DNA of 64,000 nt from Candidatus Zixiibacteriota bacterium (GTDB lineage Bacteria > Zixibacteria > MSB-5A5 > UBA10806 > 4484-95), in assembly GCA_021159005.1 (NCBI GenBank), contig JAGGSN010000012.1:1-64000 (forward strand), given 5' to 3'. This document shows positions 1 to 64,000 of the stretch, one piece after another (the stretch's first letter is position 1; each line of letters starts with the position of its first letter). The position numbers and the translations under genes are program-made. Under the pieces are notes generated by a model. It saw only the letters and a list, made by a program, of their open reading frames with translations. It made no database searches and was not told where the DNA came from.

Positions 1-30
1 TGGTCATTGCAGAGCCTTATCGTCAACAGC

Positions 31-279
31 TTATGATGTTTGACCGGCACAGCCGGCATTGGCGATCTGACTGCAAAAATTGGCGCAATCCACGCCCTGC
101 GAATGCCAATTACAATAACGGAAGTTGTAGTTGGGCCATTCCCAGAATTCTTGAGCATAAGCTAAGGCTCTATCAACCCACTGAACTCCTGGGCCAGGTT
201 GAGCCAACAAGGGACGTGATATTGGCAGAAGCAAAAAAACTATGGCTATATGCCAAACGTATATTGAAAAGCTTTTCAT
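31..279 (-). CDS. short secreted protein with amidase-like motif, possibly frameshifted
   Basis: The start at 279 is chosen because AGGAGG lies 7 nt upstream; a longer in-frame extension to 351 has no such site. The 82-residue product opens with a signal peptide (MKSFSIYVW, then a hydrophobic stretch ending near LLAQ). Its C-terminal half has spaced Trp/Tyr/Asn residues and the motif VDCANFCSQ, which resembles the catalytic Cys region of the putative amidase domain family Amidase_6 (DCxNFxSQ). That family is normally far longer and continues past this motif. Here a TAA stop follows about 10 residues after it, 30 nt from the window edge. The gene is therefore either a truncated or frameshifted amidase or a small secreted protein of unknown role. 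It is read in the same direction as the next gene upstream (371-1270). Confidence 0.5.
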   Translation of the reverse strand: MKSFSIYVWHIAIVFLLLPISRPLLAQPGPGVQWVDRALAYAQEFWEWPNYNFRYCNWHSQGVDCANFCSQIANAGCAGQTS

Positions 280-370
280 CGGTATCCTCCTATTTCTCTT
301 CCTGTTGCAATTTCTATAAGCCATGTTTGGCCTGCTCTCTGATGTTTGCATTCGGGTGATTATCTTTGAT

Positions 371-1270
371 TTACAAAAGAGCCTGGGTAGCTTCCTGAAA
401 ACCCTCTTCGCTAAGATGCACGAGATGTCCCACCGCCATTGATCCTATACCTAAGCCATTATCATAAGCTAAACGACATAAACCGGGCAATGAAGATTCC
501 AAGTTAAGCCTCGGTACCTGGCGAAGGGCATGATATTTCGCCCAATTAATTTCTTTATCATCAGTATTTATCGGAGCATTCAAAATCACATCTGAGACAA
601 CCTTTGGATACCAGGAAGAATCTCCATAAGTGTAATAAAGCGCTGCGGCTGCATACAAACGCCCTTTCCAACTGGCATTTACAACAGCTTCTTCCAATAT
701 AGGCACAGCCCGTTCATCGTGGTATTTCTGATATTCAAAATACTCCTCATTTTTAGATATGATTTTCGAGGTCTGTTCCCATTCTTCACCCCAAAATAAT
801 AGTGTAGATGATGCGGCAATCTGAACTCGATGCGATTCATGATTCAGAGATTGTATCATGAATTCCCATACGCCGGGGAAATCTTTAAGGTTTGCCAATG
901 CTTTTATTTTAGCATCGGTAACATCGTAGTCATACTCAGGATATTTTTCGTTAAAAGATTCATATACGGGGATATCCAATATCTTTTGCACTAACTTTTC
1001 AGATTGTAATGATGCCGCCAATTTCGCTAAATTAGACAAATCCAAGCATATAGACGTTACTCCCATGTCATTATCTCCATCTGACAGCGCCAATTCAAGA
1101 AAATTTAATCCCTGTTCTTCTGTCCAACCCTCAAAAGCTCTTTGTTGTTCAGGTAGAGATGATTTTCCTTGGTTTGAATGACTGTCTGGTTTTTTCTGGG
1201 CAAGCAACGAGCTACAAAAAATTAAAGCTATTAATAAAGTTAATATTGTTACAGTTCTTCTTATTTGCAT
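371..1270 (-). CDS. secreted HEAT-like repeat protein of unknown function
   Basis: This is a 299-residue protein with an N-terminal signal peptide: Arg-rich start MQIRRT, hydrophobic core, cleavage probably after SSLLAQ. The mature part is helical and contains segments typical of degenerate HEAT or armadillo-like repeats, for example HRVQIAASSTLLFWG near the middle and LYAAAALYYTYG further on. Such repeats usually mediate protein-protein contacts; no catalytic motif is visible. The start is preceded by AAGGAGGAAAA. I cannot name a specific family. It follows a long intergenic region (1271-1962) and precedes the small amidase-like ORF on the same strand, so the two may be co-transcribed. A periplasmic or surface location is inferred from the signal peptide. 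Confidence 0.6.
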   Translation of the reverse strand: MQIRRTVTILTLLIALIFCSSLLAQKKPDSHSNQGKSSLPEQQRAFEGWTEEQGLNFLELALSDGDNDMGVTSICLDLSNLAKLAASLQSEKLVQKILDIPVYESFNEKYPEYDYDVTDAKIKALANLKDFPGVWEFMIQSLNHESHRVQIAASSTLLFWGEEWEQTSKIISKNEEYFEYQKYHDERAVPILEEAVVNASWKGRLYAAAALYYTYGDSSWYPKVVSDVILNAPINTDDKEINWAKYHALRQVPRLNLESSLPGLCRLAYDNGLGIGSMAVGHLVHLSEEGFQEATQALL

Positions 1271-1403
1271 TTTTCCTCCTTCTTAATTTATAGACTTATA
1301 GTTGTAATATGTTGAAATGTTTAGATCATAAGCTGCCTCCTCAATTTTCAAAGATGCAAACAGTTTTCAGTTCAGGTAACGTGAGCATAATCGGTAAGGT
1401 ATA

Positions 1404-1457
1404 CTAATAAAGCAATACCACTGTAAGGCTGATTATCAGAAATGAAATTATACGCAT
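1404..1457 (-). CDS. possible 17-residue hydrophobic peptide (leader-like)
   Basis: An AAGGAGCGGCAAG ribosome-binding site immediately precedes ATG at 1457. The frame encodes MRIISFLIISLTVVLLY and stops at 1404. It looks like an isolated signal-peptide or transmembrane helix. It could be a tiny membrane peptide, a leader upstream of the 371-1270 gene, or the remnant of a decayed secreted-protein gene. A second strong site (GAGGAGG) at 1335-1341 precedes an ATG-ATC-TAA micro-frame at 1321-1329. No homology can be claimed. Confidence 0.25.
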   Translation of the reverse strand: MRIISFLIISLTVVLLY

Positions 1458-1652
1458 CTTGCCGCTCCTTTTATTAAAGCTATAAAATTAGCATCTTTTT
1501 GCTAATTAATATTTAAACACAGTATCTGCTGTCCAGCTTGTCAAGAAAAAATAAAAAAATACTGTTAAACTTATTGCATTAAAGAATAACTGCTTTTAGC
1601 CGCCTATACATTAAGCTTAAGAAAAACCATGCCATATATTTTTTACATTTTT

Positions 1653-1670
1653 TCTAACAATTTTCTAACA
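1653..1670 (+). promoter_or_regulatory. orphan Pho-box-like direct repeat
   Basis: Two TCTAACA heptamers start 11 bp apart (1653-1659 and 1664-1670), with the same T-rich context as the repeats in front of pstS, the porin and phoB. In those three cases the CTAACA face points toward the gene. Here it points right, where no protein gene begins before the 3' end of phoU. A PhoB-controlled non-coding transcript is possible but unproven. Confidence 0.45.
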
Positions 1671-1673
1671 GCG

Positions 1674-1733
1674 AACTTTATTTAACTTAACGGAACTTGA
1701 CTCAACTTAATGTAACTTAACTGAACTAAATGC
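1674..1733 (+). repeat. six tandem degenerate 10-bp repeats
   Basis: Starting immediately after the orphan Pho box, six decamers begin with AACTT or AACTA: AACTTTATTT, AACTTAACGG, AACTTGACTC, AACTTAATGT, AACTTAACTG and AACTAAATGC. The 10-bp period places each AACT on the same face of the helix. This suits a DNA-bending or multi-copy protein-binding array, although simple slippage decay is also possible. Confidence 0.65.
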
Positions 1734-1962
1734 TAAAAAACCAACAGATTACAGCTATTTTGTTGATTAGCAAAAAGTTGTCTGAATCACCTCTTGTCGA
1801 ATCCCTGCCTCTCCGAGTTAGTGTGTCGTTATATAATCGGGGGTCGCTGATTGATTCATTTCATCTTCATGTATAAGAATATTAGCCTTAGGCGGATTTC
1901 GCGGTGGATAATATCCTAAGATATAAAAATCATCGCAGGCTGTTGTCTTTAATAAACCGGCG

Positions 1963-2625
1963 CTATGGATTGCTTTTTTTATGACGGATAATAACCCCCT
2001 CTATCATATATATAACATCTTCAGCAATGTTAGTTGCATGGTCGGCTATTCGCTCAAGATGTCTCGCTGTGCCAAGTATATGAATCAGGTGTTCTATTAA
2101 TTCAGGATGATTTTGGATTTCGGTTTTAACGATGCTGCTAATTTCCGCAAATAGATTATCCACTTCGTCATCTAATGAACATACTTTGCGCGCTAAATCC
2201 GAATCCAACCGTACAAGCGAATCCAAACTCCGTTTCAACATGTATTCGACCTTATCAGCTATTCCCTTAAGATCAACGGGGATTGTAATCCTCTTTTGAG
2301 CAGCCAGAACAACAGCGCGTTCAGCAATATTTACCGCCTCATCTCCAATTCGCTCCAAGTCATTATTGATTTTCAGTATGGTGATTATAAACCGCAAATC
2401 AATTGCAACCGGTTGATGAAGCGCCAGGATTTTCAGGCAATCTTCTTCCAATTCTACTTCAGTTATATCAATTATGGCATCATTTTCTATAACATTTTGC
2501 GCCAACTCAGGATTTCTGTTCCCAACTGATTTCATAGCTTTTTGTACACTTTCTTCAACAACAGCGCTTTGCGATAAAATCTTTCTTTTTAATATTTCTA
2601 TTTCCATATGTAAATGCTTGGTCAT
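1963..2625 (-). CDS. phoU: phosphate signalling protein PhoU
   Basis: The 220-residue product has the length and the two-fold three-helix repeat of PhoU. The conserved E/D-rich metal-binding motifs are visible as NDLERIGDEAVNIAER in the first half and ARHLERIADHATNIAEDV in the second. In characterised bacteria PhoU links the PstSCAB transporter to PhoR and represses the Pho regulon when phosphate is plentiful. The gene follows pstB by 16 nt with GGGGA upstream of the ATG, and is the last gene of the pst operon. The product is cytoplasmic and associates with the membrane complex. Nothing unusual is seen in the sequence. Confidence 0.96.
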   Translation of the reverse strand: MTKHLHMEIEILKRKILSQSAVVEESVQKAMKSVGNRNPELAQNVIENDAIIDITEVELEEDCLKILALHQPVAIDLRFIITILKINNDLERIGDEAVNIAERAVVLAAQKRITIPVDLKGIADKVEYMLKRSLDSLVRLDSDLARKVCSLDDEVDNLFAEISSIVKTEIQNHPELIEHLIHILGTARHLERIADHATNIAEDVIYMIEGVIIRHKKSNP

Positions 2626-2641
2626 TTTTTCCCCATTATAT

Positions 2642-3469
2642 TTAGCCGAACCGGCCGGTTACATAATCCTCAGTTTTTTTCTTTAAGGGCTTTGTAAATA
2701 CGGTTTTTGTCGTACCGAATTCTACCAAATCGCCTTGGTAAAAAAAGGCGGTATAATCGGAAATTCGGGCGGCTTGCTGCATGTTATGAGTTACAATAAC
2801 AATTGTATAATATTTTTTCAGTTCTCCAATCAAGTCTTCAATTTTTCTTGTTGAGATTGGGTCGAGAGCCGATGCCGGTTCATCCATCAGCAATACTTCC
2901 GGTTTGACCGCCAGCGCCCGGGCGATACATAACCGCTGCTGCTGACCGCCGGACAGCATGTAAGCGTTTCTGTTCAGCATGTCTTTGGCTTCATCCCATA
3001 GATAGGCTTTTTTTAAAGTTTCTTCTACTGCTTCGCGGACAAGGTTCTTATCAGTGATTCCGTTTACCTTTAGACCATAAGCGACATTTTCAAACACCGA
3101 TTTAGGGAACGGATTCGACTTTTGAAAAACCATGCCGACTCTTGTTCTTACGGCTGCAACATCTTTTATATCCCGGTAGATATCGATGCTGTCAAGAGTA
3201 ACTATGCCCTCAAGTCTGGTGCCGGGGATAGTCTCATTCATCCGGTTAAGTGTACGTAAAAATGTTGATTTCCCGCAGCCGGACGGCCCGATTAAAGCAG
3301 TAACCTTGTTCTTTTCGATATCCAGAGAAACATTGAACAAAGCCTGGTTTTCTCCATAATAGAAATTGAGATTGTGGGCGCTCATCTTCAAATTTGCTTT
3401 ATCCTGATGATGAGGCTTTGCTTCTGCTATCGTTTCCTTGGTCTCTATGTTAATTTTATTTTCAGGCAC
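2642..3469 (-). CDS. pstB: phosphate ABC transporter ATPase PstB
   Basis: The 275-residue ABC ATPase powers high-affinity phosphate uptake. Walker A (GPSGCGKST), the signature [16 protein letters not shown] and Walker B ([12 protein letters not shown]) are all intact, and [19 protein letters not shown] is the PstB-typical Q-loop region. An N-terminal extension of about 25 polar residues precedes the ABC domain. The start is GTG at 3469, overlapping the 3' end of pstA by 8 nt, which suggests translational coupling. It works with PstA and PstC at the cytoplasmic face of the inner membrane. Confidence 0.96.
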
Positions 3470-4424
3470 TTATTCGTCTTCTCCTCATTTTTGATCTGAT
3501 ATAAATAGCCGTAAAATTCAGCATAAACGTCAACACCAAAAGCACCAGCACCGTTCCGAATAGAATCGGTTTTGTTTTTTCAACATCAGGCGACTGGGTA
3601 GCCATAACATAAATATGATATCCTAATTCCATGAATTGATCGTTAAGCTTGACCGGCAGATAAGGCAAATAGTAAGCGGCTCCGGTGAACATAATAGGCG
3701 CAACTTCACCAGCGCCGCGGCTGATTGATAATATTGCACCGGTTAAAATACCCGGCATTGCCTGCGGTATGATAATTCTTATAATGGTTTGTAGTTTGGT
3801 GGCGCCAAGCGCATAACTCGCATCTTTTAATTCCGGGGGGATAGTTCTTAACGCTTCCTCAGTAGAAATAATGACTACCGGCAGAGTTAAAATCGAAAGT
3901 GTTAATGCCGCCCAGATTATTGCCGGCTGTCCCCATACTGGATGACTGCCCTCGAAGAAAACGGAATCAATTCCCGTACCTATGAAACCAATAAAAAAGC
4001 CAAGGCCAAACAGCCCGAAAACTATCGAGGGCACGCCTGCCAGATTATTGATTGCTATTTTTATCAGACGGGTAATTTTTGAGTTGGGTGATGTATATTC
4101 ATGAAGGTAGATAGCTGACAGCACCCCAATCGGCACTACGGCTATAGTCATAAGCATCACTAAGGTTACTGTCCCGAATATTGCCGGAAAAATACCGCCA
4201 GACTCCATGCCATTCTGAGGGGGCTGGGTTAAAAATCCCCAGCTTATTGTGCCGATACCTTCAAGAACGATGTTAATTATAATAACTGCTAAAATCGCTA
4301 TTATGATGAGTACCGCCAGCAATGTAAGACTACGCGGAATGAAATCGCTTGATTTGGTTTTAAACTTATATGATATCGAATCTATTGCAGTGCTTGTTAT
4401 CTCTTTTTCTGCGGCAGTTTTCAC
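3462..4424 (-). CDS. pstA: phosphate ABC transporter permease PstA
   Basis: The 320-residue inner-membrane permease has about six predicted helices and the EAA loop contacting PstB (roughly [20 protein letters not shown]). The PstA-type sequence [18 protein letters not shown] is present. The start is GTG at 4424; its first base is the last base of the pstC stop codon (TAGTG), with AAGGTGA upstream. It forms the translocation channel with PstC and takes phosphate from the periplasmic binding protein PstS. Confidence 0.95.
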
Positions 4425-5380
4425 TAATTTTCACCTTGTATCTTGATTTTTAGCTTTGCCAGTACAAATTCGCCGCCAAGATTTATCATAAATGTAAAAA
4501 TAAACAATAGTGTTCCTATGAAGAATAAAACGTTATAGTGAGCACTTCCAAAAACTACCTCCCCCAGCTCGGCAGCTATAGTTGCCGAAAAGGTTCTGAC
4601 TGAATCGGTCAAACTGCCCGAAATAATCGCGGCATTGCCTGAGGCCATCAAAACAATCATCGTTTCTCCTATAGCTCTGCCAAAACCGAGCACAATGCCG
4701 GCGGCAATCCCAGGCAAGGCGGCAGGTAAAACCATAGTAAACGAGACCTGCCAGTGGCTGGCTCCAAGCGCCAACGCCGCCTCACGCAATGACCTGGGAA
4801 CGGAAGTTAAAGCATCCTCAGCTATTGAAAATATGATAGGGATAACCGCACAACCAAGCGCAATACCGGCGTTTGTTGCATTCAGCCTGAATGTTAATCC
4901 CAGTGTTTTCTGTAAAGCCGTAGCTAAAATCATCAGCGCGAAAAACCCAAGCACTACTGAGGGGATTCCAGCCAACAGCTCAATAGCCGGCTTGATTATC
5001 TCACGAGAATGTTTTGAGGCAAACTCCGAGGAGTATATCGCCGCGCCAACGCCCAATGGTACAGCTATCAACATCGCTATAATTGCCGCCTTAAGAGTGC
5101 CGATAAATAACGGCAATAACGAATACTTGGGAACATCAGAATTGGGCTGCCATGACCATTTCGCATCCCGACCCTCATAATATTCCTGTTTGAATGTCAT
5201 CTTATGCAGACTGGCTTCCTCTTGCATCTCGGAATTGGTGAAAATCGGGATTGATTCCTTGAAGATGAAAACGAATATGAGCAGGACTGCGATCATAGCG
5301 ACAAAGGCATTCAGCGCGATAAATTTTTTGCCTAAGAACTCAAGCGCTCTGGATTTCTTTTTAAATTTGTATTCTTCCAT
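4424..5380 (-). CDS. pstC: phosphate ABC transporter permease PstC
   Basis: This 318-residue permease is the partner of PstA. It has a first transmembrane helix near residues 20-42, a periplasmic segment, and then a binding-protein-dependent transport domain with LLAGIPSVVLGFFALM and an EAA loop (EDALTSVPRSLREAALALGA). The segment of about 60 residues between the first helix and the core domain is common in this family. About 210 nt separate it from pstS, and that gap contains hairpin-forming repeats. These could reduce read-through so that pstS is expressed more than the membrane genes; this is inference. Confidence 0.94.
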   Translation of the reverse strand: MEEYKFKKKSRALEFLGKKFIALNAFVAMIAVLLIFVFIFKESIPIFTNSEMQEEASLHKMTFKQEYYEGRDAKWSWQPNSDVPKYSLLPLFIGTLKAAIIAMLIAVPLGVGAAIYSSEFASKHSREIIKPAIELLAGIPSVVLGFFALMILATALQKTLGLTFRLNATNAGIALGCAVIPIIFSIAEDALTSVPRSLREAALALGASHWQVSFTMVLPAALPGIAAGIVLGFGRAIGETMIVLMASGNAAIISGSLTDSVRTFSATIAAELGEVVFGSAHYNVLFFIGTLLFIFTFMINLGGEFVLAKLKIKIQGEN

Positions 5381-5415
5381 TATTTTAATACTTTACAATT
5401 TTCAGGCATTCACAA

Positions 5416-5434
5416 GGGCGTATGCAATACGCCC
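5416..5434. repeat. dispersed palindrome, GGCGTATGCAATACGCC type
   Basis: GGGCGTAT (5416-5423), a GCA loop and ATACGCCC (5427-5434) form a perfect 8-bp stem. Similar sequences recur at 57206-57222 and 59204-59223, each beside other intergenic palindromes. Here the hairpin lies in the pstS-pstC gap, where it could attenuate transcription. Confidence 0.7.
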
Positions 5435-5463
5435 CTACGCAAGACCGTATATATTTATTGTGG

Positions 5464-5547
5464 CTGGTGTATGTCCTCGCCCCAAGCCATACGGCCTGTA
5501 GGGACACTTCCGTATGCACCAGTTAGCAGATGAGTCGCCTTAAGCGG
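5464..5547. repeat. composite intergenic inverted repeats
   Basis: CTGGTGTAT (5464-5472) pairs with ATGCACCAG (5514-5522) with one wobble. Immediately downstream, CGCCTTAAGCGG (5536-5547) is a degenerate copy of the TCCGCC-GGCGGA core seen in other gaps of this window. The block lies between pstS and pstC. Confidence 0.45.
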
Positions 5548-5590
5548 AAACCAACCACCTGTGTTCACATCCGCTAGTGATTTTACCGGT

Positions 5591-6439
5591 TTATTTAATC
5601 TCATTTTTCAACGCTAATTCTTTCGGCAAAGGCACATAGTCGATGTCTTCAGCAATTTTTTGCCCTTCAGCAGAAAGCGCCCAGTTGACCAGCTTTTTTA
5701 ATTCGCCTTTAGGAACGCCATTAAAGAACCAATATAGTTCGCGGGAAATCGGATATGTGCCATTGGAAACAGTTTCAAGCGATGGTTTAACCGTTTGGTC
5801 ATCGTCTGCCTTTTTTATTGCGGCAAACTTTACGCCTTTAGCCCAGGCTATTCCGCCATAGCCGATGCCGTATTTATCCTTGGATACGGCATTAACAACA
5901 GCCGCTGTGCCGGGAAGTGTTTGAGTATAATCCGAGTAGTCTTCTTTGTTTAGAACTTTCTTTTTAAAGAAGGCATAGGTTCCGGAATTATTTTCACGGC
6001 CGTAAAGAATTATCTTATGGTCGGGACCGCCAACCTCATTCCAATTTGTAATAGCGCCGGTATATATTCCTTTAAGCTGAGAAAAACTTAACTCATCCAC
6101 GTGGTTATCTTTATGTAAAAAGACTGCTATTCCATCAAGGGCAACCGAGATTCTATAGACATCGATGCCTTTTTCTGCGGCGAGCTTGTATTCCTTTTCC
6201 TTCATGTCGCGTGATGCCTCACAGATATCGGTTGTTCCATTAAGCAAGGCCGCAATTCCGGTTCCTGACCCGCCGCCGGATACCTGAATTATAATATCTT
6301 CATTTTTCATATATTCCTCAGCCCACCTTTGCCCCAGGCGAACAAGTGTATCGGAACCTTTGATTGTGATATTAGTTCCGGCGAAAGCGAAACAGGCTGC
6401 GGCAAGCAGCGCAATTGTAATGACTAAGATTTTTTTCAT
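5591..6439 (-). CDS. pstS: phosphate-binding periplasmic protein PstS
   Basis: The 282-residue product is a PBP-like phosphate-binding protein. It has a clear signal peptide (MKKILVITIALLAAACFAFA). The mature N terminus begins with the family pattern TIKGSDTLVRLGQRWAEEY, and VSGGGSGTGIAALLNGTTDI forms the phosphate-binding loop; YGRENNSGTYAFFKK is the second ligand-contact region. It delivers inorganic phosphate to PstC/PstA. The gene is first in the pst operon and is preceded by a Pho-box-like repeat 56 nt upstream of its ATG, so induction by phosphate starvation through PhoB is very likely. Confidence 0.96.
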   Translation of the reverse strand: MKKILVITIALLAAACFAFAGTNITIKGSDTLVRLGQRWAEEYMKNEDIIIQVSGGGSGTGIAALLNGTTDICEASRDMKEKEYKLAAEKGIDVYRISVALDGIAVFLHKDNHVDELSFSQLKGIYTGAITNWNEVGGPDHKIILYGRENNSGTYAFFKKKVLNKEDYSDYTQTLPGTAAVVNAVSKDKYGIGYGGIAWAKGVKFAAIKKADDDQTVKPSLETVSNGTYPISRELYWFFNGVPKGELKKLVNWALSAEGQKIAEDIDYVPLPKELALKNEIK

Positions 6440-6495
6440 CGTACTCTCCTTGAAAGGGTTTTTTCTTTATTTTCATTATTACATTACTATTTCAA

Positions 6496-6541
6496 TGTTA
6501 GGGAATTGTTAGGAACCCATTATGTTTTAGTGAAATGTTAA
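6496..6541 (-). promoter_or_regulatory. Pho-box-like operator of pstS
   Basis: Written on the plus strand, TGTTAG occurs at 6496-6501 and 6507-6512 and CATTAT at 6518-6523, all in 11-bp phase. A second pair lies out of phase at 6525-6530 (TTTTAG) and 6536-6541 (TGTTAA). Toward pstS this reads CTAACA-N5-CTAACA followed by an AT-rich candidate -10. The 11-bp periodicity matches known PhoB/PhoP recognition. Confidence 0.75.
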
Positions 6542-7623
6542 AACTTCAACTGCAAATCGACTTGCAATCTTTTAAAATCAGATTCATTCTGTTCCAAACC
6601 GATTTTATTCATGAAATAGCTCACTTTAAAGGCGCTGTTTTTAGCGAATTGATAAGCGCCGCCAATCTCATGACCCTTGCCATCAGTACCGCCGCCGCGG
6701 AAATCGGAATCTGTATACATACCCACTACGGCATCTTTTTCAAGCTCTCGATAATTATAACGGCAAGACCATGAACCTGGTTTTTTCGCTTTACCGACAC
6801 GAACGCCAATTAGCCAGCCATTACAATCGTTATCAACGGCGGTATTCGCTACATAATCGCCCATTAGTACGACCGGGATATTGCCAAGTTTATGGCTAAC
6901 TTCGCCAAATAATTCGAGGAGCTGGTAATCATTGATATATAAGCCTGAGGTATCAACCGTGTTGCCCATCGGATCACCAGCATCGAAAAAGGGTTCAAAA
7001 CCAACAGTGTTAATATAATTAAAGAAACCAGCGCCGGCAGTAATGCCGGATTTTTTATCATTCAGATTATATTTAAAGAAGCCCTGTCCGGCAGCCATCC
7101 ATGAATCATCGTCGGAAGAACGTTCTTCAAGCCAAAGTCCAGCCGTCATGACAGTAATAGAAATATTCTGTAAGTCCTTTTTAAAAGCAACGACACCGCC
7201 TTCAGGATTCATGTCTCCATCCCATATCAATTCAGATTTGCCCGGCTTGAAAAATGGATTTTTAAATTTCCCTCCTTTAATTGACAAACCTTCAATTACT
7301 TTTGGATTGATTTCAAGGTAAGCCAAATCCAGCATTAAATTTTTTGTGGAATAACCATTGTCCAAAGTCTGATTAGTTGATACAGGGTCGTCCGAGCCTG
7401 TCGCCAACTGCAAACCGACCTTTGTTGTTTGGTTTACATTTGCCTGCAATCCAAATCGAGCGCGAATCCTTTGCCTGTTGCGGGTATCCTTACCCTCTTT
7501 ATCAATCATTTCATGGCGATACCTGAAATCGCCCTTTACCTTGATGTTTTCCCACCAGTCGCTTGCCAGTGAGGTAGTCGCCAGCAAGGCAACACATAGA
7601 AAAGTAATGATTGGTTTTGCCAT
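6538..7623 (-). CDS. outer-membrane porin, probably phosphate-starvation induced
   Basis: The product is a signal peptide (MAKPIITFLCVALLATTSLAS) followed by about 340 residues rich in alternating hydrophobic/polar strands and aromatic girdles. It ends in an amphipathic strand with terminal Phe (LQVDLQLKF), typical of outer-membrane beta-barrels. The N-terminal WWENIKVKGDFRYRHE and the internal RIRARFGLQANVN resemble the putative-porin and phosphate-selective porin families. I place the start at 7623, with AGGAGG 10 nt upstream; ATG at 7656 is also possible and has GGAGAAGG before it. It sits between pst and phoRB and has its own Pho-box-like repeat, so a role in phosphate or anion entry is inferred. 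Substrate selectivity cannot be read from the sequence. Confidence 0.82.
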   Translation of the reverse strand: MAKPIITFLCVALLATTSLASDWWENIKVKGDFRYRHEMIDKEGKDTRNRQRIRARFGLQANVNQTTKVGLQLATGSDDPVSTNQTLDNGYSTKNLMLDLAYLEINPKVIEGLSIKGGKFKNPFFKPGKSELIWDGDMNPEGGVVAFKKDLQNISITVMTAGLWLEERSSDDDSWMAAGQGFFKYNLNDKKSGITAGAGFFNYINTVGFEPFFDAGDPMGNTVDTSGLYINDYQLLELFGEVSHKLGNIPVVLMGDYVANTAVDNDCNGWLIGVRVGKAKKPGSWSCRYNYRELEKDAVVGMYTDSDFRGGGTDGKGHEIGGAYQFAKNSAFKVSYFMNKIGLEQNESDFKRLQVDLQLKF

Positions 7624-7724
7624 TTGGAATTTTCCTCCTTGTTTTGCTTTTTTCATTTTGACACCTTCTCCTTTTCCCTGACATTTTAATCAGTTAATTT
7701 TTGATTAGTATTAAACACTGAATT

Positions 7725-7752
7725 TGTTAGGGAATTATTAAGGAAACATTAA
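7725..7752 (-). promoter_or_regulatory. Pho-box-like operator of the porin gene
   Basis: Three units in 11-bp phase occur on the plus strand: TGTTAG at 7725, TATTAA at 7736 and CATTAA at 7747. The gene-proximal CTAACA is followed by AT-rich sequence containing TTTAATACT as a possible -10. The layout matches the pstS operator. Confidence 0.65.
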
Positions 7753-7936
7753 TATCGTATGATTTTGAGCGGTTATAAATTATTCATGGGCGGTATCGGC
7801 AACAGGCATATTCCGGTTGTTGTTAAATGGTAGCATTGAAAATTATTTCACTACTATGGAAAAAGTTGGGGCGGGATTAACTGTTTAGGCAGGTCGCAGT
7901 GAAGCATAACCTGCCGATTTTCTTAACATGCAAAAT

Positions 7937-7976
7937 GTATCAGTTTATCCGCCTTAGGCGGACTACGAACTGATAC
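7937..7976. repeat. nested palindrome between porin promoter and phoR
   Basis: The outer arms GTATCAGTT (7937-7945) and AACTGATAC (7968-7976) are perfect complements. Between them lies the palindromic core CCGCCTTAGGCGG (7949-7961). It lies just 3' of phoR (ends at 8004) and could act as a terminator-like structure, but there is no long U-tract. Confidence 0.75.
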
Positions 7977-8003
7977 GATATAAATTATACATTTATTAAT
8001 AAA

Positions 8004-9788
8004 CTATAACTTGTTTGTAATCATAGGCAGATGAATTGCAAACGTACTGCCGCTTCCGGGAGCGCTTTCAACTCTTACTTTGCCATTATGCACAAGAACG
8101 ATATGTTTTACAATAGCCAACCCTAAGCCGGTTCCGCCAAGCTCACGGCTTCTCTCTTTATCAACTCTGTAAAACCGTTCAAAAAGTCGGGGATGATGTT
8201 CTTTTGGTATTCCGCAGCCTTTATCGATAATTTTAATTACAAGTTCATTTTCTTCAATCGCCGCTTTAACTGTAATATCGCTGCCTTGCGGACTGTATTT
8301 AATAGCATTATCGAGAAGATTTACGACAGCCTGCTGGAATATATCAAAGTTGATTTTTACTTTTAAACTGCCGTCACAAATAAGTTCAATATTGATATCT
8401 TTCGCTTGAGCAGACGTCTCGCAAAACTGAATGCTTGCCTGAAGTGTTTTCTTTAGCTGCTCCTCTTTAAACTCAATCTCAGCCTTTTCGTATTCCTGTT
8501 CGATTCTCGATAGCTTTAGCAAGTCTTCAATTATTGCATTCAGGCGGTCTGTGTGTTTAATGATTATTTTCAGGAATCGACTGGCTTCTTGCGGCTCGTT
8601 AATAGCTCCGTCGATGAGCGTTTCAACAAAACCTTTGATTGAGGTGATAGGGGTTTTAAGTTCATGAGATACATTAGCGACAAAATCGCGGCGTATGTTT
8701 TCGAGCTGCCGTAAGCGCGTAATATCGTTTAACACGATTACCGCTCCGATATGTTTCATGTCTGCATCATGCAGAACATTGCCATGAACCTGAATAGATC
8801 TCTGACCGTTGTTGTACAGGGTTAATTCATCTTCTAAGGGATGTGTTTCCATAAGAGCTTTTTTAATAAACTTATGCAAGTATGTGTTTCTAACAACTTC
8901 ATGTATATAACATCCCGCGGCTGTATCGACACTTACTCCCAGCATATGTTCTGCCGTCTTGTTTATATTAATAATCTTCTCGTCTAAATCTACTGCCAGA
9001 ACTCCCTCGACCATGCTGGAAAGTATTGCCTCTTGTTCGTTTCGTTGTTTTACCACTGTTTGAATTTTGTAATCGAGCTGTTTCGCCATTTGGTTCATCA
9101 CATCTGAAAGCTTATCCATTTCTATAGAGTTATGTTCCGGGATGCGCTGTGACAATTTACCTTCAGCAAACTGTCGGGCAATTATTCCCATTTGCTTTAT
9201 AGGCATGCTGACACGACGAGAAGTGTAAACACTGGCGCCGATAATAAAAATTGCAATTGCTATCCCCCCCAGTGTTACTTTGATATACACCTTATCTAAA
9301 GCTTTATTAATGGCTGATATTGGAATAGAAACGCGAACAACGGCAGTTATATCATTATTATCAAAAATAGGCATGGCAACATACATAAGGTTTTTGTGAA
9401 GCGTATAACTGTATCGGGTTGAGATGCCGATATCGCCGGCTAAGGCAGAAATTATTTCAGCTCGGTGAGCATGATTATCCATTGTTTTCGGCTCTTCATA
9501 CGAATCGCCAATTACTTTTCCTGATGGCAAAATTATAGTAATTCTCGTATTAGTTTCTCCGCCAAGCTGTTTGCATAGTAAATCTATATCTTTATGATTG
9601 CCATCAACCATTAAAGCGGGAATTTGATTTTTAACCAATATTGCTCTTGTCCGCAGGTCTATGGCTGCTTTCTCAAGATAGAACTCTTTAAATGAATGCG
9701 AAAGATATATCGTAATAACCAAAATCGACAGGATAGTTATCAGCCAAAGCATCGGGAAAAGCTGCCATATCAATCGCTTTTTTTTCAT
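8004..9788 (-). CDS. phoR: phosphate regulon sensor histidine kinase PhoR
   Basis: This 594-residue membrane kinase has a transmembrane helix near 8-30, a periplasmic segment of about 130 residues, a second helix near 168-190, HAMP (RRVSMPIKQMGIIARQFAEG), PAS (SSMVEGVLAVDLDEKIININ) and a HisKA domain with phospho-acceptor His in FVANVSHELKTPITSIKG. The HATPase_c domain has N, G1 and G2 boxes (NLLDNAIKYSPQG, IIDKGCGIP, GGTGLGLAIVKH). In the family it autophosphorylates under low phosphate, under PstSCAB/PhoU control, and passes the phosphate to PhoB. The larger periplasmic domain is unlike the short one of E. coli PhoR and resembles PhoR of other phyla. It overlaps phoB by 4 nt. Confidence 0.93.
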   Translation of the reverse strand: MKKKRLIWQLFPMLWLITILSILVITIYLSHSFKEFYLEKAAIDLRTRAILVKNQIPALMVDGNHKDIDLLCKQLGGETNTRITIILPSGKVIGDSYEEPKTMDNHAHRAEIISALAGDIGISTRYSYTLHKNLMYVAMPIFDNNDITAVVRVSIPISAINKALDKVYIKVTLGGIAIAIFIIGASVYTSRRVSMPIKQMGIIARQFAEGKLSQRIPEHNSIEMDKLSDVMNQMAKQLDYKIQTVVKQRNEQEAILSSMVEGVLAVDLDEKIININKTAEHMLGVSVDTAAGCYIHEVVRNTYLHKFIKKALMETHPLEDELTLYNNGQRSIQVHGNVLHDADMKHIGAVIVLNDITRLRQLENIRRDFVANVSHELKTPITSIKGFVETLIDGAINEPQEASRFLKIIIKHTDRLNAIIEDLLKLSRIEQEYEKAEIEFKEEQLKKTLQASIQFCETSAQAKDINIELICDGSLKVKINFDIFQQAVVNLLDNAIKYSPQGSDITVKAAIEENELVIKIIDKGCGIPKEHHPRLFERFYRVDKERSRELGGTGLGLAIVKHIVLVHNGKVRVESAPGSGSTFAIHLPMITNKL

Positions 9789-10483
9789 GGCTGTTCCCTG
9801 AACCTATAGCCGACACCGCGGACAGTTTCAATATACTCGCTGTATTTACCAAGCTTTTTCCGCAGTCCGACAATCTGCACATCAACAGTGCGGTCGGTAA
9901 CAATATAGTCATCGCCGCGGATAGCATCAACAATCTGGTAGCGCGTGAACACCCATCCCGGACGGCTGGCCAGAAAATGCAGCAGCCGGAATTCCGTCAG
10001 CGTTAAAGGAATGATTTTATTATCAATTAAAACCTCATGACGCCCCGGATGAATAACAACACCTTGTATTTTAATCACAGCACTCTGTTCAACGGGTTGT
10101 TGATTTTTTCGTCGAAGACAGGCTCTGATGCGAGCAATCAGGATTTTGGGACTGAAGGGTTTGGTAATATAATCATCAGCGCCAAGCTCCAAGCCAATAA
10201 CAATATCCGCCTCCTCGCCTTTTGCAGATACTATGATTATTTGAATATCAGCAGTTGCCGGATTAGCCTTAAGGAGTTTGCATATCTCTAATCCATCAAT
10301 ACCTGGCAACATCAAATCAAGAAGCGCCATATCAGGCTTTTCCGATTTGGCCATTTCAAGCCCATCCTCGCCAGACATTGCAGTGATAACATGGTAACCC
10401 TCTTTGCGAAGGTTGTATTCTATCAATTCTACAATATCTCTGTCATCTTCAACGACCAATATTTTTACATTTCTGGCAAGCAT
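9785..10483 (-). CDS. phoB: phosphate regulon response regulator PhoB
   Basis: This is an OmpR/PhoB-family regulator with an N-terminal receiver (acidic pair in ILVVEDDRDIVELIEYNL, phospho-acceptor Asp in LLDLMLPGIDGLE, Lys in YITKPFSPKIL). Its C-terminal winged helix shows LTLTEFRLLHFLASRPGWVF and VDVQIVGLRKKLG. A longer in-frame start exists at 10501. I prefer ATG 10483, because the likely -10 of the Pho-box promoter falls at about 10492-10497, which would place the 10501 codon upstream of the transcript start. The mRNA would then be nearly leaderless, consistent with the absence of a ribosome-binding site. Autoregulation is suggested by the repeat at 10508-10535. Confidence 0.92.
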   Translation of the reverse strand: MLARNVKILVVEDDRDIVELIEYNLRKEGYHVITAMSGEDGLEMAKSEKPDMALLDLMLPGIDGLEICKLLKANPATADIQIIIVSAKGEEADIVIGLELGADDYITKPFSPKILIARIRACLRRKNQQPVEQSAVIKIQGVVIHPGRHEVLIDNKIIPLTLTEFRLLHFLASRPGWVFTRYQIVDAIRGDDYIVTDRTVDVQIVGLRKKLGKYSEYIETVRGVGYRFREQP

Positions 10484-10507
10484 AATATCAAATAATATCA
10501 TATTATT

Positions 10508-10535
10508 TGTTAGAATTGTATTAGTATTTTATAAT
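10508..10535 (-). promoter_or_regulatory. Pho-box-like operator of phoBR
   Basis: TGTTAG (10508-10513), TATTAG (10519-10524) and TATAAT (10530-10535) on the plus strand are spaced by 11 bp. The gene-proximal unit is followed at about 10 nt by TATTAT (10497-10492 on the minus strand), a good -10 candidate. This suggests PhoB controls its own operon. Confidence 0.55.
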
Positions 10536-10731
10536 AAAATGGTTAAATTTCAATATTGCCTGCTGTTTTGCGGTGTTTTTTCTCGAAATTCATTCAAAAG
10601 CAACAGGTATTCAAATATCTTGCTTATATTTAGAATGTTTAATAAATTCTAAATGATTTTATAAAAGAACCGGTGATGGCATGTATAAGTTTATAAGCGC
10701 TCTTAGTCAATCACGTAAAAAGGAGATAATT

Positions 10732-11487
10732 ATGCTGGATAATCCTATTATAAAAGCTATGTTAAACCGCAAATCAATTCGAAAATTTACAAACAAATCA
10801 CCGTCCGATGAAATAATCAATACTATTGTTCGAGCCGGACAGCAGGCTCCTTTCGTCTCACAGCTCTGCAGTATATTACTATCTCGGGATAGGGATAAAA
10901 TTCCTTATAAGGCTCCGTTATCATTTATCTTTTGTGTCGATTCGTACAAGCTGGAACTGATTATGGCCAAAAGGGAGTGGAAATTGATTACTAATGATCT
11001 AATGCTGTTGATTCTAAGCATTCAGGATGCTGCTTTGATGGGTCAAAATATGGTAATGGCGGCAGAAAGTCTTGGTTTGGGAAGCTGTCATATCGGCATG
11101 ATCCCCTACGAAGCCGAACCGATAGCCAAACAATATAAACTACCCAAGCGAATATTTCCTATAGTTCAGCTGGTTATGGGTTATCCGGCCGAATCGCCGC
11201 CGCCAAGGCCTCGCTATCCGATGAATTTTACGCTTTTTGAGGATGAATATCCGGACTTCGACGAGGAAACTATCGAAAATGCTATGCAGGCAATGGATGA
11301 AGGGTATTTATCGCAAGACTACTACCGCAAGGCAGGCTTAATGTTAGAACTTAAAGGCGATAAAGAGGAGACTTTTGATTTTGACACATATAGCTGGACC
11401 GAACATATTTCGCGCAAGTGGGGACAGCGGTTAGAATCATTAGCAATACTACAGAAACAATTTGAGAAACGCGGCTTTAAAATCTGA
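10732..11487 (+). CDS. nitroreductase family FMN-dependent oxidoreductase
   Basis: The product has the nitroreductase fold signature: NRKSIRKFTNKSPSDEIINT at the N terminus (FMN phosphate contact) and AAESLGLGSCHIGMIPYEA in the middle. PIVQLVMGYPAESPPPRPRY follows the NfsA/FRP-like pattern, where the C-terminal region completes the dimer. These enzymes reduce nitro compounds, quinones or flavins with NAD(P)H; the natural substrate is unknown. ATG 10732 is chosen because AAGGAG lies 6 nt upstream; an in-frame ATG at 10681 lacks one. The 251-residue length is usual. It is divergent from phoBR and has no obvious operon partner. Confidence 0.85.
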   Translation: MLDNPIIKAMLNRKSIRKFTNKSPSDEIINTIVRAGQQAPFVSQLCSILLSRDRDKIPYKAPLSFIFCVDSYKLELIMAKREWKLITNDLMLLILSIQDAALMGQNMVMAAESLGLGSCHIGMIPYEAEPIAKQYKLPKRIFPIVQLVMGYPAESPPPRPRYPMNFTLFEDEYPDFDEETIENAMQAMDEGYLSQDYYRKAGLMLELKGDKEETFDFDTYSWTEHISRKWGQRLESLAILQKQFEKRGFKI

Positions 11488-11794
11488 TATATATAATTAA
11501 CTGCTTGTAAGCATTAATGAGTTACGCCCGGATAAAGTTAGCTCGATAGAGTCTGGCTATCCAAACGCATAAGAAATAGCCATACAGTAATGACTTAAGA
11601 TAATAGTTATATTGTGAAACACAGACAGATAATTACTATAATCAACAGCTAAGTTACCGATATAAATATTATTGATATAATGTAAATAAAAACGGTTGCA
11701 GAAGCTTGTTCCCTATAAAGGCTTAAAACCGAAACAATTTGTTTCTAAAACACAGATAGGAAATTAAACAAGCTTATAAAAGGTCGAAAAGAAA
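11488..11794. other. intergenic region before signalling cluster
   Basis: I see no gene. The only notable feature is a short direct repeat, AAACACAGAYAG, at about 11619-11630 and 11748-11759. The promoter of the plus-strand signalling operon presumably lies here, but I cannot point to convincing -35/-10 boxes. Confidence 0.35.
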
Positions 11795-13639
11795 GTGAAA
11801 ATCAGAACCAAAATTTATTTCATTTCCCTATCGTTAATTTTAATAGTGGGATTATCCACTTTATTAATCGTCAGGGATTTATCAACAAAGGCTATCAAAA
11901 GAGAAATTAGCACCCGTTTAACCGCCAACGCGCAATCGCGGGCGCACCATATTGAAACGGTTTTAGGTGAATATAAAAATATAACCCTGACACTGGCAGC
12001 GGGAAATCCTTTTAGAGATGCTGTAAACACGAAGATAAATTCTTATCAAAGAGTAAAGCAAGTTAACAGAAGGATAAAAAGCATTATACAATCTTATGAT
12101 GATATTTCAAGAATTAGAGTTTTAAATAAAAACGGCATAATAATAGCCTCCAGTAATACAGATGTTGGACTTGATAAAAGCGCTCAGGATATTTTCCTAA
12201 AAGGGAAGGAAAGCGCTTATCTTGGAGATTTGCATATTTCAAAGTTTACGAACGACATTGTTATAAGCGCATCCGCGCCCATTTTTCTAAATGGCTTATT
12301 CTCAGGGGTTGTTGTTATAAATTTCAATACAGATAAATTATTTTCAATAACAGAGGATAAGACCGGATTAGGGAAAACGGGGGAAATATACCTTGTAAAT
12401 AAAGACGATTATATAATCACCCCTTCCAGATTTCTTGACGATGCGGTCTTGAAAAAGAAAATTGATATAGGAAAATTAAAGCATGATTTTATAAACGCAG
12501 AACAAACAAGCAGCCAAGAACATGAAAACATAGCGCTATCATTTAAAAATTATAGAGGTATTGATATTCTTGCGGTTCATTCATATATACATGAGATGGA
12601 CTGGATATTGCTGGCTGAAATAAGCGAGGATGAAGCATTTGCGCCGGTTGATGATTTGACTAATAAAATATTATTAATCATAGCTGTTCTTTTAGTTTTT
12701 GGGGTATTGCTTTCGTTTTTTGTATCAAACAATATAACCAAACCGATTTTAAAATTATATCAAGGCGCTGAGGAGATATCAAAAGGGAACCTCAATCATA
12801 CAATAGGCATCAAGGCAAAAGATGAAATCGGACAATTAGCGAATATGTTCGATGATATGACATTAAGCTTGAGGAAATCTCAAGAAAAAACAGAAAAACA
12901 CAGCCGGGTACTCGAGAAAACAGTTAAGGCAAGGACTAAAGAGCTACGCGAAAAAATCGAGGAAATCGAGCAGCAAAATGCTGTAATGGCAAATATCGCA
13001 TCCGACCTTGGAGACGCAAATGAGAATTTAGAGAAAGAAGCAGAAGAGCGCAAGCAGACAGTGAAAGCCCTACAAGAAAGCGAGGAGAAATTTTACAGCC
13101 TTAGTTCAAATGCATTGGATGCAATAATAATGATGGGACCGCAGGGCGAAATTACTTTCTGGAATAAGGCATCAGAAAATATGTTTGGCTATTCCAGCGA
13201 TGAGGTAATAGGAAAAGGACTTCATGCTATTATTGTGCCAGAAAAATACCGCGAGAAATATGTCAAAGCATTTCCTTTATTCGAGAAAACCGGCCAAGGC
13301 GCAGCCATCGGAAAAACATTAGAGCTAACAGCATTAAGAAAAGATGAAAGCGAATTTCCTGTCGAATTATCGGTTTGGGCTATACGATTACAGGAACATT
13401 GGAATGCCGTGGGTATTATACGCGATATCACCGAACGCAAGCAGGCGGAGGAGAAAATCAAACAGACTATGTCTGAATTAGAACGATTTAATAAGATAGC
13501 AGTCGGACGAGAACTTCGGATGATAGAGCTTAAGAAAAATATTAATGAGCTTTATCAAGAAAAAGGAGAACCGCCGATTTATAAAACCGATTTTAATAAC
13601 TCTGAATCGAAAAATGATTTATTAAAAGCAAATAAATAA
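11795..13639 (+). CDS. Cache-HAMP-PAS sensor protein lacking a kinase domain
   Basis: The 614-residue protein has a transmembrane helix (about 6-25), an extracytoplasmic double-Cache-like domain (about 30-285, with ISRIRVLNKNGIIIASS and SAPIFLNGLFSGVVVINF), a second helix (about 292-312), HAMP (NNITKPILKLYQGAEEIS) and a long coiled coil (about 360-430). A PAS domain follows (about 432-550), and a terminal helix contains ERFNKIAVGRELRMIELKK. In related proteins that last segment leads into HisKA/HATPase, but here the gene stops about 35 residues later. It can thus sense and presumably signal through contacts, but cannot phosphorylate. The start is GTG 11795 with AAAAGG upstream. Its PAS-coding DNA is nearly identical to part of the 17581 gene. 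It is followed by a receiver gene after 29 nt, so the output is probably exerted through the downstream proteins. Confidence 0.82.
   Translation: MKIRTKIYFISLSLILIVGLSTLLIVRDLSTKAIKREISTRLTANAQSRAHHIETVLGEYKNITLTLAAGNPFRDAVNTKINSYQRVKQVNRRIKSIIQSYDDISRIRVLNKNGIIIASSNTDVGLDKSAQDIFLKGKESAYLGDLHISKFTNDIVISASAPIFLNGLFSGVVVINFNTDKLFSITEDKTGLGKTGEIYLVNKDDYIITPSRFLDDAVLKKKIDIGKLKHDFINAEQTSSQEHENIALSFKNYRGIDILAVHSYIHEMDWILLAEISEDEAFAPVDDLTNKILLIIAVLLVFGVLLSFFVSNNITKPILKLYQGAEEISKGNLNHTIGIKAKDEIGQLANMFDDMTLSLRKSQEKTEKHSRVLEKTVKARTKELREKIEEIEQQNAVMANIASDLGDANENLEKEAEERKQTVKALQESEEKFYSLSSNALDAIIMMGPQGEITFWNKASENMFGYSSDEVIGKGLHAIIVPEKYREKYVKAFPLFEKTGQGAAIGKTLELTALRKDESEFPVELSVWAIRLQEHWNAVGIIRDITERKQAEEKIKQTMSELERFNKIAVGRELRMIELKKNINELYQEKGEPPIYKTDFNNSESKNDLLKANK
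13115..13385 (+). repeat. PAS-coding segment duplicated at 18121-18391 (copy 1)
   Basis: This 271-bp stretch matches 18121-18391 at every base I compared except one (13148 g versus 18154 a). Flanking coding sequence diverges at once, including at synonymous sites. Such identity inside otherwise different genes indicates recent duplication or gene conversion of a PAS domain. Confidence 0.9.
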
Positions 13640-13651
13640 ATAAATAAATAA
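13630..13651 (+). repeat. AAAT tetranucleotide microsatellite
   Basis: About five copies of AAAT span the stop codon of the sensor gene and end just before the AAAGAGG ribosome-binding region of the receiver gene. Every frame of the repeat contains TAA, so slippage would alter spacing between the two genes but not extend the upstream protein. Confidence 0.8.
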
Positions 13652-13668
13652 AAAGAGGATTATTAAAG

Positions 13669-14055
13669 ATGGCAATAATACTGGTGATTGATGATTCCAA
13701 GATGTCCCGCAATATGATTATAAAGGCGGTTAGGGCTTTAGGACATGAAACGTTAGAGGCAGAAAACGGACAGATTGGCTTAGAGATGTTAATGAAACAC
13801 AAGCCGGATGTCGTTACTGTTGATATGCTCATGCCGGTGATGAATGGTATTGAGTTTTTATCCGCCATTCGCAAGGATAACAATCAAACCCCCGTGATTG
13901 TAATCACTGCAGATATTCAGGAGGAAACCCGGCGGGAATGCGAGGAATTTGACGTTCATTTTTTAAACAAACCGTTTAAAGAACAGGAACTGATAGCGGC
14001 TTTATCCGTTGCTGCAAAGGTAAAGGGGAAAGCAGATGAAATTAAATCCCGATGA
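13669..14055 (+). CDS. single-domain CheY-like response regulator
   Basis: The 128-residue receiver domain has the acidic pair D8/D9 (LVIDDSKMSR), phospho-acceptor D52 (VTVDMLMPVMNG), T80 and K101 (FLNKPFKE), so all phosphorylation residues are present. There is no output domain. It is therefore a diffusible phospho-signal like CheY, or a phosphotransfer intermediate. It overlaps the next gene, a CheC-like phosphatase, by 20 nt, which points to a dedicated receiver/phosphatase pair. The likely phosphodonor is the hybrid kinase two genes downstream. AAAGAGG lies upstream of the ATG. Confidence 0.9.
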   Translation: MAIILVIDDSKMSRNMIIKAVRALGHETLEAENGQIGLEMLMKHKPDVVTVDMLMPVMNGIEFLSAIRKDNNQTPVIVITADIQEETRRECEEFDVHFLNKPFKEQELIAALSVAAKVKGKADEIKSR

Positions 14056-14644
14056 ATTAGATGCGCTGACTGAGATAATAAATATTGGAGTTGGCAGAGC
14101 CGCAGCATCGCTAAGCGAAATGGCAAGCCAGAAGATTATTTTACAGATTCCGCGAGTAGAGGTATTTGATATTGATGCTATTCCTGAAAGTTTAGAGTTC
14201 TTTGAGGAGAAAGACATTGCCTCAGTCAAGCAGGATTTCACCGGCAAATATTCGGGGCGGGGAACGCTTATATTTCCTAAAGAAAGCGCGTTTGCTTTAG
14301 TAAACCTTCTTTTAGGTCAAACCGAATCAAGTTCTACCGAATTTGACGACGAGTATGAAGGCGTTTTAACTGAAGTGGGGAATATCTTGTTAAATGCTAT
14401 CCTTGGCTCGATAGCAACAGCGATGTTGGGACCATTAACTTATAATATCCCCATATATGAACAAACTTCGCTGACAGATATTTTTTATCAGTATGCGAAA
14501 CAAATGGATAATTCGCTGCAGACTCAGGTTGTGTATGCGGAAGCCTCGTTCGAGATTTCCAGGCAGAATATTCAAGGACAATTTTTAATATTTTGCAAGG
14601 TTCCATCTATTTCTCAGCTTCTTCATGAGGCAGAAGTTACTTAG
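14036..14644 (+). CDS. cheC: CheC-like phosphatase of the CheY-type receiver
   Basis: The 202-residue protein has two copies of the CheC/FliY active-site helix pattern: [20 protein letters not shown] near the N terminus and [18 protein letters not shown] near residues 105-125, both with the ExxN pair. CheC-family proteins dephosphorylate CheY-P. No chemoreceptor, CheA or CheW gene is in the window, so the pair probably serves the local kinase system rather than classical chemotaxis; that is inference. It overlaps both neighbours by 20 nt, arguing for coupled translation. Confidence 0.85.
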
Positions 14645-17387
14645 CAGAAGGAATATTGTTTTGCCTGATAAATTATTGCAATGCACGCGGTCTCATCAAA
14701 CGGTTTTGGATTTACTGCCATTAGGAGCGCTTATCATCCAGCGCGATTTTACAGTGCTTTATTGGAATGCTGTTTTGGAGAAGTGGACAGGTATCCCCAA
14801 GGAGGAAATATTAAAAACATGTCTCACCGACCGTTATCCTAATCTGAATAAAGCAAATATTCATAATAGGATTATTAACACTTTTGAAAACAACGTTCCA
14901 ACTTTCTTTTCTTCTTTTTTCAGCCGGTATTTTTTTCCTATCAGCTTATCAGGGTCGGTAAAAGATGAACTGATGATTCAGAAGACGCAAATCCTGCCAA
15001 TCTACCTGCCGGGGTATAACGAGACTCTTGCTCTTATTATTATTGAGGATGAAACTCGAATTACCCACAAGCTTTCCGAGTTAAGGAAAGAGAAACAGCT
15101 GCTTATAAAAACGCAGAATGAAATGCAAAGTAATTTAAAGTCGCTCGATGAAAGCCGCGTAGCAACATTAAACATGATGGAGGATATAGAAGAATCGCGG
15201 CAACAGTTAGAGTTGTTCAATGCCAGCCTTCAAAATGAAATCAGTAAGCGTATAAAGGCAGAGGAACAGCTTAAAATGTATGCCTCCGACCTGCAAGAGG
15301 CGAAAGATGTTCAGGAACAAAATGCTTCCCGGCTTGTTCAGCTTGTTAACGAACTGGAAGTCGCCAAGGATAAAGCGGAGGATGCTACCCGCGCCAAGGG
15401 CGAATTCTTAGCCAATATGAGCCATGAAATCCGCACACCGATGAATGGCATTATCGGGATGACGGAGTTATGTTTAGATACTCAATTAGACGAAGAACAG
15501 CGCGAATATCTTGATATGGTTAAATCTTCTGCTAATCAACTTTTAGGCATCATTAATGATATACTCGATTTTTCCAAGATTGAATCGGGTAAATTAGAGT
15601 TGGAAATGGTTAATTTCAACCTTCGTGAGATAATAGAGCAATCGATAGAAATGCTGGCAATCCGCGCTCATGAGAAGGGGATTGAATTAATATCATTTAT
15701 TGACCCGTTAGTTCCCAACAGCATTATTGGAGACCCTGTACGTTTGAATCAGATTATAATAAACTTAATCGGCAATGCTATTAAATTTACACAAGAGGGT
15801 GATATTGTACTTCGGGTAGAGCTTGAAGGCGACATCCAATCATCAAAATTCCACTTCAGCATCTCTGATACCGGAATCGGCATTCCAAAGGAAAGACAGG
15901 CGGCGATTTTTGAAAGTTTTACCCAGGCGGATGGGTCAACTACCCGCAATTATGGCGGTACCGGGCTGGGGATTACAATTTCCAAGCAGTTGATTGAAAT
16001 GATGGGAGGCAAAATCTGGTTGGAAAGTCCTGTTAATAAAACAGAAGTTGGCGGTCCGGGCAGCGCGTTTCATTTCTCCATTCATTTTGAAACGCAAATA
16101 ATTCAAGAGCCGCTGACAGTTTTTGACCAAACTCAATTGACAGGGAAAAAGGCATTAGTGGTTGATGATAATTTTGCCAACCGGCATCTATTCGGAGCGC
16201 TTCTTGAGAATTGGAACCTGAAGCCATCATTTGCAGAAAACGGGCAAAAGGCTTTAAAAGCTTTGGCAGCGGCGAATGATAGTAATGATTCCTACGACCT
16301 TGTTCTTCTGGATGTGATGATGCCGGATATGAGTGGCTTTGAGGTTGCTGAGAAGATACAATCCAGCGGGTGGCTTGATAAGACATCGGTAATAATGCTT
16401 AGCTCCGCTCATCGGTTGGGCGAAAGGGAGCATTCTCAAAAATTAGGCGCATCTGCATTTCTATATAAACCGATTAAACAATCAGCGCTTTATAATACAA
16501 TTATTGAAACATTTAACCGCGATTTAGCATCGGCAAGTGATGCCATCATCTATGAGAAAGCCGGTAAGAAAGCAGAGGAAGCTTTGCAATATCAGAGTAT
16601 AAAAGCCGGGGAAAAGCTTAATATTCTTTTAGCTGAGGACAATAAGACTAATCAAATACTGGCAATTAAATTGCTTGCCAAGCATGGTTATAATGCAACG
16701 GCTGTTGACAATGGACAGCTTGCTATTGAGAAGCTTGCAAAATATAATTACGACTTGATTTTGATGGATGTTCAGATGCCGGTAATGGGAGGCTTTGAGG
16801 CTGCAGGGATAATTCGCGAACAGGAGAAGGCAACGGGAAAACATATTCCCATAATAGCCATGACCGCGCATGTTATGCAGGGCGACCGTGAAATGTGTCT
16901 TGAAGCGGGAATGGATGAATATATCAGCAAGCCGATTAATCCTAAAAAATTGTATACATTATTGGACAACATAAGCAAGGATAAAAGACAAAAAATGCCA
17001 ACCGATTTGCCTAAGCAATCAGAGAAGCAGACTGACAAGACAGCGGCATTTGAAATATCTGAGGTTTTGAATCATGTTGACAACGATATTGAACTTTTGA
17101 AAGAAATTATCGAGGTGTTTTCTGAAAGCTATCCCGAACTGATGACCCAAATAGAAACAGCAATCAAAACGGAAAACAGCAAGGATTTGCACGAAGCCGC
17201 ACATAGCCTTAAAGGCATGGTCGGTAATTTTGGCGCCAAAGCGGTTTTTGATATTGCCCTAAACCTCGAAATGATGGGTAAGAATAATATAATGGAAAAA
17301 GCAGAAGAAACATTCACAAAACTGCAATCTGAAATAGTACAGCTTGAAGAGGAGCTGTTGAACCAAGCAGAGACGGTAGTATCATGA
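14625..17387 (+). CDS. hybrid histidine kinase with PAS, two receivers and HPt
   Basis: The 920 residues contain a PAS-like domain (about 22-140), a coiled coil (about 145-255) and HisKA with His267 in [19 protein letters not shown]. HATPase_c follows (about 365-490; [34 protein letters not shown]), then receiver 1 (about 508-630; [13 protein letters not shown]), receiver 2 (about 668-785; [13 protein letters not shown]) and HPt (about 815-905; [10 protein letters not shown]). No transmembrane helix is evident, so the kinase is probably cytosolic and may take its input from the membrane sensor encoded upstream. The full phosphorelay (H-D-D-H) is in one chain and could deliver phosphate from HPt to the CheY-like protein of the same operon. 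The start overlaps cheC by 20 nt and its ribosome-binding site is weak. Confidence 0.9.
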
Positions 17388-17580
17388 GGACATTGATAAT
17401 TGAAAATGATTTTAGCAGCGGCAGGTTATTAATATGATGTCTGAGGCTATTATCAAGTCCGAACACCTGATATCAAATAGAGGCTTATATAGAAAAATAT
17501 TCAGAGACGATATTTTTCTCATTCGCTTTGCAAGTAATAACTTGTAAAAAATAGCACGGAAATGTATAATAAAAATTAGC

Positions 17581-20500
17581 ATGAATGACGAAAGTAAAAC
17601 AAAAAAAGAGCTTATAAAAGAACTGGTAAAGTCACGGCGGCGAATCTCTGAGCTGGAAAAATCAGAAACCAGTCATAAGCAGATGAAGAAAACGCTTCAT
17701 GAGGCAAGCGGCTGCCTGGAAAAGATTTTCAACTATGCCAACGTGCCTATCATCGTTTGGAATACATCATTTGAGATTATTCAGTTCAATCATGCTTTTG
17801 AACATCTAACGGGCTATGATGCTGTTGATGTTATCGGTAAGAAATTGCATATACTAATCCCTGAGTCAACCCGTGAGAGTACATTAAACAAAATCAAGCG
17901 TACCTCAGATGGTGAATATTGGGAAGTAGTTGAAATCCCAATCCTGCGCAAAGATGGTGATATCAAGATTATCATTTGGAATTCAGCTAATATCTTCGCA
18001 GAGGACGGAACCACTATTATATCCACGATTGCCCAGGGAATTGATATTACGGAACGCAAGCAGACTGAAATAAAACTTCAGGAAAGCGAAGAAAAATTTT
18101 ACGGTCTTAGCTTAAATGCTTTGGATGCAATAATAATGATGGGACCGCAGGGCAAAATTACTTTCTGGAATAAGGCATCAGAAAATATGTTTGGCTATTC
18201 CAGCGATGAGGTAATAGGAAAAGGACTTCATGCTATTATTGTGCCAGAAAAATACCGCGAGAAATATGTCAAAGCATTTCCTTTATTCGAGAAAACCGGC
18301 CAAGGCGCAGCCATCGGAAAAACATTAGAGCTAACAGCATTAAGAAAAGATGAAAGCGAATTTCCTGTCGAATTATCGGTTTGGGCTATACAATTACAGG
18401 GAAATTGGAATGCTGTAGGTATTATACGCGATATTACTAAACGCAAGCAGGCTGAGGAAGCGCTGCTTGAATCTGAGAGGAAGTATAAAGACCTGATAGA
18501 AAATGCCAATATTGGCATTCTTGTTGACGATACTACGGGTAAATTTATTTATTTTAATGAGAAATTTGCAAAACTCTTCGGGTACTCAATTGAGGAGATG
18601 AAAAATCAAACCTTTAATTCACTTGTGCATCCGGATTGCCTTAAAGAGAACTTAGCAAAACATCAAGTCCGCTACAGTCAAAAATACTTAAAATCACATT
18701 ATGAGTTTAAGGGCATTAAGAAAGATAAATCAATATTGTATATTGAAGCGGATGTAGTTGCATTGATGGATAGGGATAGCATCAGGGGCTGGCGAACTTA
18801 TATTAAAGATATTACCGAGCGCAAGCAGACGGAGAATCTAATAAATGTCCAGCGAGACTTAGCTATAGCAATCGGCGCCGCACATAACCTTGATGAAGGG
18901 CTTCGTTTTTGTATTGAAGCAGCGCTCAAAATCTCAAGGATGGATTGCGGCGGAGTTTACCTTTTTGATAATACTTCCAGCGCTTTAGATTTAGCATTCC
19001 ATATAGGACTGCCCCCTGATTTTGTTAGGAGCGCCTCACACTACGATGCGGACTCAGCTAGTGCGCAGCTTGTAAAAGCGGGCAAGCCAATTTATAAGCG
19101 TCATCAAGAGTTGGGCATACAATTAGATAAGATTAAAATACAAGAACAATTGCGCGCTATTGCTATTATTCCTATACATCACAATAATCAAGTAATTGGT
19201 TGTCTCAATATCGCCTCTCATACATTTAATGAAGTGCCAGTTTTCGCTCACAGTACGCTCGAAATAATAACCGCCCAGATTGGCAGCGCAATTGCCAGGT
19301 TAAAAACAGAGAAAGCGCTAAGGGAAAGTGAAAGAAAGCACAAAGCAATTTTTGAGAATGCCAATGATGCGATATTCCTTATAAGCGAAGATATGTTTAT
19401 CGACTGTAATGTAAAGACAGAAGAGATATTCGGCTGCAGTCGTGAGGATATCCTACAGCTAAAACCGCATGAATTTTCTCCGCCATATCAGCCGGATGGA
19501 AGCGAATCGAAAGAGAAGTCGTTAAAAAACATCAATATGGCGTTGTCCGGCAAACCTCAATTTTTTGAATGGAAACATAAAAAACTCGATGGCACTTTGT
19601 TTGATGCGGAAGTGAGTCTAAACTGTGTTGAAATCGACGGCAAGGTAATACTTCAAGCTATTGTCCGCGATGTCAGCGACCGTAAAAAAGCAGAAGCAGC
19701 GCTTTGGGAATCGGAAAGACGCTACCAGGAGTTGTTTAATTCCGTGATGGAAGGCATTGGCATAGTGGATGAAAATGAAATTATTGAATTCTGCAACCCC
19801 GCTTTTGCGGAGATATTCGATGAAGATTCAACATATGATATATTAGACAAATGCCTTCTTGATTATTTCCCCGACAGTCAAAAAGGAATTATAGTTTCAG
19901 AAACTGAAAAAAGAAAGAAGGGGGAAACCTCCCAGTATGAACTAGAAGCAATTTCCGCCAAAGGAAAAAGGAAAAACATTTTTGTTTCTATTACACCGAG
20001 ATTTGATGAGAATAAAATCTATAAAGGATATTTTGGTTCCGTATTAGATATTACGGAAACAAAACGCCTGCAGGAACTCGCCTCTCAGGCGCAGCGTTTG
20101 GAAACAGCGGGCAGAATCGCCGGCCAGGTTGCTCATGATTTTAATAATCTCTTAGGACCAATGATAGCCTACCCGGACATGATAAAAGAACATTTACCGG
20201 AGAATCACTTTTCTTATAAATATCTTGAAGATATTGAAAAAGCGGCGGAAATAATGGCTGATATTAACCAGCAACTGCTTACCTTGAGCAGGCGAGGACA
20301 CTACAATTTAGAAATATTGAATCTAAATAATATTATTACTCAAGTCGTTGATCAGATGCAGTTGGTACCAAGCACGCTTCATATTGAAGCCATATTGGAT
20401 GAAAACTTAATGAATATCAAAGGCGGGTCTTCGCAGATACTGCGCGTGATTTCAAACTTAGTAAACAACGCCCGGGATGCGATGCAGGATAATGGATTTC

Positions 20501-21222
20501 TATCAATAATAACTGAAAACTTCTATATTGACAGGTCTTCGGAAAAGTATGGACTTGTTGTAAAAGGAGAATACGCCAAGATTACCATTACTGATACGGG
20601 CTGCGGAATTTCCAAAGAGGCTCTATCGAAAATATACGATCCTTTTTTCTCAACTAAAATCGCCGATAAGAAAAGAGGTTCGGGTTTAGGTTTAAGTGTT
20701 GTGCATGCTGTTATGGAAGACCATAACGGTTATATTGATATTCAAACGAAAATCGGACTGGGGACTTCATTCTATCTATATTTCCCGATTACGAGAAAAT
20801 CACTTGAGACAGCGGAACCAGGTGAAATCGTCGGCGGCGCTGAAAGCATCCTTGTTGTGGATGATGATACTTTACAGAGAGAAGTTGCGCTTAGTTTGTT
20901 GGAAAGCCTTGGCTATAAAGTAACTGCCGCTGATAGCGGCGCAAGCGCTTTAGAATTATTGAAGAATAATCCTCATGATTTACTGATAATAGACATGATT
21001 ATGCCCGGCGGCTTAGATGGGGTCGAAACATATCAAAAAGTGCTCGAATTCAATCCATCACAGAAAGCAATTGTTGTTTCCGGATTTGCAGAAACAGACC
21101 GAGTTGATAAGGTTTTAGAATTAGGAGCGGGGGGATTTATTAGAAAACCGCTGACAATGAAATCAATTGCTCAAGCAATCAGGCAAGAACTGGATAAAGC
21201 GTCCGTGCAGGATATTCTCTGA
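17581..21222 (+). CDS. multi-PAS/GAF hybrid histidine kinase
   Basis: The 1213-residue soluble kinase is built of PAS1 (about 45-165), PAS2 (about 168-285), PAS3 (about 290-405), GAF (about 420-570), PAS4 (about 575-695) and PAS5 (about 700-815). The kinase core follows, with GQVAHDFNNLLGPM as the phospho-acceptor helix (the HDFNN variant) and NLVNNARDAMQDNG and GSGLGLSVVHAVM in the ATPase domain. A C-terminal receiver (LVVDDDTLQREVAL, LLIIDMIMPGGLDG) ends the chain. PAS2 is the near-identical copy of the PAS domain in the 11795 gene. A gap of 193 nt after the preceding kinase means it may have its own promoter. The signal and target are unknown; redox or small-molecule sensing is plausible for such PAS arrays. 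Confidence 0.9.
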   Translation: MNDESKTKKELIKELVKSRRRISELEKSETSHKQMKKTLHEASGCLEKIFNYANVPIIVWNTSFEIIQFNHAFEHLTGYDAVDVIGKKLHILIPESTRESTLNKIKRTSDGEYWEVVEIPILRKDGDIKIIIWNSANIFAEDGTTIISTIAQGIDITERKQTEIKLQESEEKFYGLSLNALDAIIMMGPQGKITFWNKASENMFGYSSDEVIGKGLHAIIVPEKYREKYVKAFPLFEKTGQGAAIGKTLELTALRKDESEFPVELSVWAIQLQGNWNAVGIIRDITKRKQAEEALLESERKYKDLIENANIGILVDDTTGKFIYFNEKFAKLFGYSIEEMKNQTFNSLVHPDCLKENLAKHQVRYSQKYLKSHYEFKGIKKDKSILYIEADVVALMDRDSIRGWRTYIKDITERKQTENLINVQRDLAIAIGAAHNLDEGLRFCIEAALKISRMDCGGVYLFDNTSSALDLAFHIGLPPDFVRSASHYDADSASAQLVKAGKPIYKRHQELGIQLDKIKIQEQLRAIAIIPIHHNNQVIGCLNIASHTFNEVPVFAHSTLEIITAQIGSAIARLKTEKALRESERKHKAIFENANDAIFLISEDMFIDCNVKTEEIFGCSREDILQLKPHEFSPPYQPDGSESKEKSLKNINMALSGKPQFFEWKHKKLDGTLFDAEVSLNCVEIDGKVILQAIVRDVSDRKKAEAALWESERRYQELFNSVMEGIGIVDENEIIEFCNPAFAEIFDEDSTYDILDKCLLDYFPDSQKGIIVSETEKRKKGETSQYELEAISAKGKRKNIFVSITPRFDENKIYKGYFGSVLDITETKRLQELASQAQRLETAGRIAGQVAHDFNNLLGPMIAYPDMIKEHLPENHFSYKYLEDIEKAAEIMADINQQLLTLSRRGHYNLEILNLNNIITQVVDQMQLVPSTLHIEAILDENLMNIKGGSSQILRVISNLVNNARDAMQDNGFLSIITENFYIDRSSEKYGLVVKGEYAKITITDTGCGISKEALSKIYDPFFSTKIADKKRGSGLGLSVVHAVMEDHNGYIDIQTKIGLGTSFYLYFPITRKSLETAEPGEIVGGAESILVVDDDTLQREVALSLLESLGYKVTAADSGASALELLKNNPHDLLIIDMIMPGGLDGVETYQKVLEFNPSQKAIVVSGFAETDRVDKVLELGAGGFIRKPLTMKSIAQAIRQELDKASVQDIL
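18121..18391 (+). repeat. PAS-coding segment duplicated from 13115-13385 (copy 2)
   Basis: This is the counterpart of the segment in the kinase-less sensor gene, 5,006 bp upstream, with one mismatch in 271 bp. It encodes most of PAS2 of the multi-PAS kinase. Confidence 0.9.
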
Positions 21223-21656
21223 ACGCGCAACAGTGTTGTTGTTGGGTGAGGGCATCTACAGCACATAAATATGTTCCAACTTCAAAATCCGGGATTAATA
21301 TTGGCTATTCAATTATCTTCGGAGTGATAAATATCATTAAATCGGTTTTATTTTTAGTGGTCGTTTTGGTTTTAAATAAATAACCACTACTGTTCGGCCT
21401 TTCTCTTAAAAAATCTGGACATATCTCCTATAATGAAGGTGAACTTAAAAACATAAAATTATTCATTACAGGAGGCTAATTTAATGTAAATGTTAATTAT
21501 TATTTTTACAATGATTGGTTTTCATTCCTCAACAATAACAGTAAAATGGAATATTCTCTTTGGCTGTTTTGCTGAGTAAAATAAAGAGAGAGCCATTTTA
21601 CTAGCTCTCTCGATTGATTTCTTGCAGCGTTTTCACGCCATGTTATATGAGTATAG
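21223..21656. other. intergenic region with start-stop micro-ORF
   Basis: Between the kinase and the convergent pilin gene, AGGAGG (21470-21475) is followed 8 nt later by ATG TAA (21484-21489), a one-codon frame, and then immediately by ATG at 21490 opening a 29-residue hydrophobic-start frame that ends at 21579. This could be a decayed gene or a regulatory start-stop site. AGTGGT and ACCACT (about 21356-21388) could also form a loose hairpin after the kinase gene. Confidence 0.35.
21573..21611 (-). terminator. rho-independent terminator of the first pilin gene
   Basis: On the minus strand, GAGAGAGC (21611-21604), a 10-nt loop and GCTCTCTC (21593-21586) form an 8-bp stem followed by TTTATTTT. 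It lies 45 nt past the stop codon of the pilin gene at 21657. Confidence 0.8.
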
Positions 21657-22082
21657 CTATAATACCGAGTCGTCAATAGTGCAGGTTAGAGTTCCTGTCT
21701 CATCAATAGTCCAAGTATCGACTGAGACATCATCATCAAGGTTGGCAGTAGCAGTACATGTAAAAGTGTTGGCGGCGGCGACCATAGCATAACTATAACG
21801 CGCGCTGGCTCCAACATCCACGCCTATGGCGGCAAATGTGGCAGGGGCAACGGCGCTAGCGGTTACGCCGTTCAATGTGTAAACATCGTTTTCCTGACGG
21901 TAGGCTCTCTGCATTGTATAAATCTGTTTTAAAAGCTGTTTGGCTTCAGACTGCTTAGCCTTTGTTGTCGAACGCATAAAACGGGGTATCGCCAGAGCGG
22001 CTAAGATACCGATAATAACGACCACAATCATCAATTCGATTAATGTGAAGCCTTTTTTGCTTTTGTGGAACTTACTAAACAT
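21657..22082 (-). CDS. type IV pilin-like protein (prepilin)
   Basis: The 141-residue protein has a short basic leader and a class III prepilin peptidase site, KKG followed by FTLIELMIVVVIIGILAA, with Glu at mature position 5 as needed for assembly. The mature part has a helix (KQSEAKQLLKQIYTMQRAYR), as in short FCB and deltaproteobacterial pilins and pseudopilins. A C-terminal domain follows with repeated WTIDETGTLTCT-type strands and two Cys that may pair. It should be anchored in the inner membrane and polymerised by a pilus or secretion ATPase not encoded here. GAGGTGA precedes the ATG. A sigma-54-like promoter candidate lies about 110 nt upstream, and a terminator follows. It is a paralogue of 22566-22979. 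Confidence 0.9.
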   Translation of the reverse strand: MFSKFHKSKKGFTLIELMIVVVIIGILAALAIPRFMRSTTKAKQSEAKQLLKQIYTMQRAYRQENDVYTLNGVTASAVAPATFAAIGVDVGASARYSYAMVAAANTFTCTATANLDDDVSVDTWTIDETGTLTCTIDDSVL

Positions 22083-22192
22083 TTCTCACCTCGTTGGTTT
22101 TAGGGTTAATTGTAACTAATTATTTTTATCGTTTGTCTATTTTCTTTCTTTAGTTCTGTCATGCTTTTTTTAGTCTTCATGGTCAAATTTAA

Positions 22193-22207
22193 ACAAATGT
22201 CATGCCA
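22193..22207 (-). promoter_or_regulatory. candidate sigma-54 promoter of first pilin gene
   Basis: On the minus strand TGGCATG-ACAT-TTGT fits the -24/-12 pattern TGGCACG-N4-TTGC except for the final T. Type IV pilin genes are often sigma-54 dependent, and rpoN is encoded at 35694-37127. The predicted start site leaves a leader of about 100 nt. Confidence 0.5.
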
Positions 22208-22318
22208 ATTTGCTTGATATTGTGAGAAAGCAGCTTATCTAATTTCGTTATAACGGATTATGATTATCATAACAGTCAGGCTTGTGTTTTTCGAGAATAC
22301 TTTCTTTAGAATTAAGCC

Positions 22319-22338
22319 TTGCATTTTGCAAAATGCAA
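22319..22338. promoter_or_regulatory. perfect 20-bp palindrome
   Basis: TTGCATTTTGCAAAATGCAA is an uninterrupted palindrome about 240 bp upstream of the first pilin start. Its size and symmetry suit a dimeric regulator binding site, possibly for distal activation with the sigma-54 candidate. This role is inferred only. Confidence 0.4.
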
Positions 22339-22405
22339 AATTTGAATATTGATTTAGGACAATGTTATATAGTGTGAACCTTTTGTAAAAAATTATTTAT
22401 AACAC

Positions 22406-22449
22406 AATAGTGTCAATCCGCCTGAGGCGGACTTGTGGTTTTGACTATT
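22406..22449. repeat. nested palindrome in the pilin intergenic gap
   Basis: Core TCCGCCTGAGGCGGA (22417-22431) lies between outer arms AATAGTGTCAA (22406-22416) and TTGACTATT (22441-22449), which pair with one bulged base. It belongs to the same family as 7937-7976, 55725-55758 and 57153-57196. Confidence 0.7.
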
Positions 22450-22565
22450 AGGGTTGGTGCGCGGGGATGTAAGACAACAACGTTATATTAATTAATTGAA
22501 GAAAAGATACCTGTATTATTAAATCAATAATAATTAGATGTCTGTCAACAAGATTGGCGAATCAG

Positions 22566-22979
22566 TTAATTGATCGAATCGTCCGTAGTGCAAGTTAGAA
22601 TTCCGGTTTCATCGATTTGCCAGACATCATTGGCAGGGTCATCGTCGAGGTTAGCGGTAGCCACGCAAGAGAAAGTATTAGCCCCGGCAGTCATTGCAAA
22701 GGAATAACGGGAAGTAGAGATTAATTCTATTGCAATAAGACCAAAAGCATTCTGGGCTGCCGCACTTGCCGTTACGCCATTCAGGCAATATGTTTCATTT
22801 TCAACGAAATAGGCTCTTTGCATAGTATATACTTGCTTGAGAACACCTTTCGCCTCTGTTTGTTTTGATTTGGCTGCCGCTCTCATAAAACGAGGAATGG
22901 CTAAGGTCGCCAGTATGCCTATGATAGCAACTACTATCATTAATTCAATCAGAGTAAAGCCGCGCTCTGTTTTTTCCAT
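22566..22979 (-). CDS. second type IV pilin-like protein
   Basis: This is a paralogue of the 21657 pilin: prepilin site RG followed by FTLIELMIVVAIIGILAT, the same helix pattern (KQTEAKGVLKQVYTMQRAYF), LNGVTASAA and C-terminal DETGILTCTTDDS. ATG 22979 is taken because AAGGTGG sits 5 nt upstream; the longer frame to 22988 would start inside that site. The product is 137 residues. Tandem pilin paralogues often give major and minor subunits or allow subunit exchange; which is which cannot be told. A stem-loop (23002-23024) lies just upstream of the ribosome-binding site. Confidence 0.88.
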   Translation of the reverse strand: MEKTERGFTLIELMIVVAIIGILATLAIPRFMRAAAKSKQTEAKGVLKQVYTMQRAYFVENETYCLNGVTASAAAQNAFGLIAIELISTSRYSFAMTAGANTFSCVATANLDDDPANDVWQIDETGILTCTTDDSIN

Positions 22980-23001
22980 AACAACCACCTTTTATCTTTT
23001 A

Positions 23002-23024
23002 TTCTATCGGCTTAACCGATAGAA
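23002..23024 (-). promoter_or_regulatory. stem-loop before second pilin gene
   Basis: TTCTATCGG (23002-23010) and CCGATAGAA (23016-23024) form a perfect 9-bp stem with a 5-nt loop, ending 23 nt from the pilin start. It may be a 5' UTR element or the terminator of the mevalonate operon upstream; no clear U-tract follows on the minus strand. Confidence 0.55.
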
Positions 23025-23093
23025 ATTTTATTTATCCTTGATTTTTTATTCAACCGGTTTCTTTCGATCTTCTATATCAGAATATATTTATAA

Positions 23094-23108
23094 TCATAAT
23101 CCATGCCA
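23094..23108 (-). promoter_or_regulatory. weak sigma-54-like site of second pilin gene
   Basis: TGGCATG-GATT-ATGA on the minus strand shares TGGCATG and spacing with the candidate before the first pilin and lies at a similar distance from the start (about 115 nt). The -12 element is poor, so this rests mostly on the parallel. Confidence 0.25.
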
Positions 23109-23241
23109 TCATGGTTGAATATTTAGAATAATTAAAATCAAACATGAATATTACACTTAACGACAAGTTTTCAATAATAATTCTAAATTTAATTACAATT
23201 AATAAATTTCCTTATAATTATTGCTTAACATCTATCCGGTG

Positions 23242-23269
23242 GACGGTATCCGTCTAAGGCGGATCCGTC
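23242..23269. repeat. palindromic element between pilin and mevalonate genes
   Basis: GACGGTATCCG (23242-23252) and CGGATCCGTC (23260-23269) pair with one bulge around TCTAAGG. It is a diverged member of the TCCGCC-GGCGGA nested family. Apart from this and the stem-loop at 23002, nothing gene-like is seen in 22980-23382. Confidence 0.55.
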
Positions 23270-23382
23270 TGCCCCATGCGTTATATTATTATCTGTGTCG
23301 ATATTATTGCGGATATTATATAGAGGATTTTAATAAATTTCAACTTGAAACGATTTTTAAAATATATACAATTTCACAATGT

Positions 23383-24312
23383 TTAAATAATGGCTATTGT
23401 ATTTTTAAGAGGAATCACTAACCGCTTGATTTGCTCGATTGGCAAATCGCCGACAAGCAATATCATATCGCCGCCGCCAGCGCCTGTCGGTTTGGCTCTG
23501 CCGCTATTGTTTTTCGCCCATACCTCAAGCTCATCATGAATTGGCAGGCGGTAGGGCATATCGGCAATAGAGGCGCATTCCCGCATGGTTTCGTTAAACT
23601 CATCAATTAATTCGAATACTTCTTTTTGAGACGAAACGAACCATGACCCAGCCAATCTGTCGCTCACATTAATAAGCTTATTAAGAATTTCCTTATTATT
23701 GTCAGCAAATTGATTCTGAAACCGACTTACCAGTTTTCGGGTATCAGCGGGTTGGCCTGTCCAGACTAAGTGAAGCGGAATATAATTTTCGATTTTATCA
23801 AAATTAATAAACTCGATTTGATGAGATTGCTTAAAAATACTGAATTTTAACGGTTTGCCATACGAACACAAGGCCACATCCGCGCCGCTGCCAAGCCCTG
23901 TTTGCGCTTGATTGTGGATTGTAACCGCATGCTTGAAAATTTCATCGCTATAATCGGCAGGCTTCAATCCCGCTCGTTTATACCGCAGCGATACAACTCC
24001 CACAGCCTCAGCCGCCGAGCCGCCCAAGCCAAGTTTGACCGATTCGGACGTACTGTTCTTTGCGTAAAATTCACTGCGGTCGATTTCAATGTTGGGAATC
24101 CCGGCTTCACTTTCATATGCTTCTATTTGCGGGATATGATATTTCAAGGCAATATCTACAACCTTTGAACGAGATATTTCTGGAGGCGCAATTGATTCGG
24201 ATAATTCCAGATAGCGCGGGACCGGGACCAGCACTGATTTGGCGCCGTATAAAACCGCATACTCGCCCGAAAGCATAACCTTGCCGGGAATTCTAATTTT
24301 ATTTAACTGCAC
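23383..24312 (-). CDS. GHMP kinase, probable phosphomevalonate kinase
   Basis: The 309-residue GHMP kinase has PGKVMLSGEYAVLYGAKS (motif 1), KLGLGGSAAEAVGVVSL (motif 2, ATP-binding loop) and KPTGAGGGDMILLVG (motif 3). The GEYAVL form and its position after the decarboxylase gene favour phosphomevalonate kinase, which makes mevalonate 5-diphosphate from the 5-phosphate with ATP. The mevalonate kinase activity is already assigned to the fusion gene in the same operon, leaving this step open. It overlaps the preceding gene by 10 nt and is the last gene of the operon. Confidence is high for GHMP kinase and moderate for the exact substrate. Confidence 0.82.
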   Translation of the reverse strand: MQLNKIRIPGKVMLSGEYAVLYGAKSVLVPVPRYLELSESIAPPEISRSKVVDIALKYHIPQIEAYESEAGIPNIEIDRSEFYAKNSTSESVKLGLGGSAAEAVGVVSLRYKRAGLKPADYSDEIFKHAVTIHNQAQTGLGSGADVALCSYGKPLKFSIFKQSHQIEFINFDKIENYIPLHLVWTGQPADTRKLVSRFQNQFADNNKEILNKLINVSDRLAGSWFVSSQKEVFELIDEFNETMRECASIADMPYRLPIHDELEVWAKNNSGRAKPTGAGGGDMILLVGDLPIEQIKRLVIPLKNTIAII

Positions 24313-25274
24313 TTGATTATTTTCGCATTATCGCCGGCATTGCTTTTAATGACCGATTTAACGCCCTCGATTTGTCTTAATCGACGTGATATTTTCGGCA
24401 GGTCTTCCTTTTTGCCAAATACTATCACATGCGGTCCGGCATCTATGGTGGCATAAGTCTCAAAGCCATTATCGCGCCATCTACGGACAAACTGAATGAT
24501 TTTAAACGTTGCGGGACTCCAATATATCAGCGATGGCCTGGCAGCTATCATACAGGCATGCATAGCCAGAGCGTTATACTCGGCAATCTCGCCTGCTTTG
24601 GTGAAATTAAGATTTCGTATAGCCGAAAGCATATTTTTATAATCTGCCGCCGCTTGTTTTAGCCATGACTTATAATAGGGGCTATTTTTACGGCAAATTT
24701 CCATGCCTTTTCCCGAGCCGATTTTCTTTTTGTCAGCCTCAACTACCGCGACAACCATTCCCCATGGGATATTATCGGGAGGCAGTAATTGTTTAGCGGC
24801 AGGATCGGCATTTAATGGCAAAGCCGCTAATCCGCCGGGTACCGAACGCGCTGCCGAGCCGCTTCCCAAGCGAGCAAGCCGGGACAGTTTTGGACGGTTT
24901 ATTTTACGATTGGCAAATCCGCTTAGGCCAACTGCCAGCGCGGCAAATCCGGATGAGCTTGAGGCTAATCCGGCTTTGGTAGGAAAATTATTCGCTGATG
25001 ATATTGAGAACTTGCCCTTAATAAGCTTATTATTACGCCACAAGTTGAGGTAAGTGATTATTCTTTTCGTTGAGTGTTCATCGGCAGGAATACCGTTTAA
25101 GAAGATTTTATCTTTATCAGAATCAATCCGTTCGATTATTGTATCGGTCTTGAGAGCTTTTAGTGTCATCGATATAGAGGGCGTGGCCGGCGTATTTTTC
25201 AAACCTGGTATTTTGCCCCAGTATTTAACCAGGGCGATGTTTGCATAGGCACGGGCAGCTACCCGTCTTATCAT
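24303..25274 (-). CDS. mvaD: diphosphomevalonate decarboxylase
   Basis: The 323-residue enzyme converts mevalonate 5-diphosphate to isopentenyl diphosphate with ATP. Diagnostic segments are AYANIALVKYWGK at the N terminus, AGLASSSSGFAAL (phosphate loop), LGSGSAARSVPGG (the decarboxylase signature with the SGSA[AC]RS pattern) and YATIDAGPHV near the C terminus, carrying the catalytic Asp. It overlaps the fusion gene upstream by 4 nt and the GHMP kinase downstream by 10 nt. Together these genes specify the classical (phosphomevalonate) route. Confidence 0.93.
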   Translation of the reverse strand: MIRRVAARAYANIALVKYWGKIPGLKNTPATPSISMTLKALKTDTIIERIDSDKDKIFLNGIPADEHSTKRIITYLNLWRNNKLIKGKFSISSANNFPTKAGLASSSSGFAALAVGLSGFANRKINRPKLSRLARLGSGSAARSVPGGLAALPLNADPAAKQLLPPDNIPWGMVVAVVEADKKKIGSGKGMEICRKNSPYYKSWLKQAAADYKNMLSAIRNLNFTKAGEIAEYNALAMHACMIAARPSLIYWSPATFKIIQFVRRWRDNGFETYATIDAGPHVIVFGKKEDLPKISRRLRQIEGVKSVIKSNAGDNAKIIKCS

Positions 25275-27580
25275 GCCGGAATACCCAAATTAAAAGGAAA
25301 CACCTTAGCGAACTCTTTAGAAAGCTTATCTAATAAATCATACTGAGTGTGTGGTTCAACTAAAGAGATGACCGCACCGCCGCCGCCGCTGCCGGTCAGT
25401 TTTGCGCCCAGTACCCCATAATCGAGCAGCAATTCAACTGCCTCATCTAATGCCGGAGTAGAGACGCCCAGTTTGGCTAACAGTTCATGATTGCGGAACA
25501 TCAATCTGCCAAGTTCTTTGCTGTCGCCGGTGCCAATAGCAATTCCGGCATCAACCGTGAGGCTGCCGATTTGTTCGAGGATATTGTCGATATATTTTGT
25601 ATGTTTGCGGCGTTTTATTTTAACACGTTCAACAAGCTCGATAGTGGAACCGCCCGATTCGACCAAACAGACAATACCCGTCATCAGTTGGGGCATTCTT
25701 ATTGGCAGTATCTCGCGCGGCGGCCCCTTGCGGAACCAGAGGACACCCTTAGATAAAACGGTAGCCGCATCTATGCCGCTGGGGTGACCATGGAATATCG
25801 ATTCAAGCTTTTGGACTTTCTCAAACAGGTCGATGTCGAATTGAGGCGGCGGCTCTTCGCCTTTATACCTGCTAAGCGCTTTACATAAGGCGGCAGAGAA
25901 TGTAGCCGATGAACCAAGTCCCATTCCCGGCGCTAAGTCGGATTCGACCTCAATCGCAATCGGTTCGTTCTGCAGGTTGTACGTTGCTAAGGCTAATTCG
26001 ACAGCTTTTGAAAAGCGGCGTATATCAAGATCGGAACTTGAAACCGGGAATACCTGCTTATAATGCGGTTTTAAGAAACGGGGACCATCCGGGTCGCGGC
26101 TGATTTTGACTTTTAAGCCGACATCAATAGCCGCAGTTATTCCGGGATAGCCGTAAACAGTGGCATGTTCGCCAAATAGAACAATTTTGCCGGAAGCGAA
26201 CGCTTCTACCGGAAGATTTTCATTTTCGGGTTTATTTTTAGGTATATTTTGCATTTCGTGATATATTTCCTCAGCGGCGGCAACTTTTACTTCTCCTCGT
26301 CGAATCATTTCATCTACTACCTTTTCGACCTCATCGGCAGGAACACCGACGCTTAAGGCAACACTTCTGGCATGCAAAGCCATGTGGCCTTTTTGAATGC
26401 CTTCGGTGCACATAGCATGCAAGGCGGCGAAATTTTGTCCTAATCCGACAGCGGCTAACACACCTGCTAATTGACGGGAGTTTTCGATGCCGCTTATTTT
26501 TTGCAGGGGTTTTATACCGGGGTGCGATTTTACAGCTCCGCCAACCCAGCCAACCTGAAGCGGCAATTCAATCCGGCCCTTAAGGCAGTTGCCGTCGATT
26601 GTATATTCAGTCAAGCCGCGATATTGTCCATCCCTGGCGGCGTAAGCGTGCCCGCCTGCCTCAATAGCTCGCCAATCCTGCCCTAAAGCCAAACCAGCGG
26701 AGCAGATGCCGTTGAAGATGCCTTTATTATGAGTGGCCGCTCTATAGGGATCGATTTTCGCCATACGGTTGGCTTCAACAATAAACTTTGCGACCTGTTC
26801 ACCGCTTAGTTTTTTCATTGCCAGATATTCATACGGCAGGTTAAACCAGGCTCGGGCAATACGTCTATCAGCCAGATTGGATAGGATTCTCAAATTGACT
26901 TTGCCTCCGGTAATCTCCTCGATAAGAGGCCCGGCCGCTTCACATGCTGCGCTGACCACATTGGCGCCCATCGCTTCTTTAACATCGCAAAGAAGATGAA
27001 CAACCATCATAGAATCGCCGTCTTTATCATCCTCAATGATGCGTACTTCAATATCCTTTACGCCGCCGCCGCGGGCAACCATCCTTGGATGATATAGATT
27101 GGCAACATCTATTATTTCCTGTTTTCTTGATAAGAGAAGCTCTTTTGCTTTTTCATGATTGTGTACATTAATAACCTGCACTTGGCCAATCATAATTGGG
27201 TCGTCAACTTTGGTATGAAACCCGCCGCCGGAACGAATTATCAACGCCGCTCTGGAGGCGGCGGCAATTATCGAGGCTTCCTCAATAGCCATCGGTATGA
27301 TATGTTCGCGTTCATCAATGAAGAAATTCAGACCCAACCCAAGCGGAACTCCGAATACGCCAATGGCATTTTCTACGAGATTAACCGCATGTTCAACTCG
27401 AAGCGCATCGCCATTACGAAGTTCGGCAACCTCTTTGTCTGTCAAATTAAAGCAGCGCGATATATACGCTAATCTTTGCTCGACAGGCAAACGGTAAAAA
27501 CCCGGTATGCGCGAGGTAATGACGCTTTTGATAGTTAAACGTTTGCCGTTCTCTACAATATTATTCTTCTTTGTTTTCAA
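25271..27580 (-). CDS. fused HMG-CoA reductase-mevalonate kinase
   Basis: One continuous frame of 769 residues carries two enzymes. Residues 1 to about 430 are a class II HMG-CoA reductase: VENAIGVFGVPLGLGLNF, DVKEAMGANVVSAACE, LGQDWRAIEAGGHAYA and AVGLGQNFAALHAM are present. After a short Pro/Asn/Glu-rich linker (near 435-450), a mevalonate kinase begins with GKIVLFGEHATVYGYPG, followed by APGMGLGSSATFSAAL and KLTGSGGGGAVISL. The chain would convert HMG-CoA to mevalonate and then phosphorylate it, so product could pass directly between domains. No stop or internal ribosome-binding site was noticed in the linker. It overlaps idi by 4 nt and mvaD by 4 nt. Confidence 0.93.
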   Translation of the reverse strand: MKTKKNNIVENGKRLTIKSVITSRIPGFYRLPVEQRLAYISRCFNLTDKEVAELRNGDALRVEHAVNLVENAIGVFGVPLGLGLNFFIDEREHIIPMAIEEASIIAAASRAALIIRSGGGFHTKVDDPIMIGQVQVINVHNHEKAKELLLSRKQEIIDVANLYHPRMVARGGGVKDIEVRIIEDDKDGDSMMVVHLLCDVKEAMGANVVSAACEAAGPLIEEITGGKVNLRILSNLADRRIARAWFNLPYEYLAMKKLSGEQVAKFIVEANRMAKIDPYRAATHNKGIFNGICSAGLALGQDWRAIEAGGHAYAARDGQYRGLTEYTIDGNCLKGRIELPLQVGWVGGAVKSHPGIKPLQKISGIENSRQLAGVLAAVGLGQNFAALHAMCTEGIQKGHMALHARSVALSVGVPADEVEKVVDEMIRRGEVKVAAAEEIYHEMQNIPKNKPENENLPVEAFASGKIVLFGEHATVYGYPGITAAIDVGLKVKISRDPDGPRFLKPHYKQVFPVSSSDLDIRRFSKAVELALATYNLQNEPIAIEVESDLAPGMGLGSSATFSAALCKALSRYKGEEPPPQFDIDLFEKVQKLESIFHGHPSGIDAATVLSKGVLWFRKGPPREILPIRMPQLMTGIVCLVESGGSTIELVERVKIKRRKHTKYIDNILEQIGSLTVDAGIAIGTGDSKELGRLMFRNHELLAKLGVSTPALDEAVELLLDYGVLGAKLTGSGGGGAVISLVEPHTQYDLLDKLSKEFAKVFPFNLGIPA

Positions 27581-28707
27581 TTCTTTTCCCCTTCAAGCCA
27601 GCCATAATCCGCAAGCCAATGACGCAACTGACCCGTATATATTCTCGGAGCCTTTTTTAAGGCGTTAATATCTTTACAATCGGTTAAAAGCATCGTTGTT
27701 TTCAGTTCTTTTATTGTCTGTTCAATTAAAGCAGCAACTCCGTTATCTTCATCTTTAATAAATGACAGCAATGCCTGCCGAGCAAAACCTGCAATGTTTG
27801 AGCCGGCGGCTATTGCCCGGGCGGCATCCAACCCCGATTTAATGCCGCCGGAAGCGATGATGCAGGCGTCATCATCGAGTATTTTCTTGGCGGCTATTAT
27901 ACAAAAAGCGGTTGGCAGTCCCCAATCAGCAAGTGTTTCGCCAAGTTTAAAGAGTTCCGAATTGGAATCGCGATATGTTTCCACTTTTGTCCAGGAGGTC
28001 CCGCCAGCGCCAGAGACATCAACGTAATGCGCGCCAATCGATTTTAGCTTGCGCAAAGTCTCAGGCGATAAACCTGCGCCCGTTTCTTTAATAAGCGCTT
28101 TGCCTTCAAAACGGTCAACCAGTCTAGCAATTTTATCCAGCAAGCCGCGAAAATCTCGGTGCCCTTCTTTCTGAACCAACTCCTGCGCCGCATTAAGATG
28201 GATACACAAACCATCCGCATCGATAGTATCGACAAGACCGGCGATAACTTCGGCGGAATATTCCTGAAGCTGAACTGCGCCGATATTGCCCAATAAAACG
28301 CCGTCGGGAATCTCCCGTCGAACCTGAAAATCGGAAGTGGTTTCAGGATGATTTAACATCACTCGCTGACTGCCAACGGCAAAAGCAATTCCCAGCTTAT
28401 TAGCGGCTTTCGCCATAGAACGGTTCATTTTGCCGGCGGATTCAGAGCCGCCAGTCATACTGGTTATCATCAAAGGCGCACTTAACTTCTTGCCGAAAAA
28501 CTCAACCGATAAATCAACTTCAGCGGAATTTAGCTCTGGCAAGGCTTGATGAACAAGCTTTATATCATTAAGCAATGTGCCGAAACTGTGGGATACATCA
28601 TGTTCAGCCGCTATCTTAAGGTGTTCGTCTTTGCGTCTGGCAATCAAAGTGTCCGGCAAACTATTCTCCAGGCTGTTTTTCGTATTTAATGGCATTTTAT
28701 CAGACAT
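27577..28707 (-). CDS. fni: type 2 isopentenyl-diphosphate isomerase (FMN)
   Basis: The 376-residue TIM-barrel flavoenzyme interconverts IPP and DMAPP. Recognisable are RRKDEHLKIAAE at the N terminus, APLMITSMTGGS, LLGNIGAVQL, HLNAAQELVQKEG, LIKETGAGLSPE, DVSGAGGTSW and IASGGIKSGLDAARAIAAG, which are flavin- and substrate-contacting segments of the type 2 family. It is unrelated to the zinc-dependent type 1 enzyme. It is the first gene of the mevalonate operon and overlaps the reductase-kinase fusion by 4 nt. The operon supplies isoprenoid precursors from HMG-CoA; HMG-CoA synthase is not in the window. Confidence 0.95.
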   Translation of the reverse strand: MSDKMPLNTKNSLENSLPDTLIARRKDEHLKIAAEHDVSHSFGTLLNDIKLVHQALPELNSAEVDLSVEFFGKKLSAPLMITSMTGGSESAGKMNRSMAKAANKLGIAFAVGSQRVMLNHPETTSDFQVRREIPDGVLLGNIGAVQLQEYSAEVIAGLVDTIDADGLCIHLNAAQELVQKEGHRDFRGLLDKIARLVDRFEGKALIKETGAGLSPETLRKLKSIGAHYVDVSGAGGTSWTKVETYRDSNSELFKLGETLADWGLPTAFCIIAAKKILDDDACIIASGGIKSGLDAARAIAAGSNIAGFARQALLSFIKDEDNGVAALIEQTIKELKTTMLLTDCKDINALKKAPRIYTGQLRHWLADYGWLEGEKN

Positions 28708-29129
28708 ATCTATTCTGCCTGCAAATTGTCTTTCTGCCTAAAAATCATAGTATTTAATTAATACCAAAAATTTGTAAATGTCAAAATTAAAATACAACTA
28801 TTTTATGGTTTTAACAATAAATATTTCTTTTTTAAAAACCGTTAACTTTCCATATTTAAACGATTTATTTTACCGCCAAATCAGTAAGCCTTTGATATTT
28901 TTCTCTAATTGCACGTCTGGCTTCATAAACACCATTATCGATAAAAACTTATGGTTTGTAGCCCGCAAACATCAAATTGTTCCAAAATGGAGGTCAGCTT
29001 GAGAGGGCTTCCGCCTTAGACGGATGCTCCCTGCTTGATTATTTTAATCGCTGCGAAAAACCTTGTTAATACTACTGTAAATTTATATACTTATTCCCCG
29101 ATGTTTTAAGAATACAAATAAAGGAAATA
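28708..29129. other. divergent intergenic region, promoters of fni and mscS
   Basis: No gene is supported. A minus-strand TTGACA (28784-28779) with TAATTA 18 bp away (28760-28755) is a weak promoter candidate for the mevalonate operon. A nested palindrome relative lies at 29004-29032: AGGG, then CCGCCTTAGACGG, then CCCT. Confidence 0.35.
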
Positions 29130-30380
29130 ATGATGATTAATTTAGTTAAGGTACAACTTGAAAACTTAGGCATGTCAGGCGGCAATGCTGATACTTTATG
29201 TAAAATAATTTCGGCGGTAATTATCCTTATTATGGCTTACCTGTCATATATGATCACCAAAAGAATAATATTGAAAATAGTGAAAGTTGTTGCCGAGAAA
29301 AGCAAGGCTACTTGGGATGACATTTTATTGAAGCGCAGAGTTTTTCATCGTTTGGCACAGCTTGTTCCCGCCCTTATTATATACATCGTCGCCCCATTAT
29401 TCCCCTGGGCGCAGATGTGGATACAACGGCTCTGCATATCCTATATGATTATCATCGGGCTTTTGGCTATTGATGCGCTTCTAAATACAATTGTTGACAT
29501 TTACCGAACTTATGAAATATCTAAACAGCGACCGATTAAAGGCTATGTTCAGGTTATTAAGATATTTCTGTATGTAATCTCAGTTATATTTATAATATCA
29601 ACATTGATGGAACGTTCACCATGGGGACTTTTAAGCGGTCTGGGCGCCTTAACGGCAGTATTGATGCTGGTATTTAAGGATTCCATACTCGGCTTGGTTG
29701 CCAGCATTCAATTGTCATCCAATAATATGGTGCGTATCGGCGATTGGATTGAGATGTCTAAATACGGCGCTGATGGGGATGTCATCGACGTTTCGCTAAA
29801 TACTGTCAAGGTGCAAAACTGGGATAAGACTATCACTACGATACCCACTTATGCGTTGATGTCTGATTCGTTCAAGAACTGGCGGGGCATGACCGAATCG
29901 GGAGGACGGCGAATCAAGCGCGCTGTTAATATAGACATGAACAGCATTAAGTTTTGCACATCGGAGATGCTGGACAGGTTCGAAAAATTTCAATTGCTAT
30001 GCGATTATATCAAACAAAAAAGAGTCGAAATAGCGGAATATAATAAAGAGCAAAACATCGATACTTCCGAACTTATCAACGGCAGAAACCTCACTAATAT
30101 CGGCTGTTTTCGAGCCTATTTAGCCGCCTATTTGCGGAATCATCCCCTGATTCATAATGACATGACATTTCTTGTTCGTCACCTCTCGCCCACACAAAAT
30201 GGCTTGCCTGTTCAGGTGTATGTATTCAGCACAGACTACGAATGGGCTAACTATGAGGCAATACAGGCTGATATATTGGATCATATTTTGGCTGTTGTTC
30301 CCGAGTTTGAACTGCGAGTTTTCCAAAACCCCTCCGGCAGTGATTTCCGTCAGTTGGCCGGAGCGGCAAGGCAGGAATAA
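29130..30380 (+). CDS. MscS-family mechanosensitive channel (YbdG-like)
   Basis: The 416-residue membrane protein has four or five N-terminal helices, then the MscS pore and beta domain: GLLSGLGALTAVLMLVFKDS resembles TM3, followed by IRIGDWIEM-type sequence (MVRIGDWIEMSKYGADG) and VKVQNWDKTITTIPTYALMS. The C-terminal domain contains NIGCFRAYLAAYLRNHP and PVQVYVFSTDYEWANYEAIQ, which match the long C terminus of the YbdG subfamily. These channels open on membrane tension during hypo-osmotic shock. AGGAAATA precedes adjacent ATG codons at 29130 and 29133, and either may be used. The gene is monocistronic and faces away from the mevalonate operon. Confidence 0.9.
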   Translation: MMINLVKVQLENLGMSGGNADTLCKIISAVIILIMAYLSYMITKRIILKIVKVVAEKSKATWDDILLKRRVFHRLAQLVPALIIYIVAPLFPWAQMWIQRLCISYMIIIGLLAIDALLNTIVDIYRTYEISKQRPIKGYVQVIKIFLYVISVIFIISTLMERSPWGLLSGLGALTAVLMLVFKDSILGLVASIQLSSNNMVRIGDWIEMSKYGADGDVIDVSLNTVKVQNWDKTITTIPTYALMSDSFKNWRGMTESGGRRIKRAVNIDMNSIKFCTSEMLDRFEKFQLLCDYIKQKRVEIAEYNKEQNIDTSELINGRNLTNIGCFRAYLAAYLRNHPLIHNDMTFLVRHLSPTQNGLPVQVYVFSTDYEWANYEAIQADILDHILAVVPEFELRVFQNPSGSDFRQLAGAARQE

Positions 30381-30569
30381 GGATTTTAAGCCGGATTTTG
30401 CAGTTGAGTTTCATTGCTGCAATAACTGTCATATAAGACATTGCAGTGAATCGACTTAATACTGCGTATAAGGCAAAGATAATTTTACGGAAAAGTGGAA
30501 AAAAGGGCATATTGCGGCGTATGCCAGTCAAACTGTGTTAAAAACCATTAAGGTTATAACCTGTATCCG

Positions 30570-31067
30570 TTAAAACAATACATTCCAGATAAACACCCCA
30601 ATCATAGTTGCGCCGATAACAAATCTCATCACGCCGCCTGCTATAAACCCGATAAAACTGCCTAATCCCGCCTTAAAGGCAACCTGAGCTTTCTTGCTTA
30701 CCAACCATTCAAACGCAAAGGCGCCGACAAAGGCTGTTAATATAAACCCGAATATGCCGACCCCCGGCAATAGCAGACCGATAATCATACCAATAAAGGC
30801 GCCTATCATGCCGGCATACGAGCCGCCCAGTTTCTTTACTCCAATCACTGTCGCCAGCCAATCTAATAAGAACGAGACGATTGTTAAAATCGCGAATATA
30901 ATAATAGTTTGACCGCTGATAGCCGCAAAATCCGTAATAAGGGCATATATCAAAGCCGCCGCGAAAATTATCGGTACGCCGGGCACAATCGGCAAAATGA
31001 TGCCTGCCAATCCTACCAGCATCACCAGAAGCGTTATACTAAAAAGCGCGATTTCAAGCCAAGTCAT
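30570..31067 (-). CDS. DUF456 family membrane protein
   Basis: The 165-residue protein consists almost wholly of hydrophobic helices rich in Gly and Ile. It has the DUF456 pattern: GLAGIILPIVPGVPIIFAAA at the N terminus, DWLATVIGVKKLGGSYAGM in the middle and LLLPGVGIFGFILTAFVGA after it. No function is established for this family. It is convergent with mscS and divergent from the secreted protein at 31384; its promoter must lie in 31068-31383. It is not part of an operon here. Confidence 0.88.
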   Translation of the reverse strand: MTWLEIALFSITLLVMLVGLAGIILPIVPGVPIIFAAALIYALITDFAAISGQTIIIFAILTIVSFLLDWLATVIGVKKLGGSYAGMIGAFIGMIIGLLLPGVGIFGFILTAFVGAFAFEWLVSKKAQVAFKAGLGSFIGFIAGGVMRFVIGATMIGVFIWNVLF

Positions 31068-31257
31068 AACAATCCCTTTTTATCAGTTATCAGATAAAAT
31101 TGCAATATTAAAATACTGTCATTTTAATCTACTGCAAAACTATAAAAAAGTGTCATTAAATTCCATATAATTTAAGATAGGCAAACTCATATTAGCATCT
31201 TATAAATCTAAAAAATCCTGCTTTATGTGTTAACTCTATTCCTTATATAGGGGCATA

Positions 31258-31280
31258 AATCATTAATACAATTAATGATT
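31258..31280. promoter_or_regulatory. inverted repeat upstream of secreted protein gene
   Basis: AATCATTAAT (31258-31267), spacer ACA and ATTAATGATT (31271-31280) form a perfect 10-bp inverted repeat in the divergent promoter region. It suits a dimeric repressor site. Nothing else gene-like is visible in 31068-31383. Confidence 0.45.
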
Positions 31281-31383
31281 GGTTGGCCGCCCTGGTTATT
31301 TACAATGAGTTTAAGAAGCTTTATTAAAATTTTAAATAAAACAGGAAAGGTTAACTAAAATCCAAACTTGAGGGAGAGAAAAA

Positions 31384-33081
31384 ATGAAAACAATAATCAC
31401 TTTTTTGTTAGTTAGCTTAGTTTTAACATTAAGCTCGACTGCCGAACTGTCAAAAATCATGCCGTATAAAGAATATCAGATTCCAACCGGCAACGAGAAA
31501 CTGCCTGACGTCATCGCCTACCCATATAATCAGGGCTTGCTTACAGAGTCACCCGGCATCGAAATAGGCATGACATACTATGACTGTCAATCCGTAGGTT
31601 CCGTCGGTAACCGCATTGCTTTGGATACTTATGGCAACAAGTCATTATGCTGGATGAGTTTGCCTGATTGGCCTTACCCCCCTGTTCCGCGGGGAGTGTA
31701 TTGCGCTTGGATAAGCGCAGACAATGATATTTTTTACACCGGACAAATTGGCGGCGACAATTCCGGTTGGCCCAATCTTGATATCATTTACGGCAATCAG
31801 GCGGCTATAGCATTTACTGATATTGCAATTGATGTTGCTTTGGCAATTGTTAATCCTGATACCGGATATATCCAATATTACGATCCTCCCGGTCAATTTA
31901 GCCCAAGAATCACTGTTGACCGCAATGATAATATTCATATCTTAGCCAAAGAAATGACCTCGACTTGGTTATTAGAATTGAAATACACCAACTCAACAGA
32001 TGGCGGCCATACATGGAGTCGATCCCGATTAGTCGATTCGGTAATAGTATCGGGCGGCGTAATCGATGCCTCACCGGTTTCAGATAGAGTAGTAATCGCC
32101 TGGGCGCATCCATCCGATACAACTACCCAATGGAAAAATGATATTTGCTATATTTCCTCCGAGGATGGTTTAAGCTGGGATTTTCTAAATGATAGAATCA
32201 ATATTACAAATTATGCCGATGATGACGATTCTCTTTGGGCTTATACAGATTTAGATGTAATCATCGATTATAATGATTACATTCACATAATCTGGAATGC
32301 TCAATGGGTTGCGGAAGAAGGTGTTTATTATAGAACGTTCTTATACCATTACAATGAAGGAACCGATGAATTAAATATCATAACCGCGCATCCCGATTCG
32401 CTTTGGATGGATATTAGCGGTGCTTGGAACAGGCCGATATGCAAAATGAGCATGGGTGTTCAGGATGGCTCTAACGCGCTTTTTGCAATCTGGACAAAAT
32501 ATGATACAACCGATATTTCCATCGGCGGATACGGCAATGGCGAATTATATATGTCTTACAATTTAAACGGCAGTGATTGGAGTTTTCCTGCAAATATTAC
32601 TAATTCGATAACTCCCGACTGTTATCCCGGTGATTGCGACAGCGATATTTATGCAACTTTAGCCGATGAGGTTAATCAATCTTTGCATATTACATATATA
32701 AATGACAAAGATGCCGGTTGTGTTATACAAGAGGAGGGTTCAGCTACGGAAAATCCGGTCATGTATTTAGAGCTTGCTGTTGATACAACCGGTATTAATG
32801 ACAACATCAAGAAACCCGAAAATATCATTCTATACCAGAACTACCCCAATCCGTTCAATGCCGCAACGAACATCGAATTCGCTCTTCCCCGGCAGGCACA
32901 CGTAACTGTTAAAATCTATGATATTACCGGCGCTTTAACAGCCATACTATTAAAAGGAATTAGGCCAGCTGGCCATCATATTCTTACCTGGGATGCGTCC
33001 GAATTTTCATCGGGCATGTATTTTGTTAATCTCAAACTTGGCGAGAAGAGCTTTACCCGTAAGATGGTGTTATTGAAATAG
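31384..33081 (+). CDS. secreted beta-propeller-like protein with type IX-like sorting domain
   Basis: The 565-residue protein has a signal peptide (MKTIITFLLVSLVLTLSSTA). The body contains sialidase/BNR-like strands such as NSTDGGHTWSRSRLV and ISSEDGLSWDF. The C-terminal domain of about 80 residues has NYPNPFNAATNIEFALP, VTVKIYDITGAL, GMYFVNLKLG and terminal KMVLLK. That domain is the FlgD-like/type IX secretion sorting type common in FCB bacteria, so surface display or release is expected. Asp-rich, Trp-rich repeats suggest binding of carbohydrate or metal, but no catalytic site can be assigned. It shares architecture with the gene at 33485, which may be functionally paired. Confidence 0.8.
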   Translation: MKTIITFLLVSLVLTLSSTAELSKIMPYKEYQIPTGNEKLPDVIAYPYNQGLLTESPGIEIGMTYYDCQSVGSVGNRIALDTYGNKSLCWMSLPDWPYPPVPRGVYCAWISADNDIFYTGQIGGDNSGWPNLDIIYGNQAAIAFTDIAIDVALAIVNPDTGYIQYYDPPGQFSPRITVDRNDNIHILAKEMTSTWLLELKYTNSTDGGHTWSRSRLVDSVIVSGGVIDASPVSDRVVIAWAHPSDTTTQWKNDICYISSEDGLSWDFLNDRINITNYADDDDSLWAYTDLDVIIDYNDYIHIIWNAQWVAEEGVYYRTFLYHYNEGTDELNIITAHPDSLWMDISGAWNRPICKMSMGVQDGSNALFAIWTKYDTTDISIGGYGNGELYMSYNLNGSDWSFPANITNSITPDCYPGDCDSDIYATLADEVNQSLHITYINDKDAGCVIQEEGSATENPVMYLELAVDTTGINDNIKKPENIILYQNYPNPFNAATNIEFALPRQAHVTVKIYDITGALTAILLKGIRPAGHHILTWDASEFSSGMYFVNLKLGEKSFTRKMVLLK

Positions 33082-33484
33082 AATTATTCAAATATTTTAT
33101 CATAGATTTCCTCTAAATTGTCAAGCGATTCTTGGCAGCTAAATTGCATTCTGCAGATTCGTTTTGTGCTGTTGGAAGTTACTTTCGACAGTTCTGCCAG
33201 AGGAGTTTGCCTATGACGGATTAAATATATAATCCGGGTTTATATAGATGAAATCATTGTAATAATCATCTGTTTAAATCTTGAACATAATGTGCAATAA
33301 AAGACATATGATTAATCAGATTTCTTTATTGGTATATAAAAAAGATTGCCTTTACTATTTTAACATGATATATATAATGTTCTTATGGAAAATTTTAAAA
33401 ACGATACCCCCGTTTACGAAAGGGTCTGGAATTTGCTGTATTATTCTGAAAATGGCCATTTAATCAACAATAGCGAGGACATCA
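33082..33484. other. intergenic region between two secreted-protein genes
   Basis: The region holds a strong sigma-54-like site (33132-33149) and a stem-loop with CGGATTA (33217-33223) and TAATCCG (33230-33236). A 60-codon frame at 33281-33463 has no credible ribosome-binding site or family features and I do not call it. The distance from the promoter candidate to the next start is about 335 nt, leaving room for a long leader or small RNA. Confidence 0.4.
33132..33149 (+). promoter_or_regulatory. sigma-54-like promoter (-24/-12)
   Basis: TTGGCAGCTAAATTGCAT has GG at 33134-33135 and GC at 33146-33147, separated by exactly 10 bp, and fits TTGGCA-N6-TTGCA. It is the best sigma-54 match I found in the window and points toward 33485. 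Confidence 0.6.
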
Positions 33485-35338
33485 ATGAGAAAACTACTGT
33501 ATTATATATTAATCGCAGTATTTAGTATTACGACAACATGTTTGGCTGAATGGACCCCATATACAACGAATAACAGCCCGCTTGCAACAAATTATATATC
33601 GAGTCTGGAAATAAGCCCGGATGGAAAAGTGTTAATCGGCAGTCATGAGCATGGTTTATATATAACGGATGGCGACAATTGGAGCCATTTCGATAAATAT
33701 AATACGGAAGTCCCAATAAATTTTACTAATAGGATAAAATTTAATGCGGACACGCTTTTTATTGGTTCAGCTTCCGGCGATCTCAATGACCAACCCACCG
33801 GAGAGGGTTTATCCATTCTGAATATTGCCGATTCTACCTGGTCGGAATTTAACATGGGTCTGGAAATAAACCAGATTATAACCGGGATTGAAATTACTCA
33901 TGCCTATCGCGCCGTATCGACATACGGCGGCGGGCTTACTATTTTCGACAGCGATGGCTGGGTCAGGTATCAACGCGATTTTCGAACGGAATATACATAC
34001 GCTGATTCACAGCAGCAGGTATTCAAGGTAACGCCGAGAACTTATATACCGACTGATTATATCAGGGGTCTCGACTATGATTTTCAGAATAATGTTCTCT
34101 GGCTGGCAACCATTGAAGGCGCGGTTTCATATAACGGCGAATTATGGCAAACATATAGTGTTGATAACAGCGGACTGCCATCAAACAGGATTCAACTTAT
34201 CAAAGTTGACACAAATAACGGTTCTATATATTTCGGAACTTATGGCTACGGATTAGTTCAGAAATCGGGAGAAGATTGGAATATTTACAATACCGATAAT
34301 TCGCCAATTGTTTCGGATATTATTTATTCACTCGAAATCCGTCCCGATAACGGCGACTTGTGGATTGGCGCCGATGAGGGGCTCAATTCAGTATCATCCG
34401 ACAGCCTGTGGACTGCTTATATCCCGCCCGATTCTAATCTTGTCTGGGGCGATTTTTATTCCGATATAGCTTTCGATTCGTCGGGGTATGTCTGGGTATC
34501 TGCATTCGGCGGCGGGATTGCCAGCAAGTTTATTCTGCCTGAATCTGACGAGGAAGACTCTTTATATGTAGATGTTCGTAAACTGAAATTCCTCGTTCGT
34601 TCGCCCGAAAGAAATGATATTACCTGGCTAAGGGCATACCTTGAGCCGATGGTCGACTTACTTGATGAAGATTCCGTATCTATCACAATCGACTCTGAAT
34701 CGAATAGAGTGTATACAATGGAAAATTGCTTTGAATTATTCCATCGGATATTTCACTGGGGGAATCGTGATTTCTACGCCGCTTATCTTAATGAGGCGAT
34801 AATCCTGATGACTTATTATCATAATCAGGATAGGATAAAGCTCTACCTTTTTGATTGGGGACAACAGGTTGATTTGGACAGCACGGCATATAGCCTTGAT
34901 GTGCGGATAAAGCTGGGAAGTTATGTTGGTTATGACCAGGTAGTTATCGGTCCGGTCAGTCTTGCCTCAGATCCTGATGTTGATACGCTATATTCTGATG
35001 ATGGGGAAATACTTCTTTCAAACAGTTATTATCCGGCTATTTGCGATATTGAGGACATAGAGCCGCCTAATATGCCAAAAGCATTTGATGTAGCGGGTAA
35101 TTATCCAAATCCGTTTAATGCCGCGACACGAATCCAATTTAATATTGCGCAGCCGGCATTAGTTAAACTCACAGTATATGATATTCTGGGTCGTCTTGCC
35201 TCTGTCAACCAGGATTATTTTGAGGCAGGTTCGCATGGTTTCGAGTGGGATGGCTCGACAAAAGCATCCGGCGTTTATTATTATACGATTCAGGTTGACA
35301 GGAAGATTCATTCCGGCAGGATGATATTATTGAAATAG
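33485..35338 (+). CDS. secreted ligand-sensor-type propeller with type IX-like sorting domain
   Basis: The 617-residue protein has a signal peptide (MRKLLYYILIAVFSITTTCLA). Repeated propeller blades follow, resembling two-component regulator propellers: YISSLEISPDGKVLIGSHEH, NGSIYFGTYGYGLVQKSG and NGDLWIGADEGLNSV. A domain with acidic strands follows, then a C-terminal sorting domain (NYPNPFNAATRIQFNI, LTVYDILGRLA, RMILLK). The blades in other proteins bind extracellular ligands but are usually attached to a kinase; here the protein is secreted instead. It is probably exported by a type IX-like system and attached to the cell surface. No enzyme motif is seen. Confidence 0.8.
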   Translation: MRKLLYYILIAVFSITTTCLAEWTPYTTNNSPLATNYISSLEISPDGKVLIGSHEHGLYITDGDNWSHFDKYNTEVPINFTNRIKFNADTLFIGSASGDLNDQPTGEGLSILNIADSTWSEFNMGLEINQIITGIEITHAYRAVSTYGGGLTIFDSDGWVRYQRDFRTEYTYADSQQQVFKVTPRTYIPTDYIRGLDYDFQNNVLWLATIEGAVSYNGELWQTYSVDNSGLPSNRIQLIKVDTNNGSIYFGTYGYGLVQKSGEDWNIYNTDNSPIVSDIIYSLEIRPDNGDLWIGADEGLNSVSSDSLWTAYIPPDSNLVWGDFYSDIAFDSSGYVWVSAFGGGIASKFILPESDEEDSLYVDVRKLKFLVRSPERNDITWLRAYLEPMVDLLDEDSVSITIDSESNRVYTMENCFELFHRIFHWGNRDFYAAYLNEAIILMTYYHNQDRIKLYLFDWGQQVDLDSTAYSLDVRIKLGSYVGYDQVVIGPVSLASDPDVDTLYSDDGEILLSNSYYPAICDIEDIEPPNMPKAFDVAGNYPNPFNAATRIQFNIAQPALVKLTVYDILGRLASVNQDYFEAGSHGFEWDGSTKASGVYYYTIQVDRKIHSGRMILLK

Positions 35339-35386
35339 CAGTTAAGTTGATTTATTATATGCAGTATTTGCACACTGCATAGGGCA

Positions 35387-35432
35387 TCCGCCTTGGGGCC
35401 GGGCGCCGCGGCGGACGGCGAAGCCTTAAGGC
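35387..35432. repeat. GC-rich nested palindrome before rpoN
   Basis: TCCGCC (35387-35392) and GGCGGA (35410-35415) enclose a GC-rich loop, followed by the palindrome GCCTTAAGGC (35423-35432). A separate GCAGT/ACTGC hairpin precedes it at 35361-35378. It lies 260 bp upstream of rpoN and follows the 33485 gene, so a terminator-like role is possible. Nothing else is seen in 35339-35693. Confidence 0.5.
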
Positions 35433-35693
35433 ACATTTTTGCAATCTCATTATCATTAATGACAGTTATTATAAATAATCCCGGCTAGTTCTACAAACAA
35501 CTTACAATAAATATTTCGCTATGGTTCACTTTTTGCTTGCAATATGCTTCTTTTTGTTATATACTGTTTAAAACGGTTTAATGGTTTCAATAAAGATTTG
35601 AATATTCAAGACCAGTTGGATTATAACCGATAATAATAATGAGGATAAAGTAAAACCAATAACAGATTATAACATCTTGAGTTAGATAAAATT

Positions 35694-37127
35694 ATGCCAG
35701 GATTGAGATTAGTACCACAATTGGGGTTGAGACAGTCATTGACAGTCAGGCCTGACTTGATACAGTCGCTTAAATTGTTGATGGAGCCGGTATTAACACT
35801 TGAACAAACTCTTCGCCAACGACTTTCTGATAATCCTCTTCTTGAGGAAGTGGAACAAACAGAATCTGTTGATGATTTAATCGAGAATGCAAACCAGGAA
35901 CCGGAAAGAAACGAAGAGAAGAATTTCGATAAAATTGATTGGCAGGAATTTCTTGGCGAGGATCACGAGTATAATTTCCCCGGCAATTATCGTGATTTTT
36001 CCAGAAAAACCGATGACGAATACACCGAGATGACATCAATAGTCGAGAAAACTTTATATGACCATCTCTTTGAACAGCTTGGCTATGCAAAACTTAGCGA
36101 TGATCAAAGAGAAATCGGAAGTTATATTATCGGCAATATTGATGAATCTGGCTTTTTGCGGGTATCGGTTGCTGATATGGCTGAGGAACTTAAGATTGAA
36201 CCTGATAAAATTGACGAAGTACTTGCAGTAATTAGAAAATTCGATCCTGTTGGTGTTGGTTCTATCAATCTCAGGGAATGTCTTTTAGCCCAATTGGCAG
36301 AACAGGGGCTTGATGGTTCATTAGCCTGGATTATTGTCGATGAGCATTTGGATGGCCTTGAGAAGAAAAGCCAGATGCAGTTATCGAAAATACTGGGAAC
36401 CTCTCCCGAGCGAGTTCAAATGGCTATGGATGTTATTCGCTCACTATCGCCTACTCCGGCAACCGGGGAATTTATCAAACCGGCAGTAATTATTGTTCCG
36501 GATCTTATTGTGGAAAAATTCAACGATGAATATATTGTTTTACATAATGATAAAAACTTACCTCACTTAAGGATAAATCAGTCATATAAAAGCCTGATAA
36601 AAAGAGGCAACAATTCATCCGATTCCACCAAGAAATATATCCGTGAAAAACTTGAACAGGCCAGATGGCTAATTAACGCAATTAATCAGCGGCGAAATAC
36701 AATGCTTAATGTTATGAATGCAATTGTTGAGGAGCAGCAAGAGTTTTTCGAACATGGTGAATCTCATTTGAAACCATTAACAATGGAGCAAATCGCCGAT
36801 AAAGTAGGGATGAATGTGGCGACAATATCCCGGGTGGCTAATAGCAAATATGTTCAAACACCGATGGGGATGTTTGAGATAAAATATTTCTTTAATACCG
36901 GAGTAAGTACCGATAATGGTGACGATTTACCCAAACGCGTGGTGAAGACTAAAATTGCAGATATCATAAAAAATGAGAATCCAGCCACTCCATATTCCGA
37001 TCAGGAGATAGCTAAGCTCTTAGAAAACAAGGGAATTAAACTGGCCAGAAGAACAGTTACCAAGTATCGCGAGGAACTGAGTATTAAAGCCGCTCGTTAT
37101 CGCAAACAAATTGCGCGAACCCAATAG
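35694..37127 (+). CDS. rpoN: RNA polymerase sigma-54 factor RpoN
   Basis: The 477-residue sigma-54 has a Gln/Leu-rich region I (LRQSLTVRPDLIQSLKLL), an acidic region II (about 60-120), the core-binding domain, the helix-turn-helix LTMEQIADKVGMNVATISRV and the near-canonical RpoN box ARRTVTKYRE near the C terminus. It directs polymerase to -24/-12 promoters and needs AAA+ activators; none is encoded in this window. Candidate target promoters are seen before the pilin genes and at 33132-33149. The gene order rpoN-hpf-hprK is common in bacteria. Confidence 0.97.
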   Translation: MPGLRLVPQLGLRQSLTVRPDLIQSLKLLMEPVLTLEQTLRQRLSDNPLLEEVEQTESVDDLIENANQEPERNEEKNFDKIDWQEFLGEDHEYNFPGNYRDFSRKTDDEYTEMTSIVEKTLYDHLFEQLGYAKLSDDQREIGSYIIGNIDESGFLRVSVADMAEELKIEPDKIDEVLAVIRKFDPVGVGSINLRECLLAQLAEQGLDGSLAWIIVDEHLDGLEKKSQMQLSKILGTSPERVQMAMDVIRSLSPTPATGEFIKPAVIIVPDLIVEKFNDEYIVLHNDKNLPHLRINQSYKSLIKRGNNSSDSTKKYIREKLEQARWLINAINQRRNTMLNVMNAIVEEQQEFFEHGESHLKPLTMEQIADKVGMNVATISRVANSKYVQTPMGMFEIKYFFNTGVSTDNGDDLPKRVVKTKIADIIKNENPATPYSDQEIAKLLENKGIKLARRTVTKYREELSIKAARYRKQIARTQ

Positions 37128-37800
37128 AGCTTTGATAAATTATTGCGCAGGTATAAATTTATCTTGATAATTTCGCATAAAAATCATATATTATACCATT
37201 GAACATGATAAATTTTGGATTTTATAAACTGATAATTTCCTTATCTGGTAAAAATGTAAAGCAAGTTAGTTTTACTTGTTTAAATATTGTATATTAATGT
37301 GCTATGAAAGGCGAGCAATGAATACTTGTATATGTTGTTTATATTCAACTTTTATCTCTCGCAGCTTGCTGTATTGTAACTTTTATTGTGTTAATGTGTA
37401 TAAAAATTAGATGGGATTTTATATATGATTTTAACAATGGAAAAACAAAAGGAGCTAGTTCAGCCAAAATAAAAACTGAAGCGATAGAAACATTAAACAC
37501 TAAAGCCTTATTAAAGGAGGGGATAGAAAGAAAGCTATCATTTTTTTGGTATTATTTGGTTTGTTGGCTAAATTAAAATCGAAGCAAGTAGTATTAACGG
37601 CAAATAATCGGGTATGTTTAATATATTAAACATACCGACTTTGGCAGACATGGTTAATGTTAATCATAGCTCCCTGTATTGTTTAGAGCGTAAACAGCAT
37701 CAGATTAATAGGTTAACCGGGAATCAACTACTTAGTTTCGGGATTATTGCCAATAATCTAATTACTCCTGTGAATTACCCTATTATGAAAGGAGTAGGTG
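37128..37800. other. rpoN-hpf gap with possible degraded frame
   Basis: A frame open from 37322 to 37576 encodes a hydrophobic segment (about 25 residues, rich in V, I, L and C) and then a basic-polar tail, but it has no ATG, GTG or TTG until GTG 37388, inside the hydrophobic segment. Upstream, ATG 37318 with AGGCGAG opens a 30-residue frame of another register. This may be a decayed small membrane protein. The frame at 37614-37832 overlaps the hpf start and is not supported. Confidence 0.3.
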
Positions 37801-38160
37801 ATGCAAGTAAAGGTAACGGCTCGTCATTTTGATCTTACAGACAATCTTAACAGTTACGCAATTGATGAAATTAAAAGGCTTGAGAAGTATTATGATCATA
37901 TAATAGATGCAAATTTAACTATGACAATTGAGAAAAACCGTCAGATTGCGGAACTCTCGGTAAAAGTCTATGGTACAACTTTGACCAGCAAAGCTAAAAC
38001 CTATGACATGTATCTTGCGATAGAGCAAGTGATTTCCAAGATGGAAACTCAGATAAAAAAATATAAGGATAAGCTCAAGGATAAGAAGGGTGCTCGCAGA
38101 GAACCGCCCAAAACCCGTCCCGTAGCTGAGATTGAGGAAAGCGAAGAAGACATCTATTAA
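37801..38160 (+). CDS. hpf: ribosome hibernation promoting factor
   Basis: The short (119-residue) HPF/RaiA-type protein has the S30AE domain: MQVKVTARHFDLTDNLNSYA at the N terminus, RLEKYYDHIIDANLTMTIEK and YDMYLAIEQVISKMETQI. A basic then acidic tail follows (KKYKDKLKDKKGARR and a Glu-rich end). The family binds the 30S decoding region and stabilises inactive 70S or 100S ribosomes. There is no long C-terminal dimerisation domain. ATG 37801 is used with GGAG 6 nt upstream. It sits between rpoN and hprK; the stop is 2 nt from the hprK start. Confidence 0.92.
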   Translation: MQVKVTARHFDLTDNLNSYAIDEIKRLEKYYDHIIDANLTMTIEKNRQIAELSVKVYGTTLTSKAKTYDMYLAIEQVISKMETQIKKYKDKLKDKKGARREPPKTRPVAEIEESEEDIY

Positions 38161-38162
38161 TT

Positions 38163-39131
38163 ATGCCAGAATTGACAGTCGAACAACTTTTCAATAACAA
38201 AAGGGAATTTTTAGACCTCAATATTTTAAACGGCGGCGCCTGTTTAAAAAAGGAAATTCCTTTTAATCAGATATTCCGGCCAGGTTTAGCTCTGGCCGGA
38301 TTTACTGATAGGTTTCCTATATCGCGAACTTTAATTCTGGGTATGACTGAAATATCATTTTTAAGAAGTTTGCCTCAATCTGAACTCGAAGTCTGTTTAA
38401 AGCAGTTTTTTTCCTTTGATATCCCTCTCATAATTATAACCAAAGCTTTAAAACCGCCGTCCCAATTTTTAGTGGAGGCGGCAGCTAATAATATACCTGT
38501 ATTGCAATCTAATCTTAATACAACCGAAATAATTGTCAGATTGTCGACCTATCTTGATAATGTTTTTGCTCCCCGCACAACAATTCATGGCACTTTAATT
38601 GATGTTTACGGAGTTGGTTTGCTTTATACCGGCAAATCCGGCATCGGTAAATCTGAGTGCGCTCTCGATTTAGTTGAACGCGGACACCGTCTGGTAGCTG
38701 ATGATGTTGTGTCTGTTGTCAGGAAAACCCCGGATATTATAGTGGGACAATCTGATGAGCGAATTGGCCATCACATGGAGATAAGAGGTATCGGCATTAT
38801 CAATGTAGAGAAATTGTTCGGAATACGCGCTGTCAGGATGCAGAAGCGGATAGAGGTAGAGGTCAGGCTCGAGTTTTGGGATGATGGGGCGGAATATGAT
38901 CGCCTTGGCGTAGAAGATAAGTACACTACATTGTTAGGCATAGAAATACCGGTGATTAAAGTACCGGTCTCACCGGGTAAAAACATTACAGTAATATCCG
39001 AGGTTATCAGCATGAATCACATGCTTAAGGTTTTAGGCGAGAACGCCGCTGAAAAATTTATCCAGCGTTTATCGGAAGACCTTACCCGACGTCAAGCGAC
39101 CATAGAGTATCTCGAATCTGATAATGAGTAG
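38163..39131 (+). CDS. hprK: HPr kinase/phosphorylase
   Basis: The 322-residue protein has an N-terminal domain (about 1-130) and a C-terminal P-loop kinase core with GVGLLYTGKSGIGKSECAL (Walker A) and GHRLVADDVVSV (catalytic Asp pair). The HprK signature MEIRGIGIINVEKLFGIRAV is present. HprK phosphorylates HPr on Ser46 and removes the phosphate by phosphorolysis, coupling metabolism to sugar transport or regulation. HPr itself and PTS components are not in the window. The gene is close-coupled to hpf (stop-start gap of 2 nt) and has no separate ribosome-binding site. Compare the related domain fused to an aminotransferase at 59318. Confidence 0.95.
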   Translation: MPELTVEQLFNNKREFLDLNILNGGACLKKEIPFNQIFRPGLALAGFTDRFPISRTLILGMTEISFLRSLPQSELEVCLKQFFSFDIPLIIITKALKPPSQFLVEAAANNIPVLQSNLNTTEIIVRLSTYLDNVFAPRTTIHGTLIDVYGVGLLYTGKSGIGKSECALDLVERGHRLVADDVVSVVRKTPDIIVGQSDERIGHHMEIRGIGIINVEKLFGIRAVRMQKRIEVEVRLEFWDDGAEYDRLGVEDKYTTLLGIEIPVIKVPVSPGKNITVISEVISMNHMLKVLGENAAEKFIQRLSEDLTRRQATIEYLESDNE

Positions 39132-39275
39132 CCGGCAGCTTCAACTCGGGTTTTGCGGTTGAATTGATTATCTTGAATTAAGACAGATTTCTTATAAGCG
39201 AACAAACAGGAATTGTGTATCTTGATGCGGGTTATAAATACTTATTGAAGCAAAGAATTCTTTAGCGAGTATTCT

Positions 39276-40001
39276 CTAATTTAACTGAAACTTTTCCCCT
39301 AAATATATTTTCCGCGCCTCAGGGTCGTTTGCCAGAAACTGGGCTGTGCCCGATTTTAAAATCTCGCCCTCATAGATGATATATGCTCTGTCTGTAATCG
39401 ATAGAGTTTCCCGAACATTGTGGTCGGTTACAAGTATTCCCAAGCCTTTATCCCGTAAGCGGTAAATAATTTTTTGAATTTCCTCGACTGTTATTGGGTC
39501 GATACCGGAGAACGGCTCATCCAAAAGTATGAACTTTGGCTCGGCAACTAACGCGCGGGCAATCTCCACCCGCCGTCTTTCGCCGCCCGAAAGGTTGTAG
39601 CCCATAGAATCGGCAATATGTTTGATATCGAGATCGTCAAGCAAATGAGCCAGTTTTTCTTTACGCTGGTCTTTGCTTATTGGCATATACTCAAGCACCG
39701 CCATAATATTTTGGGCGACAGTCATCTTGCGAAAAATTGACGGCTCTTGGGGAAGATAGCCTATTCCCTGGCGCGCCCGGCGGTACATCGGAAGTTTGGT
39801 AATATCCTGCTTATCATAAAGCACTCGCCCGCTATTAGGCTTGATAAGACCGGTTATCATATAAAATGTAGTGGTTTTCCCAGCGCCATTTGGCCCGAGA
39901 AGTCCGACAATTTCCCCGGAGCTGATAGAGAATGAGATGCCTTTAACAACGGCCTTTTTACGATAGATTTTAACCAGATTATCTGATGAAATTGTTGTCA
40001 T
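39276..40001 (-). CDS. lptB: LPS export ABC transporter ATPase LptB
   Basis: The 241-residue ABC ATPase has [14 protein letters not shown] (Walker A), [18 protein letters not shown] (Q-loop, LptB type), [15 protein letters not shown] (signature) and [20 protein letters not shown] (Walker B). LptB energises extraction of lipopolysaccharide from the inner membrane with LptFG. It is the last gene of the kdsC-kdsD-acyltransferase-lptC-lptB operon and overlaps lptC by 4 nt. LptA and LptFG are not in the window. It is convergent with hprK. Confidence 0.95.
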
Positions 40002-40570
40002 TTATCTATGAACCGCTCCTTTTCGGTTTCGGGCGTTTTTTCGACTTTGCCGGCAACATCGCGTAAAATCTCAAACTCGGATAAGTGACGATCAGCCCTT
40101 AAACCATAACCTGTCAATATATCACCGTTAGCCTGTTGAATTTCTACAAAATCATCTGTTGTGATAAGTTCTGTTTCGGGGTCCCAAAAAAGCGATTCCG
40201 TTTTTAATATGGTTGAATCATCATTTACAACTACGACACTCCCAAACACGGAGATCTTCTCGGTTTTTTCTCGTATAAGAGCGCGGTTGGCATTAAGAAT
40301 CGACCGTTCTGAGCCATTTTCATCAAAGAAAGTTATCTCAACGGTATCAGCCTCGGTAGAGTCATTTTTCTCCCAGCGGTCGATATGTTTAGCTATGACT
40401 ATAGTGTTTTGTTTGCCATCCTTGGAAAGCGTAATAGTGGCGTCATCCAATTGAGTATCAGGATAGTTAGTATCGTTTTCTATTTCTTTGGGCGGGTTGG
40501 TTTTGGTGCAGGAAAAAAGGGTAAGCGCTAAAAATAATAGTAAAAAGCCGGCAATCTTTAAAGCCTTCAT
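39998..40570 (-). CDS. lptC: LPS export lipoprotein/periplasmic protein LptC
   Basis: The 190-residue protein has an N-terminal hydrophobic segment ending in a lipobox-like LTLFSC and then beta-jellyroll strands typical of the OstA/LptC family: [35 protein letters not shown]-like, [20 protein letters not shown] and [20 protein letters not shown]. LptC receives LPS from LptB2FG and passes it to LptA. The Cys in the signal region suggests a lipoprotein, whereas E. coli LptC is anchored by a helix. Position before lptB with a 4-nt overlap supports the assignment. Confidence 0.85.
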
Positions 40571-41466
40571 GCTGATTTCCCTATTTCATCGGATGGCCTT
40601 GTTCGCCAGCGCTTGTGAATCCAGACCCATTGGGTTGGGTCGCGCCTGATTAATTGCTCGATAGACTGATTGCATTTTTTAAGCGCGTTCAAAATGTCTT
40701 TATCCTTATTATCAGTCCACTCGAATTCGAGCGGCGGTAATATCGCTACAATATATGTATCGTCAGGTTGACGGTATATCGCCAACGGCACTACCGGTGT
40801 GCCGAGTTTACGCGCAATATGCATAGGTCCTTCGGCGGTCAAAGCTTTTTTGCCGAAAAACTCGATAAATTGTGTTCTTACTTTTCGTGAATCCTGATCC
40901 AATAACACTCCCAGGGTATAACCATCCTTTAAGGCGCTAATTATTGATTTAATTGATGTAGTTGTTGGAATATTTAAAACATTGAAATGTTCTCGCTGCG
41001 CCACTAACATACTGTTTAATCTTTCGTCATAAAGCTTACGGCCAATAGCGGCGGATTTAAAACCCTTATAATATGAAAGCCAGGCAGCCATCAACTCGAA
41101 ATTACCGATATGTCCGGTCAGAGCGATTACTCCATTACCCTGCTTGTATGCCCGGTCGATATTTTCAAACCCCTCTACTTTGATTATTGATCCTATGTAA
41201 TCTCGCGACCAGCTTTTCATCATAACGGCATCAGCTAAGTTCTTAAACATCATTTCGAAACAAGCGCGAACATAAGCGTTGAGTTGATTGCCTTTTAGTC
41301 CAAGCGCAAACTCCATCTGGGTTTTAGCGATATTCCTATCCTTTGAGCCGATAAGATACCATATTTCTCCTATAAATCCAGCCAACATTAAAGACAACTT
41401 TCGCGGTAAAATATTAAAAAGATGAATAAGAGCTTGAGCACAATAATAAATTATATCGTTTTTCAA
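40567..41466 (-). CDS. lysophospholipid/lipid A acyltransferase, LpxL/HtrB family
   Basis: The 299-residue membrane-associated acyltransferase carries the catalytic HxxxxE-type motif in ALTGHIGNFELMAAWLS, and GVLLDQDSRKVRTQFIEFFG and APMHIARKLGTPVVPLAIYR-like segments of the LpxL/LpxM family. It probably adds a secondary acyl chain to a KDO-lipid A precursor. The operon also makes KDO (kdsC, kdsD) and exports LPS (lptC, lptB), which fits this role. It overlaps kdsD and lptC by 4 nt each. The exact acyl chain cannot be deduced. Confidence 0.88.
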   Translation of the reverse strand: MKNDIIYYCAQALIHLFNILPRKLSLMLAGFIGEIWYLIGSKDRNIAKTQMEFALGLKGNQLNAYVRACFEMMFKNLADAVMMKSWSRDYIGSIIKVEGFENIDRAYKQGNGVIALTGHIGNFELMAAWLSYYKGFKSAAIGRKLYDERLNSMLVAQREHFNVLNIPTTTSIKSIISALKDGYTLGVLLDQDSRKVRTQFIEFFGKKALTAEGPMHIARKLGTPVVPLAIYRQPDDTYIVAILPPLEFEWTDNKDKDILNALKKCNQSIEQLIRRDPTQWVWIHKRWRTRPSDEIGKSA

Positions 41467-42416
41467 ACCACTTTCGCCTTTAAAATATCATGCATATGCA
41501 GAAAGCCAATAACTTTCTTACTGTCATTGGTGATGACCACACTGGTTATTTTATGTTTTTCCATCATGTTTAACGCCTCGATGGCGAGTTTGTTTGTAGT
41601 TATAATTTTGGGATTTCGGGTCATAACATCCGCAGCGGTTAATGATTCCAGATGTTTGCCTTTCTCGATTGCGCGGCGCAGGTCGCCATCGGTAATAATT
41701 CCCAGTAATATTTCATCGCTATCGACAACACATGTTACGCCCATTCTCTTGCCGGTAATTTCTAAAACAAGTTGGGAGAATGACGTATCGGGATGGACAA
41801 TAGGAATTTCAGATCCCGTATGCATAATCTGATGTATTTTAATGAGGCTGCGCCCCAGTGTACCGCCGGGGTGCAATACGGCAAAATCATCGGCGGTAAA
41901 TCCCCGCTTGTCAAGCAGCACCATCGCTAAGGCATCCCCCATAACTATCGCCGCCGTTGATGATGATGTTGGCACTAAGTTATTCGGGCAGGCTTCGGAT
42001 GAAACAGAAACATCGAGAACAATATCGGCATCTTTCGCAAGAGAGGAATTCTTGTCGCCTGTTAATACTATGATTGGCACTATCAGACGTTTAAACATTG
42101 GAATAATGCGAGTTAATTCCTCTGTATCGCCCGATTTGCTGATGGCGATTAATAAATCATCGCCGCGCACTACACCAAGGTCGCCATGAATTCCCTCTGT
42201 GGGGTGGAAAAAGAATGACGATATCCCGATTGACGAAAAAGTTGAGGCGATTTTTTTAGCCACAATCCCGGACTTGCCAATGCCGGTAACAATCACCCTG
42301 CCGCTTGTACAATCGATAAGCTCTACTGCCTTAACGAAACTATCATCTAATCTATCTGCTAAGGCGGCAATTGCGCGAGCCTCAGTTTTTATCGTTTTTT
42401 TAGCTTTTTTAAGCAA
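41463..42416 (-). CDS. kdsD: arabinose-5-phosphate isomerase KdsD
   Basis: The protein has an N-terminal SIS domain (VIVTGIGKSGIVAKKIASTF, EGIHGDLGVVRGDDLLIAIS, SGDTEELTRIIPMFK and LHPGGTLGRSLI) and two C-terminal CBS domains (TCVVDSDEILLGIITDGDLR; ITSVVITNDSKKVIGFLHMH). It interconverts ribulose-5-phosphate and arabinose-5-phosphate, the first step to KDO. I propose TTG 42416 with AAGGA 5 nt upstream, giving 317 residues and an N terminus similar to other family members. Longer in-frame ATG starts at 42446 and 42482 would overlap kdsC far more. It overlaps kdsC by 8 nt. Confidence 0.92.
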   Translation of the reverse strand: MLKKAKKTIKTEARAIAALADRLDDSFVKAVELIDCTSGRVIVTGIGKSGIVAKKIASTFSSIGISSFFFHPTEGIHGDLGVVRGDDLLIAISKSGDTEELTRIIPMFKRLIVPIIVLTGDKNSSLAKDADIVLDVSVSSEACPNNLVPTSSSTAAIVMGDALAMVLLDKRGFTADDFAVLHPGGTLGRSLIKIHQIMHTGSEIPIVHPDTSFSQLVLEITGKRMGVTCVVDSDEILLGIITDGDLRRAIEKGKHLESLTAADVMTRNPKIITTNKLAIEALNMMEKHKITSVVITNDSKKVIGFLHMHDILKAKVV

Positions 42417-42924
42417 GTCTATCCTTTTCGTAAATTTCTTTTGCATCCAAAACCATATCAAGAGCCTCGCGGACTGCGCCAAAGCCGCCTTTTTTCATAG
42501 TGATATAATCAGCTATTTGCAATACGGAATCCGGGCTGTCGGGGACCGCAAAGGCTAAGCCGCTTTGCTTCATAACCCCAAGGTCAACGAGGTCATTGCC
42601 CATAAATGCGATATTCTCATCATCAAGCTGATATTTTAATTTGAGCTGATTGAAATATTCGAGCTTATCAGTGGGATTCTGAAATATATCGGTGATATTC
42701 AATTCCTTTGCTCGCGCTAAAGTGGCAGGCGATGAACGACCGGAAAGTAAAGCGATATTTATACCATACTTTTTAGCGATATATATCCCCAGTCCATCGG
42801 CTATGCTGAATCGTTTGATTTCAAAACCATCCGGCCCTATAAAAATCGTATTGTCGGTAAGGACACCGTCAACATCGAATATGAACAGTTTTATCTTGCG
42901 CAGACGTGATTTTAGTTTATCCAT
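42409..42924 (-). CDS. kdsC: KDO-8-phosphate phosphatase KdsC
   Basis: The 171-residue HAD-family phosphatase lacks a cap domain, as is typical of KdsC: FIFDVDGVLTDNTIFIGPDG (nucleophile Asp), ALLSGRSSPATLARAKELN (motif 2) and NIAFMGNDLVDLGVMKQSG (motif 4 acidic pair). It hydrolyses KDO-8-phosphate to KDO for LPS core. It is the first gene of the operon; the promoter should lie just upstream in 42925-43446. KDO-8-P synthase (KdsA) and KdsB are not in the window. Confidence 0.94.
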   Translation of the reverse strand: MDKLKSRLRKIKLFIFDVDGVLTDNTIFIGPDGFEIKRFSIADGLGIYIAKKYGINIALLSGRSSPATLARAKELNITDIFQNPTDKLEYFNQLKLKYQLDDENIAFMGNDLVDLGVMKQSGLAFAVPDSPDSVLQIADYITMKKGGFGAVREALDMVLDAKEIYEKDRLA

Positions 42925-43446
42925 TACTCCATTCCTTTTTCAGAATAGAAAGTTATTGTTGGAATGAGGCTTAGTCAATAGAAAAGAGGAATTGTTGCGG
43001 GAAAAGTTATTTATTTATAGTTCGGACGGCAGTAATAGGGAATAATAGTTTTGCGAATAATGCGAGTTAAGCTTATCATTAACTATAATTATTTTACCGC
43101 TTCTTAGTTGAGATATAGATTCTTGAGAGCAAAATCAGCATTATCAAGAGTTCTATGTATAGTATAGTTTGCTATTTTCATTTTTTGTTGGACATTTCGT
43201 TTAAGATTCACTACATTGGCTCGTTGACATGCTGGAATTGAATTCGGAGGACGGATATTTGAAAGATATTCAGAATCTGAATTAAATGAGATGGATGCTA
43301 CTTTAACAACATAATAATTATTTTATGAGCGACAAGTATCGTTCTGAGGGAGCATTTATGTAAAGTGTTGCTGCGCTTTATTACAGGTGTGGTTTTGTAA
43401 TTAGATATTTGAAAATATTAATAACAAGTTAAACATGGAGACTTGT
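42925..43446. other. divergent intergenic region between kdsC and korD
   Basis: I see no gene. A plus-strand TTGACATG at about 43223 could be a -35 element for the kor-hdr operon, but no matching -10 is evident. No repeat of the nested palindrome family was found here. Confidence 0.35.
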
Positions 43447-43728
43447 ATGAAATACTGGAGAACCCCATTAGATATAGACAAGCTAAAAATTCCACGGGGT
43501 GAGCTCCATATAATCAAAGATCGCTGTAAGGGTTGTGGTTTTTGTGTTGAATACTGCCCCAATGGCGTATTACAGCTTTCTGAGGAGTTTAATGCCAAGG
43601 GTTATCACCCTCCTGAAGTTATTAAGCCGGATAAGTGTGTTAACTGTGATTTATGTGAGATGCTCTGTCCGGATTTTGCAATTTTTTGTTTGCGTGTCGA
43701 GGACGATGAAAAGGAGGTGGCCAGTTGA
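43447..43728 (+). CDS. korD: 2-oxoacid:ferredoxin oxidoreductase, ferredoxin (delta) subunit
   Basis: The 93-residue dicluster ferredoxin has two 4Fe-4S motifs, CKGCGFCVEYCP and CVNCDLCEMLCP, spaced by about 30 residues as in KorD/PorD subunits. It should carry electrons from the thiamine-dependent subunits KorAB. Start 43447 is used because GGAG is 6 nt upstream; an in-frame ATG at 43435 lacks spacing. The gene heads the kor-hdr cluster. Its stop overlaps the TTG start of korA. Confidence 0.9.
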   Translation: MKYWRTPLDIDKLKIPRGELHIIKDRCKGCGFCVEYCPNGVLQLSEEFNAKGYHPPEVIKPDKCVNCDLCEMLCPDFAIFCLRVEDDEKEVAS

Positions 43729-44882
43729 AGGCTAATCCTAAAGATGTATTAACAGGCGCTCATTATCTTGATGGTAATCACGCCTCTGCCGAGGGAGCTG
43801 TTGCCGCCGGATGCAAGTTTTTTGCCGGTTATCCAATTACTCCTTCAACTGAAATCGCCGAGAGATTTTCTCGACGAATTCCGCTTGTTGACGGTGTTTT
43901 CATTCAGATGGAGGATGAGCTGGCAAGCATGAACGCAATTTTGGGAGCATCCTGGGGCGGAGTAAAGTCAATGACTTGTACTTCGGGACCGGGTTTTTCG
44001 TTAATGATGGAAAATTTTGGTTTGGGCATGATGCTGGAAACTCCCTGTGTTTTAGTAAATGTCCAACGCGGTGGTCCCTCAACCGGATTGCCAACTCTGC
44101 CCGGTCAGGCTGATATGATGCAGGCGCGCTGGGGTTCGCATGGCGATTATGAGGTGATTGCCTTAGCGCCCGATTCTCCCCAGGAATCATTTGAACTGAC
44201 CATTCGTGCTTTCAATCTATCAGAAAAATATCGCATGCCGGTATTGGTCATGACCGATGAATGCGTCGGCCATATGACTGAAAAAGTAGTTATACCGCCT
44301 GCTGAGGAAATTGAACTGGTTGAACGAATATACACCGACAAAAAGCCTGGCGAGGCTTGGCCTTATGATGCTAACCCTGATATAATATCCCCAATGCTGC
44401 CGATTGGCAAGGGCTACAAATTCCATGTTACCGGATTGACTCATGATTATAGAGGTTACCCGGTAATCGATGCGGAAACGCAGGAGCATAATGTTCGACA
44501 TCTTATTGATAAAGTAAAAAACAATCTTGACGATATTATCTGGCTTGAGGAAAGTGATGTCGAGGGAGCCGATATTGTGATGATATCCTATGGCATCTCC
44601 TCGCGGGTAGTTCAACCGGCTATAGCGAAAGCTAAGAAGGATGGCATTAAAATAGGGCAAATCAGGATGGTTACCGTCTGGCCATTTCCCGAAAAGCGAA
44701 TTAGAGAGCTGGCTAAAAAGGTTAAATCCCTGATAATGGTTGAATTAAATTATGGTCAGGTATTTCTCGATATGGAACGCTGCGCTGCTGGTAATTGCCA
44801 GTGTCATCTTATAGGTCATGCCGGAGGAACTGTTCATAATCCTGATGATATATATAAAACTATAAAGGAGGCGGTTAAATGA
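43725..44882 (+). CDS. korA: 2-oxoacid:ferredoxin oxidoreductase alpha subunit
   Basis: The 385-residue alpha subunit has GCKFFAGYPITPSTEIAERF (PP-domain motif), GVKSMTCTSGPGFSLMMENF and PCVLVNVQRGGPSTGLPTLP, and a transketolase C-terminal-like domain (VELNYGQVFLDMERC). These are hallmarks of KorA/VorB, which oxidise 2-oxoglutarate or branched 2-oxoacids to acyl-CoA with ferredoxin reduction. The start is TTG 43725 with a very strong AAGGAGGTGG, overlapping korD by 4 nt. Substrate cannot be fixed from sequence alone. Confidence 0.93.
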   Translation: MKANPKDVLTGAHYLDGNHASAEGAVAAGCKFFAGYPITPSTEIAERFSRRIPLVDGVFIQMEDELASMNAILGASWGGVKSMTCTSGPGFSLMMENFGLGMMLETPCVLVNVQRGGPSTGLPTLPGQADMMQARWGSHGDYEVIALAPDSPQESFELTIRAFNLSEKYRMPVLVMTDECVGHMTEKVVIPPAEEIELVERIYTDKKPGEAWPYDANPDIISPMLPIGKGYKFHVTGLTHDYRGYPVIDAETQEHNVRHLIDKVKNNLDDIIWLEESDVEGADIVMISYGISSRVVQPAIAKAKKDGIKIGQIRMVTVWPFPEKRIRELAKKVKSLIMVELNYGQVFLDMERCAAGNCQCHLIGHAGGTVHNPDDIYKTIKEAVK

Positions 44883-45763
44883 CAACAAGAACAACTCCTC
44901 CTGAAACAGAAAAACATCCGCTGGAAAATATTCTCCGGATGGACCGCATCCCGCATATCTGGTGTCCTACCTGTGGGCTTGGCACAACAGTAACCGCTTT
45001 GGCATCCGCCCTCGGGAAAGCGGAATTGGATTTGAATAAAGTTGCCGTTGTTTCCGGCATAGGCTGTACCGGTCGTGTTGCCGGCTATTTAAAGCTTGAT
45101 TCTTTTCATACGACCCACGGTAGAGCGCTTCCTTTTGCGGCCGGATTAAGCATTGCCAGACCCGATATGAAAGTTATTGTATTTTCCGGAGATGGCGATC
45201 TATCCTCTATCGGCGGCAATCATCTGATTCATTCAGCCCGTCGAAATCTGGATATTACGGTAGTCTGCGTTAATAATTTCATTTATGCCATGACAGGCGG
45301 GCAGGTGGCGCCTACTACGCCGGAAACGGCTATTACTTCCACATCGCCCCATGGCAACTATGAACACCCGTTTAACCTGCCGTTATTAGCGGGGTCATCC
45401 GGGGCGGTATATGTTGCCCGATGGACTGCTTTGCATATACGGCGTCTGACGAATTCGCTTAAAGAGGCTTTACTCAAACCGGGGTTTTCGTTTATTGAAG
45501 TGATTGCTCCCTGTTCGACTCTGTATGCTCGTCTTAATAAACTTGGCACTGGTCTGGATCTGATGAAATTCTATCATGAAAACAGCATTATCAAGCATGG
45601 CGCGGATTTGAATGAAGTTGACATCGATTTCCAATCGAAAATAATTGTAGGCAAGTTTGTTGATAAAGACAAGCCTACTTATATAGAAAGCATGAACATA
45701 GCTCTAAAGAAGAGATACGGCGATAAGTATAAACCCTATGGAGGCGCAAATGGCAACGACTGA
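44879..45763 (+). CDS. korB: 2-oxoacid:ferredoxin oxidoreductase beta subunit
   Basis: The 294-residue thiamine-diphosphate-binding subunit has IPHIWCPTCGLGTTVTALAS (Cys-containing N-terminal site), SGIGCTGRVAGYLKLDSFHT and IVFSGDGDLSSIGGNHLIHS (the GDG...N cofactor motif). It pairs with KorA to decarboxylate the 2-oxoacid. ATG overlaps the korA stop by 4 nt (ATGA), and the gene overlaps korC by 14 nt. Confidence 0.94.
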   Translation: MTTRTTPPETEKHPLENILRMDRIPHIWCPTCGLGTTVTALASALGKAELDLNKVAVVSGIGCTGRVAGYLKLDSFHTTHGRALPFAAGLSIARPDMKVIVFSGDGDLSSIGGNHLIHSARRNLDITVVCVNNFIYAMTGGQVAPTTPETAITSTSPHGNYEHPFNLPLLAGSSGAVYVARWTALHIRRLTNSLKEALLKPGFSFIEVIAPCSTLYARLNKLGTGLDLMKFYHENSIIKHGADLNEVDIDFQSKIIVGKFVDKDKPTYIESMNIALKKRYGDKYKPYGGANGND

Positions 45764-46313
45764 GCTTAGAATAACCGGTCTTGGCGGGCAGGGAGTTATT
45801 CTTACCGGTTATATCATTGGTAAAGCGGCCTCTATTTTTAACAATCAACATGCTACTCTTACCCAGAGCTTTGGCCCGGAAGCGCGCGGCAGCGCTTGCA
45901 GCGCTCAAGTTATTGTCTCTGACGACCGAGTGCTGTATCCATATGTTGCCAATCCTTATATAATGGTTGCAATGTCTAATGAGGGCTACAACAAGTATAA
46001 AGATACTGTTACGAAAAATGGGATTATTCTATATGATAGCGACCTTGTACAAGCTGATAGTAATCATTCAAACATTAATACTTTCGGAGTTCCGGCTACT
46101 CGTTTTGCAGAGGAACTCGGCCGCAAAATAGTCCTGAATATAGTTATGCTTGGTTTTTTTGGCGCTATTAACGAAATAATTCCGAAAGATGCTTTACGCA
46201 AAGCTGTTGAAAGCTCCGTCCCTTCGGGCACAGAGGAATTAAATCTAAAGGCTTTCGATAAAGGATTTGACTTCGGCGCAAAGTTAAAAAAACAAAATAA
46301 GGTTAAAGCATAA
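45750..46313 (+). CDS. korC: 2-oxoacid:ferredoxin oxidoreductase gamma subunit
   Basis: The 187-residue gamma subunit has the family N terminus LRITGLGGQGVILTGYIIGK and QSFGPEARGSACSAQVIVSD, which contact CoA and the alpha-beta core. ATG 45750 is chosen because GGAGG lies just upstream; an earlier in-frame ATG at 45738 lacks it. The korDABC set is complete. The 45-nt gap to the hdrA gene suggests a single transcription unit with the downstream electron-transfer genes. Confidence 0.93.
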   Translation: MATTELRITGLGGQGVILTGYIIGKAASIFNNQHATLTQSFGPEARGSACSAQVIVSDDRVLYPYVANPYIMVAMSNEGYNKYKDTVTKNGIILYDSDLVQADSNHSNINTFGVPATRFAEELGRKIVLNIVMLGFFGAINEIIPKDALRKAVESSVPSGTEELNLKAFDKGFDFGAKLKKQNKVKA

Positions 46314-46358
46314 TTTGTGGGATAATCAACTATGAGTTTTCAGCATAAGGATAACGCT

Positions 46359-49300
46359 ATGCCCCAGAAAAATAATAGAGAAAAAGGGGTTTTAGTAATT
46401 GGTGGAGGTATAACCGGGATTCAAGCCGCTCTCGATTTGGCGTCATCCCGCATTAAAGTTTATTTGGTTGAAAAATCACCTTCATTAGGAGGGCGAATGG
46501 CTCAACTCGATAAAACTTTCCCCACCATGGATTGCTCTATATGAATACTCGGACCTCGCATGATGGATGCCGGTCGGCATCCCAACATTGAGGTTTTCAC
46601 TAATTCCGAACTTGTGAAATTTAGCGGTAATGCGGGTAATTTCAGGGCAGTTGTGAAAAAACATCCCCGATATATAGATGAGAACCTTTGCACCGGTTGC
46701 GGTGTCTGCACCGATAGTTGTCCTGTTGCGGTTCCCAATGAGTTCGAGGTTGGTATGGGAGCTCGCAAGGCTATATATTCGCCATTTCCGCAGGCAGTTC
46801 CCAATACATATATAATCGACAGACAAAACTGCCTCAACAATGATTTCTTGGTTTGCTCAAACTGTCAGGATGTCTGCGACCGCAATGCTGTAAACTATGA
46901 TGACACTGGCGAGGAGATTGAAATTGAAATCGGCTCTGTTGTTGTTGCTACCGGCTTTGATGTTTACGATGCTTCTGCTATTCCAAGTTATGGTTATGGC
47001 CGTTATGAGAACGTGATGACCAATATGGAAATGGAAAGAGTGTTAAACTCCTCCGGACCTACTCAGGGTCATTTTGTCAGGCCATCCGATAAAAAATCGC
47101 CCAAGAAAATCGCCTTTATTCAATGTGTCGGCTCTCGCGGCGAGGGCAAGGAAGCCGGTTGTCAGTATTGCTCCCGTTTCTGCTGTATGAATGCTATTAA
47201 AGACTGCATGCTGGTTAAGCAGCATGAACCGGATATCGAAGAGCTAACGGTTTTCTTCATTGATATTAGAGCCGCGGGTAAAGGGTTTGAGGAATTTTAC
47301 CAGCGTTCTTTGGATATTCCCGAATTGAATTATGTTCGGGGCAGACCATCTAAGATAGTAGAAGATTCGGAGACTAAAGATATTATCGTATTTGTAGAAA
47401 ATGGCGAAACCGGCGAGATTAACCATGTTAGGGTCGATATGGCTGTTCTATCGACTGGGGCTATGGCTTCCGAGTCTAATAAAGGCTTGGCTGAGATTCT
47501 TGGCGTCGAGCTTGATGAGAACAATTTTTTCAATATCGACACTAAGTATGGATCGCCGCTTCATACAGTTAAAGAAGGTATTTTTGTTTGTGGCTGTGCG
47601 GCTGGTATAAATGATATATCCGATTCGGTTTCTCAGGGTTCTGGCGCGGCGGCTGAGGCTGAAAGATTCGCCTCGAAGCTTCGCATTGAGGAAAAGCCCC
47701 GCGAGATTAAAGAGCTTGATATCTCAGGACCACTGAGAATTGGCGTATTTCTGTGCCATTGCGGGATAAATATCGCTGGCGTTATTGATATTCCGTCGCT
47801 TCAGGAGGAAGCTGAAAAAATCCCTGATGTTGTGCATGTCGAGAAAAATGTTTTTATGTGCTCTGATGAAGGCCAGCGTTTGATACAGGAAAAAATCGTT
47901 GAATATAAGCTTAACCGGGTGGTTATAGCGGCCTGCACTCCTCGCACGCATGAACCGATATTCCGCGAGAATTGTGAACTTATCGGTCTTAATCCCTATT
48001 TGCTGGAGATGGTTAATATTCGCGACCAATGTTCTTGGGTTCATGCAAGCGTTCCGGAAATGGCTACGTTGAAAGCAAAAGATTTAATAAAAATGGGCGT
48101 CGCTAAAGCGCGTTACCTTCAGCCGCTTTATAAAAGCTCTATTCCAATCAATCAAAGCGTGCTGGTAATCGGCGGCGGTGTTGCCGGTATGCGCGCCGCT
48201 TTGGATCTCGATGCGCAGGCCTTCAGGGTTACGCTTATCGAAAAAGAAGGACGGTTGGGTGGACGGTTAAACAATTTGACCAAAGTATATCCAGCCAATC
48301 TAAATGCAGTTGAGCTTGCCCGAACGATGGTGGAAAGACTTCAAGCCAGCCGGGTTGAGGTGATGGTTTCCACCGAAATTACCTCTATAACCGGCTATAT
48401 CGGTAATTTTGATGTTGCGACTACTAACGGCAATTTCAAAACAGGAACCATTGTTATGGCAACCGGTTCGGATGTTTATAAGCCCGAAACAGAGTATGGT
48501 TATGATAAATATGATAATGTCATTACCAATCAGGAGCTTGAAAATATTCTTAATGATTCAAGGGGGAAAATTATAATTAATGGCAAGACGCCTGAAACCG
48601 TTGTCTTTATACAATGCATCGGCTCACGCGACCCGGAAAAGAACGCTTACTGTTCGAGATACTGCTGTCCTACCACTATTAAACAGGCTATTCGTTTGCG
48701 AGAGGCAAGTATAAATGTAGTCGTGCTTCACCGCGATATGCGTACGGTTGGCGCCAAAGCCGAGGAACAATATCGTCATGCTCGTTCTTTGGGCGTTAAG
48801 TTCATTCGTTATACTCCTGAGAGACTTCCCGAAGTTACAGGGAAAGATAAGAATGCTGATAGCGTAAAAATACTCGAATTGGCACTGAACCGTATCCTTG
48901 AAGTGCCGGTTGATTTAGTAACGTTGGCTTGCGGCATGGTTCCCAACAAAGAATCAACAGGCAAGCTTCATGACATTCTAAAAGTTTCGATTGGAGCAGA
49001 CGGCTTTTTCATGGAGAGCAATGCTAAACTTGGTCCGGTTGAAACTACCAGTGAGGGTGTGTTCTTAGCCGGATGTGTCAGCGGTCCGAAAGATATTTCA
49101 GATTCGATAGCGCAGGGTTCGGCTGCTGCTGCTAAAGCGGCTCGGTTTATCGCCCGCGATACCGTAGAGCTTGAACCAACTACCAGCACGGTAAATCAGG
49201 CATTATGCCGCGCTTGCGGTTTGTGTGTGGATATCTGCGATTATCATGCGCCGGCGCTGGTTATGACCGATTCCGGTTATATGGCGGCGGAAATAAATCA

Positions 49301-49424
49301 GGCATTATGCAAAGGCTGCGGCACTTGCACAAGCTGGTGTCCGACTGGCGCTATTACCTCGCTTCATTTCACTGATGACCAGATTAACGCCATGATGGAT
49401 GTATTATTAGCAGGCAAGGAATAG
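46359..49424 (+). CDS. hdrA: selenocysteine-containing double-module HdrA-like flavoprotein
   Basis: I read the frame through in-frame TGA 46542-46544 as selenocysteine, giving about 1021 residues with Sec at position 62. ATG 46359 has AAGGA 7 nt upstream; ATG 46332 is possible. Module 1 has an FAD motif ([17 protein letters not shown]), PTMDCSI-U-ILGPRMM, ferredoxin motif [12 protein letters not shown] and [14 protein letters not shown]. Module 2 begins with [16 protein letters not shown], has a second FAD motif ([17 protein letters not shown]) but lacks the DCSxC/Sec stretch and the following ferredoxin. It ends in two 4Fe-4S motifs ([24 protein letters not shown]). HdrA proteins carry the bifurcating FAD in heterodisulfide-reductase-type complexes. 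Partners are probably MvhD, HdrCB and the second HdrA downstream. Sec decoding rests on the SECIS hairpin and on the parallel with the second gene. Confidence 0.87.
46542..46582 (+). promoter_or_regulatory. UGA-Sec codon and bacterial SECIS element of hdrA
   Basis: TGA (46542-46544) is followed after 20 nt by GGATGCC (46565-46571), loop GGTC (46572-46575) and GGCATCC (46576-46582), a perfect 7-bp stem. The apical loop starts 27 nt after the codon, inside the range known for bacterial SECIS, and GGTC resembles the GGUC of E. coli fdhF. The second element at 51706-51746 has the same geometry. Confidence 0.87.
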
Positions 49425-49427
49425 GAT

Positions 49428-49895
49428 ATGGCAACAAAAGCAACCGGTAAAAAGAAAAAATCAAATATAAAAGTATTTGTCCCGAATTTAGTAGTTTTTG
49501 CCTGCAACTGGTGCAGTTATGCCGGAGCCGATAATGCCGGCGTAAGCAGGATTCAGTATTCACCGAATTTCAGAGTCATTAGGACTATGTGTTCAGGTCG
49601 GGTTACTTCCGGGTTTGTGCTTAAGGCTTTAAAGATGGGCGCCGACGGCGTGCTTGTATCCGGCTGCCACTTTGGCGATTGCCATTATATATTCGGCAAT
49701 TACAAAGCAGTAGATCAATTTGAAAAGACTAAAGCGTTAGTAAAAACTCTCGGGTTGGAGGAAGAACGCATCCGTCTCGAATGGGTTTCCGCCGCTGAGG
49801 GTCCGCGATGGGGACAGGTTATCGATGAGTTTGTCGAACAAATTACAAAATTGGGTCCCAGTCCTTTTAACTATAAACCAAAATATGAGAATTAG
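49428..49895 (+). CDS. mvhD: MvhD/FlpD-type iron-sulfur electron-transfer subunit
   Basis: The 155-residue protein matches the MvhD/FlpD family: VVFACNWCSYAGADNAGVSR, RTMCSGRVTSGFVLKALKMG, LVSGCHFGDCHYIFGN and an ending region RLEWVSAAEGPRWGQVIDEF. The conserved Cys residues bind a 2Fe-2S cluster. In methanogens this subunit connects hydrogenase or formate dehydrogenase to HdrA. No such catalytic subunit is present here, so it may pass electrons between KorABCD-reduced ferredoxin and HdrA; that is inference. It follows hdrA by 3 nt and precedes hdrCB by 5 nt. Confidence 0.93.
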   Translation: MATKATGKKKKSNIKVFVPNLVVFACNWCSYAGADNAGVSRIQYSPNFRVIRTMCSGRVTSGFVLKALKMGADGVLVSGCHFGDCHYIFGNYKAVDQFEKTKALVKTLGLEEERIRLEWVSAAEGPRWGQVIDEFVEQITKLGPSPFNYKPKYEN

Positions 49896-49900
49896 CATCT

Positions 49901-51037
49901 ATGGAAACAACTGTTGAAAAACTTAAGCAGAACCGAGCGTTCCTCTGTTTGGAATGCGGCAAATGTACTGCCGTATGTCCAATAGCTATTTATAATAAAA
50001 GTTTTTCGCCTCGCCGGATGTTGGCTGATGGTGTTTTCTATAATGCAGCAGATTTAATATCCGACAAACTTCTATGGTCATGCCTAACCTGCCAGCTATG
50101 TACTCAGCGGTGTCCTGTCGATGTCAAATATTCTGACTACATGCGTGATATTCGCGCCGAGGCATCCAAGCAGGGTAAAACCGGCAGTCCATCACACAGC
50201 GGCGCTCTGCTTCATCTTATGGAAATGGCGACTGCCCCTAAGCTAAAACAGAACAGAAACAGCTGGATTAACAATAAGCTTAAAGTGAAAAAGAAAGGCG
50301 ATGTTCTATACTTTGTTGGGTGTTTGCCCTATTATCAGGATTTTTTCGCCAAGGATTTCGATTTCACACCGATTTCAATAGCTCAGGACACTGTCAGCAT
50401 CCTTAACAAATTGGGGATTGAGCCGGTAGTAATGGATAACGAACGCTGCTGCGGGCATGATCTTTACTGGCTGGGTCAGCTTGAGCAATTCGATGAGCTG
50501 GGCAGAATAAACCTTGAGCTGATTAAGGCAACAGGCGCAAAAACTATCATCACATCATGCCCTGAATGCGCTCTCGTCCTGAAAAAACTATATTCGGAAA
50601 GGCTGGGCGGAAATCTGCAGGTTAAGCATATTACCGAAGTGGTTTTTGAGAATATCGATAAGCTGAAGTTCAAGAATATTGATACAAAAGTATCATTCCA
50701 GGATCCCTGCCGTTTGGGTAGATACATGGGGATTTATGACCAACCGCGGGAATCGCTTAAGGCTATTCCCGGTCTTGAGATAAACGAAATGCAGCACAAT
50801 AGGCGCGGCGCAATATGTTGCGGCACAACCAATTGGACTAATTGCGATGCAGTCTCAAAACAGATTCAGAAAAGCCGATTAACCGAGGCTAAAAACGCCG
50901 GCGCAGAAACCGTTGTAACAGCCTGCCCAAAATGCCAGATACATTTTAGATGTTCTGAGAGCGGCGATGAGTCTCAGAAAGTAAATATTAAAATAACTGA
51001 TTTTGTAAATATTATAGCTTCAGTTCTTGAGGGTTGA
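49901..51037 (+). CDS. hdrCB: fused HdrC-HdrB heterodisulfide-reductase-like subunit
   Basis: The 378-residue protein joins an HdrC-type ferredoxin domain (CLECGKCTAVCP near 17 and CLTCQLCTQRCP near 63) to an HdrB-type domain with two CCG motifs. The first is VGCLPYYQ...ERCCGHD...SCPEC (about 140-225) and the second QDPCRLGRYM...ICCGTTNW...ACPKCQ (about 268-345). In HdrB these bind the two noncubane 4Fe-4S clusters that reduce disulfides. The usual substrate CoM-S-S-CoB belongs to methanogens, so the physiological acceptor in a bacterium is unknown. HdrC-HdrB fusions are known in bacteria. It lies 5 nt after mvhD in the cluster. Confidence 0.92.
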   Translation: METTVEKLKQNRAFLCLECGKCTAVCPIAIYNKSFSPRRMLADGVFYNAADLISDKLLWSCLTCQLCTQRCPVDVKYSDYMRDIRAEASKQGKTGSPSHSGALLHLMEMATAPKLKQNRNSWINNKLKVKKKGDVLYFVGCLPYYQDFFAKDFDFTPISIAQDTVSILNKLGIEPVVMDNERCCGHDLYWLGQLEQFDELGRINLELIKATGAKTIITSCPECALVLKKLYSERLGGNLQVKHITEVVFENIDKLKFKNIDTKVSFQDPCRLGRYMGIYDQPRESLKAIPGLEINEMQHNRRGAICCGTTNWTNCDAVSKQIQKSRLTEAKNAGAETVVTACPKCQIHFRCSESGDESQKVNIKITDFVNIIASVLEG

Positions 51038-51096
51038 ACTAAAATAATGATGATTGATAATAAAATGACAGCATCAGGCAAGCCGGGAGTTAATGT

Positions 51097-53583
51097 ATGG
51101 CAAATGAGTTAAATAAACCCGAGGACTTGCGGATAGGTGTGTTTGTTTGCGAGTGCGGGCTTAATATCGCCGGCACTGTGGATTGTACCGCTGTTAGCGA
51201 ATATGCAAAAACTCTCGATGATGTAGTAGCGGTAGTTCAAAACAAATATACTTGTGCCGACCCCGGTCAAAATGAAATTAAAAAGGCGATTGCGGAACAC
51301 AACCTCAACCGTGTTGTGATTGCTTCCTGCACTCCAAAAATCCACGAGCCTACTTTCAGACAGTGTGTTGCAGATGCCGGTTTGAATCCATACCTGTTCG
51401 AGATGGTTAATATTCGCGAGCATGTAAGCTGGGTTCACCAGAAAGAGAAGGATAAGGCGACCCAGAAAGCCAAAGACCTTATCAGAAGCGGCGTAGCCAG
51501 AGCGCGTTTCCTCGAGGAACAAACTGAATCTGAGGTGCCGGTTACCAAAGCCGCATTAGTTATCGGCGGCGGCATTGCCGGCATTCAGGCGGCGTTAGAT
51601 TTAGCTGATGGCGGCCATAAAGTATATCTGGTGGAAAGAGAGGCTACCATCGGCGGAATAATGGCGGCGCTTGATAAAACTTATCCGACGATGGACTGCT
51701 CAATATGAATACTCGGCCCCAAGATGATGGATGTCGGTCGACATCCGAATGTCGAGTTAATGAGCTATAGCGAGGTTGAATCGGTTACCGGTTTTGTCGG
51801 AAATTTCCATGCGACGATTCGCAAAAAAGCCCGCTATGTTGACCCTACGGAGTGCACCTCATGCGGCGAGTGCGCCAAGGTTTGTCCGGTGGCTATCCCG
51901 GATGCGTACCAACAGGGATTTTCAACGCGCAAGGCAATCTATCTGCCGTTTCCGCAGGCGGTGCCGTCATCGTATGTTCTTGATATGGATAACTGCCTTG
52001 GCAACAACCCGATTGCGTGCGGCAAGTGCCAAGATGTTTGCGAGAAAAAGTGCATCGATTATGATGATGAAGACAAGCTGGTAAATATCGAGGTCGGCGT
52101 GATTATCGCCGCTACCGGTATGGATGTTTATGACCCTACTGATTATGATGAATACGGCTATACTCGTCATCAGAATGTAATCACAAGTATGGAATTTGAG
52201 CGCTTGATTTGCGCCGGCGGGCCGACTGAGGGTCATTTCGTTCGCCCGACAGACATGAAAGCGCCTAAGAGTATCGGCTTTATCCAGTGTGTCGGTTCAC
52301 GTTCGCGGGATGGCCGCGGCAATCCTTACTGTAGTAATATTTGTTGTATGAATACGGTAAAGGATACGCTTCTGCTGTGCGACCATTATCCCGGCGTTGA
52401 TATTAAAGTTTTTTATATGGATATTAGAGCTTTCGGTAAAGGTTTTGAAGACCTGTATATGCGCAGTAAGGAAGAGGGTGTTAAATATATCAGAGGCATT
52501 CCCGGTGATGTTGCTGAGGACCCCGAAACGAAAAACCTGGTTCTAACTGTTGAGAATACTACCACCAGCAAACTCGAAAAACATGAACTCCAGATGCTAG
52601 TTTTATCTCAGGGCGTAATACCGCGCAAGGATAACGATAAGCTCCAGCATCTTCTTACCCTATCTACTACATCGGATGGTTTCATAATGGAATCGCATCC
52701 CAAGCTAAAGCCTGTTGATGCTCCTACAAAGGGCGTATTCTTAGCCGGTTGTATCGAGTCGCCGAAAGATGTCAAAGACAGCGTAACTCAATCGGGTGCA
52801 GCGGCGGCAAGAGCCAGTATTTTGCTGAATGCCGGTAAAACCAAGATTGAGTCAATTACTTCGATGGTTGATCCCGATAAATGTAATTACTGCGGCTTGT
52901 GTGCAAAAGTTTGTCCCTATAACGCTATCTTGTCATCCGATAAAAAGACTAAAAAACTGCCAACGATTATTCAGGCGGCTTGTGCCGGTTGCGGCGCTTG
53001 CGCGGCTGAATGCCCGCAGGACGCAATCTATATGCGTCATTTCCGCGATGAGCAGATTATAGCGCAGATTGAAGGGATTTTAGCTGAAAGACCTTTTGAA
53101 CAACTTATCGTGTTTGCCTGCAACTGGTGTAGTTATGCTGGGGGCGATATGGCTGGTACATCAAGACTTCAATTCCCAACCTCGAGCCGCTTGATTAGGA
53201 CCATGTGCTCGGGGCGTGTCGATGAGAAATTCGTGATGCATGCTTTCAAGCTGGGCGCGCCTATGGTGCTCGTATCCGGCTGTCATTTCACCGACTGTCA
53301 TTATATAAGCGCCGTTCAATGGACACAAAAGCGAATGGATAAATTATGGAGCAAGATGGATAAACTTGGCATCCGGGATGAAAGGCTTCAACTTGAGTGG
53401 ATATCAGCCGCTGAGGGTCAGAAATTCGCTAAGGTCATGCGTCAGATGGAGGAAAAACTCAAGACCGTAACCGTTGAGGAAATCAAACAGACAATGAAAG
53501 TGCTTGAAGAAGAGGAAAAGAAAGAGAAAGCTAAAGCCGAAGCAAAAATGAAAAAATCAAATACTGCGGAGGTGAGTTCCTGA
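51097..53583 (+). CDS. hdrA2: selenocysteine-containing HdrA-MvhD fusion protein
   Basis: Reading TGA 51706-51708 as selenocysteine (position 204) gives about 828 residues. The N-terminal domain has RIGVFVCECGLNIAGTVDC; an FAD motif [18 protein letters not shown] follows, then PTMDCSI-U-ILGPKMM. Ferredoxin motifs are CTSCGECAKVCP and, further on, CNYCGLCAKVCP and CAGCGACAAECP. From about residue 680 an MvhD domain is fused (VFACNWCSYAGGDMAGTSR, RTMCSGRVDEKFVMHAFKLG, SGCHFTDCHYI). A Lys/Glu-rich tail of about 50 residues ends the chain. The fusion places the HdrA flavin and the MvhD cluster on one polypeptide, while a separate MvhD is encoded at 49428. It ends overlapping the zinc-ribbon gene. 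Confidence 0.88.
51706..51746 (+). promoter_or_regulatory. UGA-Sec codon and bacterial SECIS element of hdrA2
   Basis: TGA (51706-51708) is followed by GGATGTC (51729-51735), loop GGTC (51736-51739) and GACATCC (51740-51746). Stem length, loop and distance are the same as in the first hdrA, and one C-G pair is replaced by T-A, keeping pairing. The amino acids encoded (ILGPKMMDVGRHPN) are also conserved, so some of the similarity is protein-driven. Confidence 0.87.
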
Positions 53584-53729
53584 TGGCGGCAAGAGAAGTG
53601 CTTTATAAATGTTTAAGCTGCGGGCATCAATATCCCGGCATGTTCGATATGAATAATATCAAGGAACGATCCTGTCCCAAGTGTCGTTCCAACAGCGTTC
53701 GACGTTTGCCTATGCCCAAAAAGAAATAG
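53583..53729 (+). CDS. 48-residue zinc-ribbon protein of the hdr operon
   Basis: ATG 53583 overlaps the hdrA2 stop codon (TGATG), with GGAGGTGA about 8 nt upstream. The 48-residue product is MAAREVLYKCLSCGHQ at the start, then CPKC about 20 residues later, ending in KKK. CxxC-N-CxxC is a typical zinc (or iron) ribbon, as in rubredoxin-like and FmdB-like small proteins. It may be an assembly factor or electron carrier of the Hdr complex, but only its position supports this. It is easily missed because of its size; a terminator follows. Confidence 0.7.
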   Translation: MAAREVLYKCLSCGHQYPGMFDMNNIKERSCPKCRSNSVRRLPMPKKK

Positions 53730-53771
53730 CGGTATTTGGCTAAATTTATTAAAATATTGATGCTGACAGTT

Positions 53772-53803
53772 AGGGCGGCCATTCATTGGCTGCCCTTTTT
53801 CTT
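53772..53803 (+). terminator. rho-independent terminator of the kor-hdr cluster
   Basis: AGGGCGGCC (53772-53780) and GGCTGCCCT (53788-53796) pair over 9 bp with one G-U, the loop is 7 nt, and TTTTCTT follows. It lies about 40 nt past the zinc-ribbon gene. Confidence 0.85.
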
Positions 53804-53848
53804 ATTCAACACAGGTTATGCAGCTAAAATTTATTACAACAGAAAAAG

Positions 53849-53878
53849 AGGGCGTATCCGTCTTAGGCGGACGTCCCT
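53849..53878. repeat. nested palindrome relative after the kor-hdr cluster
   Basis: AGGGCG (53849-53854) and CGTCCCT (53872-53878) flank TCCGTCTTAGGCGGA with a bulge. This is another member of the TCCGCC-GGCGGA family, in the gap between the terminator and the pentapeptide gene. Confidence 0.55.
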
Positions 53879-53976
53879 ACGCGCTAATATATATAAAGTA
53901 AAGTTTATTGCTAAAAAACCAACTGCAAAACCCGGGTTAAATATTTATAGTGGAATGTCTCGAAGTTTTAAACTGC

Positions 53977-55560
53977 TTAAAACCGCCGGAAATGACGCTT
54001 TAATCCAATTACTATAAAGGCAAACATTATTATAAGAACCGCTGTATTCAAAAATGGAATAAGCAAGCCCCAAAAATTATGAGGTACATCAAAGGTATAT
54101 TTGAAAGGCAAATAATTTGTCGGTATGATGCGATATAATGTAAAGATCAAGGAGTCCCAAATTGTAGCATCAGAATATTTAATTATTTCATCTTCTTGTT
54201 TTGTGCCAATTTTAATTCCGATACAAAAATTTAGTATCGTGAATACTGCAATATAAACCACAAACCAAATTGAACTCCATAAGGGCTTCTCGCCATAACC
54301 GGTAAATACTTTGTATAAATAGTAAAAGATGTATTTACTGAATATTTTCCTGAACTGCTGATAAAACCATTTTGCGGGCTGCCGTTGAAATATTTTTCGC
54401 TTTGGTTTACTGTTTTCTATATCATCTTCTAAAGCTCGTCTTTTCATCTCAAGCTCGTTAAAATAAAATAATCCGGCTTGCTGGTAGTCTTTAGAGTTAT
54501 CTAAGGCGGTTTTCATCTGGCGGTAGAGTGGGGAAATGTCTTTATAGTTTTTCAAGTCATTTATATGATATTTATCTCTAAATTGAGCAGCTTGATGTTC
54601 ATCGGTAATGTTTTTAGCTAATTCTTTTAGCAAGCTTTCTTCTGGAATGATGTTTTTTCTCTTATATGGAAATATTAAAATTCGGTCATTTGTCTTACCC
54701 CATTTACATGATATTAATCGAGCTTCATCATAGGAACTTTTATAGAATGAAAATAACGACATATCGTTATTAGTGAAGAATACATCCTTTAGCTGGCAGT
54801 AACGGAAGATAAAAAATGGTTTATCTTTAATATCAAATTTAATATTTCCAAAATATGATGCAAAAGGATTAAAGCGCACATTGTCAAAATTTATTAAAAT
54901 ATTATTAGATAAAAACTTGGGATTGTGAAAATCAAATCCACATTTATCTCCAATATATATGTAACGAAATTCCATTTCTCTATAGATTTTAATATCGTGG
55001 AAAACTGTATGATTATTAAATTGTGTTAACACAAAGGAGGCATTATTTTCAAAATTGGCTTCCTCAAAAGTCGCTATATTTTCAAATATTGCTTTATCAA
55101 ATATTGCTTTATTCTTAAATTTGCATTTTTGAAAATAAGCATAATTTTTAAATACTGAATTTTCAAAATCTGCTAAATCTTCGAACTTAACATTACTAAA
55201 ACTTACTATGTCATGAAATTTACTACTTGTAAAAAGAGCTTTTCCTTTGAAGGCTAAATTTGTAAAATCTACGGAATCTTCAAATATAGCATATGCAAAG
55301 TTTACATCACCATTAAATTCACAACATGCAAAGTCAGCACTTTCTTCAAATCTTCTATTACCAAAATTACTAGCTATCGGAAAAACATATCCCCGAAAAT
55401 TATAATCCTTCCTATCAAGCTTCTTAAAAATCAGCTTATTAAACTCCTCGCCCGTAATCCCCTTCTTATCCTTAGGCGCATGGAAAACACAATACTCATT
55501 ATCATGCGGGCTGTTTACCGGTTCGTTACAACCATCATAAGCACAGATTTTATCAGCCAT
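53977..55560 (-). CDS. pentapeptide-repeat membrane protein with N-terminal Cys/His motif
   Basis: The 527-residue protein begins with a putative metal-binding segment (CAYDGCNEPVNSPHDNEYC plus VFH). A long run of F-centred pentapeptide-like repeats follows (about 70-290; for example ADFACCEFNGDVNFAYAIFE and AIFDKAIFENIATFEEANF), which would fold into a right-handed beta-helix. A charged region leads to two or three transmembrane helices at the C terminus (about 430-525; WSSIWFVVYIAVFTILNFC, GLLIPFLNTAVLIIMFAFIV). The coding DNA is markedly AT-rich compared with neighbours, which hints at horizontal acquisition. It is not in an operon. Function is unknown; related repeat-TM proteins are annotated only as pentapeptide-repeat proteins. 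Confidence 0.78.
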   Translation of the reverse strand: MADKICAYDGCNEPVNSPHDNEYCVFHAPKDKKGITGEEFNKLIFKKLDRKDYNFRGYVFPIASNFGNRRFEESADFACCEFNGDVNFAYAIFEDSVDFTNLAFKGKALFTSSKFHDIVSFSNVKFEDLADFENSVFKNYAYFQKCKFKNKAIFDKAIFENIATFEEANFENNASFVLTQFNNHTVFHDIKIYREMEFRYIYIGDKCGFDFHNPKFLSNNILINFDNVRFNPFASYFGNIKFDIKDKPFFIFRYCQLKDVFFTNNDMSLFSFYKSSYDEARLISCKWGKTNDRILIFPYKRKNIIPEESLLKELAKNITDEHQAAQFRDKYHINDLKNYKDISPLYRQMKTALDNSKDYQQAGLFYFNELEMKRRALEDDIENSKPKRKIFQRQPAKWFYQQFRKIFSKYIFYYLYKVFTGYGEKPLWSSIWFVVYIAVFTILNFCIGIKIGTKQEDEIIKYSDATIWDSLIFTLYRIIPTNYLPFKYTFDVPHNFWGLLIPFLNTAVLIIMFAFIVIGLKRHFRRF

Positions 55561-55650
55561 CGTTTAGCTTCCATTATTACACTAATTCTTAAAAGCATTA
55601 TATGGGCATTAACTTGTGTGTGTCAATATAAGGTTACGGAAGGATTTACT

Positions 55651-55706
55651 TTTATCGCGAAAGCAGGAATCCTTTATCGCGAAGGCAGGAACCCTTTCCT
55701 GCCTTC
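55651..55706. repeat. two tandem 22-bp repeats plus hairpin
   Basis: TTTATCGCGAAAGCAGGAAT (first 20 bases at 55651) is repeated at 55673 with two changes, unit length 22 bp. GAAGGCAGGAA (55681-55691) and TTCCTGCCTTC (55696-55706) then form a perfect 11-bp hairpin with a 4-nt loop. Confidence 0.7.
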
Positions 55707-55724
55707 TGTTATGAGGCTGCCGAT

Positions 55725-55758
55725 GTCGTCAGGAAATCCGCCGCGGCGGACTGACGAC
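55725..55758. repeat. nested palindrome
   Basis: Outer arms GTCGTCAG (55725-55732) and CTGACGAC (55751-55758) are perfect complements enclosing core TCCGCCGCGGCGGA (55737-55750). It has the same architecture as 7937-7976 with unrelated outer arm sequence. Confidence 0.75.
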
Positions 55759-55889
55759 GCATGAAATTAACTCTCATAAATACTCTTGCCTTACTTTTTC
55801 TATTGCCCTTTCTTCGAGTTTGATATAAATCAAATACAATATGTATAACAATGAAAACAAATTGTAATCAGCCCAAAGGAGCTATGACT

Positions 55890-57080
55890 ATGTATGATAA
55901 AATAAAAAAGCTTAGCGAGAAATATTCATCCAATATGATACACCTTCGCCGGCACCTTCACCAGATACCGGAAACAGCCTTGATGGAATTCGAGACTAAG
56001 AAATCGATGACTGCTCAGCTTAGAAAGCTTGGCCTTAAAGTCAATACTAACCTCTGGCGAACATCGCTAACCGCCACACTAAGGGGCAAGAAACTTACAC
56101 CCTGTGCGGCTATCCGTTCCGATATGGATGCTTTGCCGATTGAGGAAAAGACCGGTTATTTTTTCATGTCGCGAAACAAGGGCTGTATGCATGCCTGCGG
56201 CCATGATGCGCACATGGCTATTGTCTGGGGTGCGGCAAAGATTCTTGCGGAGATTAAATCGGAATTAGCCGGGTCGGTGAAATTTTTGTATCAGCCCTCC
56301 GAGGAAGAGCCGCCCGGCGGCGCGCGCCCGATGATTAAAGCCGGCGCTTTGAGAAACCCTAAAGTCTCCGCGATATTCGGTTTGCATGTTGACCCTACCA
56401 TACCGATTGGCAAGATAGGCGTTAAGGATGGCCCGCTGATGGCGCATGTGGATGATTTCGACCTGATAGTACATGGTCGTTCGGGGCATGCCGCCCGTCC
56501 GCAGGAAACTGTCGATGCGGTAGTTGCGGCATCGCATTTGGTAACCGCTCTGCAGACTATCTCCTCGCGCGGAGTCAACCCGCTCGATCCGGTAATCGTT
56601 ACAATCGGTAAAATCAAGGGCGGCACTGTGCGCAACACTATCGCCGACAGCGTTGCCTTGTACGGCACAGTTAGGATGCTTGATATGAAGCTGGCTAAAA
56701 AGCTTCCGGGGATGATTAAAAAGATTGCCGATGGTGTCTGCAAGTCTTACGGGGCAAAATATGAACTTGATTATCGCCCGGGTTATCCAACCCTTTACAA
56801 CAGCCCTGAAATAAATGATGTTATAGTGAAAGCCGCTCACAGCATGCATGGCAAAAAAGCTGTTATGATTAAGGAACGTCCCGGCCTTGGCGCCGAGGAT
56901 TTCGCCTGCTATTTGGAGAAGGTTCCCGGTTCGATGTTCCTTCTCGGCATACGCAATAAAAGCATAGGCGCCGACAAACCCTGGCATCACCCGGCATTCA
57001 AGCTTGATGAGAAAGCAATCCCGATGGCGGCATCAATACTGGCAGGAGCCGTATGGGAATATTTTGAGCGGAGAAAATGA
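55890..57080 (+). CDS. M20 family amidohydrolase/peptidase
   Basis: The 396-residue enzyme belongs to the M20D-like aminoacylase/IAA-amino-acid hydrolase group. It shows RRHLHQIPETALMEFETKKS at the N terminus, IRSDMDALPIEEKTG, ACGHDAHMAIVWGAAKIL and YQPSEEEPPGGARPMIKAG (metal ligands and general base Glu). GRSGHAARPQETVDAV (dimerisation lobe) and GLGAEDFACYLEKVPGSMF follow, with a terminal WHHPAFKLDEKAIPM metal-binding His. It would hydrolyse N-acyl or amide bonds of amino acids; the substrate is unknown. ATG 55890 is chosen because AGGAG lies 8 nt upstream; ATG 55884 and 55851 fit worse. No operon partners. Confidence 0.88.
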   Translation: MYDKIKKLSEKYSSNMIHLRRHLHQIPETALMEFETKKSMTAQLRKLGLKVNTNLWRTSLTATLRGKKLTPCAAIRSDMDALPIEEKTGYFFMSRNKGCMHACGHDAHMAIVWGAAKILAEIKSELAGSVKFLYQPSEEEPPGGARPMIKAGALRNPKVSAIFGLHVDPTIPIGKIGVKDGPLMAHVDDFDLIVHGRSGHAARPQETVDAVVAASHLVTALQTISSRGVNPLDPVIVTIGKIKGGTVRNTIADSVALYGTVRMLDMKLAKKLPGMIKKIADGVCKSYGAKYELDYRPGYPTLYNSPEINDVIVKAAHSMHGKKAVMIKERPGLGAEDFACYLEKVPGSMFLLGIRNKSIGADKPWHHPAFKLDEKAIPMAASILAGAVWEYFERRK

Positions 57081-57152
57081 TTTTTGTCTCTAAAGATGGA
57101 AACCCACAACTGCCGGACGACATCCTGAGGGTAGTGTGTGATTTTACGCCAA

Positions 57153-57196
57153 GCGTCAGGATGTCGTCCGCTTGGGGCGGACTTCCATCCTGACGC
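57153..57196. repeat. nested palindrome
   Basis: Outer arms GCGTCAGGATG (57153-57163) and CATCCTGACGC (57186-57196) form a perfect 11-bp inverted repeat enclosing GTCCGCTTGGGGCGGAC (57166-57182). This is the longest outer arm in the window. A GGCGTAT-GCA-ATACGCC palindrome follows at 57206-57222. Confidence 0.75.
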
Positions 57197-57205
57197 ATAC
57201 AGAAC

Positions 57206-57222
57206 GGCGTATGCAATACGCC
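57206..57222. repeat. GGCGTATGCAATACGCC palindrome
   Basis: A second copy of the dispersed palindrome seen at 5416-5434: 7-bp arms with GCA loop, followed by CCTACGCG. It lies between the convergent M20 and lipoprotein genes, next to the nested palindrome. Confidence 0.7.
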
Positions 57223-57277
57223 CCTACGCGCTTAGCTAATGCTATTTATAAATTTGATGAAAAGGTGTATATGTTGT

Positions 57278-59059
57278 CTAAAACCCTAAAATATCAACTT
57301 TGTCCAAGCTGGCTAAAAATACATACCCGCCGCTAACAGTGATATCATTGCATATTTGACTGATTGTGTATTGGTCTATGTAAGTAAGCGAACTGCCGCT
57401 GGAAAAATCTAAAGCCAGCGCGCCGCCATTGGAACCGCCTTTTGCGGCATATACAATTTGATTTGCGACATAAACTCCGTTAGCGCCCGATTGAGTCGAG
57501 TAGCTGGCAACCTCTGTCAGGTTTGACGGACTGCTGGTTGACAATACAACTATCTCATCATTTGTGGCTGCAAATACATAACCCGACATTGCATAAACCG
57601 CAATGCACTGGCCGGTAAATCCTGTGTAGTGGCTGTATCTGCTCGGCGAACCGGGATTGGAAACATTGACCACCGAAAGACCATTCACATCCAAAACATA
57701 AGCAATTGAACCAACCACATCGATATCCTGAACCGTGCCTTCGCCGATAGTCAATCTGCCGGCATGACTTAGAGTATTGCCCGAAATCGTGAGAATCTCC
57801 AGCGCATTGCCATCGGCGATATAAACATTACTGCCGACAATCTTGACATTCCAGCTTGTCCCGGAGGTATTATACGTACCGCCCGCAACAACTGTATCAG
57901 GGTCGGCGATGCTGAAAAGCTGTACGCCGTTATCGCCATCGGCAAGCACGAGGTATGGCGAATCGGTATCGATGCCTTTAGCGTCCCCGGGCGAATTGTA
58001 CATATATATCTGCTGAGGCGAACTCGGGCTGGAAACATCATAGGCGTACATCCCCCCGGTTCCGGCGGCGATATAGAGATGGCTTCCCTCCGCTGCCACC
58101 CTCTTAGCGCCGCTGGTAATAGGTATTGTTGATAACAGAACGAATTCACCTGTCTGGCCGCTCTGCACAGTTACATTCACAACCGGCGATGTGTAATTCG
58201 TTGTGCCCGTATAGCCGATTACATAAAGCTGATGGCTTGAGCCGTCGCTGTAAATAGACGTATCCCATGAATAAGTATATGGGGATGAAGCATCCGTGCC
58301 GACCGAATCGCCATCGACATAAAAATCGACTCTGGTGAATGTATAGCCGCTGCCAGCCTGCGCGGTAATATTTACCGAACCCGAGACAGTGGAATTATTA
58401 ACAGGTGCTGTAATCGTTATAGGCAGAGGCCTGAGTATCCTCACGGTTACCGTGGCGGATAAATGAGTCTTAGTAGTATCCGTTTCGTATGCCTTAACAT
58501 GCAATGAATAATATGTGCTGTCATCATAGCTGTCGGTGTTCCATGTGTATTCGTAGAGAGAGGTTGTATCAGAATAGACCGAATCGCCGTCGATATAAAA
58601 ATCAACCCGGCTAAAAGTATAACCCTCGCCCACTTCGGTCAGGATTTTCACCAAGCCGTAAATATTGGCATTATCCACCGGCGAAGTTATCATAATTGGT
58701 ATCGGCGGAATTGTTGTTACTGTTACCGTATCGGAGATATATGAATCGTCGCCGTCGTAAGCAATAACCGTTAAATCATGCTGTGAAGTGTCGGTGTATA
58801 TGATTGTATTCCATTCGTAAATATATGGAGAGGCGGCATCTGTGCCGACCGAATCGCCATTGATATAAAAATCGACCCGGTCGAATGAATAGCCCGACCC
58901 GGCGGCGGCGGTAATATCTATGGTTCCCGAGATGGTATCGCCATTTTCGGGCGAGGTTATTGAGATAGGATCGATGTCCGCGGGTTCGGTTGAATTATCC
59001 GAACAATAGGCAAATAGAAGTGTAATTGCCAGTAATCCGATAAGCGCAATCTTTTTCAT
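57278..59059 (-). CDS. secreted lipoprotein with three Ig-like domains and LVIVD-like propeller
   Basis: The 593-residue protein has a lipoprotein signal (MKKIALIGLLAITLLFAYC). Three tandem bacterial Ig-like domains of about 95 residues follow, each with ITSPxNxxxxG and YxFxRVDFYIDGDSVxxD-type core (near 33, 122 and 213). From about residue 310, repeated VSSPSSPQQIYMYNSP, SIADPDTVVAGGTYN and VSNPGSPSRYSHYTG units match the LVIVD repeat pattern of surface beta-propellers. It is expected to be anchored by lipidation in the outer or inner membrane and to bind ligands or other proteins. No enzymatic motif. The three Ig repeats share DNA-level similarity, so they arose by internal duplication. Confidence 0.86.
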   Translation of the reverse strand: MKKIALIGLLAITLLFAYCSDNSTEPADIDPISITSPENGDTISGTIDITAAAGSGYSFDRVDFYINGDSVGTDAASPYIYEWNTIIYTDTSQHDLTVIAYDGDDSYISDTVTVTTIPPIPIMITSPVDNANIYGLVKILTEVGEGYTFSRVDFYIDGDSVYSDTTSLYEYTWNTDSYDDSTYYSLHVKAYETDTTKTHLSATVTVRILRPLPITITAPVNNSTVSGSVNITAQAGSGYTFTRVDFYVDGDSVGTDASSPYTYSWDTSIYSDGSSHQLYVIGYTGTTNYTSPVVNVTVQSGQTGEFVLLSTIPITSGAKRVAAEGSHLYIAAGTGGMYAYDVSSPSSPQQIYMYNSPGDAKGIDTDSPYLVLADGDNGVQLFSIADPDTVVAGGTYNTSGTSWNVKIVGSNVYIADGNALEILTISGNTLSHAGRLTIGEGTVQDIDVVGSIAYVLDVNGLSVVNVSNPGSPSRYSHYTGFTGQCIAVYAMSGYVFAATNDEIVVLSTSSPSNLTEVASYSTQSGANGVYVANQIVYAAKGGSNGGALALDFSSGSSLTYIDQYTISQICNDITVSGGYVFLASLDKVDILGF

Positions 59060-59140
59060 ATTTAATATTATCGGATAAATAGTAATAATTTCAAGGAGAA
59101 AATGACTATTTGATAAATAAATTTTGAAAACCTGTAAGCG

Positions 59141-59186
59141 TCAGGACAGCATTGGCAGTAGCGTATGCCTAAAGCGAACATCCTGA
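59141..59186. repeat. degenerate nested palindrome
   Basis: TCAGGA (59141-59146) and TCCTGA (59181-59186) flank TGCCTAAAGCGAACA (59166-59180), a worn version of the CGCCTAAGGCGGACA core. It lies next to the palindrome at 59204-59223. Confidence 0.4.
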
Positions 59187-59203
59187 TATGCAGGAACGCG
59201 TAG

Positions 59204-59223
59204 GAGCGTATTGCAATACGCTC
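59204..59223. repeat. perfect 20-bp palindrome, GGCGTATGCAATACGCC type
   Basis: GAGCGTATTGCAATACGCTC is an uninterrupted palindrome and a relative of 5416-5434 and 57206-57222. It lies between the lipoprotein gene and the 3' end of the aminotransferase fusion. Confidence 0.65.
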
Positions 59224-59317
59224 TATGCGCGGTATTATATATAGCATACCAAAACATAAGATATTATTCTTTAATAAATCTGCCTACAATTTTATTGTAG
59301 TTTGTTTCTGTCTGCTG

Positions 59318-61684
59318 TTACCTGAGAACTTCCCTGCCTTGTCCGGTAACTATGTTAAGCAATGCCTTTTGAACTTCCTTGGGGCTTCCCGCGCCTGTGT
59401 TAATAAGATAACAATCGCATTTGCTCAGCATCCGGGTATAGAAACGCTTTTGCTGTTCGATTCTATCGGTGGTTTTAACAAGCATGTATGGATTATAAAA
59501 CGGATGGCTATGCTCGGAAACAGCATCGGCAGGCGGGCGACCCTCCTCGAGAACCTGAAGCGCCCTGTCGGGAGCAACCTGCTCTGTTATCTGCCCGAAA
59601 TTATCCCGTTTGAAAATAAGCACCGTTTTTACCTGCGTGCGTTTTGTATGCTTATCCTGACCCCCAAGCCAGTATGGGTCGAGCATTACTTTAGAATCGG
59701 ATGAGGCTATGAAGCAATACGGTTCGCCCTTATCAAGCACGCATGAATCATCATAAAGGCATTCAGTGTTTTCGCACTGCTCTTTTAAGGTAACCACGTT
59801 CTCGCACTTGCTTCTTTCAAATAATGTTCGGGCGGCTGGATAGCGTTCGACAAAATCGGCAGGCATATAGAATTTTCGCTCGATACTATCGGCCATAACC
59901 GCCGGACCGCTGAGACGGATAAACGCGATATCATCGCTGACAATCTTAGCCTTGCCCTGCTTTAAGAGTCCGGCTACATGAGTCGATTTGCCGGAAGCCG
60001 GCGGGAAAAACATCAAAGCGCCTCTGCCGTCAATATCGAAACAGGCGGCATGAACCGCCAATGTATTATAAAGCTTTTCAGAAATATCAGACACGATGCC
60101 CAAAGCCAAGCTGCGAAGCTGTGAATAGTAAGCAGACTTGAAGAAGAATCCCGTATGCGATTCGGGATTATAGTAGGCGCGCGCTTCCCGTCCGGGGATA
60201 TTTTTGACTGCATAGATTATGCCGTGCGGTTCAATATCAGCCTCAAGTTCAGCCGGATAGAAATTCTCAGCCCAAAATTCGTTAAGATGCGGGCTGTTGG
60301 TTCTTAATTGCAATACCACGCCGGCTATATTAACATTCCATTCATAGTAGTTATCATAGCTAAAAGCGTTTTCCGATTCGTTAACCAATGCCTCTCTCAT
60401 CTCCAGATTAATAGATGATTCCAACTCGACAAAATCACGCTGTTTTGTTGTCGTATTGTTAAGAGCTTTGCCTTTCGCTTTTCGTGATGGCGTAAGTTCG
60501 GCTAACGCATCGCTGATGCGGGTTAATGCCTCATCGATTCGCTCCATAGAATCGGCATAAGACAGGCGTATAAAACCCTCCATGCCGAAAGCATCGCCGG
60601 GCACAACCGCTACATGCGCATTTTTCATCAGGTAATATGCCATGCCGTAGGAGTTGCGGATTGAGTTGCCGTTATATTCCTTATCAAAGTAAGCGCTGAA
60701 ATTGGCGAACAGATAAAATGCGCCGCGCGGTTTGGGACATGATATGCCGGGTATTGACAGAAGCCTTGAATATGCCAGGTTGCGGCGGCGTTGAAATTCG
60801 TACACCATCTTTTCAATATCAAGCTGAGGGCCGAGTAAAGCCTCAATCGCCGCTTTTTGCGAGATTGAACAGGCATTAGAGGTATTATGCCCCTGTATCA
60901 TGTTCATACCAGCGATAATTTCCTTTGGTCCTGCCGCATAACCGAGACGCCAGCCAGTCATCGAATAGGCTTTGGATACGCCGTTGATTATAACGGTGAT
61001 GTCTTTAGCTTGCGGCGAAATTGCGGCGGCGCTGTAAAACTTGAAGCCGTCATAAACAAGCTTTTCATATATCTCATCGGCGATAATAATGATATTCTCC
61101 GATACGGCAATATCAATAATTTCCTTAAGTTCATCTTTTGTATAAGCCGCGCCGGTTGGGTTGGAGGGATTATTCAGAAACAGCGCTTTTGTTCGGGGTG
61201 TAATAGCCTCGGCGAAATCTTTGGGATGAAGCAAGAAACCGTTTTCCTCACTGCAATGCACATAGACGGGCGCTCCCTTAGCCAGATTGACAATCGCCGG
61301 GTATGAGACCCAGTAGGGGCTGGGTATGATTACCTCATCGCCTTTATTCAAGATAGCCGTGCATAGATTAAATATGCTGTTTTTCGCGCCGGTGGAAACT
61401 ATTATCTGGTTGGGATTATAATCAAGTCCGTTATCATCATGAAGCTTTTTAATAATCGCCTGTTTTAACTCCGGTATACCGGGATTTGCCGTATAATGAG
61501 TGAAATTGTCATCGATAGCCTGCTTGCCGGCTTTCTTGATATTTTCGGGAGTAGAAAAATCCGGCTCGCCTATTGAAAGATCAATGACATCAATTCCCTC
61601 GGCTTTAAGCTGTTTAGCTTTTGCCGAGATTCGCAAGGTGGCTGATTCGCCTATTCGTTGAAGTCTGTCTGCTAAAAGTCCCAT
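59318..61684 (-). CDS. aminotransferase fused to HprK-like P-loop domain
   Basis: One frame of 788 residues. Residues 1 to about 395 are a class I aspartate-type aminotransferase: IDLSIGEPDFSTPENIKK, ALFLNNPSNPTGAAYTKDE, INGVSKAYSMTGWRLGYAAG (PLP-binding Lys) and GFIRLSYADSMERIDEAL. After a basic linker (SRKAKGKALNN), residues about 415-788 resemble HprK-related kinases: ALMFFPPASGKSTHVAGLL is a P-loop (GKST) and KAKIVSDDIAFIRL parallels the HprK catalytic Asp pair RLVADDVVSV. The first half probably transaminates aspartate or an aromatic or branched amino acid. The second could phosphorylate a protein or small molecule, or be an inactive regulatory domain. It lies 5 nt downstream of the flotillin gene, so the two are one operon. 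I know of no standard name for this fusion. Confidence 0.88.
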   Translation of the reverse strand: MGLLADRLQRIGESATLRISAKAKQLKAEGIDVIDLSIGEPDFSTPENIKKAGKQAIDDNFTHYTANPGIPELKQAIIKKLHDDNGLDYNPNQIIVSTGAKNSIFNLCTAILNKGDEVIIPSPYWVSYPAIVNLAKGAPVYVHCSEENGFLLHPKDFAEAITPRTKALFLNNPSNPTGAAYTKDELKEIIDIAVSENIIIIADEIYEKLVYDGFKFYSAAAISPQAKDITVIINGVSKAYSMTGWRLGYAAGPKEIIAGMNMIQGHNTSNACSISQKAAIEALLGPQLDIEKMVYEFQRRRNLAYSRLLSIPGISCPKPRGAFYLFANFSAYFDKEYNGNSIRNSYGMAYYLMKNAHVAVVPGDAFGMEGFIRLSYADSMERIDEALTRISDALAELTPSRKAKGKALNNTTTKQRDFVELESSINLEMREALVNESENAFSYDNYYEWNVNIAGVVLQLRTNSPHLNEFWAENFYPAELEADIEPHGIIYAVKNIPGREARAYYNPESHTGFFFKSAYYSQLRSLALGIVSDISEKLYNTLAVHAACFDIDGRGALMFFPPASGKSTHVAGLLKQGKAKIVSDDIAFIRLSGPAVMADSIERKFYMPADFVERYPAARTLFERSKCENVVTLKEQCENTECLYDDSCVLDKGEPYCFIASSDSKVMLDPYWLGGQDKHTKRTQVKTVLIFKRDNFGQITEQVAPDRALQVLEEGRPPADAVSEHSHPFYNPYMLVKTTDRIEQQKRFYTRMLSKCDCYLINTGAGSPKEVQKALLNIVTGQGREVLR

Positions 61685-61689
61685 GGTAA

Positions 61690-63111
61690 TTATTCGCCGT
61701 TTTCGGAATTATCAGACTTATTGGATTTCTGATTTGGCAGGTTTTTCAACAACTCTTTGAGGTCGAATCCCGAAAGCGTTTTGACTACATCCGGCAATTG
61801 AGCTAATACATTAGTAACCTGACCGGTGATTTTCGAGGCGCCATCCGCGCCATTGCCAACCATCACAATCTTATCTACTTTGGAAAGCGGCTCGGAAACT
61901 GCTCTGGCAAGATCGGGCAGGACATCGATGAACATCTTATAGATAGCCGCTTGATTGTATTTAGACCACGATTCCGCTTTCTTAGCCATCGCTTCAGCCT
62001 CAGCCTCGCCCTGAGCGCTTATTACCTCGGCTTTAGCCAATCCCTCATGTTTGATAGCTAATGCTTTGCCTTTGGCGGCAGAGCCGAGTTTATAACTGGT
62101 TGCATCCGCCTCGATTTCAACCTGATATTTCATAGCATCGGCGGCTTTTTTAACTGTCGATTCAAGCTCTTTCTCTTTGCGGAGGATTTCTTTTTCCTCA
62201 AGTTTAATAGACTGTTCTTTTTCAATCAGGCGAACCTGGTATTCTTCTTTCTTTAACTGCTGGTTCATTTTTAGACGTTCAATGTCGTAGGTTGAATCGG
62301 CGACGGCTCTTTTCTGGTTTATGCCGGATTGATAATCCGCCCGCTGCATTTCATAATCGCGGCTGGCTTGAGCAATTTCGGTCTCGGCTTTGAATTTGGC
62401 GATATCGCCCTCTTTACGAGCACCCGCTGATTTTATAGTTGCATCCCTATCAGCCTCTGCCTGGGCAATTTCAGCCTCGCCCTTGATTCTGGCGATATAT
62501 GGTTTACCGAGAGCTTCCAGATATCCCTGTGAATCGCTGATTTCTTTTAAGGAGAATGACAGTATTACTAAGCCCATCGCATCGAAAGCCTTGACAGCCT
62601 GCGTTTGAACTTTACCGGCGAATTCATCACGGTTTGTATATATCTCCTCGACAGTCATCGAACCCAACACACCGCGCATGTTGCCCTCGAGAATTTGCTG
62701 GGAGATGTCTTTCATGCCGGATAAGCCTTTGCTTAAAAACTGCTCAGCCGCCATCCTGATAGAATACTCATCGCTTTTGACCTTAACCTGTGCCTGACCT
62801 ACGGAATTCAGTTCGATGCCTTTAGCGGTTAAACCATCATGAATTTCGATATTTAACGTGAAAACCTCAAGCGGCAAGATATCCGCTCGTTCAAGAATCG
62901 GCATAACAAATGTGCCGCCGCCGACATGCATTCTATAACCAATTTTGCGCTTAGTACCATCAGCTTCGGTTACAGTCCGCTTGCGGCCGCCTGAAATAAT
63001 TAGAACCTCGTTTGGCCCAACCTTGCGGTATTGTTTTGACAAAGCGATAAAGAATAGAATTAATAATATTATGATTACGCCGGCGAAAATAAACCATCCT
63101 ATTAAAGACAT
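61690..63111 (-). CDS. flotillin family membrane protein
   Basis: The product has one N-terminal transmembrane helix (about 5-26, GWFIFAGVIIILLILFFIAL), an SPFH/Band 7 domain (about 28-190; VGPNEVLIISGGRKRTV, QILEGNMRGVLGSMTVEEIY) and a long coiled coil rich in Glu/Ala/Lys (about 210-400; AEIAQAEADRDATIK). The C-terminal domain contains KMFIDVLPDLARAVSEPLSK and VTNVLAQLPDVVKTLSG. Flotillins organise membrane microdomains and scaffold complexes. ATG 63111 is chosen with AAGGAG 8 nt upstream; the earlier frame to 63165 lacks one. The aminotransferase-HprK fusion follows in the same operon, so a functional link is possible. Confidence 0.92.
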   Translation of the reverse strand: MSLIGWFIFAGVIIILLILFFIALSKQYRKVGPNEVLIISGGRKRTVTEADGTKRKIGYRMHVGGGTFVMPILERADILPLEVFTLNIEIHDGLTAKGIELNSVGQAQVKVKSDEYSIRMAAEQFLSKGLSGMKDISQQILEGNMRGVLGSMTVEEIYTNRDEFAGKVQTQAVKAFDAMGLVILSFSLKEISDSQGYLEALGKPYIARIKGEAEIAQAEADRDATIKSAGARKEGDIAKFKAETEIAQASRDYEMQRADYQSGINQKRAVADSTYDIERLKMNQQLKKEEYQVRLIEKEQSIKLEEKEILRKEKELESTVKKAADAMKYQVEIEADATSYKLGSAAKGKALAIKHEGLAKAEVISAQGEAEAEAMAKKAESWSKYNQAAIYKMFIDVLPDLARAVSEPLSKVDKIVMVGNGADGASKITGQVTNVLAQLPDVVKTLSGFDLKELLKNLPNQKSNKSDNSENGE

Positions 63112-63454
63112 ATTCAAACTCCTTTTTTCATTTTCATATAAGCAGCAGGCAATTTGGCAAGGCAAGCAACGCTTACATTAAAACACCTCAAACCTGCAAT
63201 ATTTCGACACGTCAACATATATAAATCAAATCATTTCCGCAATAGTTTTCCATACATCTTTTAAAAAATTAAACAAAAAGGGCTTATATAATCCATGTTA
63301 AGCTATAATAATAAGCATAAATAAGGCAAAGGGTTAAATTATTAATTAATCTTTCTTGTTGATTTTACTGATTAAAACATTTATTTTGAGTTGTGATAAA
63401 AGGTGCAATCTTAATAAGACTGCGCAGGAAATTATAATTAAACAGGAACGTTTT
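63112..63454. other. divergent promoter region
   Basis: No gene or repeat family member is seen. The region is AT-rich and should carry the promoters of the flotillin gene (minus) and of the partial gene starting at 63455 (plus). Confidence 0.35.
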
Positions 63455-64000
63455 ATGAGTGATATTTATAAAGTAGAGGAATACCAGAGATTCGCAGATA
63501 ACCTTAAGGCTGTTTTGGATGGTCCGAATATTAAGTCTTTTAAGCTTAATCAGCTCCGCAAACATGCCTTAGAAACCGGCAGGCAAACCAGTAATGGTGC
63601 TTGGTCGTGGCGATCGTCTGTGTCATCGCGAATCGGACCGAAAACCGTTTATCTTGGCGGTGAAAAAGTTCGACTGCCCAAACCTACCGAATTGCATAAA
63701 TCAATTATCGAAAACGCTCCGGATGAACTTCATAAAGTCCTGCATCTGATGAGGACTTTGCCGTTTATTCATCTGCGCCGTCAGATGGCTAACAATTCCG
63801 AATATAATCCGATATGCAACTTGTATATCAGCGTTGCCGATAAGACAAATTTCCGCTTGGCCTATATGTGGGGCAACACGATGTTCGACCCAAGCAAGAG
63901 ACCGGGACCTGAATTTACTATGATACACATACCGGAGGAACATCATCTCCGCCAGCAGGTGCTGTCAATTCCTGAGCATAATATCAATATTGCTCTTGGC
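63455..64000 (+). CDS. N-terminal part of a PEP carboxykinase-like protein (cut by window edge)
   Basis: ATG 63455 has AGGA 7 nt upstream and the frame stays open for 182 codons to the window end. It starts MSDIYKVEEYQRFADNLKAV and later has MRTLPFIHLRRQMANNSEYN and RLAYMWGNTMFDPSKRPGPE. The spacing of hydrophobic strands and of a charged-to-aromatic segment is reminiscent of the N-terminal region of an ATP-dependent PEP carboxykinase subtype. The catalytic kinase motifs would lie outside the window, so this assignment is tentative. It is divergent from the flotillin-aminotransferase operon. Confidence 0.55.
   Translation, partial: MSDIYKVEEYQRFADNLKAVLDGPNIKSFKLNQLRKHALETGRQTSNGAWSWRSSVSSRIGPKTVYLGGEKVRLPKPTELHKSIIENAPDELHKVLHLMRTLPFIHLRRQMANNSEYNPICNLYISVADKTNFRLAYMWGNTMFDPSKRPGPEFTMIHIPEEHHLRQQVLSIPEHNINIALG

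Follow-up and report, generated by a model that had tools for sequence, protein, structure and literature searches.

The 64,000-nucleotide stretch of DNA analyzed here (the window) encodes a 788 aa protein (59318-61684, minus strand) in which an aspartate aminotransferase is joined to a domain with a predicted PEPCK fold, as identified from the ORF list, profile searches and homologues. We moderately favor an explanation in which this protein is a working aspartate aminotransferase carrying a regulatory or partner-binding domain devoid of PEPCK chemistry, which would act together with a separate PEPCK, while a flotillin would place the module at the membrane. As a part of this explanation taken whole, and held with the same moderate confidence, the module would be a non-orthologous replacement for the ordinary aspartate aminotransferase-PEPCK gene pair. 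The components read from the sequence are the fusion, the predicted fold, the residue losses, the operon, the co-occurrence and the in-place replacement at the locus.

The fusion gene is one uninterrupted frame. A preliminary description of this DNA had proposed that the fusion is real and recommended searching for it elsewhere, and both suggestions were borne out. A fused frame of ~782 aa was found again in relatives down to 37-39% identity (C half), and scanning of genome contigs yielded 145 confirmed related loci, of which 80 were kept. The gene is fused in 80/80 unless a contig end interrupts it. The fused frame in relatives and in the fetched loci rules out an assembly or frameshift artefact. 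It occurs in many uncultured phyla; the 80 loci are titled Zixibacteria, Aminicenantes, Acidobacteria, KSB1, Calditrichota, Latescibacterota, Ignavibacteria, Planctomycetota, TA06 and others, phylum titles that come from MAG labels and may be wrong. Homologues encoded as two independent genes would have spoken against the preliminary reading. Close homologues are all fused, and the exceptions are a bare aminotransferase in one genome (G002) and a distant stand-alone relative of the second domain in two others (G017 and G031). The two halves are connected by a linker of about aa 396-417 (60434-60499, minus strand) modeled with low confidence (pLDDT about 44). The full-length model has a pTM of 0.52, at which the inter-domain arrangement is unreliable, and we therefore left that arrangement uninterpreted. 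Just past the 3′ end of the gene is a perfect 10+10 nt palindrome, GAGCGTATTGCAATACGCTC (window 59204-59223).

Within the window's class, a match to the C half occurs in 34/98 genomes, 32 of which hold the fusion, in some of them truncated by a contig end. The remaining two are G017 and G031, whose stand-alone protein is 31-32% identical to the C half of the fusion. This PEPCK-fold relative (574 aa; L113:8419-10143, minus strand, and L114) has an intact P-loop, APTGTGKST, and an HSDD motif, adjoins ABC-transporter genes and is possibly close to the protein from which the fused domain descends. A tree built with a quick method from the aminotransferase half unites the fused proteins in a single group (SH-aLRT 94). 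G002, which belongs to the window's own family, encodes an unfused 404 aa version that is sister to the fused family members within the fused group (SH-aLRT 100). Because it is nested inside this group, G002 most likely lost the PEPCK-fold domain secondarily. Genome searches of G002 returned neither the divergent PEPCK described below nor the flotillin; absences of this kind are soft because nearly all of the genomes are metagenome assemblies.

The aminotransferase half (aa 1-395; 60500-61684, minus strand) is of fold type I and its catalytic residues are all intact. Aminotran_1_2 (PF00155) spans aa 32-390 (E 3.6e-81, 273.6 bits against a cut-off of 19.7), and the best PDB match is the aspartate aminotransferase 6f77 (E 2e-112), with 6f35 also matching. 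The preliminary description had read the aminotransferase core as intact, and this is confirmed. The PLP lysine motif SKAYSMTGWR (aa 237-246; 60947-60976, minus strand) is present, and its Lys238 is conserved in 92/92 homologues, as are D203, Y206 and R246 (equivalent to Asp222, Tyr225 and Arg266). R373, the equivalent of Arg386, is kept in 91/92. The residues S14, T16 and K101 are invariant, which is consistent with acidic substrates, a reading based on what we take to be the role of Lys109 in Thermus. In its PF00155 match, catalytic residues and best PDB matches the half resembles class-I (1-beta type) aspartate aminotransferases, from which the fusion differs in bearing a C-terminal domain of 370 residues. 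In the profile search, none of the NCBIfam models reached its equivalog cut-off for this half.

Upstream of the fusion gene, ending at 61690 and leaving a gap of 5 nt, is the gene for a flotillin-type SPFH protein (61690-63165, minus strand; likely ATG start 63111) that matches Band_7 (E 1.4e-23, 84.2 bits against 23.6) and Flot (E 2.1e-7, 31.5 bits against 27). This tight linkage had been singled out as a clue, and it is conserved: a flotillin gene directly precedes the fusion in 65/80 loci, mostly at <50 nt, and lies one gene further away in 1 more. A check of the genes that keep company with the fusion found that flotillin and PEPCK recur among the 80 loci. The flotillin type is not exclusive to fusion genomes, as four non-fusion genomes hold a relative at the 42-44% level; there it adjoins other genes, several with PspC-like neighbours. 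Elsewhere in the window, a long block (43725-53583, plus strand) seems, judged by its sequence, to encode 2-oxoacid:ferredoxin oxidoreductase and heterodisulfide-reductase-like proteins, which suggests electron bifurcation, and a pentapeptide-repeat protein (53977-55560, minus strand; PF13576, E 1.6e-16) has apparent C-terminal transmembrane segments.

On the opposite strand from the flotillin gene, and pointing away from it, is the start of a gene for a divergent ATP-PEPCK of 618 aa (63455-64000, plus strand, continuing to contig position 65311). The protein matches PF01293 (E 3.3e-23, 82.6 bits against a cut-off of 26.5) and, over nearly its full length, NF006821 (E 6.1e-84; 282.5 bits, under the cut-off of 369). 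Its Y185, K190, K191, H210, G240, K241, D264, D265 and R330 are invariant, and the equivalents of Tyr207, Lys212, Lys213, His232, the P-loop, the DD pair and Arg333 are all kept (Tyr207, Lys212, Lys213 and His232 follow what we take to be E. coli numbering). This gene is near the fusion in 49/80 loci, either directly downstream of it or upstream of the flotillin (mostly divergent, as here). The window genome also encodes a canonical PEPCK. Among the 98 genomes of the class, 29 have the divergent PEPCK and the fusion is present in 29/29 (Fisher p 8e-22, on related and hence non-independent genomes); in G004, G007, G010 and G011 both are present, unlinked. We searched 50 fusion genomes, nearly all from phyla other than the window's, for PEPCK types. 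The divergent PEPCK is found in 38/50; 36 of these were searched for other ATP-PEPCKs, and in most it is the sole one. An ATP-PEPCK was found in 0/12 of the fusion genomes without it, and 8/12 of those encode a GTP-PEPCK vs. 2/38 of the genomes with it (p 3e-5; mostly one clade); neither type was detected in 4/50. An obligatory linkage of the fusion to the divergent PEPCK is ruled out by the genomes in which they are unlinked and by the 12/50 in which it is missing.

Two further observations concern the genes around PEPCK. A nucleoside-diphosphate kinase (NDK) gene separates the fusion from the divergent PEPCK at L122:10249-10668 (minus strand), and likewise at L121, L123, L124 and L138-L145. 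In that position the NDK gene is restricted to a clade with a degenerate P-loop in the fusion, and its placement might be relevant to which nucleotide the divergent PEPCK uses. Another diverged type of ATP-PEPCK, about 595-619 aa long (L112:8214-9998, minus strand, with similar genes in families f10 and f16), matches PF01293 in two pieces (E about 1e-30); in the one locus read, its neighbours include no aminotransferase and no flotillin. Being of a different lineage without such neighbours, it was set aside as a part of the fusion system.

An adjacent pair of genes for aspartate aminotransferase and canonical PEPCK is present in 37/66 non-fusion vs. 0/32 fusion genomes of the class, counting aminotransferase matches of 1e-60 or stronger. 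At one conserved locus the ordinary order is prfB-pta-[aminotransferase-PEPCK]-fmdB-glcD-gltA. In five fusion genomes of four genera (L122, L123, L139, L140, L144), the cassette [flotillin-fusion-ndk-divergent PEPCK] is found between the same flanks, with the pta flank absent in one of the five. Since identical flanks surround either arrangement, the cassette appears to stand in for the aminotransferase-PEPCK pair, replacing it in place. The ordinary pair thus shares with the module a chromosomal locus in relatives and a predicted pair of reactions. It differs in being unfused, in its canonical PEPCK and in the lack of flotillin and NDK, and its aminotransferases are non-orthologous to the fused one, of which they are not close kin in the aminotransferase-half tree.

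The PEPCK and flotillin partner genes point to the aspartate-oxaloacetate-PEP node and not to protein modification. It is rather unlikely that the aminotransferase instead acts on another substrate, e.g., prephenate, with the PEPCK-fold domain sensing PEP as a precursor of the shikimate pathway and the link to PEPCK being indirect. The class does include bifunctional aspartate/prephenate aminotransferases, one of which (5wmh) matches the aminotransferase half at E 2e-99, and the window genome holds further class-I aminotransferases. However, oxaloacetate is indicated by the exchange, in place, for an aspartate aminotransferase-PEPCK pair and by the conserved association with PEPCK, and aromatic-pathway genes are not among the frequent neighbours of the fusion in the 80 loci.

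The PEPCK-fold domain (about aa 418-783; 59336-60433, minus strand) was assigned by Foldseek against the PDB and by profile alignment and is probably without PEPCK activity. An AlphaFold2 model of the C half, made with 26 homologues as input, has a mean pLDDT of 82.7. Its best 50 PDB matches listed by Foldseek are all PEPCKs (E 4.7e-16 to 1.1e-13), with query TM-scores of 0.62-0.70 over about 400 columns. In profile comparisons the C half can be aligned with canonical PEPCK as far as the catalytic domain extends, C-terminal elements included; its alignment with the divergent PEPCK encoded nearby covers the regions of the P-loop and ENV motif. Unlike ATP-dependent PEPCK, it has no match to PF01293 (ATP-PEPCK) at E <= 1 in the profile search, and its Mn-ligand and P-loop positions are eroded.

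The preliminary description had instead likened this half to HprK, as a second, diverged kinase-like domain in a genome with a true hprK at 38163. The latter is genuine, with N and C domains both found (38163-39131), and a second, diverged kinase-type fold does exist in addition to it as a domain of the fusion. The likeness to HprK stands as far as the P-loop, the SDD motif and a weak local match over the P-loop-strand segment. TIGR04352 (HprK-related kinase A) covers 68 residues only (E 5.7e-7, 28.9 bits against a cut-off of 200), and Hpr_kinase_C (PF07475) reaches 15.7 bits against 33.3. The HprK N-terminal domain (PF02603), found in the true HprK, is absent from the fusion in the profile search, whereas PEPCK-type C-terminal elements are present. 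These sub-cut-off scores, together with the PEPCK fold, rule out assigning the C half to the HprK family. Because the predicted fold is that of PEPCK over the whole length and the alignment continues beyond the HprK segment, PEPCK-derived domain is the better name. PEPCK and HprK belong to one superfamily, which explains the initial impression.

In the window copy, the P-loop PPASGKST (aa 561-568; 59981-60004, minus strand), the SDD motif (aa 583-585; 59930-59938, minus strand) and the His aligned with His232 are kept, and a Ser is at the Lys213 position; residue equivalences to PEPCK were set by alignment and spacing. Given this P-loop, SDD and His, nucleotide binding by the window copy is plausible. 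Across 92 homologues, most P-loops are degenerate relative to the PEPCK consensus GxxGxGK[ST], with the canonical GK[S/T] form kept in 15/92. The second Asp of the SDD motif is kept (D in 85, E in 7) and the first is mostly Asn. Of the Mn ligands, the Lys213 equivalent is Ser in 73/92 and the His232 equivalent is Arg in 80/92. The Lys212 equivalent is Arg in 90/92, and that of Tyr207, on the substrate side, is invariant. The domain looks dead as a PEPCK. Loss of catalytic residues across homologues, which had been named as grounds for doubting the original reading, is thus largely what is seen in the second half, while those of the aminotransferase are intact. Strong purifying selection on the C half is indicated by its dN/dS of 0.02-0.07, a range that holds even for the clade with the degenerate P-loop (changed to GxKRG) and that rules out a decaying remnant. 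The near-invariant residues among the 92 homologues (E448, R461, N463, H487, R603, K604, E628, N629, D669, P670, W672 and R682) are as expected for a conserved pocket or interface.

The catalytic positions also bear on whether the protein is a bifunctional enzyme, in which an active, nucleotide-dependent C domain would act on oxaloacetate or another dicarboxylate, at least where the P-loop is intact, and aspartate would be converted in two steps in one chain. The GKST, SDD and His of the window copy fit such an enzyme, as do the conserved substrate-side Tyr and basic residue and the Lys that three Saccharicenans-like copies retain at the Lys213 position. A full P-loop in some lineages (the window's included) and Lys213/His equivalents in a few make activity of the domain possible there. 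We nevertheless consider the bifunctional enzyme unlikely, as the metal-ligand pair and the canonical P-loop are missing in most homologues, where the domain is equally conserved, and nearly all fusion genomes encode a separate PEPCK. Least probable is the reading of the preliminary description, an HprK-type kinase for proteins (or peptides) whose modification of a target would couple amino-acid metabolism to a pathway of regulation or modification: the local TIGR04352/HprK match and the intact P-loop and SDD of the window copy favor it, but the PEPCK fold over the whole C half, scores far under the HprK cut-offs, the missing HprK N domain, a Walker A motif degenerate in most homologues, and a neighbourhood of PEPCK and flotillin genes that, in the 80 loci, includes no conserved gene for a target protein, leave a protein kinase unsupported.

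In the favored explanation, an aspartate aminotransferase with a non-catalytic PEPCK-derived domain, the first half would interconvert aspartate and 2-oxoglutarate with oxaloacetate and glutamate. The separate divergent ATP-PEPCK (GTP-PEPCK in some lineages) would interconvert oxaloacetate and PEP. The dead PEPCK domain would sense a ligand of the aspartate-oxaloacetate-PEP node or dock a partner, and the dedicated flotillin would probably position the module at the membrane. Counting against this explanation are the four fusion genomes with neither PEPCK type detected, the genomes in which fusion and divergent PEPCK are unlinked, and the canonical PEPCK of the window genome. More tentatively, the assembly may be a flotillin-anchored metabolon, with the dead PEPCK domain partnering a live PEPCK and gating or channelling the oxaloacetate that passes between aminotransferase and PEPCK. 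There is a precedent in malic enzyme, where removal of an inactive phosphotransacetylase domain abolishes allosteric control (PMC8100219). MaeB-PTA is likewise a central-carbon enzyme with a C-terminal inactive domain derived from another central enzyme, and by this analogy the fusion would most likely work in a similar way. It differs in its aspartate aminotransferase, its PEPCK-fold dead domain, its flotillin and PEPCK partners, and in that its regulation is predicted.

Few parts of central metabolism vary as much as the PEP-pyruvate-oxaloacetate node. A review of this node has no match to "PEPCK-like" (PMC8100219), and no relevant literature on the gene set was found among open-licence papers, the limit of our search, so that novelty is provisional. 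The fusion module suggests an unreported control of the point where amino-acid and sugar metabolism branch. If so, an arrangement for control or assembly at the PEP-pyruvate-oxaloacetate node would be widespread across many uncultured phyla, and PEPCK would join the enzymes reused as pseudoenzyme domains. To our knowledge the specific clients of bacterial flotillins are mostly unknown; these proteins would gain a concrete, testable metabolic client.
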